Shown piece after piece: positions 1-43,809 of a stretch of DNA of 43,809 nt. A program made the translations under genes and the position numbers. Location of the stretch: NCBI GenBank assembly GCA_005778115.1, contig SXKJ01000027.1, positions 1 to 43,809 of the forward strand, written 5' to 3'. Within the stretch, counting starts at the first letter, position 1. Each line of letters opens with the position of its first letter. The notes below the pieces were generated by a model. The model was not told the DNA's origin. It did no database searches and was given only the letters and a program-made list of their open reading frames with translations. Origin of the DNA: Planctomyces sp. (GTDB lineage: Bacteria; Planctomycetota; Planctomycetia; Planctomycetales; Planctomycetaceae).

Positions 1-17
1 AGAACCGCGAGAATTGT

Positions 18-43
18 GGTGAGTCTCGATGACTCGACCCACC
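18..43. repeat. Short palindrome, copy 1 of the TCGATGACTCGA element
   Basis: This imperfect palindrome has outer arms GGTGAGTC and GACCCACC around the centre TCGATGACTC. A 26-base copy with 24 identical positions lies at 35362-35387, just upstream of lysA. It ends about 180 bases before the asd start. It is probably one of a dispersed repeat family; a regulatory role is not shown. Confidence 0.7.
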
Positions 44-215
44 CTACGCTTGGAAAACATCCCAAAGGTGTTGTGAGCGATTCGCCGCTGTATTTTCGCG
101 TAGTCGCTTCGTATTCTGTTCCGTCCTTCCGCTCGCCAAAGCTGCTGGGAGACGGCTTTTCGAGATTCACTTTTCTTCCACACCATGCTGTTCAAGCCAC
201 AGCGAAAATCGGCTC

Positions 216-226
216 AGGAGTTGATC
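216..226 (+). promoter_or_regulatory. Ribosome binding site that fixes the asd start at GTG 227
   Basis: AGGAG at 216-220 sits six bases before an in-frame GTG at 227. The ATG at 185, 14 codons upstream, would put this site inside the gene and would add a non-conserved extension before the Rossmann-fold start. The GTG start gives the family-typical beginning FQSVAIVGATGAVG. Confidence 0.75.
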
Positions 227-1246
227 GTGTTTCAGTCTGTTGCCATCGTCGGGGCCACTGGGGCCGTGGGTCGGATCATGTGTCAGTTGCTCGAGGAACG
301 CGCCTACCAAGCCGGCAGTTTTACGTTCCTCTCGTCGAAGCGGAGTGCTGGCACGAAGCTGACGTTTCAGGGCAAGGAATACACGGTTCAAGAACTGACG
401 AAGGACTCGTTCAAGGGACACGATCTGGTCATAGGCAGCACGCCGGATGAGACAGCTGGCGATTACTTTCCGGCGGCGGTCGAAGCTGGCTGCCTCGTCA
501 TCGACGAGTCCGGTTTCTTCCGTATGAAGCCCGAAGTGCCGCTCGTCATCCCGGAAATCAATCCGCAAGACGCGCTCGCGCTGTTGAAGGCCGGACGCGG
601 GATCATCTCCAGCCCGAACTGCTCGACCACGCAGATGGTCATCGCACTGAAGCCACTGCACGATGCGGCTCGCGTGACGCGGTGTATCGTCAGCACCTAC
701 CAAGCCGTCAGCGGAGCCGGCTTGCAAGGCTCGGTCGATCTCTTCGAGGGAACCAAGGCCAGCCTCGCCAGCGGCGAGTATGCGTACTCGGCGTTCAAGC
801 ACGCGATCGCGTTCAACGCCATCCCGCAGATCGGCGGCCCGAAGGAAGAGGGCTACACCAGCGAAGAGATGAAGATGGTTTACGAGACTCGGAAGATTCT
901 CGGCGACCAGTCAATCCAGATCTCCGCGACGTGCATCCGCATTCCGGTCGCCAACTGCCACAGTGAGACCATCTGGGTGGAAACCGAACGCCCGGTCTCA
1001 CCCGAGGAAGCTCGCAAGCTGTTCGAATCGTTCCCCGGCATTGTGGTGCTCGACGATCTGGCGAACGGCCAATACCCGATGCCGATGCACTGCTCCGGTC
1101 GCGACGAAGTCTTCATCGGCCGCATCCGCCGAGATCTCTCGCACCCCAACGGTCTCACCTTCTGGTGTGTCAGCGACAACCTGCGAAAAGGTGCTGCAAC
1201 CAACGCGGTGCAGATCGCAGAGCTGCTGGCAAACCACAAGGGATGA
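227..1246 (+). CDS. asd: Aspartate-semialdehyde dehydrogenase
   Basis: The product reduces aspartyl phosphate to aspartate semialdehyde with NADPH, at the branch leading to lysine/diaminopimelate, threonine and methionine. It acts in the cytoplasm. The protein begins with the dinucleotide-binding motif GATGAVG (about residues 9-15). The catalytic cysteine lies in SSPNCSTTQ at about residue 132. IRIPVANCHSE and the late HPNGLTFWCVSDNLRKGAA segment are typical of the C-terminal part, where NLRKGAA is a family signature. At 339 residues it has normal length. The GTG start is preferred because of a strong ribosome site; an ATG at 185 is the alternative. The gene stands alone, followed by a palindrome and a minus-strand gene. 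lysA of the same pathway lies 34 kb away. Confidence 0.95.
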   Translation: MFQSVAIVGATGAVGRIMCQLLEERAYQAGSFTFLSSKRSAGTKLTFQGKEYTVQELTKDSFKGHDLVIGSTPDETAGDYFPAAVEAGCLVIDESGFFRMKPEVPLVIPEINPQDALALLKAGRGIISSPNCSTTQMVIALKPLHDAARVTRCIVSTYQAVSGAGLQGSVDLFEGTKASLASGEYAYSAFKHAIAFNAIPQIGGPKEEGYTSEEMKMVYETRKILGDQSIQISATCIRIPVANCHSETIWVETERPVSPEEARKLFESFPGIVVLDDLANGQYPMPMHCSGRDEVFIGRIRRDLSHPNGLTFWCVSDNLRKGAATNAVQIAELLANHKG

Positions 1247-1391
1247 TTACTGAGGGAAACTGAAACCTTGGCGTTGGCACCAAGATTTGTGCGCGTGCGA
1301 GATGGCACTGGTCCAATTCGTTAGCCAATGATTTCTCCGAGGGCAGGCCGTGTCCTTCGGTGGCGGTTGAGTAGAAGCGGTTGCAAAATTT

Positions 1392-1455
1392 AGCACGACG
1401 CGCAAGCGAGTGGTCAAAACGTCGGACAATCAACCACTCGCTCGCGCGTCGTGCT
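1392..1455. repeat. Palindrome family A, copy 1
   Basis: The arms are 1392-1414 and 1433-1455, 23 bases each with one mismatch, around an 18-base loop. The arm contains AGCACGACGCGC followed by AGCGAGTGGT. The same arm occurs at 11248, 28887 and 30673. It lies between the convergent ends of asd and the membrane protein gene and could fold as a terminator, but it has no clear T-run. Confidence 0.9.
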
Positions 1456-1535
1456 GGGTTTGAAACTGCCTCTAGCATTTCCCGCCAATCGTTCCATCGC
1501 GGTCGCGTGTCGGCCGAACAATCCACGCGATTCCA

Positions 1536-2342
1536 TCACTTCGATTGCGGCGCGGAGTCGCTTGCGGGGGCCGCTGGTGCCATCGTCGGTGCGACGAACG
1601 GAGTCGTCGGAGAGTTCTTCTCACCCGACGTCTCCAGCGCCGCTTGCATCCGGTCCAGCAGCATGATCTTTTGCCAAATGTTGCGTGTGAGTCCGTTGGT
1701 CAGCGATGTGATCTCGTCGACGGCATCCAAGGCGACGGCATCAGGAAACTCTTGCACGTAGATCGCAGCGGTCTTGCTGATTATCGACAGCATTTCGCTG
1801 GAGTAGTCGAGATACCGGCCCAGTTCGAACGGCGTCAGCGTCCGTTCGGGGGACGAGGGAGTGGGTGGTCCCCCCAGCAGCAGCGGTTCCGGATCTTTGG
1901 TGAGTTGGTGCATATCGACGATGTGCGCCATCGACCGCAGTTCGTGCAGTGCTTTGAGTGCCTGGCGGCGCTTGAAACGCAATTCCCAAGAGAACACGAA
2001 CAGACTCATCGCACCGATCGCGGCGAGACATGAAATCAGGCCATCCATGGTTTGAGCAAAACCGCTCACCTTGTAGATATCGTCGCTGGGCTGCACTCTC
2101 CACGCGAACCACGTCGCCAGGGCGAGTCCGCTGGTCACCAAGAGACACTGCACGACTCGCAACGGAATGTTCGGGCGGCTGATGTGATGCGCCCGCTCGG
2201 CGGCTTCACGAGCCATGACGGTCAGTTCGGCCGCAACTTCACGCAAACTGGCGTCCGGAAAACGCTCAGTGATGCGCTTTTCGAGAAGCTCGACGGTTCC
2301 GACAACCATCTCGGGTTGCAGGCTGCGAAAGCGTTTGGGCAT
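1536..2342 (-). CDS. Hypothetical membrane protein with two helices, downstream of nfeD
   Basis: This 268-residue protein is not recognised. Two hydrophobic stretches can be seen, at about residues 63-83 (VVQCLLVTSGLALATW) and 100-123 (LISCLAAIGAMSLFVFSWEL). A basic cytoplasmic-looking segment FKRRQALKALHELR follows, then a largely helical region. The C-terminal 30 residues are rich in Pro, Ala, Ser and Thr and are probably disordered. Its ATG lies 12 bases after the stop codon of the NfeD-type protease on the same strand, so the two are likely cotranscribed. It could therefore be a partner or accessory protein of that protease, which is inference from position only. Confidence 0.75.
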   Translation of the reverse strand: MPKRFRSLQPEMVVGTVELLEKRITERFPDASLREVAAELTVMAREAAERAHHISRPNIPLRVVQCLLVTSGLALATWFAWRVQPSDDIYKVSGFAQTMDGLISCLAAIGAMSLFVFSWELRFKRRQALKALHELRSMAHIVDMHQLTKDPEPLLLGGPPTPSSPERTLTPFELGRYLDYSSEMLSIISKTAAIYVQEFPDAVALDAVDEITSLTNGLTRNIWQKIMLLDRMQAALETSGEKNSPTTPFVAPTMAPAAPASDSAPQSK

Positions 2343-2354
2343 GAATGAAACCTG

Positions 2355-4625
2355 TTACGCCTTGCGGACGATGATGCGGTTGCCGGTGACTTCAGTGACG
2401 ACGATCTTCTGGCCGGGGTCGATGAAGTCCCCTTGGCTCTGCACATCAAAGACTTGCTCGCCGAAGCGAGCTTTGCCGGCGGGCCGAAGTGTTGTGAACG
2501 CATCGCCCTCTTGATTCAGCAACCATTCGAATCCAGCAGTCAGCGTACCTCCCAGCATATCCGGACGGAGACGCGGAGCATCGACATCCGCCCCGGTCGG
2601 ATCGGGCGGGGACAGAATCAAGTGCTTCAAGAACGGCATCTGCGGCAGATAGCGACTGATGAGCATCGTCACGCCGATGACGCTGACCAGCGCGACGCTC
2701 AGCGTGCCCAGCGACTTGGTCATCTGAGTCATCTCGGAACTGGTTGTCGGGAGCACGAATGTTTGGCTGGCCAACACCAACGACGCCAAGATCGCCAATA
2801 CTCCGGAGATGCCAAAGATGCCGAAGCCGGGAACGACAAAAATCTCCATCAGAATCAGGCCGACGCCGAACAGAAACAGCACGATCTCCAACACGTCGGC
2901 CGTGCCTCCCAGGAAATGGCTCCAGAAGAACAGCATGAAGCAGAACGCCGACGCAATGCCGCAGAACGACGTCATCGTGTGCAGTTCCAGATAGATCAGC
3001 ACGCTGCCAGCCAGCAGCAACAGGATCGTCATCCCCGGCGTGTTGAGCGTCCAGACAAGCGTATCGACCCAGGTGCGGCCGACCGCTTGCGGGATCTCCC
3101 CTTCTGGGATTCCCAGCCGCTGCCGCAATTCGTCTTCGTCGGCGACTGGAGCTAAGGCCAGCTTGAGTTCGAAGGAACGCAGGCCATCCACGATCAGAAG
3201 GTTTTCCCCTTGGCATTCCGGAACGACGCGACCTTTGATCCATTCACCGTTCGAGATGGCGATCTCTTCGTCGCTCATAAACGAGACGCGGCCGTTTTCG
3301 CGATGCGTCACCTGGAAGACATCCAGGTCTTTGTCGGCCATCGCCTGGCAGAGACCGGGCGGGCGGCCCTTTCGTTCGGCGAGCTTCTTCAATTCTGTTC
3401 GCAGAAAACTGACATCACCTTCGCCCGCTTTCTCAAGTTGCCGTCCGGGTCGGTTCGAAACTGGCGTGGCGTCACCAATCGTCGCGCTATTTTGCAGAAT
3501 GATCTCGTCGCAACCCAAGGCAACGATCGCCGCGCCGCTGTGAGCTGACTTCGGAATATACGCGACTGTCCGAATCTTCTTGCTGTCGAGATCCGCGATC
3601 GCGTTGGCAATCGACAGGCTTGGTCCGAGTTCACCACCGGGAGAGTCGATCTCGAACAGGATCAGATTGACGTTTGAGGATCTCACGCGGCGAATTTCTC
3701 GCTCGACAAAACCTTCCAAGACCGACTCGATGGTTTCATCGATCCGGATGCGGACGACGCGCGGGGTTTCTCCAGCGGTCGCGTTCTCGCGCAGGAACTC
3801 GCGCGGGAAGTTGTAGAGATCGGCCAAATCGGTGCGAAGTTCCGCCGTCTGCGAAACAAGCACATCCAGTGCTCTGGCGCGGCGGCCGGAAAACGAGCCC
3901 AATTCCCCGGCCTCTTTGATCGTGATCACGTCCTGCACGACGACTTTGTTGTCGAGCAACCGTCGATGATCGTCCGAGGTCAGGACGCGGCTTTCGGAAC
4001 CCTTGCGTCCATCCGCGTCAGCCTCGAGCTTGACCTTCAGCACCGTCTTCTGCGGGTCCATCAAACCGACGACGAGCCCGGAGCTCAACTTGGGATTCAA
4101 TCGCTTCTCGACCAGAGATAGCACGAACTGTTGCTCTTCCGCGTCCAACGCTTTGCCGCGTCCGATGTCCCCCAGTTCGGCATCCGGGTGCATCACGATT
4201 TCTTTGCAGGCCAAGGCGAGGATCACGTTGTAGCCATCGATCCGCTTCTTGTCTTTCGGTTCCGGAATCCACGCGATGGTCCGCAACGAACCGAACTTCG
4301 CCGAGGTCAGTTCCTTCGCCAGATCGCGAAGCGATCCGAAGCGACTCGTTCCCGGACCAATCTCCAGAATCAAGATGGCCGAGCGGCCCTCTTGTTCGCC
4401 TTGCTGCTGCACCTTCCTCGCGGCATTCAGCACTTTGGCTTGGACGGCGTCACTGACGGGGCTGCCCACGCTCAGATACATCGCCAAAGGCGACTTCATG
4501 GCGGCCGGGGCGGGAGGGTCATTGGACTCTTCGGAACGGAGCGTCCGCGCCCACGGGCTAGGGCCGAGCAAACCAATGCTCAACAGCCAAATGCTCATCC
4601 CACTGAGAACACGAAGCCATTGCAC
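2355..4625 (-). CDS. NfeD-family membrane-bound serine protease (ClpP class) with two ClpP-like domains
   Basis: Long NfeD proteins join a ClpP-type Ser-Lys protease to membrane helices and an OB-fold, and are linked to membrane protein quality control. An N-terminal hydrophobic signal (about residues 5-22) is followed by a first ClpP-like domain (about 45-220). Its DKKRIDGYNVILALACKEIVM segment lacks a serine nucleophile. The second domain (about 295-470) has FEIDSPGGE, SAHSGAAIVALGCDEI and SATIGDATPV. Ser363 aligns with the nucleophile of Pyrococcus 1510-N and Lys413 in ELKKLAERKGR with its catalytic lysine. Helices follow (about 520-690), with a C-terminal NfeD OB-fold ending VTGNRIIVRKA. 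At 756 residues it is longer than usual because of the extra domain. The next gene starts 12 bases downstream. Confidence 0.9.
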   Translation of the reverse strand: MQWLRVLSGMSIWLLSIGLLGPSPWARTLRSEESNDPPAPAAMKSPLAMYLSVGSPVSDAVQAKVLNAARKVQQQGEQEGRSAILILEIGPGTSRFGSLRDLAKELTSAKFGSLRTIAWIPEPKDKKRIDGYNVILALACKEIVMHPDAELGDIGRGKALDAEEQQFVLSLVEKRLNPKLSSGLVVGLMDPQKTVLKVKLEADADGRKGSESRVLTSDDHRRLLDNKVVVQDVITIKEAGELGSFSGRRARALDVLVSQTAELRTDLADLYNFPREFLRENATAGETPRVVRIRIDETIESVLEGFVEREIRRVRSSNVNLILFEIDSPGGELGPSLSIANAIADLDSKKIRTVAYIPKSAHSGAAIVALGCDEIILQNSATIGDATPVSNRPGRQLEKAGEGDVSFLRTELKKLAERKGRPPGLCQAMADKDLDVFQVTHRENGRVSFMSDEEIAISNGEWIKGRVVPECQGENLLIVDGLRSFELKLALAPVADEDELRQRLGIPEGEIPQAVGRTWVDTLVWTLNTPGMTILLLLAGSVLIYLELHTMTSFCGIASAFCFMLFFWSHFLGGTADVLEIVLFLFGVGLILMEIFVVPGFGIFGISGVLAILASLVLASQTFVLPTTSSEMTQMTKSLGTLSVALVSVIGVTMLISRYLPQMPFLKHLILSPPDPTGADVDAPRLRPDMLGGTLTAGFEWLLNQEGDAFTTLRPAGKARFGEQVFDVQSQGDFIDPGQKIVVTEVTGNRIIVRKA

Positions 4626-5223
4626 GATGTATCTCCGACAAACCTCAGCCCGGTGATCATCCGGCGGTGTGAATTATAGGTCCGTCCAAAAATGACCGTC
4701 AAATCGCGGTAGCGAAGGTGATACCAGCCTAACGCAGCGAAGCCGCAACCCGTAGGTTGGGGCTCTGTCCCGATCTGGCCGGGACGGAGTCCCAACCTGC
4801 GAATGGCGAACCGTCAACAGCCGGTGATTCGCCCGGTAACGTGAATACTTGCCAAACCGACTCTGCTTGCGGCGAGGCCGTTTCAGGTCGTGACGGTCAT
4901 CCGCCAGTGAGCCATTCAAATCGACGGCGACCGGCGATCGGACCCGGCATGTCCCCCGCACTCGGTCAATTGTGGTGTAGATTACCCCGCAGCGAAACCG
5001 TTTGTTGGGGCACTTTGGTTCCCGCAACGTCCGCACAATCGGCATGATTGTTAAAACCTGATTGACGCTCTTCGATGACGACGATTAGCATCACTCAGGA
5101 ATTCCTCCCAAGTTCCGGAGCAATTCCTAGAGATGCGGCGACGATTGCCGTGAACTGCGATCAGCCGTTTGGCAATTGACTCCGTTCTCGTCCGCCCTTC
5201 GTTCTCATTCAAAGGATGTCAAC
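4626..5223. other. 598-base intergenic region between divergent genes
   Basis: It separates the start of the NfeD-type gene from the DUF1559 gene and should hold both promoters. It contains the palindrome at 4752-4800. The small open frames here have no ribosome sites, domains or coding-like composition, and I see no gene. A ribosome site (AAAGGA at 5211-5216) at its right end serves the ATG at 5224. Confidence 0.7.
4752..4800. repeat. Palindrome of the GTAG type upstream of nfeD
   Basis: The arms 4752-4772 and 4780-4800 match at 18 of 21 positions around a seven-base loop. All three mismatches would be G.T-type pairs in one strand. The element starts GTAGGTTGGG and the other arm carries CCCAACCTGC. 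It lies between divergent genes, so it is unlikely to be a terminator for either. Confidence 0.85.
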
Positions 5224-6285
5224 ATGCTGCCACGCCAACGCCGCCGTGGATTCACCCTCATCGAATTGCTGGTCGTGATTTTCATCATTGCGATCTTGAT
5301 CGCGATTCTGTTGCCCGCTGTGCAACAAGCGCGCGAGGCGGCTCGCCGCTCGCAGTGCCAGAACAACCTTAAGCAGATCGGTTTGGCGCTGCACAACTAT
5401 CACAACATCCATAAGACATTTCCCCCGGGGTCCATCAATACGCTCTTCACGAACATCACCCCGTCCACGGCGCAGCGTCAGACAAACCCGGTTGAAGCCG
5501 GGCAGATGAACTCGACCTTGTTGGGGTATCACGGCACGAGCTGGATGCTGCATATCCTGCCGCAGATGGACTACAAGACCGTCAGCACGAATTGGCTTTA
5601 TACGCTGAATGTCTACGACAACGGCATGACGAACAGCACGGTCTTCAATCCCTTCCGCCCGGCACACACCGATGTTGCTGGTTTCTATTGCCCGACTCGT
5701 CGCGCCGATATGAATCTCGGAAAATTGTCCTATGTCAAACGTCCCGATAGCGCCAATCCCATGCCGGGTGGCGCAGGCGGGCTGTGGACCAAAGGCGGCA
5801 ACGACTACAGCGGTTGTGCCGGACGAGGTCTGCTTTTCAATGACATGGCGATGGGTGTGTCGGGCCGTCCTATGTACGCGCTATTGCCCGATCAAATCCA
5901 AAACGATCTGCTTCAAGTGTACACGCCATCGCCGATCAACCGCGGAGTGTTCTACGCGAACAGCAAAACTCGCATCGCGGACATTTCGGACGGCACCAGC
6001 CAATCCTTCATGGTGGGCGAGGCCGCCCGATTGAATCATGCCACGAACATCCTGCAGCAAAGCAACGACGGTTGGGCGTGGGGCGGTGCCGCGACGTTGT
6101 TCACCACCCGCAACGGACTGAACAAGGGCCTGCACTACGACGCCCCCGCCAGCGATCATGAAAGCGGGGCATTTTTTGCGTACGCGGACGGTCGGGTTAG
6201 CTTCGTCAATCAGAACTTGAATCTTAATACCTTTTTCCTGCTTTCCAGCATCAGCGACGGGCTGACAGTGGAAGATGCTGAGTGA
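5224..6285 (+). CDS. DUF1559 protein with type IV pilin-like N-terminus
   Basis: DUF1559 proteins are abundant in planctomycetes and carry a prepilin-type N-terminus; their exact role is unknown. [20 protein letters not shown] at residues 7-26 is a prepilin peptidase site (cut after Gly9) followed by a hydrophobic helix. [27 protein letters not shown] is the conserved start of the DUF1559 domain. The C-terminal [11 protein letters not shown] is the family's DGxV end motif. The ATG at 5224 is chosen because AAAGGA lies seven bases upstream; a TTG at 5176 would place residues before the pilin motif. The length of 353 residues is typical. A hairpin follows the stop. Confidence 0.92.
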
Positions 6286-6335
6286 GTATTTAGACGGGCA
6301 ACTGAGTCGTGCCCTGTCTCTGCGGAAACCTCATG

Positions 6336-6374
6336 GAGGCAGCTTTCGAAACGTGACGTTGCGAGAGCTGCCTC
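6336..6374 (+). terminator. Hairpin after the DUF1559 gene
   Basis: The arms are 6336-6348 and 6362-6374, 13 bases with one G/T-type mismatch, around a 13-base loop, with the sequence TTAGTCTT after it. It lies 50 bases after the DUF1559 stop and 38 bases before the next start. It suggests at least partial termination and argues against starting the next gene upstream at 6275. Confidence 0.55.
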
Positions 6375-6412
6375 TTAGTCTTGGCCGCCGCGACTTATTG
6401 GGAGCCGGGCTG

Positions 6413-7480
6413 ATGTCGATTCGCTTCGAATGTGAGCAATGCGGATCGGTCCTGAAGATCAAAGAAGATCTAGCGGGCAAGCCCGGAAAGTGCCCGAAGT
6501 GCAAGACCGCCTTCACCGTTCCCGCCTCGGAAGGCGCAGCCGACAGTTCTGGAGAGATCGCCACCACAAGGGACTCAGGCGACGCCGAACCCATGCTGGC
6601 CATGACAAAACCCGGGAACGCGAACGACGACTTTGATCTGGATGCCTTTCTGTTGGACGAAGACGAAGCCAAGCCAAAAACAGCGAAGACTCGTTCGAGC
6701 AAGTCACGCCGCGATGACGACAATTCCGACCATTCGGAAAGTGGCGGCTCTGGTAGTCAGTCCAAAAAGGCCAACAAAGCAGAGGAGGGTGAGAGCTTCT
6801 CGATCAGCCGTGGACCGGACTCTCCAGACAAACGTCCGAAGCAGACATCGCTGCCGGACGACGACGAGGCCGATGAGCCACCGACTCCGTCGCGACGCCC
6901 ACCGGGGACGAATCCCAATGCCCCCGCATCCAACATCGCCAGCGATTTGCTGTCGAAGTCCGCCAAGAAAGGCAAGAAGACTTCGTGGACTGAAATCGGA
7001 TCGGAAAAGCGCGAAGAAGACCAGTTCGACTGGGAAGGCTTTCGCCGCGAAGTCCTCAAGAAGGCGCTCCCCTTGGTCGTCGGCGGAGTTGTCCTGTGCT
7101 GGGGACTGTTCAAATTGGTCAACTCCTCGATGAGTTCGAAGACGTTTGTGCCACCGCTGGGGCAAGTGACCGGAATGTTGACAATCAATGCGAAGCCTTT
7201 GGTGGGGGCGGAAGTCTGGTTCCATCCTGGGGTGAAATCCATTGAGAAGGATGGCAAGAAGCACCCAGTCAGTTCGTCGATGGGGATCACGGACGCTGTC
7301 GGACGATACGAGTTGACTTATGTTGGCGACTTGAAGGGCGCGGTCGTCGGCGAATGTCGTGTCCAGATCGTTGCCGCAGGACGGCAAGATGTCGCAGCGC
7401 AGTATTTGGGATTCAAGGCGACGGCGACCCAAACGGTCAAGAAGGGCAAGCAAAGCATCGACTTGGAACTCTCCAAATGA
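6413..7480 (+). CDS. Zinc-ribbon membrane protein with C-terminal transthyretin-like domain
   Basis: A short zinc ribbon opens the protein, with C7xxC10 and C27xxC30 (ECEQC and KCPKC), a fold common in planctomycete membrane proteins. Residues 45-200 are charged and low-complexity, rich in Asp, Glu, Lys and Ser, and probably disordered. A single helix, LPLVVGGVVLCWGLFKLV, lies at about 217-234. The last 110 residues (LGQVTGMLTINAKPLVGAEVWFHPG) resemble a carboxypeptidase regulatory-like/transthyretin domain, presumably outside the membrane. The ATG at 6413 is preferred over 6275 because the zinc ribbon begins there and a hairpin precedes it. The stop overlaps the start of the next gene by ATGA, implying translational coupling. 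Function is unknown. Confidence 0.8.
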   Translation: MSIRFECEQCGSVLKIKEDLAGKPGKCPKCKTAFTVPASEGAADSSGEIATTRDSGDAEPMLAMTKPGNANDDFDLDAFLLDEDEAKPKTAKTRSSKSRRDDDNSDHSESGGSGSQSKKANKAEEGESFSISRGPDSPDKRPKQTSLPDDDEADEPPTPSRRPPGTNPNAPASNIASDLLSKSAKKGKKTSWTEIGSEKREEDQFDWEGFRREVLKKALPLVVGGVVLCWGLFKLVNSSMSSKTFVPPLGQVTGMLTINAKPLVGAEVWFHPGVKSIEKDGKKHPVSSSMGITDAVGRYELTYVGDLKGAVVGECRVQIVAAGRQDVAAQYLGFKATATQTVKKGKQSIDLELSK

Positions 7481-8322
7481 CGAGCCAAGTCATGCAGGCT
7501 GAGACGACGCTCCCTGTTCGGTGGAATCACGCGGAAAGTGAGTCTTCGAGCGCCGGCCGGGGGTGGCTGTTCGCGTGGCTGCTGATGCTTCTTCCCGCGT
7601 GCAGCTCAACAACAGATCTCGCCAGTGAGAGACACGCAAAGGCGGTCAAGGCGCTGATCGATCTCGGAGCGGAAGTTCGCGATGTCCAAGACGAAGTCTC
7701 TCACGACCGCGGGACGTACGTGTTTCTGTTTCCTGAGCATTTCACGCACGATGGAAAGGTGCAAAACGAAGTGCTGATCCTGATCCGCGAGATTCAAGTG
7801 TTGTTCCTGGATGTGTCCGATACCCCCCTCAAGGACGAGGCCCTGCCGGAATTGGCACGCATGCCCAATCTGCAAGTGCTCAACGTCACGCGCACGCGGA
7901 TGACCGATCACGGCTTGAAGTTGGTCGCGGTGTCGCGCGACATTCGGTTGCTCAAGTTGAATCGCACGCGCATCACCGACGACGGACTCGCGTGTCTCGT
8001 CGAGATGCCGTCACTGCGCCTGATTTATCTGGGCGATACGACACTGACGGACGCGGCGTTGCCACATCTCGCCAAGCTGCCGCAGTTGGAAGCCATCAAG
8101 CTGTCCCGTCTGCCGATCACGGACGATGGCCTGCAGTCGCTCAAAGAATTGCCCCGACTTCGATTTCTGGGGCTCGACGGCACGTCTGTCACGGATGCGG
8201 GACTGCAACATCTCGAATTGCTCCCCAAACTGACTTACCTCGACGTGCAAAACACCGCTGTCAGCCAAAAGGCCGTCGAAGAATTTCGCAAGCGGCATCG
8301 CCAATGCCATCTGGAATACTGA
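7477..8322 (+). CDS. Leucine-rich-repeat lipoprotein
   Basis: The ATG at 7477 overlaps the previous stop (ATGA), so the two genes are translationally coupled. The first 28 residues are polar, then a hydrophobic segment ends in LLPACSS, a plausible lipobox with Cys42. The N-region is unusually long for a lipoprotein signal, so a membrane anchor is the alternative. From about residue 105 there are roughly seven repeats of the form L..L.L..T.[IVM]TD.GL, as in NLQVLNVTRTRMTDHGLK and LRFLGLDGTSVTDAGLQ. These are the ribonuclease-inhibitor-like LRRs common in planctomycetes. Such repeats usually bind proteins; no enzyme domain is visible. The protein has 281 residues. Confidence 0.85.
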   Translation: MTSQVMQAETTLPVRWNHAESESSSAGRGWLFAWLLMLLPACSSTTDLASERHAKAVKALIDLGAEVRDVQDEVSHDRGTYVFLFPEHFTHDGKVQNEVLILIREIQVLFLDVSDTPLKDEALPELARMPNLQVLNVTRTRMTDHGLKLVAVSRDIRLLKLNRTRITDDGLACLVEMPSLRLIYLGDTTLTDAALPHLAKLPQLEAIKLSRLPITDDGLQSLKELPRLRFLGLDGTSVTDAGLQHLELLPKLTYLDVQNTAVSQKAVEEFRKRHRQCHLEY

Positions 8323-8348
8323 TGGCGAGACGGCAGTCGCTGTTCTCG

Positions 8349-9146
8349 TTACTTCGCCCAACTGACTGGGTCGCTGCGAAAGCACTGTCGCAGCAGTTCA
8401 AACAAGGTCGCTGACTGCGAACGCATGCGATCAGGACGTTCGAAGAAGCACTCGGTGGCGACGCAAAAAAACTCTTCGGGATTCTCAGCCGCGTAATCGT
8501 CCAACAACGAACGACGGCCGCGATCCGAGTCACGGACTTGGCGTGCGAACTCTCGCTGAAATGCTTCGAGCCACGGCTCGCCCTGATTCGTCTGAGCGGT
8601 TGGGAACCAGCCGGCCAGCAATTCGTGCAACACATGAGCGAACTCGTGCAGCACGACGTTCGTCCCCGGAGGTACAATGTGTTCGGCGGTCGGCACTTCG
8701 CTCCAAACGAGGATGACTGTCCCGCTCTCGAACCATGACTCGCCGAGATGTTCGTCCTCGACATCGTCCTCGAGCTGCTGCATCCAATCGCCGTGCGAGT
8801 AATCGACACCTTCAACGCCGATCCGCGCCCGCTGACCCTGATAGGGTGTCGGATGCACCAGCACATGCCGCACGCGGCTCAGCCATTCGTCATCGAATCC
8901 GAGCACCGTCAGCGTCGCATACGCGGCGATGACGACGCGGACTTCCTCGGTGACTTCAAAGCCTCGGCAACCCTCCCAACAGGTCGCCCTCACGAAGAAC
9001 TGAATCCGCTGCCGCCATTTCGCGGTGAGTTCGGCCGACATTCGTTCGGCTTGTTTCACATGCTTTCGCAGCGTTTCTTCCCACGCTGCCGGAAACGGCT
9101 CCGCCAGCCAGCGACGACGGTGACGCTCTCGCAGCCAACCGAACAT
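8349..9146 (-). CDS. mtfA: MtfA-like zinc metallopeptidase (M90)
   Basis: MtfA proteins are cytosolic zinc peptidases; in Escherichia coli the protein also binds the repressor Mlc and so affects glucose PTS control. Here VLHEFAHVLHE at about residues 163-173 is the HExxH zinc site, and ENPEEFFCVATECFFERP near 222-240 supplies the downstream glutamate region typical of M90. The N-terminal FGWLRERHRRRWLAEPFPAAWEETLRKHV and the VRVVIAAYATLTVLGFD segment also fit. The 265-residue length matches the family. It starts 15 bases after the SMP-30 gene on the same strand, so they probably share a transcript. The Mlc link need not apply in planctomycetes. Confidence 0.92.
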   Translation of the reverse strand: MFGWLRERHRRRWLAEPFPAAWEETLRKHVKQAERMSAELTAKWRQRIQFFVRATCWEGCRGFEVTEEVRVVIAAYATLTVLGFDDEWLSRVRHVLVHPTPYQGQRARIGVEGVDYSHGDWMQQLEDDVEDEHLGESWFESGTVILVWSEVPTAEHIVPPGTNVVLHEFAHVLHELLAGWFPTAQTNQGEPWLEAFQREFARQVRDSDRGRRSLLDDYAAENPEEFFCVATECFFERPDRMRSQSATLFELLRQCFRSDPVSWAK

Positions 9147-9161
9147 CTCGCGCTCCCAAAA

Positions 9162-10166
9162 CTAATTCGGCCAGACAATGCGACCGGGGGTTGTCACCCG
9201 AATGCTGTAGAGCACACCGCCGCCTGTGACAAACAGCGTCTTGCGGTCCTCGCCACCGAACGCGCAGTTGGTGACTTCGTCGGTCGGCACCGGCAGAAAA
9301 TCGAGCAACTCGCCGCTGCTTGGATCGAGCACGTAGATCCCCGCTTTGACATTCTCGGCCGGCTCGAACGGAGGATTTGGCTTGTTGAGTCCGCCCGCCA
9401 CGAACAGCCGCCCTTTCTGATCCTGTTTGAGTCCATCAGGGCCGCGGCCTTTGCCCCAATCTCGTAGCAGCTTCTTGGAGGCGAGATCGACAGTGCCATC
9501 CGTACGCAGATCGAACCGCCATAAATTGCGCGCGCCATCGTGCGAGTCGTTGTTGTTATCAGCGACGAACAGAGTCCGATCATCCGACGAGACGAGCAAT
9601 CCATTCGGACGATCGAGCTCTCGGCCGATGATGCGTGTCACCTTGGACTCGCCGCCGGTCACTTCGGGCGGGTCGATGCGATAGACCCCTTCGATCGTGC
9701 GGCCTTGATCGTCGCGAAGCTGCATGTCGTCACGGCTGCCGTAGCGCGGATCAGAGAAATAGATTCGGCCGCGCGAGTCCACGGTGATGTCATTCGGCTG
9801 ATTGTATTTCTTGCCGAGATAGTTGTCGGTCAGGATCGTGAGCTTCCCATCGGTATCCAAGCGGGTGACTCGCCGCAATTTCGGCTCACACGCGAGCAGC
9901 CGTCCCTGCCGATCAAACAGTAACCCATTCGTGCCGGCATCTTCGCGATGGATGACCGACTTCCCCTCGCGAGTCAGCCGCATGATGTGCCCTTTGCCGC
10001 TGGAAAGGACGCCGAGTTGCGGATGCCAGGCCGGTCCTTCGCCACCGGCACCAGCTCCGGCTTCGACTTTCAGTTTGGCTTCCGGCGCAAAGATCGGATC
10101 GGCGGCAGCCACGGCAGACGCGAATCCAAACAGGCTCACCAGAAAACATCCCAGCGTGTGTCGCAT
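9162..10166 (-). CDS. Secreted SMP-30/gluconolactonase-like beta-propeller protein
   Basis: The family has a six-bladed propeller and often hydrolyses lactones with a bound divalent metal. A signal peptide (about residues 1-21, ending AVAAAD) sends it out of the cytoplasm. Propeller segments include NQPNDITVDSRGRIYFSDPRYG, RPNGLLVSSDDRTLFVADNNND and GPDGLKQDQKGRLFVAGG, with the metal-type Asn/Asp residues PND and PNG. The start at 10166 is chosen because GGGAGAA lies seven bases upstream and the signal peptide begins there; a start at 10232 would add non-signal residues. The product has 334 residues. The mtfA-like gene follows after 15 bases. The substrate is unknown. Confidence 0.88.
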   Translation of the reverse strand: MRHTLGCFLVSLFGFASAVAAADPIFAPEAKLKVEAGAGAGGEGPAWHPQLGVLSSGKGHIMRLTREGKSVIHREDAGTNGLLFDRQGRLLACEPKLRRVTRLDTDGKLTILTDNYLGKKYNQPNDITVDSRGRIYFSDPRYGSRDDMQLRDDQGRTIEGVYRIDPPEVTGGESKVTRIIGRELDRPNGLLVSSDDRTLFVADNNNDSHDGARNLWRFDLRTDGTVDLASKKLLRDWGKGRGPDGLKQDQKGRLFVAGGLNKPNPPFEPAENVKAGIYVLDPSSGELLDFLPVPTDEVTNCAFGGEDRKTLFVTGGGVLYSIRVTTPGRIVWPN

Positions 10167-10198
10167 GTCTTCTCCCGTGATTTTGGAGTGATCAAAAC

Positions 10199-10233
10199 AA
10201 TGGCCCGGCGTCTCGGAAGGCCGCCGGGCCATT
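10199..10233 (-). terminator. Rho-independent terminator of the coiled-coil protein gene
   Basis: A perfect 12-bp stem, AATGGCCCGGCG with its complement, encloses an 11-base loop. Read on the minus strand it is followed by GTTTTGATC, a short T-rich tail. It lies 26 bases after the stop of the gene at 10260-11195 and before the start of the SMP-30 gene, so it separates two transcription units. Confidence 0.8.
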
Positions 10234-10259
10234 TGAGGGTCGTGCTTGGTCCTGTGAAG

Positions 10260-11195
10260 TTATCTCGGCCGCGGGTTGCTGCGATTACCGCCGTTTTGAT
10301 TTCCGTAGCCGTTGCCACCCTGCTGCATCCGCTGCTGTATTTGTTGTTGAGCCTGAATCGAGGCTCGCTGATTGGAGAGGGCCTGCATGGCGGAGCGAAT
10401 CCGATTCGCCGCACCCTCGGCCTGATCAAGGTCCGCTTTGGCTTTCTTCAGGTCGTCGCGCGATCGCTGAAACGCGACCTTCGCGGAACTGAGCGCCGGA
10501 TCGGTCTCGATTGATTCGGCCTTTTTCTTGGAGGCAGTGCCAAGTTCGGCGGTGGCCTCTTTGATCTTCTGATTCAACTCTTTGGCTTCCGAGTTGTCAG
10601 CCATCACCACGTCTTCAATTGTCTTGCGGCTCTTGTCCGCATCGGCCACCTTCTTGGAGAGCGCTTTGCGCGTGTCGGCCGAGGCACCCGCGCCGCTGTT
10701 GGCCTTCTGTTCGGCGACCGCATCTTCGTGAACCTTGACCGCCTTTTGATAGCCTTCGTTCTCGGCCTTGAGCATTTCGATCACTTTCTTGCGTACCTCA
10801 GCCAACTCGTCGCGAAGCGATTCCAGTTTGTCTTTGGCGACTTTCAACTCCGGCAAGTTCTTGGCTTCCTCTTCCGCGTTCTTCTTGGCCTGAGCCAACT
10901 CGCGCATGTTTTGTTTGTGTACACCGTCGACCTTCTGCCATTCGCCACGAACTTCCGTCGCGTTCTCGGCCGCTTCCTGAAACGCGCGCTCTCCCTCTTG
11001 AAGTTGCTGGCCAATTTGCTGGAGCGTCTGCTGCACGGCCTGCTGATTCTGCTGGCCTCCGCCAATGCCGATTTGCACGCCTCCCTGCCCACCACGACCG
11101 CCCCCCCCACGCCCCTGAGCACTTGCCTGATCGACGCTGCCGAAAATCAGCAAGGCCGCGATCAACGTCAGATTCGAGAGTTTTGAAGTTCGCAT
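10260..11195 (-). CDS. Secreted coiled-coil protein with glycine-rich ends
   Basis: No known family was recognised. A signal peptide ends at about residue 26 (VDQASA-Q). A Gly/Arg-rich stretch (GRGGGGRGGQGGVQIGIGGGQQ) follows, then Gln-rich sequence. Residues 70-270 are almost entirely helical and charged (Lys, Glu, Ala, Gln), with heptad-like spacing typical of a long coiled coil. The C-terminus is again Gly, Asn and Gln-rich and ends in NRSNPRPR. There are no cysteines and no membrane helix after the signal. It would be a periplasmic or cell-surface structural protein, which is inference. The gene is monocistronic, bounded by a terminator and by palindrome family A. The 311-residue length is not informative. 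Confidence 0.75.
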   Translation of the reverse strand: MRTSKLSNLTLIAALLIFGSVDQASAQGRGGGGRGGQGGVQIGIGGGQQNQQAVQQTLQQIGQQLQEGERAFQEAAENATEVRGEWQKVDGVHKQNMRELAQAKKNAEEEAKNLPELKVAKDKLESLRDELAEVRKKVIEMLKAENEGYQKAVKVHEDAVAEQKANSGAGASADTRKALSKKVADADKSRKTIEDVVMADNSEAKELNQKIKEATAELGTASKKKAESIETDPALSSAKVAFQRSRDDLKKAKADLDQAEGAANRIRSAMQALSNQRASIQAQQQIQQRMQQGGNGYGNQNGGNRSNPRPR

Positions 11196-11247
11196 GGGAG
11201 CACCCTTTCTGCACCGGACCCGCTCACCGGGATAATTTCAACCTTTG

Positions 11248-11314
11248 GCACGACGCGCCAGCGAGTGGCCTGAGTGAGCGGCGTGCTGTCAGATCACTCG
11301 CTGGCGCGTCGTGC
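11248..11314. repeat. Palindrome family A, copy 2
   Basis: Perfect 20-base arms at 11248-11267 and 11295-11314 (GCACGACGCGCCAGCGAGTG) enclose a 27-base loop. The loop is unrelated to those of the other copies. It lies between two minus-strand genes, 53 bases upstream of the coiled-coil gene and 114 bases after the haem protein gene. Confidence 0.92.
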
Positions 11315-11428
11315 TAAAGTCATTCTAAACCAGATCGGCCGAATTCTATCGGTCGCTTTGCCAATTTCGACAGGTGAAGTCCGGCGAACCCGCATCGCGG
11401 GTTACAAAGACTCAAAGGTTTGCCTGGG

Positions 11429-12184
11429 CTACTTGTCTTTGTCGCGGATTTTCTCGTGGCACTTGTTGCAGGCATCGTTGGCGGAGGTGAAGTGCTCGGT
11501 AGCCTTAGCCGTGTCCTTGGTTCGAACCGCCTTGGCCATCGCGGTCATTTCGGTGCGGTACTTGACCGCGAGTTCCCTCCACAACGGCAGTTGGGCCGGG
11601 TCTTTGACTTCGTGCGTGTCGACTTCCATGGCCAGTGCGAGGATCGCCAGCGTCGTGCAATCGCGTGCCGTCTCCTCAGGCTTTTGCAACCGGCGCAGTC
11701 CGCGGCGGATCGTTGCCGAGCGACTGTTGACCTCTTCCATCATGCGGCCCAAACCGGTGAGCTTGTTCCATTCGGCGTCCGGCTTGGCAGTGCCGGCCGA
11801 CTTGCCGGCGTGAGCGTCCTTGACCGCCGCGAACAGTTTCTTCGCGTCGTCAAAGGTCTTCGCCGCTCGCAACAACACGGCCGCGTCACGCAGGTCGGCC
11901 GCGTGGAACTTGGCCTTCGCCTTGTCCGGATGCTCGACAATCGCCTGAGCCATACAGGCCACGACACCCGCCGCCTGGTTGACCTCTTTCTTTTCAACCG
12001 TCATCGCGAACGCTTCCGCGCTGGCCGTTTGCTGGCCCAGCAATTCGACCTTCGCGTTGATCTCGGCCACGAGGTCATCAACGCTCGCAATCTCGACAAT
12101 CTTCTGAGGAGCCTCGCCCCACGCCGGCAGCAAGCACAAAGCGGACGCGGCCAAGACAGACAAACTCAGGATGAAACAACGCAT
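11429..12184 (-). CDS. Secreted c-type cytochrome with C-terminal haem site
   Basis: A signal peptide (about residues 1-23, ending LLPAWGEA) leads a helical protein of 251 residues. The only haem-attachment motif, CNKCH, lies near residue 240 in NDACNKCHEKIRDKDK. A haem site close to the C-terminus in a helical bundle is the arrangement of class II (cytochrome c'-like) proteins, though this one is about twice the usual 130 residues and may contain two bundle domains. It would act in the periplasm as an electron carrier or gas-binding protein. The start at 12184 is chosen for the signal peptide and GGAGA upstream; the frame is open to 12268. It follows the FabI-like gene on the same strand. 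Confidence 0.8.
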   Translation of the reverse strand: MRCFILSLSVLAASALCLLPAWGEAPQKIVEIASVDDLVAEINAKVELLGQQTASAEAFAMTVEKKEVNQAAGVVACMAQAIVEHPDKAKAKFHAADLRDAAVLLRAAKTFDDAKKLFAAVKDAHAGKSAGTAKPDAEWNKLTGLGRMMEEVNSRSATIRRGLRRLQKPEETARDCTTLAILALAMEVDTHEVKDPAQLPLWRELAVKYRTEMTAMAKAVRTKDTAKATEHFTSANDACNKCHEKIRDKDK

Positions 12185-12264
12185 GGATTCTCCAGTATGG
12201 TTGATGTGTGAACGAAGGCGGGAAGGGCGAGGGGAGGGCATTCTGAAAGTGACCACACGCGCGG

Positions 12265-13071
12265 TCAAGTTGCCCGGACCAGTGAGTCGTCGAAGTAGTT
12301 GATCGACATCCCCGCGTCGATCACCAAGCCCTGAGCGTTGATGCCCGATGATCGCGGGCTTAATAGAAACGCGACTGCGTTGGCAACCTCGTCTGTCTGC
12401 ACCGCCCGCTTGCGGAGCGTCGCTTTTTCCGCGTGTAGATAGCTATCGACGTAGCCAGGAATTCCCGCCGAGGCGGACGTCTTCAGCAATCCGGGACAGA
12501 CCGAGTTGAACCGAATCGAAGAGAATTTGCTGAACGACTTCGCCAGGAAGCAGACCGACGAATCGAGTGCCGCTTTGACCGGAGCCATGTAGCCGTAATT
12601 CTCGGCCGCCATCCGCGTGGTCGAGATCGAGACCGTCACGACGCTCCCTTGTTCCTTGTCGATTAACTCGCGAAAGGCATTCGCCACCGCGATGAAAGAG
12701 AAGCACGACACATCAACCGCCTGCAAGAAGGCTCCGCGCGGCGTCGAGTGAAACGGCAGCCAGCCGGCGGAGTAATCGGCGAACGCCAGCGAATGCACGA
12801 AGCCTTGAATCGGCCCGTGCTGCGCGGCGATCTCGTCGCGGACTCGGTCGATCTGTTCTTGATGCTCGACATCGCAGACATGAATCGGCGCATCGCCCAC
12901 GAGTTTACGAATCTGCTCGCGCCGCTCTTCGCTGCGGACAACGTGAATGACCTGTGCCCCGGCTTCGATCAACACCTGCCCGACATGCGCGGCGACACTC
13001 TTACGATTCGCCATGCCGAAGATGACGATGCGACGGTCGGTGAGTTGGAGGAAGTCAGTCATCATTTTCAT
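12265..13071 (-). CDS. FabI-like enoyl-ACP reductase, divergent paralogue
   Basis: FabI reduces enoyl-ACP with NAD(P)H in the last step of fatty acid elongation. [17 protein letters not shown] (about residues 13-29) matches the FabI nucleotide site GxANxxSxA. The active-site pair is kept: Tyr and Lys in [13 protein letters not shown], seven residues apart as in Fab[15 protein letters not shown] and [14 protein letters not shown] match the later conserved blocks. A second, more typical FabI lies at 23878-24690. This copy is more divergent, so it may act on other substrates. Start codons at 13062, 13065 and 13071 (ATG) and 13077 (GTG) are all possible and none has a clear ribosome site. It lies between the FG-GAP and cytochrome genes. 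Confidence 0.82.
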
Positions 13072-13082
13072 AGGCACAAGGA

Positions 13083-13137
13083 GGCTCGCCTGTGCTTTTT
13101 GTTTCCAACGGCAGAACGCGCGACCGACAGGCGAGCC
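13083..13137. repeat. Palindrome between the FG-GAP and FabI-like genes
   Basis: Perfect 11-base arms GGCTCGCCTGT (13083-13093) and its complement (13127-13137) enclose a 33-base loop. It fills most of the 74-base gap between two minus-strand genes and ends only 12 bases before the FabI-like start. The flank reads GTAGCGACGGGC on the minus strand, like other GTAG-type elements here. Confidence 0.8.
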
Positions 13138-13145
13138 GCCCGTCG

Positions 13146-14354
13146 CTACTTTTGCACATACAGCTTCACGTTATGAGTCGCCCGCCCACCGGCGACGATG
13201 TCGAGTTTGCCGTCGCCCGTGAGGTCGGCACAGATCAGGTCTTCGGTGGCGACTCCGCCGTCGTCGATCGTGTGTTTGGACCACTTGGTCGCGGTCGCAT
13301 CATCGGCCTTGTAGATGAACACGCCAGGCCCTTTGATCGGGCCGGGACCGGGATCGCTGAAACCGAGCACGATTTCGTCACCGCCATCGCCGTCGATGTC
13401 GCACGTCCACAGTGCGTGGCCACGATTGAGCGTTGCGTCGATGACGTGCCTAGGCCATAAGCCGTCAGCGGTTTTCTCGCCGGCCTTCGGCTCGACGTAC
13501 ACTGCGCAGGCTTGGCCGTGCATCGGCTCGACCGTGACGATGAATCGCGAGCCGCCTTTGAGCTTGCCGACCTTGATCTCGCCAGCTCCTTTGGCTTCCG
13601 GCTTCTCTCCGCTCGCACCGTTGCCGAGTTTTGTCGTCAGCCAATTGGCCGCGCCATCGCGAACCGCACCCGGTGTGATGAGATGCACTCCCTCTTGGCT
13701 GGAAGTTACGGTGTCGTCGATGCCGTCACCGTTCCAATCGAGATGCCAGTGGTTGTGCATTCGATTCATTGCCGCGTTCATGATTTTGCTCGGCCACGGA
13801 TCGGTCTTTGGATTCTGCGGGATCGAGAAGGCCAGCAGTCGCACGCCATCCCCTTGCGTCTTGGTGAGCGGCGAGACCACCAGTTGCGGCCGCTTGCCTC
13901 CGGCCACGTTGCCGAACCTCATACGGTGCGTCCAAGGCTCGTGGCCGATCAGATGCACATGCCATTTCTCGTCGAGCGACGCGCCGCGCGACAGCCACAC
14001 GAGCTGTCCCGTGTTCTTGCCTGACCAGCCCGCTCCCACCGCGAAGTCGATCTTGCCATCCTGGTCGATGTCCAACGGAGCGATGCAGACGTTGTCACGC
14101 TCCGTCTGGTCTTCGATGATGACTCGCGGCTTCCAATCGGGAGCCTGATACCACAGCACGCGGTTCTCCGTGACGGCGACGATGTCTTGTTTTCCGTCGC
14201 CATCGACATCGGCCAGCGTGACCGCGTAGCAGACTTTGCCAACATTGGGGTCGAGCGTCTTCGCCTCGAACTTGGGGAACTCCGCTGCCACAGTGACCGC
14301 ACACACAAGCCAGCACACCCCAATGCCCAACGCACCGAGCAATCGCTTAGTCAT
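13146..14354 (-). CDS. Secreted FG-GAP/VCBS repeat beta-propeller protein
   Basis: A signal peptide ([20 protein letters not shown], cut near AAE at residue 24) is followed by at least five calcium-binding repeats of the form DxDxDGxxDhh. These are [59 protein letters not shown] and [14 protein letters not shown]. They are integrin-like propeller blades, and such proteins are secreted or surface-bound in planctomycetes. No catalytic domain is visible. AAGGAGA seven bases upstream of ATG 14354 supports the start. The 402-residue protein could be an adhesin or a polymer-binding protein; function is unknown. It is the first gene of a minus-strand run that continues with the FabI-like and cytochrome genes. 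Confidence 0.88.
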
Positions 14355-14392
14355 CTCAAGTCTCCTTGTTGAAATGGCCCCGCAGAGGCGAG

Positions 14393-14464
14393 CGGCAGGG
14401 CGTCAGCCCTCCGATTCATTCAATTTCCGACGGTGACTTTGCTCGGAGGGCTGACGCCCTGCCG
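14393..14464. repeat. Perfect 22-bp palindrome between divergent genes
   Basis: Arms 14393-14414 and 14443-14464 are exact complements. They begin CGGCAGGGCGTCAGCCCTCC, with a 28-base loop. It lies between the FG-GAP gene and the PLP decarboxylase, whose transcripts diverge, so it is not a terminator for either. It must leave room for both promoters. Confidence 0.92.
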
Positions 14465-14597
14465 TTCGACACAATGACGAAACGGAGCGACCAACGCAAT
14501 TCAATCCACAGCGTTGCGGCGGACATGTCGCTCGACGGCTATCATCCTCTCGTTCGCCCACTCACTCGCTTTCCTCGACTCTTCACGCAAGCCACTC

Positions 14598-16250
14598 ATG
14601 TCCGCTCCGTACCAAGAAATCGTCCACGCGTTGCGGCAAGCGTTTCCGCAGCCGACCTCTGACCGGGTTCACGACGCCTACTTCGTGTTCTCGTTTCTGC
14701 GAGCGCTCGACCAAGTGGACCGCATGAAGTCCGTCAGTCCTTTGCTCGGCAAGCCGGAGACACTGGACTACTCCGCCGCGAAGCAATGCCGAATCGCCGA
14801 TGCCCCCAGCACACTGGAAAGAGTCACCGAGGAATTGGCCGCCCACCTCTCCGGTCTGTTCGTCTCCGGCCACCCGCGAGCACAAGTCAACGTCGTTCCG
14901 GCCCCGACGATCCCCAGCATCATCGGCGGAATGCTGCCGTCGATTTACAACCCGAACTTGTGCAGCGACGAATCGGGCCGCCGAGTCTCCGTCGCCGAAG
15001 TCGAAGTCACCGCGATGACCGCCGAGTTGATTGGCTACCCAGTCGAACAAGCCGGCGGAGTCTTCACTTTTGGTGGCACCGGCACACTGTTGTATGGCGT
15101 CAAGATCGGTCTTGAGAAAGCGTGTCCCGGCACCGCGCAGACTGGCCTGCGCGAACCGGCCATTCTCATCTGTTCCGAGCGTGCCCACTACGCCTGCTCG
15201 ACGGTCGCGAGTTGGCTGGGGCTTGGCGAGCAAAACGTCGTGCAGATTCCGACGTCACCCGAAAACGAGATGCGGACGTGTCTGCTCGAAACGATGCTCC
15301 GCGATCTCTTGATGCAAGGCCGCAAGATCGCCGCGATCGTCGCCACGATGGGAACGACCGACGCCTTCGGCCTGGATGACCTCGCCGCGATCATCGAGAT
15401 TCGCGATCGACTGCGAGATGAGTTCAGCCTCGATTACACGCCGCACATTCACGCCGATGCCGTGATCGGCTGGGCTTGGAGCGTCTTCAACGACTACGAC
15501 TTCACGACCAACCCGCTCGGCTTTCAACCGCGCACGGTGCGAGCGCTGGCCGGCACCGCGCGACGCATCAAGCATCTCGGTCAAAGCGACTCGCTGGGGA
15601 TCGACTTCCACAAGACCGGCTTCGCGCCGTATGTCAGCAGCTTGTTCTTGCTGCGAAACGCGGCCGACTTGCAGCTCATCTCGCGCGATCAATCGGCGAC
15701 GCCGTACCTTTTCCAATCCGGGCATCATCATCCCGGCAAGTACACGCTGGAGACGACCCGCAGCGGCAGCGGCCCGATGGCCGCGCTCGCCAATTTGCGG
15801 CTGTTCGGCAAGGACGGACTGCGGTCGCTGCTCGGTCATCTGGTAACGATGGCCTCGGAGCTTTCGACGCACTTGAAGGCTCATGCCTCGACGACGGTAC
15901 TCAATGCCGACAACTTCGGAGCAGTCACGCTCTTTCGCGTCTATCCCGACGGAGTCGATACGTTTTCGACGCCGAAGCTCGAACAGACCGATGCGTCGTA
16001 TCGCGATCGACTGAAAGCCAACAACGCCTACAACCGCCGTGTCTTCGAGTTGATCCACGCCGAAGCCCTGCAAGGCCGAGGTGTCGTGATCTCGCTGACC
16101 GACTGCTACCGCCTCTCGGACTACGGCGAACCGATCGTCGCACTCAAGTCGTATATCATGAGCCCGTTCTCCGAACCCGAAAACGTCTCGGCGGTGCTCG
16201 ACTCGATCTGGCGAGCACGGCAGATCATTGCTCAGGAACAACGGCCGTAG
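14598..16250 (+). CDS. Group II pyridoxal-phosphate-dependent decarboxylase
   Basis: The family covers glutamate, tyrosine, DOPA and related amino acid decarboxylases. GGVFTFGGTGTLLYGVKIGLEKA (about residues 155-177) is the phosphate-binding region. Asp in HIHADAVIGWAW and Lys339 in IDFHKTGFAPY are the cofactor-contacting residues of the family. The protein has 550 residues, longer than typical 470-500. The ATG at 14598 is chosen by fit to the family; no clear ribosome site precedes it and an upstream start at 14514 adds an Arg-rich stretch. Its end overlaps lpxA on the other strand by 26 bases, so the two stop codons are convergent. The substrate cannot be named from sequence. Confidence 0.88.
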   Translation: MSAPYQEIVHALRQAFPQPTSDRVHDAYFVFSFLRALDQVDRMKSVSPLLGKPETLDYSAAKQCRIADAPSTLERVTEELAAHLSGLFVSGHPRAQVNVVPAPTIPSIIGGMLPSIYNPNLCSDESGRRVSVAEVEVTAMTAELIGYPVEQAGGVFTFGGTGTLLYGVKIGLEKACPGTAQTGLREPAILICSERAHYACSTVASWLGLGEQNVVQIPTSPENEMRTCLLETMLRDLLMQGRKIAAIVATMGTTDAFGLDDLAAIIEIRDRLRDEFSLDYTPHIHADAVIGWAWSVFNDYDFTTNPLGFQPRTVRALAGTARRIKHLGQSDSLGIDFHKTGFAPYVSSLFLLRNAADLQLISRDQSATPYLFQSGHHHPGKYTLETTRSGSGPMAALANLRLFGKDGLRSLLGHLVTMASELSTHLKAHASTTVLNADNFGAVTLFRVYPDGVDTFSTPKLEQTDASYRDRLKANNAYNRRVFELIHAEALQGRGVVISLTDCYRLSDYGEPIVALKSYIMSPFSEPENVSAVLDSIWRARQIIAQEQRP

Positions 16251-17085
16251 CCAAAGCAGCTAATCGCGAGGCGGAGTTAACTTCCACGTCGCATTGCCAA
16301 GGCAGGTTTTTCGGCGAGAGCAAATGAATCCCGCGCTTCGAGGTTGCGGAGAGAAATTTCAGAATGGTCCGGCCAGTGCTTTCGCAGACCGTCGCACTGA
16401 GCTTCTCGATGGCCTGACTCAAGCTGCCTGGCATCCGACAGAGCACTCGGTAGGCCGCCTTGGCCTCTTCGCATTCCGCGCGGGTCAGTCCGGCGCGACG
16501 CAGGCCGATGCGATTGATTCCGACGCACAAGCCGCGATTGTCCAGCATGAAGTACGGCGGCACGTCCTGTGTGACCATCGTCAGGCCGCCGATCATGGCC
16601 AACTCGCCGATCCGCACGAATTGATGCACACCGACATTTCCAGAAACCATCGCTTGGCGTCCGACTTCCACATAACCACCCAGCAACGCGCCGTTGACGA
16701 GAATGGCTTCGTCATGCACTTGGCAGTTGTGGCCAACGTGCGCCCCGGCCATCACGAGACAGCGTTGCCCAACGACCGTTGCCGATTCAGGAGCCGTTCC
16801 GCGATGCACCGTGACGTGTTCGCGAAGAATCGTTCCGTCACCGATGCGGCAATAGCTGATCTCGCCGGAGAAAGTCCGATCCTGCGGCACATCTCCCACG
16901 ACGGCTCCGGAGTGAATCTGACAATCGCAGCCGATTTCGGTGTGGCCGAGAATCTGCACGAACGGTCCCACGATTGTGCGAGGACCAATTCGGACGGGGC
17001 CGTCGATCACACAATACGGCCCGATGGTCGCCGTCGAGTCGATCTCGGCCGCCGGATTGATGATCGCTGAAAAATGGATTGCCAT
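16225..17085 (-). CDS. lpxA: UDP-N-acetylglucosamine acyltransferase-like (LpxA) left-handed beta-helix protein
   Basis: LpxA transfers a hydroxyacyl chain from ACP to UDP-GlcNAc, the first step of lipid A synthesis, in the cytoplasm. Hexapeptide repeats such as IGPYCVIDGPVRIGPRTIVG make up the first 190 residues. MAGAHVGHNCQVHDEAILVNGALLGGYVEV keeps the two histidines that match H122 and catalytic H125 of the E. coli enzyme, and GVHQF matches H160. The position of E. coli H144 is Tyr here (GGYVEV in place of GHVSV). RRAGLTRAECEEAKAAYR begins the helical C-terminal domain. The ATG at 17085 is chosen; a GTG at 17097 is possible. The protein has 286 residues, slightly longer than usual. A related acyltransferase with another substrate is not excluded. 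Confidence 0.85.
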   Translation of the reverse strand: MAIHFSAIINPAAEIDSTATIGPYCVIDGPVRIGPRTIVGPFVQILGHTEIGCDCQIHSGAVVGDVPQDRTFSGEISYCRIGDGTILREHVTVHRGTAPESATVVGQRCLVMAGAHVGHNCQVHDEAILVNGALLGGYVEVGRQAMVSGNVGVHQFVRIGELAMIGGLTMVTQDVPPYFMLDNRGLCVGINRIGLRRAGLTRAECEEAKAAYRVLCRMPGSLSQAIEKLSATVCESTGRTILKFLSATSKRGIHLLSPKNLPWQCDVEVNSASRLAALATAVVPEQ

Positions 17086-17200
17086 ACTATTTGCCACCCT
17101 GAGGACTTCCCTATGCGGGAGGCTAGTTCCTTTACCCCGTCGTGACGAGAGCCTCGCAATGGATGTTGGGTAAACTTCCCGTGATCGAAGAAAGTTGGCT

Positions 17201-17323
17201 CTCCGCCATTCGTGTTGAAGACCGGAGTGAGCGGCACGGCGCTAGCCGCCGGTGCCGTCGAAAACGACCGGCGGCTAGCGCCGTACTGCCCACAGAACAC
17301 AGCTTTCAACACGAATGGCGGAG
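17201..17323. repeat. Palindrome family B, copy 1 (nested)
   Basis: Two perfect palindromes are nested. The outer arms are 17201-17219 and 17305-17323 (19 bases, containing CCGCCATTCGTG). The inner arms are 17236-17253 and 17267-17284 (18 bases, ACGGCGCTAGCCGCCGGT). The inner core GGCGCTAGCCGC also occurs at 27234 and 32270. It lies between lpxA and the membrane pseudogene, which are transcribed divergently. Confidence 0.92.
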
Positions 17324-17358
17324 AACCAGAACTTTCAGGCGAATGGAAACCACCAGCC

Positions 17359-17976
17359 ATGAGACTCGCATCGCTCGCGTTCTTGTTGATCCTGGCTGGA
17401 TTGCACGGCTCCGAGCACACGCTGTCGCAACCGCTGAGTACGTTTCGCGACGGTCCGCAGCGAACGTGGGGCTTCGCGCTATTCGGTCTGTTGACGTTCA
17501 TCGACTTAAAGTGGATCTGGACGCTGATTCGGACTCGCAGCACCTCCGAGTTGGTCGGCGTCGTCCCCGCGTTACCGCTGCTGGGGTTCGTCGCTCTGAC
17601 GGATTCCCGCGACGGCTGGCACCTGGCCGCTTCGTTCGTGCTGCTCGGCTGGATGCTGCTGTTCTTCGCGGCCAAGCTGTAGGAAGAGGAGAGTTGGTTA
17701 GTCTTCCTGCATCTGCTGATGCCGATCGCCATCGGGCTGACAATCCAGTTTCACAGCTTCGGCCTGTGGCAGAAATCGCTCATCGCCTATTTCGTGGTGC
17801 TCATCAACATGCACGACCTGCTCCGCCTGTGCGAGCACGAAACGAAACCACTCCCGCGCCCCGGCCGAGTTCCCGTCTCGGAACTCGCTCGAATGTTCTA
17901 CGAATCGGGACGCTTCAACTCGTTGCAGCAGCGGGCGGACAACAACTCACACTCTCCGACGAACGATCAGGCTTGA
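17359..17976 (+). pseudogene. Membrane protein interrupted by an in-frame amber codon
   Basis: One reading frame of about 205 codons runs from ATG 17359 to 17976 with a single TAG at 17680-17682. Before it are hydrophobic stretches RLASLAFLLILAGL, GFALFGLLTFIDL and ASFVLLGWMLLFFAA. After it the same frame continues EEESWLVFLHLLMPIAIGLTIQF and KSLIAYFVVLINM. Membrane-protein character on both sides argues that this was one gene with four or five helices. An ATG at 17719 could start a second protein, but it has no ribosome site at the right distance. Alternatives are a real mutation, a sequencing error, or two adjacent genes. The family is not recognised. No selenocysteine or suppression signal was seen. 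Confidence 0.6.
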
Positions 17977-18162
17977 TTCCGTTTGCCACCTGCAAAACGC
18001 CATCGGACAAGCGGTTGTTGGATCTGGCATCATCTTCGCCAAACTTGACTGTCGTCCGTGACGCCGCGTTGTCGAGTGGCCTCTGCTGGAGATTCCTCAG
18101 ATGCTGGTCTTAGAATGAGTTAGTGAAAATCGTCACTGACCTCGCAACAAAGGCGCGCCGCC

Positions 18163-18384
18163 ATGAACACACCCAAAGTAATCGTCGAAAAGCATCCCGA
18201 CGGTTATGTCGCGTACCCGTTGGGATTGAAAGGTGCTGTTGTTGGGCAAGGTGACACCTACGAGGAAGCTCTCGCCGACGTCCGGTCGGCGATTCAGTTT
18301 CACATTGACACCTTCGGCCCGGAGGTCTTCGAAGAAGACGATGTGCTGGAAGCCTTCCTGGTCGAGTCGGGAGTTTCCGTCTGA
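18163..18384 (+). CDS. hicB: HicB-family antitoxin
   Basis: HicB proteins neutralise the HicA RNase and often repress their own operon. The 73-residue product has the partial RNase H-like fold typical of HicB and UPF0150: PKVIVEKHPDGYVAYPLGLKG and VVGQGDTYEEALADVRSAIQFHIDTFG, the latter the conserved GxTxEEAhxNhxEAI-type block. No DNA-binding domain follows, so autoregulation would differ from HicB proteins with a C-terminal helix-turn-helix. The stop TGA at 18382-18384 overlaps the hicA ATG by one base. Antitoxin-first order is common in this family. Confidence 0.9.
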   Translation: MNTPKVIVEKHPDGYVAYPLGLKGAVVGQGDTYEEALADVRSAIQFHIDTFGPEVFEEDDVLEAFLVESGVSV

Positions 18385-18623
18385 TGGCCAAGTTGCCCGT
18401 GGATGCCCCGCGCGGCCGAAACATTCGAGCCTTTGAGCTGCTCGGATTTCGTGTCGTTCGCGAAGGCAATCACATCGCCATGTCACGCGACAATCCAGAC
18501 GCAACGAGCACTCCACTGACCATGCCCAATCATCGCACCCTCAAGTCCTCGACGCTGCGAACGATCCTGACTCAAGTCCACGTCACGCGCGATGAATTCC
18601 TCGATGCCTTCAACCAAACCTGA
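18384..18623 (+). CDS. hicA: HicA-family mRNA interferase toxin
   Basis: HicA is a small double-stranded-RNA-binding-fold RNase that cleaves mRNA when not bound by HicB. The 79-residue protein has RAFELLGFRVVREGNHIAMSR, in which GNH replaces the usual GSH around the catalytic histidine, and TMPNHRTLKSSTLRTILTQ, the characteristic PNHxxLxxGTLRxIL block. It shares one base with hicB (TGATG), so the pair is translationally coupled. Both essential blocks are present and the gene looks intact. The following hydrolase starts 24 bases after the stop but is unlikely to belong to the toxin unit. Confidence 0.9.
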   Translation: MAKLPVDAPRGRNIRAFELLGFRVVREGNHIAMSRDNPDATSTPLTMPNHRTLKSSTLRTILTQVHVTRDEFLDAFNQT

Positions 18624-18647
18624 GTGCGAACTCATTGGAAACAAACC

Positions 18648-20630
18648 ATGACCGATTTTCTGAAGGCAGTTACGATCTTGACTGGGTTACTGCTCGTTCA
18701 TGGCAGGGGAGTCATTCTCGCCGCTGAACCTCGTGCCGGTGATGAGGTGATCGAGAAGTATCTGACGAGTGAAACCAAACTGCTCAGCTTGAGTGTGCTG
18801 GCGGAGGCGGATTCACGGGAAGCTTGGGAGGCGAAGCGGGAGGAGATGAAGCGGCAGTATTGGGACATGCTCGGACTGTGGCCGGTTCCGGAACGGACGC
18901 CGCTCAAGGCGCAGGTCACGGGGACGATCGCTCGCGAGAACTTCACCGTCGAGAAGGTGCAATTCCAATCGAAGCCGGGGCTGTATGTCACCGGGAATTT
19001 GTATCTGCCGAAAGTTGTGGGGCAGGTTGGAAAGCTGCCCGCCGTCCTTTACGTCTGTGGTCACTCCGGCAAAGGACGCGACGGAAACAAGACCGCCTTT
19101 CAACAGCACGGGATGTGGTTCGCCACGCATGGCTACGTCTGCCTGATCATCGACACGCTGCAACTCGGTGAAGTCGCCGGCATTCATCACGGGACGTACA
19201 ACCAAAACCGCTGGTGGTGGCATTCGTATGGCTATACCTCAGCCGGGGTGGAGTGTTGGAACGGCGTGCGCGCGATCGACTATCTCGTGTCGCGGCCGGA
19301 GGTCGATCCGGAAAGGATCGCGGTGACGGGGATCAGCGGCGGCGGAGCCGCGACGTTTTGGATCGCGGCGGCGGATGAGCGAGTCAAAGTTTGCGTGCCG
19401 GTAAGCGGCATGAGCGATCTGCAAAGCTACGTCACCGACAAAGTTTGCAACGGCCACTGCGACTGCATGTTCCTCTACAACAATTACCGCTGGGAGTGGA
19501 CGACGATCGCCGCGCTGGTGGCTCCGCGGCCGATGCTGTTTGAGAACTCTGGCTACGACACGATCTTCCCGATGCCCGGCAACGAACGCATCCGCCAGCG
19601 GCTCGCGACGATTTACAACTGGTACGAGAAGAAGCCGGGCGAGTTGTTCGATATCGGCGTCACACCCGGCGGGCACGCGGACAATGTGGAATTGCGGCTG
19701 ATGGCCTATCGCTGGATCAGCAAGCATCTTAAGGGAGACAACGCCGAAGTCGCCGAACCGCCTCTGCCGCCGTTCCCCGGTCAAGAACTGCGTGTCTTTC
19801 CCGAAGAGAGCGACCTTCCGAAGGACAGCCTCAACGGGAAGATCGACGAATCGTTCGTGCAACTCGCGAAGCCGACGACTCCGAAGAACAAAGAGGAGTA
19901 TCACGCCTGGTCGCAGCGTCTACGTGGTGACTTGCTCGATCGAGTCTTCCGCGAGTGGCCCGATGAGATCCCGGCCGCAGAGGTTCGTGAAGAGAGGGAG
20001 AATCATCATGTCATCTTGCGAACAGACGCCGAAATGTCGGTGCTCGCCGCGCGGATGAATACGGACGCCGCCGAGCGGGGCGATCTGAAGCGGTTGTGGT
20101 TAGTCGTGCTCAACGTGGATGAGCCGGAAGGAAAACTGCCGGCCTGGACGAAAGGGCTGATCCCTGAAGGCCACCCGGTGACGGTCCTCAGCCCACGTGG
20201 CTGCGGTGAGTTCTCGGCGTGGACTCGCAAGAACCCGCCAAACTATGTCGATCGAGCACACGCCCTGCTCGGCCGCACGGTCGATGCCGGGCGAGTGTGG
20301 GACATCCAAGCGACCGCACGCTGGCTACATGAAGCCGAGGGAAACGTGCTGACCATCGGAGTGCTCGGCAAAGGCCAGGCGGGAGTTCTCGGTGCGTATG
20401 CCGCGCTGTTCGAGAACTGCATCGCCGAAACGATTCTTGTCGATCCACCGTCGACTCATCGCGACGGCCCGCATTTCCTCGGCGTGATGAAAGTGCTCGA
20501 CGTGCCAGATGCGTTGGGCTTGCTCGCACCGCGACAAGTCAAGCTGATCAATGCGAAGGACGCGACATTTGACCGAGCGTTGGATGCCTACAAGGCAGCA
20601 GGCTACGCAGGGCGAATCGAGCGGAAGTGA
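18648..20630 (+). CDS. Secreted alpha/beta hydrolase with a degenerate second half (acetylxylan esterase type)
   Basis: A signal peptide (about residues 1-25, ending LAAEP) exports the protein. The first 370 residues form an alpha/beta hydrolase with the nucleophile elbow GISGGG (Ser230). The block VTGISGGGAATFWIAAADERVKVCVPVSG and PAVLYVCGHSGKGRDG fit the acetylxylan esterase/dienelactone hydrolase group. The last 250 residues look like a second hydrolase fold, but its elbow is GKGQAG, so no serine nucleophile is present. The protein is 660 residues long, about twice a single domain. ATG 18648 is preferred to the GTG at 18624 for the signal peptide. A 16-bp terminator-like hairpin follows. 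The substrate, probably acetylated polysaccharide, is inferred. Confidence 0.85.
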   Translation: MTDFLKAVTILTGLLLVHGRGVILAAEPRAGDEVIEKYLTSETKLLSLSVLAEADSREAWEAKREEMKRQYWDMLGLWPVPERTPLKAQVTGTIARENFTVEKVQFQSKPGLYVTGNLYLPKVVGQVGKLPAVLYVCGHSGKGRDGNKTAFQQHGMWFATHGYVCLIIDTLQLGEVAGIHHGTYNQNRWWWHSYGYTSAGVECWNGVRAIDYLVSRPEVDPERIAVTGISGGGAATFWIAAADERVKVCVPVSGMSDLQSYVTDKVCNGHCDCMFLYNNYRWEWTTIAALVAPRPMLFENSGYDTIFPMPGNERIRQRLATIYNWYEKKPGELFDIGVTPGGHADNVELRLMAYRWISKHLKGDNAEVAEPPLPPFPGQELRVFPEESDLPKDSLNGKIDESFVQLAKPTTPKNKEEYHAWSQRLRGDLLDRVFREWPDEIPAAEVREERENHHVILRTDAEMSVLAARMNTDAAERGDLKRLWLVVLNVDEPEGKLPAWTKGLIPEGHPVTVLSPRGCGEFSAWTRKNPPNYVDRAHALLGRTVDAGRVWDIQATARWLHEAEGNVLTIGVLGKGQAGVLGAYAALFENCIAETILVDPPSTHRDGPHFLGVMKVLDVPDALGLLAPRQVKLINAKDATFDRALDAYKAAGYAGRIERK

Positions 20631-20641
20631 CGTGGAGAAGG

Positions 20642-20688
20642 TTTTCAACCTGCCCGTCACCTACGGTTCTTCACGGGCAGGTTGAAAA
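20642..20688. terminator. Perfect 16-bp bidirectional terminator
   Basis: Arms TTTTCAACCTGCCCGT (20642-20657) and its complement (20673-20688) enclose a 15-base loop. The run of T on one side and A on the other suits termination from both directions, between the convergent hydrolase and comEC genes. The comEC stop codon lies in the loop at 20661-20663, so the end of comEC is also one arm of the terminator. Confidence 0.8.
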
Positions 20689-23231
20689 TCTGCCCCACGA
20701 AACGTCTCACAAGTCATTCGCCCGTCTGCGTGAATCTCGAACGTGATCGCCCCATGTTCGGCAGTGCTGAGCACAGTCGTTTCGGGGCCGAAACGAGATC
20801 GCAGCGTTTCAAGGTTGGCTCGTCGATCCGCGCTGGCAATCAACCAACGCGGACGTGCCCAACGGGCAAGGTCCGTCGTGTTGGCTCCAAGGCTGCCGTG
20901 ATGCGGTGAGAGCACAACATCGGTTCGCTGAGATGGCGTATGCAGCAAACGGATCAGGCCATCACGTTCCAGATCGCCGGTCAGCAAGATGCGGCAGCCG
21001 GCGTATTCAATTTGTAACACGATGCTGTTGGCGTTGTCGGGCGACAGTTTCTCATTTGCCGTCGGATGCAGCACATGACACCGTATGGCAGCTCCCAACC
21101 GAAATGAGTCCCCTTGCCACGTCAGCCTCACGGGCACTTCGCAATGCCGAGCCGTATCGAGCACTTGTCGAACCTCATGCTGATTCCAATCAACAAACTG
21201 CGGCGACACGAAGAGGTGCCCGACAGGGACGGTTCGCAACAACCCCGCCACGCCGTTGACGTGATCGGTATCCGCATGAGACAGGATGATTCCATCGAGC
21301 CGACTGTGCCCCCGATGCCAGAGCGTTTGCTGCACGACGTCGCGGGCTCGGCGACCATTCCCCATCATGCCTGCGTCGTACAAGAGCGTGCGTCCGGACG
21401 GGGATTCGATCAGCACTGACAGTCCATGCCCGACAGACAACACGGAGACTCGTAGCGGCTCCGTCCCGGGAAATGGCAGCGCCGCGATGAGTCCAATCAC
21501 CGCCCACAGCCAGAATGCGTACCAACCGAGATGCCGCAGCAATGGGCCGCGCATCCATCCGAGCAAACTTCCCAGGCACACGAACACTCCAATCAGCCAC
21601 CACATCGGTGGTGTTGGGACATAGCGATGCCCGCAAGACAACTCAGCGGCGATGTCGACAATCCACAGCATTGACCTCAATGAACAATCGAACGGAACCG
21701 CGATCCAACCAGCGACGGTCGAACTGGCAAAGCCCACGAGAAGCATCGAATACCCCAACCACAACGTCACTGTCGTAACAGGAATCAGTGGGATATTCGC
21801 CAGCAAACCAATCGGCGAGACCAAATGGAATTGCCGTGCGATCAATACCGACGAGAACAACCAAACGAAGAAGGAGATCTCGGTCCCTTCACGCAACTTC
21901 GACCAACTGCCGACCAGAGCTTTTTGAAGCGAGGTTCTGGGGAGCCTCTCCGCCAGCTCTTTCGCAAGTTCCGCTTCGGTCTTCGCCGTTGGCCTGACCG
22001 CATCCTTCTCGGCCTTGAGCTGATCTTCTTCCAATTGCCAACCGCGCCGCGCGGACCACCACACGATGACGGCGACCGCCAGAAAGGAAAGTTGTGCTCC
22101 TACATTGAACGCATCGGTCGGGTTCCACAGCAACAAGCCAAGCGCCGTGAACGCCAACAGATTGTTTGGGATCGTTGGCCGATTCCACGGCCACGCCAGC
22201 GTCGTGAGGAAGACCAGCAGCGCCGCACGCACCACCGGTGGCCCCGCCTCCGTAATCGCCGCGTATCCGCCGACAAACGCGAAAATCGAGGCAGCCGTCA
22301 GACCACGCGGCAGGTTCAAGAGTCGGCAAATGAAGCCAACAAACATCGCCAGGATCGCCACGTTCAACCCGGAAATCGCCAGCACGTGCATCGTACCGCT
22401 TTCGACAAACGCCTCGCGCTGCTGAGACGTCATTCGACTTCGACTTCCCAACAACAACGCCATCGCGACCGGCGCTGTGTCGGAAGACATCTTGCCGCGC
22501 AGCAGTTGCTCGCAGTGTTCGCGAGCGGCAATTCGCTGCCGTTGGATCTGCGCGAGCCAATCGTCAGGCCGCTTCAGAAGTTGAACGGCCTCCAGCGACC
22601 GGCACCGCAACACCGCGTGAATGCCTTGCGTCTTCAAGAACTCGGCGAAGTCAAACTCGCCAACGTTGCGCGGACCTTCGGGCAACGACAGCCGGCCGAA
22701 CAGTTCAACCTCATCGCCGATTTGCAGATTGCTCGCCAATCCCGAGACATCGACTCGCACGCCGCCAGTGACATCAAGCCAATGATCGCCGTCACGAAGT
22801 TGACGGCATTTGAGGATCAAAACCGATCTCTCGCGCGAAGCCCACGGTCGCGACGACTCCTCGTCCAACTCTCGAATCAACTGCGGCCGCTCGGCAATCG
22901 TTCCGATCACTCGCGCGGGATGCGGTGCTTCGCGAGCGAAGAGCCCAATGTCGTTCGTTTCGCCCACGAACCAAACGTCGTGATGCCGCACGGCCCCCGT
23001 GCCGACGACGGCGAGCAACAAACAACCGGTCAACGAACGCCAGCCACCCAACCACCACATCAACGCCGCGAACAGCATTGCAGTTGCCGAGAATAACCAA
23101 CCCCACCGGCCGATGAGTGGGATGTTCGCGTCAACAACGATTCCCAAAATAAACGCCAGAACGACCGGCACCCCAGGAGCGCGGCGGCGGACAAATAATG
23201 GATGCGCATCATCGCAGAAAGAAAACGTCAT
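20661..23231 (-). CDS. comEC: ComEC/Rec2-type DNA uptake channel
   Basis: ComEC carries one DNA strand across the inner membrane during natural transformation. The protein (856 residues) begins with a hydrophobic pair (GVPVVLAFILGIVV, LFSATAMLFAALMWW) and an OB-fold-like segment with RVIGTIAERPQLI. The competence domain at about 260-520 contains MHVLAISGLNVAILAMFVGFICRLL, and hydrophobic stretches follow to about 610. The C-terminal metallo-beta-lactamase-like domain has ILSHADTDHVNGVAGLL near residues 648-664, keeping the HxDxDH metal motif, and SPHHGSLGANT. The start at 23231 is chosen with AGAGG upstream; the frame is open to 23336. The last residues are encoded in a terminator arm. No other com genes are in the window. 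Confidence 0.93.
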   Translation of the reverse strand: MTFSFCDDAHPLFVRRRAPGVPVVLAFILGIVVDANIPLIGRWGWLFSATAMLFAALMWWLGGWRSLTGCLLLAVVGTGAVRHHDVWFVGETNDIGLFAREAPHPARVIGTIAERPQLIRELDEESSRPWASRERSVLILKCRQLRDGDHWLDVTGGVRVDVSGLASNLQIGDEVELFGRLSLPEGPRNVGEFDFAEFLKTQGIHAVLRCRSLEAVQLLKRPDDWLAQIQRQRIAAREHCEQLLRGKMSSDTAPVAMALLLGSRSRMTSQQREAFVESGTMHVLAISGLNVAILAMFVGFICRLLNLPRGLTAASIFAFVGGYAAITEAGPPVVRAALLVFLTTLAWPWNRPTIPNNLLAFTALGLLLWNPTDAFNVGAQLSFLAVAVIVWWSARRGWQLEEDQLKAEKDAVRPTAKTEAELAKELAERLPRTSLQKALVGSWSKLREGTEISFFVWLFSSVLIARQFHLVSPIGLLANIPLIPVTTVTLWLGYSMLLVGFASSTVAGWIAVPFDCSLRSMLWIVDIAAELSCGHRYVPTPPMWWLIGVFVCLGSLLGWMRGPLLRHLGWYAFWLWAVIGLIAALPFPGTEPLRVSVLSVGHGLSVLIESPSGRTLLYDAGMMGNGRRARDVVQQTLWHRGHSRLDGIILSHADTDHVNGVAGLLRTVPVGHLFVSPQFVDWNQHEVRQVLDTARHCEVPVRLTWQGDSFRLGAAIRCHVLHPTANEKLSPDNANSIVLQIEYAGCRILLTGDLERDGLIRLLHTPSQRTDVVLSPHHGSLGANTTDLARWARPRWLIASADRRANLETLRSRFGPETTVLSTAEHGAITFEIHADGRMTCETFRGADFQPAREEP

Positions 23232-23290
23232 CAGCAAACCTCTGCACAGGTAGGCTTGTGATGATATCCGCGAACTTACGACGCGGCGAT

Positions 23291-23322
23291 GTAGGGTGGG
23301 ACCAGCGCAGCGCCGGCCCACC
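23291..23322. repeat. Short GTAG-type palindrome upstream of comEC
   Basis: GTAGGGTGGG and CCGGCCCACC form imperfect arms (GGTGGG with CCCACC, plus an inner GCGC) around GCGCAGCGC. It lies between the Nudix stop and the comEC start, both on the minus strand. I regard it as a dispersed repeat rather than an operator. Confidence 0.6.
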
Positions 23323-23381
23323 ACTGCCCTGTTCATCGTTGCAATCTGGCGCCAATTCCAACCGACGACGGCATGCCTGCA

Positions 23382-23792
23382 TCAAACGTTCGCGCGAACT
23401 CGCTGCTCCAGCATTTCCACGACCGGCACATTGGCATCGGGAAACTTCAGCGAGCGAAGTGACGCAACTTCTTCCCAACGAAAACCACACAGATCGTGGC
23501 TCGCTTCGGGCAGTTCAAGTGGTCGGCACAAATAGAAGTGCAGATCCACAGAGCCATACGCGTACTCGTAAAGTCGCCGAGTCAGTAGTTCGAGCACTTC
23601 CACACGCAAGCCGGTCTCTTCCAAACATTCTCGCACGGCGGCGACGGCTGGGTCTTCACCGGCTTCGCACTTACCGCCGGGGAACTCGGCAAAGCCGGCC
23701 AGGGATGCTCCGGGTGGGCGAATGCCGATCAAGTAGCTTCCCTGATTCTCGACCACCGCGATGCCTATGGTCTTGCGACGGAACTCCGCCAT
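23382..23792 (-). CDS. Nudix hydrolase, MutT-like
   Basis: Nudix enzymes hydrolyse nucleoside diphosphate derivatives; the closest type here is MutT, which cleans 8-oxo-dGTP from the nucleotide pool. The Nudix box is complete: GGKCEAGEDPAVAAVRECLEETGL at about residues 39-62, with REC(L)EETG supplying the metal-binding glutamates. The N-terminal KTIGIAVVENQGSYLIGIRPPG and AGFAEFPGGK are typical of MutT. The 136-residue length fits. It lies between fabI and comEC on the same strand and is separated from fabI by a perfect 23-bp palindrome. The exact substrate cannot be deduced. Confidence 0.9.
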   Translation of the reverse strand: MAEFRRKTIGIAVVENQGSYLIGIRPPGASLAGFAEFPGGKCEAGEDPAVAAVRECLEETGLRVEVLELLTRRLYEYAYGSVDLHFYLCRPLELPEASHDLCGFRWEEVASLRSLKFPDANVPVVEMLEQRVRANV

Positions 23793-23806
23793 CGTATGTT
23801 TTCCCC

Positions 23807-23870
23807 GTAGCCTGACTCTCCGAGTCGGGAATACTTTCGTAAGACCACCCGACTCGGAGAGTCAGGCTAC
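23807..23870. repeat. Perfect 23-bp palindrome between fabI and the Nudix gene
   Basis: Arms 23807-23829 and 23848-23870 are exact complements, beginning GTAGCCTGACTCTCCGAGTC, with an 18-base loop. It starts eight bases after the fabI stop in the direction of fabI transcription and ends 15 bases before the Nudix start. It could terminate fabI transcription, but it lacks a T-run and belongs to the GTAG-to-CTAC type seen elsewhere. Confidence 0.93.
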
Positions 23871-23877
23871 GCTTTGC

Positions 23878-24690
23878 CTACGCGCCGGTCTTTGTCTCCG
23901 CTGGCGGAGCACCCATCACATGGAAGCCGGCATCGACGTGAACCGTCTCGCCGGTGATGCCGCTGGAATGATCGCTCAGCAGGAACGCACCAGTCTTGCC
24001 GACTTCTTCCATCGAGATGTTGCGGCGCATTGGAGACATCGCCGGGTAGAGCTTCATCATCTGATCGAAGTCACCAACGGCAGAGGAACTAAGCGTCTTG
24101 AGCGGCCCCGCGCTGAGTGCGTTGATTCGGAAGCCCATCGGTCCGAGTTCGTGAGCGGCATAGGTTACCGAACTCTCGAGCGCGGCTTTGCAGACGCCCA
24201 TGATGTTGTAGCCGGGGATGACCTTCTCGCCACCCAGGTACGTCAGAGTCAGGATGCTGCCCCCTGGGGAGAGAATCCCACGAGCACGATTCACGATGGC
24301 CAACAAGCTGTAGACGCTGATCTCCATTGACGTCTTGAAGCCCTCGCGACTGCACGCGACGGTCAGCCCCTTCAGATCTTCAATCGGAGCATACGCAACT
24401 GAGTGCAACACAAAGTCGATGGTCCCGAATTGCTCCTTCGCCACGGCGAAAACATGGTCGAGGTTGGCGTCATCCTGCACGTTGCAGGGAACGAGGAACT
24501 TCGCACCGATGGGCTCGACCAGCTTTTTGACGCGGCGTTCCATCTTCGGCATCGTTGGGTCTTTATCGGGCAGGTGGGTGAACCCCATCTCGGCCCCTTC
24601 ATTTTTCAGACACTGGGTGATCGCCCAAGCGATTGAATGATCGTTGGCGATCCCGAAGATCAAACCCTTTTTGCCAGTAAACATGCCCAT
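23878..24690 (-). CDS. fabI: Enoyl-ACP reductase (NADH), FabI
   Basis: The enzyme reduces trans-2-enoyl-ACP in fatty acid elongation in the cytoplasm. [27 protein letters not shown] at the N-terminus is the FabI cofactor site with GxANxxSIAW. SVAYAP matches the SIGFAP-type substrate block. Tyr and Lys in [25 protein letters not shown] are the catalytic pair. [19 protein letters not shown] and [17 protein letters not shown] are the later FabI blocks. The ATG at 24690 is chosen because the family starts there; the frame is open to 24807. The 270 residues match the family. It is a tighter match than the FabI-like gene at 12265-13071 and is likely the housekeeping copy. Confidence 0.94.
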
Positions 24691-24972
24691 TGCGAATGAA
24701 CCTTGTGAGAGATTTCGTGACGACAGGCGGATCGCTTGTCGCGGCTGTGTGCGGATGTGCTCAAAACGGACCGCAAGATACAGCCGAAAGAAAAGCCCAT
24801 CAACCACGGTTCAAAGAGCGCTGACGTTCGTTGAAAAACGAGCGGTTCGCAGCCAGAATGCCCCTCGGTTTAGGCCGCGTTCGCGGCTTTTTTTGTCGAC
24901 GTATCCCAAATCTCTGCGCCGGTCACATGCGAGCCGCGTGTGACCACAAGGCTGCACCTGGAGTTTTTCATC

Positions 24973-26235
24973 ATGGCCAATGTGGCAAAGCTGGCAACCG
25001 ATGCGCTCAACGCGAGCAATGGTCTCTTCCGTTTGGCACCGACCTGGGTGCCCCGATCGTTCTTGCAACCGGGCCTGCGATTGAAGCTGCATCCGGCTGA
25101 TTACTACGCGCTCGGCACGCACCGCGGCGGCATTGATGAGCGGTGGTTTTCTTCAACGACGTTTGCCATGAACGACAACCGCGCGCCGGACGAAGGGCTG
25201 AGCTACGTCGTGTTCGGCAAAGAAAAATTCACGCTGAGAGACGCGATCGAGGAAATGGGTGCGGACACCGTCGGCTCGTCGATTTGGAAGAAGTACAAGC
25301 GCTGGCCGGTCTACTCAAAATTCTTCGACAACATGGGCCCGATCCCGCACCACATGCACCAGAACGAGAAGCAGGCGAAGCTCGTTGGCCAGGAAGGAAA
25401 GCCAGAGTCGTATTACTTCCCGCCGCAGATGAATCAGATCGGGAACAACTTCCCGTACACGTTCATGGGGCTCGAACCGGGTACGACGAAGCAAAACGTG
25501 ATCGACTGCCTCGCTCGCTGGAACGATGGTGACAACGGCATCCTCGATCTGTCGAAGGCGTACCGCTTGAAGCCCGGCACCGGCTGGCTGATTCCGCCCT
25601 GCGTCCTGCACGCTCCCGGCAGTCTCGTGACCTACGAGCCGCAATGGGGCAGCGACGTGTTTGGCATGTACCAGTCGATGGTCGAAGGCCGGGCCGTCCC
25701 GCGCGCGTTGCTCACGAAAGATTTTCCCAAGAACAAGCACGACGATTTGGAACACCTTGTCGATGCGCTCGACTGGGAGAAGAACGTCGATCCGAATTTC
25801 AAGGACAACAATTACCTCGAACCGATCAACATCGGTGATACCGCTGCTGCCGGCTATCAAGATCGCTGGATCGTCTACGGTCGAGTTGATGGCAAGCAGT
25901 TGTTCTCCGCTCGCGAGTTGACTGTGATGCCGGGCGCGAAATGCACGATTAAAGACGGAGCTGCCAGTGGCTGGATCACAACTCAAGGCCGCGGCCGAAT
26001 CGGCAAGCTGGCGCTGCAGACTCCGGTGATGATTCGCTTCGGCGCGATGACCGAAGACGAAGTCTTCATCACGCACCGTGCGGCCTGTGAGGGTGTTGAA
26101 GTGGAGAACACCGGCACCGAACCGCTCGTCGGCTTGCGTTACTTCGGCCCAGATGCGTTCGCGGACGATGTGCTGCCGCAAGTCGGCGACCACAAGAAGA
26201 CCGCTAACGCCGCGACCAAGAAGAAGAAGCGGTAG
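24973..26235 (+). CDS. Cupin-type protein resembling phosphomannose isomerase
   Basis: This 420-residue protein has a cupin-like metal site, GPIPHHMHQNEKQA near residues 130-143 (HxH plus Glu), and a later histidine in GWLIPPCVLHAPGSL near residue 216. The order resembles type I phosphomannose isomerases, which interconvert mannose 6-phosphate and fructose 6-phosphate. A second beta-rich domain follows at about 290-390 (SARELTVMPGAKCTIKDGAASGWITTQGRGRIG), so it looks like a bicupin. The C-terminus is lysine-rich (ATKKKKR). It starts at ATG 24973 and is divergent from fabI. A true ManA remnant lies at 38.5-39.4 kb, so this protein could be a replacement, but a different sugar isomerase or an unrelated cupin is equally possible. 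Confidence 0.65.
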   Translation: MANVAKLATDALNASNGLFRLAPTWVPRSFLQPGLRLKLHPADYYALGTHRGGIDERWFSSTTFAMNDNRAPDEGLSYVVFGKEKFTLRDAIEEMGADTVGSSIWKKYKRWPVYSKFFDNMGPIPHHMHQNEKQAKLVGQEGKPESYYFPPQMNQIGNNFPYTFMGLEPGTTKQNVIDCLARWNDGDNGILDLSKAYRLKPGTGWLIPPCVLHAPGSLVTYEPQWGSDVFGMYQSMVEGRAVPRALLTKDFPKNKHDDLEHLVDALDWEKNVDPNFKDNNYLEPINIGDTAAAGYQDRWIVYGRVDGKQLFSARELTVMPGAKCTIKDGAASGWITTQGRGRIGKLALQTPVMIRFGAMTEDEVFITHRAACEGVEVENTGTEPLVGLRYFGPDAFADDVLPQVGDHKKTANAATKKKKR

Positions 26236-26300
26236 TTGGCCGGCACTTACTCACGCGATGGCCTCAGCTAAGTCGTTTTCTCAAACGAGGGGGCTAGTTG

Positions 26301-27101
26301 ATGATCATTATTTACAACTTCTCTGGGCTTCTTGTTGGTTTGCTCGGAGCAGTGCTGGGGTTCTTTGTCCTGTGCGGGCTTGCGGTCGTCGGGAGTCCCG
26401 TGTTTCTGTCTCCGGGATTTCTCGCGATTGCCGCCATCTGGTGTGCGCTTGGCCGAGCCAAACCGAATTTTGAAACCGGCGAGATGCGTCCCGCGCCCGC
26501 AATCTTTTTCATCCCGCTGTTTTACTGGGGACTGGTGATTGGAGTTCTCAGTCTGCCCGTCGCAGGCTTCGAAATCTTCGTCGCACCTCAGGCCAACCAA
26601 ATGGCGGCTGATCAAGCGGTGAATGATCCACGAGTGAATCAATTCAAAGACCTTGAAGACGGTCTCAGCCGCAACCGGTCGGATGACGAGTCGCTCTCGG
26701 CTGCGTTGATAGCAATGATTGCCAAAATGCTCCCCGGCGAACCGGTGAACGTTGCGATCAAGTCCTCGGAAAGCCGCGTGCTCGTACTGATGAAGCTCAA
26801 AGACTTGAAGAAGATCAAGGAGTCAGATCGCAATCTCTTGTTGCAAGGCATTCGCGAAGTCGCTGAGACGCTTCGACCCGGGGTGCAGGTCTATGCGGGC
26901 ATCAAGGGCAGGCTGATGTTTGGGGCCATCACCGTGCCGGGGCAACCAAACCTCGTCGGATCTGTCGTCGAAGAGCGAAACCTCTTCGCGTTCTTTGATG
27001 CGCCTCCCACAACGTCGACCGAGCCGAAAACAGAGCCAGCCGTCGAAACGAAGTCGGAATCCGCGAACGAACTCACGAACCCGACGGACGTGACAAGATA
27101 G
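26301..27101 (+). CDS. Hypothetical membrane protein with three helices and a soluble C-terminal region
   Basis: This 266-residue protein is not recognised. Hydrophobic segments are FSGLLVGLLGAVLGFFVLCGLAVVG (about 7-31), SPGFLAIAAIWCALG (about 37-51) and AIFFIPLFYWGLVIGVLSLPVAGF (about 70-94). The remaining 170 residues are soluble, with a compact mixed alpha/beta region (PVNVAIKSSESRVLVLMKLKDLKK) and an acidic Glu/Thr/Ser-rich tail. GAGGGGG lies nine bases before the ATG at 26301. It follows the cupin gene by 65 bases and could be cotranscribed. Function is unknown. Confidence 0.75.
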   Translation: MIIIYNFSGLLVGLLGAVLGFFVLCGLAVVGSPVFLSPGFLAIAAIWCALGRAKPNFETGEMRPAPAIFFIPLFYWGLVIGVLSLPVAGFEIFVAPQANQMAADQAVNDPRVNQFKDLEDGLSRNRSDDESLSAALIAMIAKMLPGEPVNVAIKSSESRVLVLMKLKDLKKIKESDRNLLLQGIREVAETLRPGVQVYAGIKGRLMFGAITVPGQPNLVGSVVEERNLFAFFDAPPTTSTEPKTEPAVETKSESANELTNPTDVTR

Positions 27102-27195
27102 GACTGTGCACTCAGCAAAACGAGGGCAGCGCTCTTACCATGTCACCGAATGATCGGGACACAGCGTGGGTGTCGCCCTCAGTTTTTCGGGCTCT

Positions 27196-27306
27196 CCGCC
27201 ATCCGTGGTGATTTCAGGGCCAGTGAGCCGCAAGGCGCTAGCCGCGGGTTCTTTTCATCGACCCGCGCCTTGCGGCTCACGAATTCGTTTTCAACACGGA
27301 TGGCGG
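27196..27306. repeat. Palindrome family B, copy 2 (nested)
   Basis: The outer arms are 27196-27207 and 27295-27306 (CCGCCATCCGTG, perfect). The inner arms, 27223-27249 and 27261-27280, pair over GTGAGCCGCAAGGCGC and GGGT, with seven bases, TAGCCGC, bulged out of the left arm. It has the same outer motif and the GGCGCTAGCCGC core as copy 1. It lies between the convergent ends of the membrane protein and the small lipoprotein. Confidence 0.88.
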
Positions 27307-27338
27307 CGAGCCGTTTTTCGGAAAGGTCGCTCACAGAA

Positions 27339-27635
27339 TTAGCGGTAAGTCGGCAGCGCTTCGAGCGGGCCGAGCGACACCGCCGGCGCGACCATGACCG
27401 GCTGATAGGCCGTTGTCGTCGAGACGGGCATACCAGTCACCGAATCGTAGCTCTGGTAGCTTGTCGTTCCCCCTGGGGCATACGCCGGAGCACCGTAGCT
27501 CGGAGGACAACCAGCAGGGCCGCACGAGTTTCCATAGCCGCCACCGCCGCAGCCGTTCCACGGCCACCAGCAGCAGCAACCGGTTAAGCTCGACATCATC
27601 GCGGCCAAAGCCAGCATTGTTATCAGACGTTTCAT
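27339..27635 (-). CDS. Small cysteine- and glycine-rich lipoprotein
   Basis: The 98-residue product starts with MKRLITMLALAAMMSSLTGC, a signal peptide with a lipobox (LTGC, Cys20). Four cysteines lie within 11 residues and the sequence then becomes WWPWNGCGGGGYGNSCGPAGCPP, followed by a Tyr/Ser/Thr/Pro-rich tail. It is not recognised as a named family; short Gly/Cys-rich lipoproteins of this kind are common in planctomycetes. The ATG at 27635 is chosen for the signal; the frame is open to 27773. It would sit in the cell envelope. It lies downstream of the GYF-domain protein gene on the same strand. Confidence 0.8.
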   Translation of the reverse strand: MKRLITMLALAAMMSSLTGCCCWWPWNGCGGGGYGNSCGPAGCPPSYGAPAYAPGGTTSYQSYDSVTGMPVSTTTAYQPVMVAPAVSLGPLEALPTYR

Positions 27636-27842
27636 GATGGAGGGATTCCTTTCCGAGAGGGGGCTCGAAGAGCAGACGCCACTCGCTGACTTGCCAGCGA
27701 ATTGGCTCGAAGATGGGGAGGGGAACTTGAGAGGGAGAGAAGGGACGCTGACGATCCGGCGCGAGAAAATCACCGAGGTTCATCAAGCGGGGCGGGACAG
27801 TAGAAATCGCGTCCAAACAGGTCAAGACGGGATTTCGCGCGA

Positions 27843-28820
27843 TCACTTCGAGCCATACATCTCGGAAAGTTGTTCGAAAAAAGCATTCAGCCGCTTCTGA
27901 TGCGGGCCGGGTGTACCAGGTGGCTGCTCGAGCATTTCTTGCAAATCCCGGCCGACATACAGCAACAACGATTTCTCCCGATCACCCGGCTGAGCTCGTT
28001 CCTCCAGCCACGGAACAGTTTGATCCAGTTGTTTTTTGGCTCGTGTCACAAACTCAGCCCAACGGGCTTGGTCCTGAGTCCCCTCACTCTGCTGCTGCAA
28101 TTCTTTGTAGATCGCAACGTAGCTCGCATAGATGTCGGTTCGCTGACGCGGCCAGAACCACCATGCGGTCATGATCGCGAGAAGTACCGTCGCGGCGATG
28201 GCCCCAGTCATCCAAGTCCTCATCCCGAGTTGTGATTTGGGACGCGATCTCGCAACGGCAGGCTGCCATCTCGGGGCTGGCGCGACGGGGGCTTCCCAGC
28301 TTGGCGACGGTTGCGGAGTTGGCTCCTGGATCGGACGGCTCTGTTCAGCGATTGGTGGCGGAGTGATGACCGCCGCCGGAGCAATCACCGGCACGTTGAT
28401 TTCAAACTCCAGCTTGGGTGCGATTGCGGGTGGCTCGGCCGCTTTCGGTGGAGCGATCAGCGGTGTGTCGACTTCAAACTCAAGCTCCTTCGCATCCTGA
28501 ACGGCGGGCGATTCCTTGGCCTTCGTCGGAACTCTTCGCCCTGCGTTCCTGGAGGCGGCTGATTCGCGTGGTGCGGCGGTCTCCGGCGCGAATAGGTCTT
28601 CCAACGTCGAAGACATCAGGCCGAGCGACGGGGTCTGTTCATCGAACAGGCCGGGAACTTCGTTGGCCGGTCGCCATTCGCCATCGGTTCCCTCCCGCAC
28701 TTGATCACGGATCAGTAATGCGCCTGTCCGCGCCAACTCGGCCAGAGCGTCTCTCGGCATCGGGCCGAGCAACGCTCCGAAGTCCGTCTGCACAAACCAG
28801 TGATGCGGCGAAGAAGACAT
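27843..28820 (-). CDS. GYF_2-domain membrane protein
   Basis: The N-terminal 50 residues, WFVQTDFGALLGPMPRDALAELARTGALLIRDQVREGTDGEWRPANEV, form a GYF_2 domain, a proline-rich-peptide-binding fold common in planctomycetes. A long region with Pro, Ala and Glu-rich sequence follows (about 60-195), possibly itself a ligand of such domains. A single helix, TWMTGAIAATVLLAIMTAWWFW, lies at about 200-222. The C-terminal 100 residues are helical (IYKELQQQSEGTQDQARWAEF) and end EQLSEMYGSK. The ATG at 28820 is preferred over a TTG at 28832. The 325-residue protein would be anchored with the GYF domain in the cytoplasm. Function is unknown. Confidence 0.85.
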   Translation of the reverse strand: MSSSPHHWFVQTDFGALLGPMPRDALAELARTGALLIRDQVREGTDGEWRPANEVPGLFDEQTPSLGLMSSTLEDLFAPETAAPRESAASRNAGRRVPTKAKESPAVQDAKELEFEVDTPLIAPPKAAEPPAIAPKLEFEINVPVIAPAAVITPPPIAEQSRPIQEPTPQPSPSWEAPVAPAPRWQPAVARSRPKSQLGMRTWMTGAIAATVLLAIMTAWWFWPRQRTDIYASYVAIYKELQQQSEGTQDQARWAEFVTRAKKQLDQTVPWLEERAQPGDREKSLLLYVGRDLQEMLEQPPGTPGPHQKRLNAFFEQLSEMYGSK

Positions 28821-28886
28821 TTGGCCTGCCAAATCCAGAATCAGCGATGCGTCAACTTTCGCAGCATAACTCGAACTGCCAGTGCC

Positions 28887-28943
28887 AGCACGACGCGCGA
28901 GCGAGTGAATTTCTCAAACGACCACTCGCTGGCGCGTCGTGCT
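28887..28943. repeat. Palindrome family A, copy 3
   Basis: Arms 28887-28907 and 28923-28943 (21 bases, one mismatch) contain AGCACGACGCGC and AGCGAGTG around a 15-base loop. It lies between divergent genes, 67 bases upstream of the GYF gene and 160 bases upstream of the lipoprotein gene, so it cannot be a terminator for either. Confidence 0.9.
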
Positions 28944-29102
28944 AATAGGTCGCCCTGCATTATCCCAGCGTCAGTAATTGGCCGACCATGTGACTCGGCA
29001 TTTGATCTACGATCGCGCCTCGATACGTTGTTGCACAACGGATGAAATCGCGGAGTGAAACTTCTCAGCCGCCCCATCGAACTCGTGTTGGCGATCACAT
29101 CA

Positions 29103-29540
29103 ATGCTTCGCTTGAAGATTTTCGGAATCTTGATACTCGCTTGGGGCATCGCTTCTGGGTGCAACCGGCAGCCGACGGTTTATTTGGTGCATGGGACCGT
29201 CGTATTTCCGGATGGCAAGCCGCTGACCAGGGGAACGGTGGAATTCGAGGCGATGAATCAATCCAAACCGATCACGGCCTCTGGCGAGATCGCCCAAGAC
29301 GGAACCTTTCGGTTGGGAACGTTCGCTGCCAACGACGGAGCGATCGCGGGCGAGCATCGTGTCGCCGTCATCTCGGACTATGAGATCGGCACCGGAGTCG
29401 AACGACCTGGAGAATTGCCGCCGCTGCAACTGCACCCCAAGTTCCGATCGTTCAAAACGTCCGGCCTGAAATTCATTATCAAGCCGCGGATGAACAACAT
29501 CCTGGTGGAGGTCGACTACGCGCCTCCCGAAGCCAAGTAG
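29103..29540 (+). CDS. Lipoprotein with a transthyretin-like domain
   Basis: The signal MLRLKIFGILILAWGIASGC ends in a lipobox with Cys20. The mature part, about 125 residues, contains YLVHGTVVFPDGKPLTRGTVEFEAMN and ASGEIAQDGTFRLGTFAANDGAIAGEHRVAVI, a carboxypeptidase regulatory-like beta-sandwich found in many planctomycete lipoproteins. It probably sits on the outer or inner membrane. It converges on the DUF1559 gene at 29594, a pairing that also occurs at 5224/6413. The ATG at 29103 is chosen for the lipoprotein signal; an ATG at 29055 would put sixteen further residues before it. No enzyme signature is visible. Confidence 0.85.
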   Translation: MLRLKIFGILILAWGIASGCNRQPTVYLVHGTVVFPDGKPLTRGTVEFEAMNQSKPITASGEIAQDGTFRLGTFAANDGAIAGEHRVAVISDYEIGTGVERPGELPPLQLHPKFRSFKTSGLKFIIKPRMNNILVEVDYAPPEAK

Positions 29541-29593
29541 ACCAGTCACTCTGTGACTGGCATCTTCGAGTTACGAAGCGACTCGCCTGCTTT

Positions 29594-30559
29594 CTAAAAC
29601 TCGCCGACCACTTCGTTGTCGTGGCGATTGGTCAGCTTCCCCAGCACATCGGTGGCAATCAGCACGCTGACGCCCCGCACGCTACCGTCGGCCATCGTGA
29701 AATTGCAGATGCTCTCGTGATAGCTGCCAAAGTTATCGAGGTAGGTATCGGTGGGAGACTTGGCGATCGGAGCACCGGGGCCGCCTCGCCGCGAGAAATT
29801 CCCTGGGTGATCGCCGTTGTAAATCGCTCCGTCTTCTTGAGCGATGCCCCAGCGAGAGGGTCGTACGTGCTTCTCGCCAATCAGGATCGTGCTGCTGGTG
29901 CCGTCCACCAGACTGCGATAGGACGTGCGACTCTTCCAGGTCAACAGCCGCGCCAACGGCGGGGCATACCATCCTGCGGGAACCGTCGGCGGATCAGTCG
30001 TGCCTTCACCCATGACCATCGCGCCGTTGGAGTTGATCCAATTCCACACACCCGGCGGACCATAACCGGCCGAGCACGCATAATCGCTGAGTGTTCCGGG
30101 AACGTGCCCGCTGGTTTCAAACGGCGAAAGAATATCGTCGTTCTGTTTGCTGACCTGTGGCGGACCGCGGCGCGCCGGGCAGAAGTAAGCAGAAATCGGA
30201 GTCAGTCGTGCCGTGTCACTTTGATAGTAGTACTTGAGATGCGGATCCCAGTTCTTAAACAGATTGCTGCTCTCCAGCTCGGGGAGTATTAGGAACGCCC
30301 AGCTCATGTAGTGGTCGTAGTTCCGCGACGGCGGCAATTCTCGGCGTCGATCATGAAAGTTATTGATCGCGATGCCAATCTGCTTGAGATTGTTTTTGCA
30401 TTGCGTGATGCGTGCCGCCTCTCGCGACTTCTGCACGGCCGGCAGCAGCAGAGCGATGAGCACCCCAATAATGGCGATGACGACCAGCAATTCGATCAGC
30501 GTAAAACCAAGACGCCGCGATGTTCGATTGCTGGATTGCCGAATCTTGAGACGTTTCAT
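29594..30559 (-). CDS. DUF1559 protein with type IV pilin-like N-terminus
   Basis: [20 protein letters not shown] at residues 15-34 is a prepilin peptidase site (cut after Gly18) followed by a transmembrane helix. [28 protein letters not shown] opens the DUF1559 domain. The C-terminal [20 protein letters not shown] is the conserved end motif, with HExxxNFxxxDGSV. The 321-residue protein has normal length. It is the second DUF1559 gene in the window and is not closely similar to the one at 5224 beyond the family core. It converges on the transthyretin-like lipoprotein gene, with a 53-base gap. A role in pseudopilus-like or surface structures is plausible but unproven. Confidence 0.93.
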
Positions 30560-30672
30560 GTTGTCTTCTTTTCGCGAGGAGATCTGCGAGGCGACGATCG
30601 CTTTGGAACGAAGTCACAATAACTTCGTCCCGATCAGCCGCAGGATGCTATCCTGGATTATTCATGGGAAGT

Positions 30673-30735
30673 GTTAGCGCGACGCGCAAGCGAGTGAGCT
30701 TCTGGAACAATCACTCGCTTGCGCGTCGTGCTAAC
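30673..30735. repeat. Palindrome family A, copy 4
   Basis: Arms 30673-30697 and 30711-30735 (25 bases, one mismatch) begin GTTAGC and carry CGACGCGCAAGCGAGTGA, around a 13-base loop. It is the longest copy of the family. It lies between the DUF1559 start and the stop of the cytochrome/propeller gene, both on the minus strand. Confidence 0.93.
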
Positions 30736-30798
30736 TCGAAACAGCCTGCAACGAAATCTCCCCGCACCATGACGAACGCCCTGCGGCTGATTTGTGGA

Positions 30799-33700
30799 TC
30801 AATCGGCCAACTCGTGAATGGTGTTGTGGATGGTCCCTTGAATCGGCGTCCCTTCCGCCGAGCGGAGCGAGAAGTTGATTTCCATGCACCAGGTGGGACG
30901 CAGCTCGGCAACGTCCAGCGTGATGGTCTTCGAGTCGCCCGACAGCTTTGCACCGCGGACTTCGAGCAACCTCTCGTCGTAATGCTTCGATCCATAATCC
31001 TTGGTCCGTTTCAGTGACCACGTTTTGATTTGCAGATTCTTCACGTCGAGCGATGCCGCGTCGAGTGGCTCGGTGAAGGTGAGCTTCAGCCCGGACTTGG
31101 TGGCGTTTAGACCGACGGGCAAGTGCATGGGCTGGCCGGTGGCTCGCAGGCGATACAGGCCGCCGGGATAGGTTGCGTTGCCGGCCCAGGCGAACATGCC
31201 GCAGAGATAGAGTTGCCCGTCCAACGGATGAAACCGGCCGCGCATTACACCGGTCGGAAACAGCGGCAGCGGCAACTCGATCATGCCTCCCTGCATCGTC
31301 CCGCGCACGTTTTCATGCGGCACAAGAAACACTTTGCCGTAGCCGTAAGACAGATTCAGCAGCGAGCCTTTCAATGGTCCCCAGCGATCGCTCTCGACCC
31401 ACAACAGCTCAGCGGGCGAGCGGTCGAAGGCGTTGGTGATCCAGCACAGCGGCGGGACCATCGCGGATTCTGACGAGTCGGTCACATCGTGGTAGCCCAG
31501 CATGTTGCCATAGAACTTGGGTTTGCCGGACGGGTCCACCGTAATCCAGTTGATGCGGTTCTTCGGATTCCAAAATCCTTCCTGATCGGTGACGACAAAC
31601 GAGCCGTCGGGATTGAGGCAGACTCCGTTCGCGGCACGAAAACCGTTCGCCAGGATGTCGGTGCGCGAGCCGTCTTTGCTCACACGCAACAGCGTCCCGT
31701 GATGCGGCACGACAGCCGCCTTTCCGTGACAGCCCGACTTGGCGTAATAGAAGTTACCCGCCGCGTCGGTTTGCAGACCCATCGCGAACTCGTGGAAGTG
31801 CTCAGTGACTTGATGATCGTTGTTGAGGCACTGATAGAAGTCGATCTCGCCGTCGCCATTGAGATCATGCAAAACGGTGAGTTGATCGCGACACGTCACA
31901 TGGATTTTGCCCTCGACGATCTTCAGCCCCAGCGGCTGGAACATTCCGGATGCGATCCGCTGCCAACGTAGGTCAGCCTTTCCAGGCTGACTCTCAACGA
32001 GCCACACGTCGCCATCCCACGAACAGACGGCGATGCGGCCATCGGGAAAGAAGTCGAGCCCGGTGAATCGAGTTTGTGCCAACCATGGATTCGATTCAGG
32101 AGCGGTCAGCATATCGGCCGCAAACGGGCCGTTGTCGGCACCGAGCACCGCTTTCGTTTCCAGCTTCTGCGGCCAGCGCGGCGGGCCACCATTGGTCAGT
32201 GCGGTCAGGTCGCGATCGGCGTCCGGGATCGACTGATCGGCGTAATCGTCAGTCTTCGTGAGCGGCACGGCGCTAGCCGCCGATGTTTTCCGAGAACCGG
32301 CGGCTAGCGCCTTGCCGTTCACGGAATCAGAAGGCAGCCAAACGGTGAAACGTAACGGTTCCTTGCCGGCGGGGATTCGTAGTCTCAATCGTCCGTCAGA
32401 AGCCGTCCATTCGGCAGCGATGTTGCGCGGTGCGAATCCGGCAACGAGCGAGCGAGCGGCATTGGCCGGCGCGAACTGCACGACCGACTTGTCCGCATGG
32501 CTGATGATCGTCGGCCGCGCATCATGCGCCGGATGCTCGGCAACTTGCAGCAATAGATCACGATCGCGCGGCCCGATGTTGAACGTCCGCAGAAAAAGCG
32601 GTGCTTGGTCCACATCCGTAGCCGAAGTCGTGAGACTTCGATCCGAACTCTCACGAGTTCGGCTACCGGATGCGATCACCGCCTCGCGAGTCATCAGTCG
32701 TGGCGACTCCAGCACCTCGGTGGTGTCGATCGAGTACGAGAAGACCACTTGTTGACCGTGGTGATACAGCCCGCGATATGTGCCCCAGCCGTGAGGCAGC
32801 GGGCCATAGCGTTTGCCATCGCGGCCTTTCACTCGCTGGTCATCCAAAAACTCGCCGCTGGCGGGATTCGCCCAGCCTGGCCCGGTCGAGTTGGCGAACG
32901 CCGTCTGCCCGACGACTCGCGGATGCACGCCGTGCGCGCCGTTGAATTGAATCCCCTGCCAGTCGATGAAGGTCGTAGCAGCGTCGCTCCCCGACGCTGA
33001 TTTCGAGTCGCGGGGCGATTCGGCTACGTTCCACGCAGCCGCCGCGCGCAGCGTGTCCGTGTCAAAGATCATCCAGTGCCGGCCGCGCGAGACGCCCCCC
33101 GCACCGGGATCGAGCCGCACCGCGACTCCCTTGTACGCGAGGTTGTGCTCCGGCCCCGGCACTTCAAACGTGTGAGCCAGACTCGGCCCATAATCCATCG
33201 CGGACCACGGAACGATCTTGCTCGGTTCCGGGCCGCGCGTGTCTCCCTTCGGCAGCCGCGACAACAACGCCTGATCAATCGCCACGAATTGCGTCGGATT
33301 GTGCGGCTTGAGGTACGTCTCACGGACGTAGTGGATGACATCGTATTTCTGCGACGGCACCATCCAGGTTTGCGGAGTCATCAGCCCAAAGCCGTGCGTC
33401 AGCGTGCGGTACATCGAGAGCGGATCGCTGCCGTTCTTGAATTTCCCCTCCGCGAATCGGAGCGACGTCGGCAGCGAGCCCGGCTTGTCCTTCGTCCCGT
33501 GGCAGTTGGCACAGACTCGCTGATAGATCGCTTCGCCACGTTTGAGCGAATCTGCATTCCAATCGCCAATAACCGCGGCGTGATCCAAATGCTTTTCATA
33601 TTCGGGCACGGTAAACGTCAGGAGCGATGCGGCAGGTTGAAGCTGCATGGCTCGAACCGCGCCGCCATCGCGAATCTCGATCAAGTAGCGGATCAGATCG

Positions 33701-34245
33701 AGGAACTGCTGTCGGCTATTCAACTGGTTGACCTGCCCCGCCGGCATAATCGACGTCGCGTTGACTTTGATGTCCTCAACGTCGGTCGCGGCGATGGTCG
33801 TTGGCTCGCCACCGCGCGTGATGTCACGCACGACAATCTTGTCCTGCGACCGCTCCACCAATAACGCCGCCAGAGATTTCCCATCGGCCGTGATCACTGT
33901 CACCGACTCAAACCCTTTGCGGATGACCTTCGACGGCAACAACACCGATTCGACCAGTGAATCGTCCGTGACCTCTTTGCCGATCGTTGTCAGATCCGGC
34001 CCCAGCGAGTTCGCTGGAGCTTTCCCCACCGCGTGACACTTCGAGCAGGCCATGTGCGGCTGAAAGAAGACAACGGCTCCGCGAATCGCATCCCCCTCGG
34101 CCTTCGCGAGAGAGACCAACTCCGCAGCCGGGACTCGCCGGAGATCCTCGTCGAGCGTTTGTGCCGAACAGGTCGAAGCCAAAGCGACCAACGCCACAGC
34201 GCCGCGTCGCAAAAACGATGTCGTGCGGACAGTCCAGATACTCAT
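30799..34245 (-). CDS. Large c-type cytochrome and beta-propeller protein with four in-frame palindromes
   Basis: Two haem sites are visible: MACSKCHAVG near residue 65, inside a planctomycete putative haem-binding domain, and VCANCHGTKD near residue 244. A beta-sheet-rich middle region follows, and from about residue 710 a sugar-dehydrogenase-like propeller (FTGLDFFPDGRIAVCSWDGDVWLVES, HDLNGDGEIDFYQCLNN, GGLYRLRATGQPM). The protein has 1148 residues. ATG 34245 overlaps the esterase stop by ATGA, so the two are coupled. MSIWTVRTTSFLRRGAVALVAL is a signal peptide. It would act in the periplasm, perhaps in oxidation of a carbohydrate; that is inference. Four palindromic repeats lie within the frame at 31972-31991, 32258-32322, 32618-32666 and 32975-33027 without breaking it. 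Confidence 0.85.
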   Translation of the reverse strand: MSIWTVRTTSFLRRGAVALVALASTCSAQTLDEDLRRVPAAELVSLAKAEGDAIRGAVVFFQPHMACSKCHAVGKAPANSLGPDLTTIGKEVTDDSLVESVLLPSKVIRKGFESVTVITADGKSLAALLVERSQDKIVVRDITRGGEPTTIAATDVEDIKVNATSIMPAGQVNQLNSRQQFLDLIRYLIEIRDGGAVRAMQLQPAASLLTFTVPEYEKHLDHAAVIGDWNADSLKRGEAIYQRVCANCHGTKDKPGSLPTSLRFAEGKFKNGSDPLSMYRTLTHGFGLMTPQTWMVPSQKYDVIHYVRETYLKPHNPTQFVAIDQALLSRLPKGDTRGPEPSKIVPWSAMDYGPSLAHTFEVPGPEHNLAYKGVAVRLDPGAGGVSRGRHWMIFDTDTLRAAAAWNVAESPRDSKSASGSDAATTFIDWQGIQFNGAHGVHPRVVGQTAFANSTGPGWANPASGEFLDDQRVKGRDGKRYGPLPHGWGTYRGLYHHGQQVVFSYSIDTTEVLESPRLMTREAVIASGSRTRESSDRSLTTSATDVDQAPLFLRTFNIGPRDRDLLLQVAEHPAHDARPTIISHADKSVVQFAPANAARSLVAGFAPRNIAAEWTASDGRLRLRIPAGKEPLRFTVWLPSDSVNGKALAAGSRKTSAASAVPLTKTDDYADQSIPDADRDLTALTNGGPPRWPQKLETKAVLGADNGPFAADMLTAPESNPWLAQTRFTGLDFFPDGRIAVCSWDGDVWLVESQPGKADLRWQRIASGMFQPLGLKIVEGKIHVTCRDQLTVLHDLNGDGEIDFYQCLNNDHQVTEHFHEFAMGLQTDAAGNFYYAKSGCHGKAAVVPHHGTLLRVSKDGSRTDILANGFRAANGVCLNPDGSFVVTDQEGFWNPKNRINWITVDPSGKPKFYGNMLGYHDVTDSSESAMVPPLCWITNAFDRSPAELLWVESDRWGPLKGSLLNLSYGYGKVFLVPHENVRGTMQGGMIELPLPLFPTGVMRGRFHPLDGQLYLCGMFAWAGNATYPGGLYRLRATGQPMHLPVGLNATKSGLKLTFTEPLDAASLDVKNLQIKTWSLKRTKDYGSKHYDERLLEVRGAKLSGDSKTITLDVAELRPTWCMEINFSLRSAEGTPIQGTIHNTIHELAD
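31972..31991. repeat. Palindrome within the cytochrome/propeller gene, site 1
   Basis: GTCAGCCT and AGGCTGAC pair around TTCC. On the plus strand the left flank is CGTAG, as in the other GTAG-type elements. In the gene it encodes ESQPGKADLRW between VWLV and QRI. Confidence 0.75.
32258..32322. repeat. Palindrome family B, copy 3, within the cytochrome/propeller gene
   Basis: The 25-base arms 32258-32282 and 32298-32322 match at 23 positions, with GGCGCTAGCCGCCG at the inner end, around a 15-base loop. The arm matches the inner palindrome of copy 1. In the gene it encodes VNGKALAAGSRKTSAASAV followed by PLT, low-complexity sequence unlike its surroundings. Confidence 0.9.
32618..32666. repeat. 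Palindrome within the cytochrome/propeller gene, site 3
   Basis: The 23-base arms 32618-32640 and 32644-32666 match at 21 positions around ATC, beginning GTAGCCGAAGTCGTGAGA. The gene reads through it as SGSRTRESSDRSLTTSATD, Ser/Arg/Thr-rich and unlike the flanking domain. Confidence 0.9.
32975..33027. repeat. Palindrome within the cytochrome/propeller gene, site 4
   Basis: The arms 32975-32995 and 33007-33027 match at 16 of 21 positions and start GTAG and end CTAC. An inner perfect 7-bp stem AGCGTCG/CGACGCT lies in the left half. The gene reads through it as VAESPRDSKSASGSDAAT. Confidence 0.7.
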
Positions 34246-35120
34246 GGCAGTTTGGTTTCCACTTCCGTCAACAGTCCGCTGTCGCTGAGCCATTCCGTGA
34301 ATCGTTCGGGCCAGCGAGCGGCGGCGCTGGGCTTGGCGTTGTGGCGATAGCCAAAACCGTGACCGGCGTTGGCGAACAAGTGCAACTCGGCCGGAACCTT
34401 GGCCGCTTTGTATTTGAGGTAGAGACTCGCCATCCCCTCAGAGATGTCCAGTCGGTCGTTGATTCCCGCAGCGATGAAGACCGGAGGCATCCCGGCTTCG
34501 ACGGTGAAGCTGCCGGAACTTCCTGGATAAATGAGAGCCTGAAAATCCGGGCGGCAGCTCTGTTGCTCGATGACATCCGCAGAGTTCTTCTGCCCGGCAT
34601 CATGCTTCATAGCCGCATACGCCGCGAGTTCCCCTCCGGCCGAGAATCCCAGGATGCCCACGCGATCGGTCTTGATGTGCCACTCGGCAGCGCGGCTGCG
34701 GATCAGTCGCAGGACACGTCGAGTGTCCGCCATCGCATGTTCCTGAATCGTGTAAGTGCTCCCCTTCTCGCGAGCGAGCCGGTACTTCAACACGAACGCG
34801 GCGATGCCTCGATCACGAAACCATTCCGCCATCGCGTAGCCCTCATGCCCCAAGCAGAGTTTTGAGTGTCCGCCACCAGGGCAAATGATGACCGCCGTGC
34901 CCGTTGCTTTCTCACGCGCGGGGACATAAGGCGTGAGCGTCGGCTTGTGAACGTTACCGCAATTCTCTCCAACGAACTCTTCCGCTTCCGACGCACGAGA
35001 CTCAGACCCCGGAGCCCCTTGGCTCCACAGCGGAATCGCCCCCGGAACATCCTTTGGCAATTCGGCAAACGTAGTCACAGACGTCAACACAACGATCGCA
35101 GCGACCAGGCAAGACTTCAT
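34242..35120 (-). CDS. Secreted alpha/beta hydrolase (esterase)
   Basis: A signal peptide (MKSCLVAAIVVLTSVTTFA, about 19 residues) is followed by an esterase of the BD-FAE/acetylxylan esterase kind. AVIICPGGGHSKLCLGHEGYAMAEW carries the oxyanion motif PGGGH. The nucleophile is in GILGFSAGGELAAYAA (Ser near residue 160), and the catalytic His is in ANAGHGFGYRHN near 255. The 292-residue length fits. Its stop overlaps the start of the cytochrome/propeller gene by ATGA, so both are one translational unit. This suggests a joint role in breakdown of an acylated carbohydrate, which is inference. Confidence 0.9.
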   Translation of the reverse strand: MKSCLVAAIVVLTSVTTFAELPKDVPGAIPLWSQGAPGSESRASEAEEFVGENCGNVHKPTLTPYVPAREKATGTAVIICPGGGHSKLCLGHEGYAMAEWFRDRGIAAFVLKYRLAREKGSTYTIQEHAMADTRRVLRLIRSRAAEWHIKTDRVGILGFSAGGELAAYAAMKHDAGQKNSADVIEQQSCRPDFQALIYPGSSGSFTVEAGMPPVFIAAGINDRLDISEGMASLYLKYKAAKVPAELHLFANAGHGFGYRHNAKPSAAARWPERFTEWLSDSGLLTEVETKLP

Positions 35121-35422
35121 GGCATCTCCGGCGAATTTGAAATGTGATCACTCGCGCGGACAGGATACCAAGGCGGCTTGGGAATGGCGTGGCTGCAATG
35201 GTCCTCGCTGCGATGGCGGACGGCGTTTGTAACGCCAAAACGGAAATTAGATCACCTGACCGCTCTTGATTCCTTGGACCACGCCAGTGCGATCGGTATC
35301 GTCTGGTTTGTGCCGACGCTCATTCGACAAAATGGCGAGTCCGGCAGCCAATGCAGCATCTGGTGGGTCTCGATGACTCGATCCACCCTACCAATGAACG
35401 ACGAGAGAACTTGAGAGACACC
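35121..35422. other. Intergenic region between divergent esterase and lysA genes
   Basis: This 302-base stretch must contain both promoters. It holds the palindrome at 35362-35387 and no open frame with a credible ribosome site or domain. Nothing else was recognised. Confidence 0.7.
35362..35387. repeat. Short palindrome, copy 2 of the TCGATGACTCGA element
   Basis: Arms GGTGGGTC and GATCCACC flank the centre TCGATGACTC, with 24 of 26 bases the same as 18-43. It ends 35 bases before the lysA start. The match upstream of asd and lysA could be chance for a dispersed repeat. Confidence 0.75.
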
Positions 35423-36694
35423 ATGCATCATTTTCATTACGACAAAGGTGAATTGTTCTGCGAGCAGCAGCCGGTGGCCGAGTTGGCCGAAGAGTTTGGA
35501 ACGCCCTGCTGGATCTATTCCAAGGCGGCGTTGCTCGGACGGTTGAAGGAGATTCAGACGGCGTTCGCGGCCGTGGACCCGGTGATTTGTTACTCGGTCA
35601 AAGCGAACTCAAATCTCAGCATCCTCAAGCTGATGAACGATGCCGGCAGCAGCTTTGACGTGGTCTCCGGCGGCGAGCTGTATCGCGTCAAGAAGGCCGG
35701 GGCCGACACGACGAAGGTCGTCTTCGCGGGCGTGGGAAAAACCGACGACGAGATTCGGCAGGCGCTCGAAGAACGCATCCTGATGTTCGACGTCGAAAGC
35801 GAAGCCGAACTGGATGCGATCGCGGCCATCGCACAGAAGATGGGAGTCGTCGCCCCAGTCGCGCTGCGGCTGAACCCGGACATCGACGGGAAGACACACG
35901 CCAAGACCACGACCGGCAAGAAGGGAAACAAGTTCGGCATGGACATCGAACGCGCCGACGCGCTCGCCGCCAAGACGTTGCGAACTCCCGGCCTGGCGAT
36001 GAAGGGGATCCACATGCACATCGGCTCGCCGATCCTCACGACCGAGCCGTATGCCGAAGCGGTCAAGAAAGGGATCGACGTCGTCCGCAGTTACCGAGCC
36101 GCCGGTCACGACATCAACTGGATGAACCTCGGCGGCGGCTTCGGCATCAGCTACCGCCAGAACGAGGGTCCGCCGGCTCAAGCCTACGCCGATGTCATCG
36201 TCCCCGGTGTGAAAGAGGCCGGTTGTCGGTTGGCCCTCGAACCGGGCCGCTTCATCGTCGGCAACTCCGGCATCCTCGTCAGCAAGGTGATCTACACGAA
36301 GCGCGAGGGAGGCAAACTCTTCGTCATCCAAGACGGAGCGATGAACGACCTCGTCCGCCCCGCGATGTACGACTCCTTCCACCGCATCTGGCCAGTCAAC
36401 CCACGAGTCGCGATGCCCGACAACGTCGAGGGCGAAATCGCCGGTTGCGAGAAATCCGACGTCGTCGGCCCGATCTGCGAATCCGGCGACTACTTCGCCA
36501 AAGACCGCTACCTCCCGCCCGTCAATCGTGGCGAGCTGCTATGCACCTTCAGCGCCGGAGCCTACGGCACCGCTATGAGCAGCAACTACAACTCCCGCCC
36601 ACGAGCCATCGAACTCATGATCGACGGCGACCAAGTCCAAGTCATCCGCCGCCGAGAATCCTATGACGACCTGATCGCGGCGGAATTGGTGTAG
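35423..36694 (+). CDS. lysA: Diaminopimelate decarboxylase
   Basis: LysA removes carbon dioxide from meso-diaminopimelate to give lysine, the last step of the pathway. Lys60 in [10 protein letters not shown] binds the [20 protein letters not shown] and [15 protein letters not shown] are the family's cofactor and substrate segments. [13 protein letters not shown] carries the CESGD active-site motif contributed across the dimer, and [16 protein letters not shown] is the C-terminal signature. At 423 residues it has normal length. The ATG at 35423 is chosen by family fit; the frame is open to 35351. It stands alone; asd of the same pathway is at the other end of the window. The next gene starts 30 bases downstream of the stop but is of unrelated type. 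Confidence 0.95.
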
Positions 36695-36724
36695 TGGATT
36701 GAATTTCGATGGGGAGGGCATCTC

Positions 36725-37778
36725 GTGGCGATTGCGATTGAAGGTGCGACGATTGTGGCGCGGCTGGACCGAATCGCCGAGTTGGTGGATGGTGGATTGG
36801 ATGGCGTTCGGCAGCTTCAAGTCGGAACATGCTCGATCGCGTTTACAGACGACAATCTTTGGCGGTGTTCCTTCATGGTGGATGCCGAGGCGATTGAGTT
36901 TCTTGATCGATTGAGGCAACTTGGCCTGAATGCGATCCCCGGCCCTGATCCAGATGTTGTCTTGACGAATGAGTTCGATTTGGAGGTCATGCCCTATTGC
37001 GAATGGTTGAAATTGGCTCGGATTCAGAAGGCCGTCATCGCATGGCTCGACGGTACGGAACCGACTTCGATCGTCGCTCATGATGGTTGGTCGCTCGAAA
37101 ACGGGTCTGGGTTAGAGCGTCATTCGAAGGCAGATGCCGGCCTCGAATTCTTGAGGCGTGAGGACGGTGTCGAGGCTTACTTCGACAATAAGGCGGGAAA
37201 GGAGATTTATCTTGCCCGAAAGGAACCTTCGGTCGATGCGCTGAACTCCGCATTCAAAAAGGCGTCGGATGAAATTCACGCCAACTGGATTCAGCCAGGT
37301 CAGCGGACAGGCAGCCGCGATCGTTCAAACGGCGATCCGGGCCTTGGAAGAGGTGGTGGCGTCGTATCCCGACCATTGGCAATCGCACCTGATGATTGGC
37401 AAAGGGTGGCAGGCGCTTGGAAACGAACAGGCTGCTTACGAGGCGATGAATAAGTCATTTGAGCATTGTGAAGACAACGAATCGGTGCCTCGCGAGTTCG
37501 CAGGTCTTTGCTTGCAAATGGGACGTGCTTACGAAGCCGTCAAAATTGGTGAGCGTGCCGCTTCGCTTCGCCCAGACAATCACGAAACACTTGGCAACTT
37601 GGCATGTGCCTATCTGGTGTCTGGCCACTTTGTCGAAGCCAAGAAAACGATTGATGCCGCGTTGAAGCTGAATCCGTCTGACTCTATCAATCGTAACCTT
37701 GCACGAATCCTTGACGATGTGACAACCGGTCGCCGACCACAACCGCAGAATCTCATCGAACTCATGATGGAGCCTTAA
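36725..37778 (+). pseudogene. Frameshifted gene: unknown N-terminal domain joined to TPR region
   Basis: A GTG at 36725 with GGAGG seven bases upstream opens a credible frame (IEGATIVARLDRIAELVDGGLDGV). At about 37300-37315 its coding character stops, and the next frame (+1) takes over with QAAAIVQTAIRALEEVVASYP, then TPR-like repeats such as WQSHLMIGKGWQALGNEQAAYEAM and NHETLGNLACAYLVSGHFVEAKKTIDAALKLNPS. The first frame ends at 37453 in a Gly/Arg-rich shadow sequence. Joining the two gives about 350 residues. The alternative is two genes, with the second starting at ATG 37269, but that ATG lacks a clear ribosome site. The N-terminal domain is not recognised. A sequencing error could give the same picture. 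Confidence 0.6.
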
Positions 37779-38058
37779 CCCGGCAACTCGTTCTGAGAAA
37801 AACTGCAAATCTGGGAACGCAGGCGTGTAGCACGACTTGACCATCGGGAAGGTCGTGGGTGTTGAAGGCGAATCGCCACGCCCCTCGTGTTGCTCTTGGC
37901 GCGTCACTTAAGCCGAGTACCTCACAGCTTCGGAGCTACTGCTGACTCGCCAAGCATGCGAATCTACGTCAACAGTCATTGTCAAATGCCGCTGGCGAGA
38001 ACGCGTAATTTCCGTACAAGCTAGGCGAAACGGACGAAACAGTTTTATGGAGTCGATC
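37779..38058. other. Intergenic region after the TPR gene
   Basis: This 280-base stretch contains a small imperfect hairpin (37916-37940, AGTACCTC with GAGCTACT) and no gene that I recognise. Confidence 0.6.
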
Positions 38059-38289
38059 ATGAGCGTAGTGGAAGCGGCGAAGCAGCTCTACGAGAACGAA
38101 CTGCGACGGAAACTCGAACCGGATTGCCTCGGAAAGTACCTGGCCATCGAGCCGGAGACGAAAGCCCATTTCCTGGGAGACACGTTCATCGCGGTCGCCC
38201 TGGCGGCACGGGATGCTTGTCACGGGAAGAAAGCGTTCGTGTTGCGGATTGGGCATGATGCGGCATTTCACATCGGTGGGATGTCATGA
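38059..38289 (+). CDS. Small hypothetical protein coupled to an aspartic protease gene
   Basis: The 76-residue product reads as one alpha/beta unit: SVVEAAKQLYENELRRKLEPDCLGKYLAIEP, then ETKAHFLGDTFIAVALAARDACHGKKAFVLRIGH. It has no signal peptide or membrane helix. ATG 38059 has GGAG six bases upstream; an ATG at 38047 is possible. Its stop overlaps the next start by ATGA. I recall similar small genes beside aspartic protease genes in other bacteria, but I cannot verify this here. Function is unknown; it may be an antitoxin-like or accessory partner, which is speculation. Confidence 0.7.
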   Translation: MSVVEAAKQLYENELRRKLEPDCLGKYLAIEPETKAHFLGDTFIAVALAARDACHGKKAFVLRIGHDAAFHIGGMS

Positions 38290-38535
38290 TCGGCAGGCTG
38301 GATGACGAACGCCGAGCCTTGTTGGAAATCGCCATCGCAAATCGAATGAATGGCGCTCCTGCCAACATCACAGCCTGGATCGACACGGCGTTTGATGGGC
38401 ACTTGGTCCTCTCGTTGCAACTGATCAAAGACCTGAAGTTGGAACCATTGGCCGACACAGAAGCGATCCTGGCCGATGGCTCCAAGGTCGTGTTGGAAAC
38501 GTACCTCTGTTTTCTGAACTGGTTCGGTCAGCGGC
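38286..38535 (+). pseudogene. Truncated retropepsin-like aspartic protease (clan AA)
   Basis: ATG 38286 overlaps the previous stop by ATGA. About 80 residues are credible: ANITAWIDTAFDGHLVLSLQL has the DTG-like active-site region (DTA here), and LEPLADTEAILADGSKVVLETYLCFLNWFG is the conserved flap-to-strand part. After NWFG, at about 38525-38535, the frame runs on as QRQQRRRSGLQRL and more to 38666. This tail is only the reverse strand of the truncated manA. The expected C-terminal strand (LLGMxLL-type) is missing. The gene is therefore cut at the junction with manA and is unlikely to be active. The extended frame is annotation noise. Confidence 0.75.
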
Positions 38536-39421
38536 AGCAGCGTCGTCGATCCGGTTTGCAAAGGCTGCTTGTTGTCGTCACACGTCAGCATGCCGCAGCC
38601 GCTCAGCACAAGCACCGCATGAAAGCGGTCGTCGTTGGAGAACAAAACGAATCATGCGTCGTGTGACGACGCAGCGTGAAGAACTCGCTGGAGACCAACT
38701 CTTCGGTCGCGCCGTTTTGCAGACGCGACACCACGGGATCGACTGGGCCTCGGTCGAAGTCGATGCAGGCCAGAGATTCTTCGACGTGCAACGGCCGCGG
38801 TTGTCCATCCATGCCGAGCCGACCCCAATCGTGGAGGCGGAACGTCAGGTCGCTCGACTGCTGCACCTCTGCCAGCAGAATGCCTTCGCCGATTGCGTGC
38901 ACGGTCCCCGCCGGAATGAAAACGCAGTCTCCCGCACGCACGGCGTACGAGTGCAAACACTCCTCGACGGTGCCGGCCGCCAAGTGCCGTTGCAGACGAA
39001 ACGGATCGAGGCTGCGTTTCAGTCCGGCATAGATACGGCTGTCAGGCTTCGCATCGAGAATCACCCACGCTTCGGTTTTTCCGTTCTCATTCGGATCAAA
39101 GAATCGAGCCTGTACGTCGTTTGGATGTACCTGGACCGAGAGCCGATCACTGGCATCGAGAAACTGCACAAGCAACGGAAACTGATGCAGTCGCCGCTCA
39201 GTCCCGCACAACTGTCGGCCGTGCATCGCCATCATTTTCCGCAGCGTTAGCCCGTCTCATTCTCCACCGTCGACGACACTCTGATCGGTGCCGTGGTCGC
39301 ACAGTTCCCAACTCTCGGCGTAGTCCACTCGGCACCGATCGGCTTGCCGAGCACGCTACCCAGTCGAGTTCTTCCCCCAGCGGATGCGTTTGAGCACCGG
39401 ACGAAAGCGAAGCGGAGTCAT
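38530..39421 (-). pseudogene. manA: Degraded mannose-6-phosphate isomerase gene
   Basis: Successive parts of the manA sequence lie in different minus-strand frames. The start at ATG 39421 gives TPLRFRPVLKRIRWG. A frame change in a G-run near 39370 leads to RLGSVLGKPIGAE, and another near 39328 to YAESWELCDH. An in-frame TGA lies at 39257-39259. From there FPLLVQFLDASDRLSVQVHPND, RIYAGLK and VFIPAGTVHAIGEGILLAEVQQSSDLTFRLHDWGR are clean to about 38645. A further shift leads to DDRFHAVLVLSGCGM and TTLLPLTE, and then the sequence stops at about 38530 at the protease junction. At least three frameshifts, one stop and a 3' truncation make this a pseudogene. Confidence 0.85.
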
Positions 39422-39455
39422 GGTGATTTTCAGATTTCAAATGTCAGATCTCAAA

Positions 39456-39740
39456 TCACAGATACCGCGACATTTCTGCACACTCGGCCAACGCCACCAA
39501 TTGCCGCACCGCGTCCTCGTCCCCTTTGCGAGCGACGAGCGTGACATCCGGGGTGTGAACCACGACGCAATCCGAAACACCCACCATCGCAACGAGATGA
39601 TCCAGCGTTGACAGCGACTCACCGTCTGCTGAATCAGTGTTTCGCGCGCTGCCAAGGGCACAATTGTTTGTGTATCCGCTTCCGGCTCTGCGGCCAGAAC
39701 CGAGTCCCACTCCCCCCGACATGATGACCGCGTGCAACAT
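39456..39740 (-). pseudogene. manC: Remains of a mannose-1-phosphate guanylyltransferase gene
   Basis: The start at ATG 39740 reads MLHAVIMSGG, and the next bases in another frame give SGTRFWPQSRKRIHKQL, then in a third frame PLAARETLIQQTV. This is the N-terminal nucleotide-binding part of the family (GGSGTRFWPxSR). At about 39620 the frame returns as LDHLVAMVGVSDCVVVHTPDVTLVARKGDEDAVRQLV to a stop at 39456, the family's C-terminal end. The roughly 280-300 codons between are missing. The gene ends are present and the middle is deleted, with indels in a G-run (TCGGGGGGAG). The order manC then manA suggests a former operon on the minus strand. Confidence 0.85.
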
Positions 39741-40290
39741 GTCCGCTCATTCCACAAAACCTGTGTTACCGAACTCGCCACGCGTGCTTCGGCCTGTGGT
39801 CAGCCACTCGAGCGTTCCACCCTGATTCAGGGAATCAAGAACGCAACCATCACGCGGCCTCACACTCGAACCTGCCATTCATATAAAGGACGAACTGCGG
39901 CTTCGGCGCTGATTTCGGCAGTCGTGTCGTTGGTGCCGCCAAGAATTCGCGTACACAACGATCACAGCTGTGCTCGGCAATGAACGAAACATGTCGCTCA
40001 CGCCAGCCACACCGCGACGTTGCTTCTCGGCAACCTATCTGTCATCAGCCATTCCGGAGAAACGAGTCCTCGCTAAATGACCGTGCTTGATAACTTGATG
40101 AGAGTTGATCGCCGAGATTGATTCGGCCCTTCGAAGAGTTCTGCGTGATTCTCTGCCAGCAATCAAGCCGATTAGAAAGCCGACTACGAGCGGTGCGTCC
40201 TCTCACCACAACCGCCTACCTTCTCTGATGGCTGCGTTGCCAACCTCACCCGACGAAGTGGCCGTGATGCTCAGCCAGACTGTCGAACGC
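39741..40290. other. 550-base region with no supported gene
   Basis: The short frames here have no ribosome sites, domain or coding-like composition. It may hold the promoter of the former manC-manA operon and further decayed sequence upstream. Fragments such as ILGGTNDTTAEISAEAAVR on the minus strand look protein-like but match nothing I can name. No repeat was seen. Confidence 0.55.
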
Positions 40291-42723
40291 TCACTCTCCG
40301 CGCGCGGCAGTGAGCAGTTCCTTGAGCTTGGGTTCCAATGACTCGGCGAAGAGGGCGTAGCCTTTCGCGCTCAGATGCAGCAGGTCGGGGGCGATCTCTT
40401 TCGAGAGCGTTCCATCGGCGGTGATGAGCTTCGCGTTCACGTTCAAGAAGTGGACTCGGCGGCCGTCGGCGAGCGCGGGGAGCAGAGCATTCACGGCTTC
40501 GCATTTGCGACGCCACGGGTCGGCGACATCGGGGCCGCGAGGGAGGATGCCCAGCAGCACGACTTTTGAGCGCGGGCATTTTTCGGCGAGCGCATCGAGA
40601 ATCGCGCGGATACCAGCAGTGATTTGTTCGGGGGTGAAGTCGCCGTGCCGCACGTTGTTCGTCCCGATGAGCAACACGATCGCTTTGGGGAAGATGCCGT
40701 CGAATTCACCGTTGCGGACTCGCCACAGGACGTGCTGCGTCGAGTCACCACTGAAGCCGTAGTTTGCCGCCTTAAGCCGGACGAAGTGCGCTTGCCAGGC
40801 AGCCTTGCCGGCGGTCTCCCAACCCTGCGTGATGCTGTCGCCGAGGAAGATGATCTCGCCACTGCCCGCTTTGGACTCGGCCACCTTCGCGGCGTGACGC
40901 GCGGGCCACCAACCGAACTTGCCCCTCGTCTCGGTTCGCGCTTCGGGCACGTTCGGCACGCTTGCCCCTTCCTGCACCCAATCCAACGGAAAGCGTGCGA
41001 AGACAAGACCGGCCGCGTCGGTGCTCTCGTAAAGCACGCCGATGCGACCATCGCGCAGCACGGTGAGGCACGAATACATCGAGCCGCTGGGATCGAGCAG
41101 CCGCCCGTTGCTCCAGGTGCGGCCGGCGTCGGTGCTGGAGCGGATCGTCAACGCAACTCGGCGTTGCGTGTGATTCGGGTTCGAGAAGATCAGTTCGCCA
41201 TGCGGATGCCGAATGAGACTTGCCATGCAAGTCGGGTCGGGCACGGTGAGCCACGGTTCGGTCCACTTGCCCTGCATGACATCGCCGCGCCACTCCCAAC
41301 GAGCCCACGCGCGAACACCGGCACGAGCTTCGTTCCGCATCGAGAGCAGCAGCGATCCATCTGCGAGTTCGACAATCGCGCTCTCACTGGTCGGCGGCGA
41401 GCCGGGAATCGCAGCGGGCGAAATCTTCCATGTGCTGCCGCCGTCGCGACTGGCGAGGAAACTCGAGTGCGGCACGTTGTCCGCTCCCTTGAACTGAGCA
41501 GAGAAGACCAGCGTGCCGTCGCGCAGCTGAATGCCATTGCCCGGCCCGTTGAAGCACATTCTCCACGCAGGGTCTTTCACCTGCGAAGTGATGTTGATCG
41601 GCGACGACCACGTCACGCCATCATCGACGCTTTTCACGAGAACGAACTGCCCAGTCTCGTCAGGCGTCAGACCGGGGCCAGAGCCGTTCCACGCACGAGC
41701 ACCTTTCGACCACAACGCCGCGACGAAGATGCTGCCCGTCCGTTGATCCACGAGCACCGCCGGATCACCCACTCCGTTGCCGTGCGAGCCGGCGACGGCG
41801 GCATCGAAGTCGATGATGCGACGCATCGAACTCCAAGTTGCGCCATCGTCGGTCGAGCGCATCGCGCCCACGTCGATGTCGGCCGGAAGATCGCCGCCGT
41901 GCTTGTGCCGCAGATCGAAGACGGCAATGAGCGTCCCTTTCGGCGTCGTCGCCAGACCAGGAATGCGATAGGTGTGAACGCCATCGTCCCCCTGTTTGCG
42001 GAGCGTCGTCCGGAAGATGCGCGGATCGTTGACGAACTGCAAAGCCTGCGGTTGCTGAGCCGCAGGCAGTTCCTTCGGAGCGCCCCACTTGGCCTGCAAG
42101 TAATTCGCGACCTCCTTCAACTCCGCCTCGTTGAGTGCTCGCGGATAAACGAGCACCTCAGCGACATCGCAAACGAGCCCTTCCTGAGTCGCGACGTTCG
42201 CACCCAGAATGAACCCGCCGAGCGGCGCACCCTCCTTGCCAAACACAAACGTATGAGTCTGCCAGCCTCTATCACTCGCAGGTGCGGAAGCCTTCGCCGC
42301 CGATTTCCAATTCACATCGCTCCACTTCACCGGCGTGCTGCCGACGCGCGTGCTGCCATCAAACAAAGTCCCCTGCCCCGCCGCCGGCACACGCGCGAAG
42401 ACCGCGACCGTACGCTCTCCCGTGAGCGTGCCCCAAGAACCCACCGCCTGCCACAGCGCCGCCGAGCCATTGAACCGCACGACCGTTCGAGCCCCGCCGA
42501 CCGTCTCCACACGCACCGCCTGAGGCCGCCCGACAACCCGCATCAACGCCCGCGCCGCGCCATCAGCACCGGCGTTTTCCCACGAGGAGACGAGCGGCCC
42601 ATCTGCCTTCACACCGTCCTCGCGATACCAAGCATGTAATGGCCCAATAGGCGGCTCGGTGGAGTGCAGCGCAGCCAGCGGCTCGAGCAGAAGGACGGCG
42701 AGGATCGTGAGTGTGTTTTTCAT
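40291..42723 (-). CDS. Secreted fusion of LamG-like, sialidase and SGNH hydrolase domains
   Basis: The 810-residue protein has a signal peptide (MKNTLTILAVLLLEPLAALH). Residues about 25-225 resemble a LamG/concanavalin domain. Residues about 245-590 form a sialidase-type propeller: YRIPGLA near 252 is the FRIP/YRIP arginine motif, and Asp-boxes STDDGATW, SVDDGVTW, SRDGGSTW and SSTDAGRTW are present. Residues about 615-800 form an SGNH hydrolase: FLGDSITQGW near 627 (Ser), LLIGTNN (Gly/Asn block) and PDLLHLSAKGY near 783 (Asp and His). The pair would remove sialic acid and an O-acetyl group from the same glycan, which is inference. ATG 42723 is chosen for the signal; the frame is open to 42906 through a repeat. 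Confidence 0.88.
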   Translation of the reverse strand: MKNTLTILAVLLLEPLAALHSTEPPIGPLHAWYREDGVKADGPLVSSWENAGADGAARALMRVVGRPQAVRVETVGGARTVVRFNGSAALWQAVGSWGTLTGERTVAVFARVPAAGQGTLFDGSTRVGSTPVKWSDVNWKSAAKASAPASDRGWQTHTFVFGKEGAPLGGFILGANVATQEGLVCDVAEVLVYPRALNEAELKEVANYLQAKWGAPKELPAAQQPQALQFVNDPRIFRTTLRKQGDDGVHTYRIPGLATTPKGTLIAVFDLRHKHGGDLPADIDVGAMRSTDDGATWSSMRRIIDFDAAVAGSHGNGVGDPAVLVDQRTGSIFVAALWSKGARAWNGSGPGLTPDETGQFVLVKSVDDGVTWSSPINITSQVKDPAWRMCFNGPGNGIQLRDGTLVFSAQFKGADNVPHSSFLASRDGGSTWKISPAAIPGSPPTSESAIVELADGSLLLSMRNEARAGVRAWARWEWRGDVMQGKWTEPWLTVPDPTCMASLIRHPHGELIFSNPNHTQRRVALTIRSSTDAGRTWSNGRLLDPSGSMYSCLTVLRDGRIGVLYESTDAAGLVFARFPLDWVQEGASVPNVPEARTETRGKFGWWPARHAAKVAESKAGSGEIIFLGDSITQGWETAGKAAWQAHFVRLKAANYGFSGDSTQHVLWRVRNGEFDGIFPKAIVLLIGTNNVRHGDFTPEQITAGIRAILDALAEKCPRSKVVLLGILPRGPDVADPWRRKCEAVNALLPALADGRRVHFLNVNAKLITADGTLSKEIAPDLLHLSAKGYALFAESLEPKLKELLTAARGE

Positions 42724-42756
42724 GATTGTTCCACCGATGGCACTCAGTTTCGATGA

Positions 42757-42876
42757 TTTGGACTGCGGCAGCCTGCTGCCGCTTTGGACTTGGCAGCCTG
42801 CTGCCAAGAAACCACACCGAGTTGTTCCGCAGCAGGCTGCAGAACGGAAAGCGGCAGCAGGCTGCCGCAGTCCAAA
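42757..42876. repeat. Compound palindrome with four core units
   Basis: Perfect 29-base arms lie at 42757-42785 and 42848-42876, containing GACTGCGGCAGCCTGCTGCC. Between them are two further palindromes, 42789-42808 (CTTGGCAG/CTGCCAAG) and 42824-42845 (imperfect, GTTCCGCAG core). All four units share the core GCAG-CCTG-CTGC or its complement. The whole lies between the sialidase gene and the next gene on the minus strand, 33 bases upstream of the sialidase ATG. Confidence 0.92.
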
Positions 42877-42902
42877 TCTGATCCTCGACAGATGAAGGCA
42901 CG

Positions 42903-43809
42903 TCACTCTTTTGCCAGTTCGCCGACCTCGGCCGGCGACAGTGGGCGTTCGAAGACCAAGGTGTGGCCGATGAGGCCTCGATAGTAGGCGTCGTGAAAGT
43001 AAAAAATCTCCGCGCCGAGGATCAGCGAAGGGACGATCCCTGAATCTGCGGGAAACTTCTTCGTCATCCCCTCACCAACAGGTTTGCCGTTGAGGTACAG
43101 ACGGATGTGCCACTGACCGGCGGACGGCTCAGCGGTCATCGCGACGTGGGTCCAGCGGTCGGCTTCGATCTTGGTTGGCGATTCGACGATGTCGTTGACG
43201 TTGATCCGCGCGGCAAGCTGATACGGAGCCTTCTGGCCATGCAGGCCAAGGATGAAGCGGCGCGCTCCGAAGCCGATGATGTCTCCTCTAGCTCCATGTT
43301 CCCCCTTGCCCATCTCGGCGGCGGGCTTGATCCAGGCGGCGAGCGTCACCCCTTTCATCGGTGCTCCACCGCCGTGATGGCCGGTCAGCGCGAGCGGCAG
43401 TGTGTCCTTGTCGGCATAGGCGGAGTGTCCGAGGTAGAAGCGACCGAGTCCGCTGTCGCGACGGTAGTCCTTTCGGTTCGTCAGATTGTCAGCGAAGCGA
43501 ATCGCCGGGCGACCCGAATCGACGACCCAGTCGAGGTTCGCAAGATCGAGATGGCCGAGCGGAAAGCCATTCGCGTTGGGCGAAGTGCCGAATGAACTCG
43601 CGTGGTTGAATACGAACAGGCCCTTTCCTTCGAGCATCCGATAGTCGGTGATCGCACCAACCGGCGCGGAACCGAAGCTCGGCGGTTGATCGTTCGGTTT
43701 CGACGCGACATCGGGCGGCGCGGCTTCGCCATCGGCAAGGCGTTTGAATTCGACATCGGTGACCAGCATCTCGCCGGTGCCGGAGTTGCCGAATGCGACC
43801 GACAGCGAA
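42903..43809 (-). CDS. LamG/concanavalin-like protein, N-terminus outside the window
   Basis: The stop is at 42903-42905 and the frame is still open at the window edge. The visible 302 residues begin SLSVAFGNSGTGEMLVTDVEFKRLADGE, which precedes the first internal Met. LAAWIKPAAEMGKGEHGARGDIIGFGARRFILGLHG and RWTHVAMTAEPSAGQWHIRLYLNGKPVGEG are the two conserved LamG (laminin G-like) segments, and LILGAEIFYFHDAYYRGLIGHTLVFERPLSPAEVGELA is its end. Such domains bind glycans or calcium and are frequent in planctomycete secreted proteins. It lies upstream of the sialidase fusion on the same strand, so the two may act on the same glycan. Catalytic domains, if any, are outside the window. Confidence 0.85.
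   Translation of the reverse strand, partial: SLSVAFGNSGTGEMLVTDVEFKRLADGEAAPPDVASKPNDQPPSFGSAPVGAITDYRMLEGKGLFVFNHASSFGTSPNANGFPLGHLDLANLDWVVDSGRPAIRFADNLTNRKDYRRDSGLGRFYLGHSAYADKDTLPLALTGHHGGGAPMKGVTLAAWIKPAAEMGKGEHGARGDIIGFGARRFILGLHGQKAPYQLAARINVNDIVESPTKIEADRWTHVAMTAEPSAGQWHIRLYLNGKPVGEGMTKKFPADSGIVPSLILGAEIFYFHDAYYRGLIGHTLVFERPLSPAEVGELAKE

Follow-up and report, generated by a model that had tools for sequence, protein, structure and literature searches.

In-frame palindromic elements of several families in protein loops of a planctomycete genus

Small palindromic repeats that carry the tag GTAG (GTAG REPs) and lie inside genes have precedents. According to the parts of Di Nocera et al. 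(2013; PMC3733652) used here, REPs are mostly intergenic, R. baltica (taken as Rhodopirellula baltica) is among the species with several GTAG REP families, and REPs are found inside genes of several species, most of all in Opitutus terrae (GTAG) and Rickettsia conorii (CGTC). The same parts suggest that a REP within a gene may be neutral where it falls in a flexible linker or loop, and describe different REPs at about one recB site in two Xanthomonas species. Of the classes into which Y1 transposases are divided, one rare class occurs chiefly in Planctomycetes, Acidobacteria and Proteobacteria, as given in the part of PMC6006769 used. GTAG REPs in planctomycetes and REPs inside genes are thus already known from the 2013 paper, and the remark in a first-pass annotation of the present locus that nothing comparable had been described in planctomycetes does not hold. 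On in-frame palindromes in planctomycete genes, we found no paper beyond PMC3733652 in the open literature, and the intragenic-REP supplement of that paper may itself list R. baltica cases. What is new here is the scale, and that unrelated families have colonised the same loops repeatedly.

The locus lies in a stretch of planctomycete DNA of 43,809 nucleotides, referred to below as the window. Its features are:

30799..34245, minus strand: host gene, with cytochrome-c-type domains, DUF6797 (Pfam) and a C-terminal part like soluble PQQ glucose dehydrogenases
31968..31991, plus strand: site 1, a single GTAG REP unit with an 8-bp stem and a 4-nt loop (hairpin scan)
32257..32323, no strand assigned: site 2, a 67-nt family-B palindrome without GTAG, 26-nt arms (92% complementary), 15-nt spacer
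32618..32666, no strand assigned: site 3, two GTAG REP units in a head-to-head dimer, 23-nt arms (91% complementary)
32975..33027, no strand assigned: site 4, two GTAG units with unlike stems in a head-to-head dimer, perfect 8-bp stem at 32975

The first-pass annotation had described four palindromes clustered in about 1 kb of one gene, with the frame open through all of them. Both statements stand: the sites fall within 1.06 kb (31968-33027), and the minus-strand frame of 30799-34245, which in its longest form reaches 34293, is open throughout. The arms of 21-25 bases claimed for three sites are borne out at sites 2 and 3, where near-complementary arms exceed 20 nt, and not at site 1, where they are 8 nt. 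Read in frame on the minus strand, site 1 encodes about ESQPGKADL. Site 4 is an imperfect palindrome, as had been noticed, because its two facing GTAG hairpins have unlike stems; the opposite unit, which was missed by the hairpin listing and recognized by eye, ends in CTAC at 33024-33027 and has one stem mismatch. Sites 1, 3 and 4 are GTAG REPs, each having GTAG beside a hairpin of 5-13 bp (with the one mismatch in the second unit of site 4). Two inverted REPs that form one element are termed a REPIN, and sites 3 and 4 are built in this way. Site 2 belongs to a second, REP-like family; a GTAG tag was sought there and is absent, the site beginning CGTGAGCGG, and hence it is not filed as a GTAG REP.

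The host gene is widespread: 48 of 59 genomes, its own among them, yield an orthologue or paralogue at E<=1e-50, and CxxCH motifs at residues 67-71 and 245-249 are invariant in a 33-member alignment. In Foldseek, the AlphaFold model of the protein (mean pLDDT 78.1) is similar to soluble PQQ glucose dehydrogenases along some 340-460 columns. It has six internal segments with pLDDT below 50 (259-265, 411-420, 434-437, 523-544, 641-663 and 1021-1023), and three of these overlap the sites: 411-420 site 4 (its residue position obtained by arithmetic), 523-544 site 3 and 641-663 site 2. These inserts are present in few of the aligned relatives, and that by itself lowers pLDDT there. Site 1 is modelled as a turn between two strands. 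Separately, about 150-200 extra residues are present near window residues 575-600 in L042, L043 and L044 (the same-genus orthologues of G004, G006 and G003; for the G-numbers see below), and are lacking in the window gene and in G010.

The abundance of such elements was assessed in a sample of the same genome comprising 40 random contigs and the window (565,420 nt), in which 373 genes were called by a purpose-written codon-usage caller rather than a published one. A perfect hairpin of at least 8 bp follows GTAG in 65 of 1573 cases, about 60 times the rate of the median tetranucleotide (0.65 per 1000); the runner-up, CGTA (32 of 2075), overlaps GTAG. Stems differ between GTAG units, both arms changing together, and loops are short, which with the enrichment makes up the GTAG REP signature. 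Called genes contain 25 of the 65 units, intergenic DNA 33, and the remaining 7 straddle an edge; with the window left out, 16 of 61 are in genes and 60 nt or more from the ends. The bases preceding the units are C at -1 in 57% and C at -3 in 46%, and nothing else stood out in this search for a target motif.

Palindromes with arms of at least 17 nt and at least 85% complementarity, a filter that sites 1 and 4 of the window escape, number 153 in the sample (94 intergenic, 37 in genes, 22 across an edge), as against 0-3 over whole contigs in five Markov-1 simulations. Within called-gene sequences there are 39, as against 1, 0, 1, 1 and 0 in five codon shuffles. Thirty lie at least 60 nt from gene ends, in 25 of the 373 called genes (~7%, about 1 in 15); without the window this becomes 27 of 142, even though called coding sequence makes up 81% of the DNA; over the 522 kb concerned the density is 52 per Mb, equivalent to ~385 per genome if scaled up. 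By Pfam, the genes that bear them include MutS, PurL, PriA, a class-I tRNA synthetase, a P-type ATPase, a MurG-like glycosyltransferase, MnmG and MgsA, where names such as PurL, MnmG and MurG-like are our reading of the Pfam matches. Per Mb, the own-genome sample has 272 palindromes in all and 52 intragenic ones, whereas 77 loci of host-gene relatives (604 kb, all centred on one gene, three same-genus loci removed and at least one more, L153, still in) have 36 and 5; samples of 48-167 kb from other same-genus genomes have 11 to 337 palindromes in all.

Individual families can be followed in the same manner. A degenerate pattern for the site-1 unit matches the genome exactly at 146 places, its reversed control nowhere, and has 0-244 copies in 11 other same-genus genomes (0 in two; reversed control 0 throughout); outside the genus, the unit turned up in one of 40 other genomes drawn from the family. 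Site 2 had been assigned to an intergenic family B, rightly so: the half-palindrome pattern has 84 exact matches in its own genome and none for the reversed control, and 0-65 in the other same-genus genomes (0 in two; control 0). Units like site 3 recur in the sample, and the site-4 stem occurs there within the window only, at the level of a sample count. These copy numbers and the GTAG signature show a multi-family expansion in this planctomycete genus. As a side observation, palindromes with arms like ACGACGCGCAAGCGAGTG lie at 1392-1455, 11243-11319, 28887-28943 and 30673-30735 of the window; the 11 members of this family in the sample are intergenic (10) or across a gene edge (1), none being in called genes, unlike the three largest palindrome families, which do have members in genes. 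Another palindrome, with 50-nt arms, is found at window 42755-42878, near the start of the ORF 40291-42906, and its translation hinges on where the ORF truly begins.

Within proteins, the palindromes tend to lie outside domains. Of 25 midpoints in 19 proteins (the 30 intragenic palindromes, less 7 without a family above the cut-off, plus window sites 1 and 4), 6 are inside Pfam stretches where 13.3 are expected (P=0.0008, or 0.0036 with MgsA counted inside), the best stretch per family being used and with the proviso that an insertion can itself weaken a domain match. The encoded peptides are enriched in Ser (2.15x), Pro (1.93x) and Gly (1.46x) and depleted in Ile, Tyr and Met, and most likely they have no specific function. 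The idea that the frame is kept because element length is a multiple of three was rejected, as the 30 intragenic lengths are 0, 1 and 2 mod 3.

Comparison of the window gene with its orthologues is most informative within the genus, the own genome being designated G000 and other genomes by other G-numbers, of which G001-G011 are of the same genus; L051, in which the longest ORF is antisense, is left out of what follows. In G003 none of the four loops has a palindrome. The site-1 loop has the same GTAG unit in G005 and G006, and purine-rich palindromes in G010 and G004. At the site-2 loop family B recurs in G004, G010 and G005 have other palindromes that differ from each other, and G003 and G006 have none. 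At site 3 the dimer of the window is also present in G010, a GTAG dimer of another stem in G004 and G006, and none in G003 or G005; the dimers of the two stem types may share common descent, given their joint GTAG and loop features. At site 4 there is a bigger array in G010, one degenerate unit in G004 and none in G003 or G006, while the G005 contig begins within this loop and, on our own reading, its stretch equals the end of family B. Every orthologue copy read keeps the frame. A set of 80 family members, made up of the window and 79 sequences from named records (L101 and L143 being the G010 and G004 genes once more), contains 15 palindromes; the window, L101, L143 and L146 account for 12 of these, each of which is at one of the four loops or at the N-terminus.

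The expectation that the four segments would be gaps in related orthologues is borne out at sites 2, 3 and 4, where loops without the element are shorter and the frame is open. It fails at site 1: the loop there has 9 aa, as against 9-23 aa in orthologues without the REP (12 in the same-genus G003), so that the REP stands in place of a loop and adds none. The converse situation, in which orthologues carry the same segments without the symmetry, is not the rule, the two partial cases being the degenerate site-4 unit in G004 and, in the PurL of G003, a decayed copy whose length is about the same. The proposal that these are palindromic elements read in frame within a conserved gene, as Rickettsia palindromic elements (RPE) are described to be, is right.

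Three further genes were compared. In PurL, for which 10 relatives were fetched (G010 having no match), the loop near residue 610 contains one GTAG family in the own genome, G007 and G009, another in G002 and G006, and a non-GTAG family in G004, of which G011 apparently keeps one arm; the G003 loop has an apparent G002-type copy in decay, G001 has a degenerate unit, and G005 and G008 have none. In G002 and G006 the element replaces the loop with almost no net change of length. In L173:6443-9040 the first of two palindromes was compared in 4 fetched relatives: the same family is present in the own genome and G007, a related one in G004 and a GTAG-type one in G010, with none in G003. Both palindromes of L166:10836-13472 are missing from all 6 fetched relatives. 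Outside that set, G006 (C341:57633-60269) holds a 100%-identical copy of this gene (G000:C110), and so the L166 palindromes are not unique to the own genome unless the contig is contamination; a contaminating contig in one MAG is probably the explanation. Between G000 and G006 the window-gene copies share only about 81-85% identity, and an 83% fragment is also present in G006. Unrelated families thus occupy one loop in 3 of the 4 genes examined, which do not constitute a random sample since they were picked for carrying palindromes in the own genome.

A link to Y1 transposases is suggested by their flanks. The genome has 16 Y1_Tnp matches, and inverted flanks score at least 17 at 11 of these 16 genes, as against at least 16 at 2 of 122 control genes; four palindrome families of the sample, that of site 1 among them, have copies on both sides of a Y1 gene (4 of 16 Y1 genes, 7 of 122 controls). 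This both-sided inverted-repeat test took the place of a plain BLAST comparison of palindrome arms with Y1 flanks, in which 46 of 153 matched, no more than with random windows (12-67); such raw matches are uninformative because large families also match random windows. A RAYT on contig C185 (L062:4378-5055; NF047646, 80 bits, exactly at the NCBIfam cut-off of 80) has variant site-1-type units upstream and an exact unit downstream, whose TAG is the stop codon of the gene, and the site-1 type is in this way associated with a RAYT on both sides. No parent gene was found for the stems of sites 3 and 4, nor an enzyme for family B; family B adjoins Y1 genes in L063, L065 and L067 on one side only, and across genomes its presence does not go together with that of the L065 type. 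A tie between family B and the RAYT-like genes of C50 and C460 was rejected on copy numbers, as G009 has such a gene at 78% and no exact B match, and G010 has 65 B matches and no close gene. In L063 and L065 a family-B palindrome lies just upstream of an open RAYT-like frame, and was perhaps inserted into these genes. Two other Y1 genes have inverted repeats on both sides: non-GTAG ones in L061 (G000:C85), of a family with 26 members in the sample, 5 in genes, and those in L066 (G000:C501), of a family with 4 members, 1 in genes.

Across 10 same-genus genomes, the number of Y1 genes shows no significant dose effect on palindrome density (rho 0.55, P=0.10), and the correlations with GTAG units (rho 0.31, P=0.39) and intragenic palindromes (rho 0.41, P=0.24) are no stronger. 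In G011, where no Y1 match is present, a 48-kb sample still has 207 palindromes per Mb. The site-1 unit also occurs where a close relative of the C185 RAYT is lacking, with 111 copies in G006 (best identity 37%) and 81 in G002 (34%), and in G004, with 244 copies, the close matches are two fragments only. MAG gaps, or loss of the enzyme after the spread, could be the cause.

We consider, with a probability of roughly three in four, that the segments are non-autonomous palindromic mobile elements which have been inserted into, or have replaced, tolerant loops in frame, are copied by Y1 enzymes, are purged elsewhere, and leave loops that are colonised again. The copying would probably be the work of RAYT/IS200-group Y1 tyrosine transposases, which most genomes of the genus encode; association is the basis on which RAYT-driven movement is probably the best mechanism. 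Copies that break a frame or a fold would be purged, as the shortage in genes and in Pfam domains suggests. Those in disordered loops or domain linkers would be read as Ser/Pro/Gly-rich peptides, would drift, and may shrink by in-frame deletion. The same loops would then be recolonised by other families, an order of events to which the unrelated occupants in three of the four genes point. What simple insertion does not predict is the near-zero net change of length at PurL of G002 and G006 and at site 1. It would fit the palindromes having spread by recombination or gene conversion between short similar palindromes, partly similar loops being overwritten, and not by transposition; on our own reading, the PurL element of G002 and G006 begins where G005 and G008 have similar native residues, and the persistence of copies in genomes without a close RAYT points the same way. 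We nevertheless regard conversion as unlikely, as site-1 copies lie on many contigs among the matches listed, the L166 sites are empty in every relative fetched, and inverted flanks are far commoner at Y1 genes than at control genes.

Two alternatives would attribute a role to the segments themselves. Hairpins might be kept for what they do in the mRNA, such as acting between protein domains to cause pausing or to lend stability, in keeping with the strong RNA folds predicted at sites 2 and 3 (z -8.2 and -8.3, with about -3 at sites 1 and 4) and with the 19 of 25 midpoints outside Pfam stretches; this is made very improbable by sister species in which the loops are empty and the gene is intact, by families that differ from species to species, and by the under-representation of palindromes in genes. 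Selection of the Ser/Pro/Gly-rich peptides as functional linkers would account for the biased composition and the location outside domains, but sequence and length turn over among species and the same proteins have empty loops, so that we give it hardly any credence. The mobile-element reading can also be extended: several unrelated families may jointly be a continuing source of new protein loops, which overwrite the same flexible loops in housekeeping proteins repeatedly and sometimes without net change of length, the loop sequence being largely set by the repeats current at the time. We put this forward tentatively, as a possible but doubtful generalisation.

Whether REPs in genes are an accident or a real source of protein change is left as speculation in the parts of PMC3733652 used here; with orthologue loops that are empty or have unrelated palindromes in sister species, this question is now testable. 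The genus offers a natural insertion series, in which small hairpin repeats seem to keep rewriting protein loops. For PurL and MutS established assays exist. There is a warning too: an insertion in a loop of a planctomycete protein need not reflect adaptation and may instead be repeat DNA of recent origin.

Set against the systems described previously, the elements most resemble the GTAG REP superfamily as presented in the parts of PMC3733652 used, with which they share the GTAG tag, short stems and loops, head-to-head dimers, high copy number, some intragenic copies and transposase genes flanked by units. They differ in that about 1 in 15 sampled genes is hit, non-GTAG families take part and unrelated families are found in one loop; those parts of the paper have one same-site case, that of recB in Xanthomonas. 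As with REPINs and RAYTs, two inverted REPs form one element and RAYT-group Y1 genes are present in the same genome, whereas REPs there are mostly intergenic (PMC3733652, same parts) and several families here are without an identified transposase. The TIR families of TIRYT transposases (PMC3733652, likewise) have a parallel in the L061 Y1 gene with its inverted non-GTAG flanking repeats, but no such gene is linked to site 2. The RPE of Rickettsia are similarly palindromes read in frame within genes; in a comparison by tag, confined to RPE-4 and RPE-6, these are CGTC repeats according to the same parts of PMC3733652, whereas sites 1, 3 and 4 here are GTAG and site 2 is neither.
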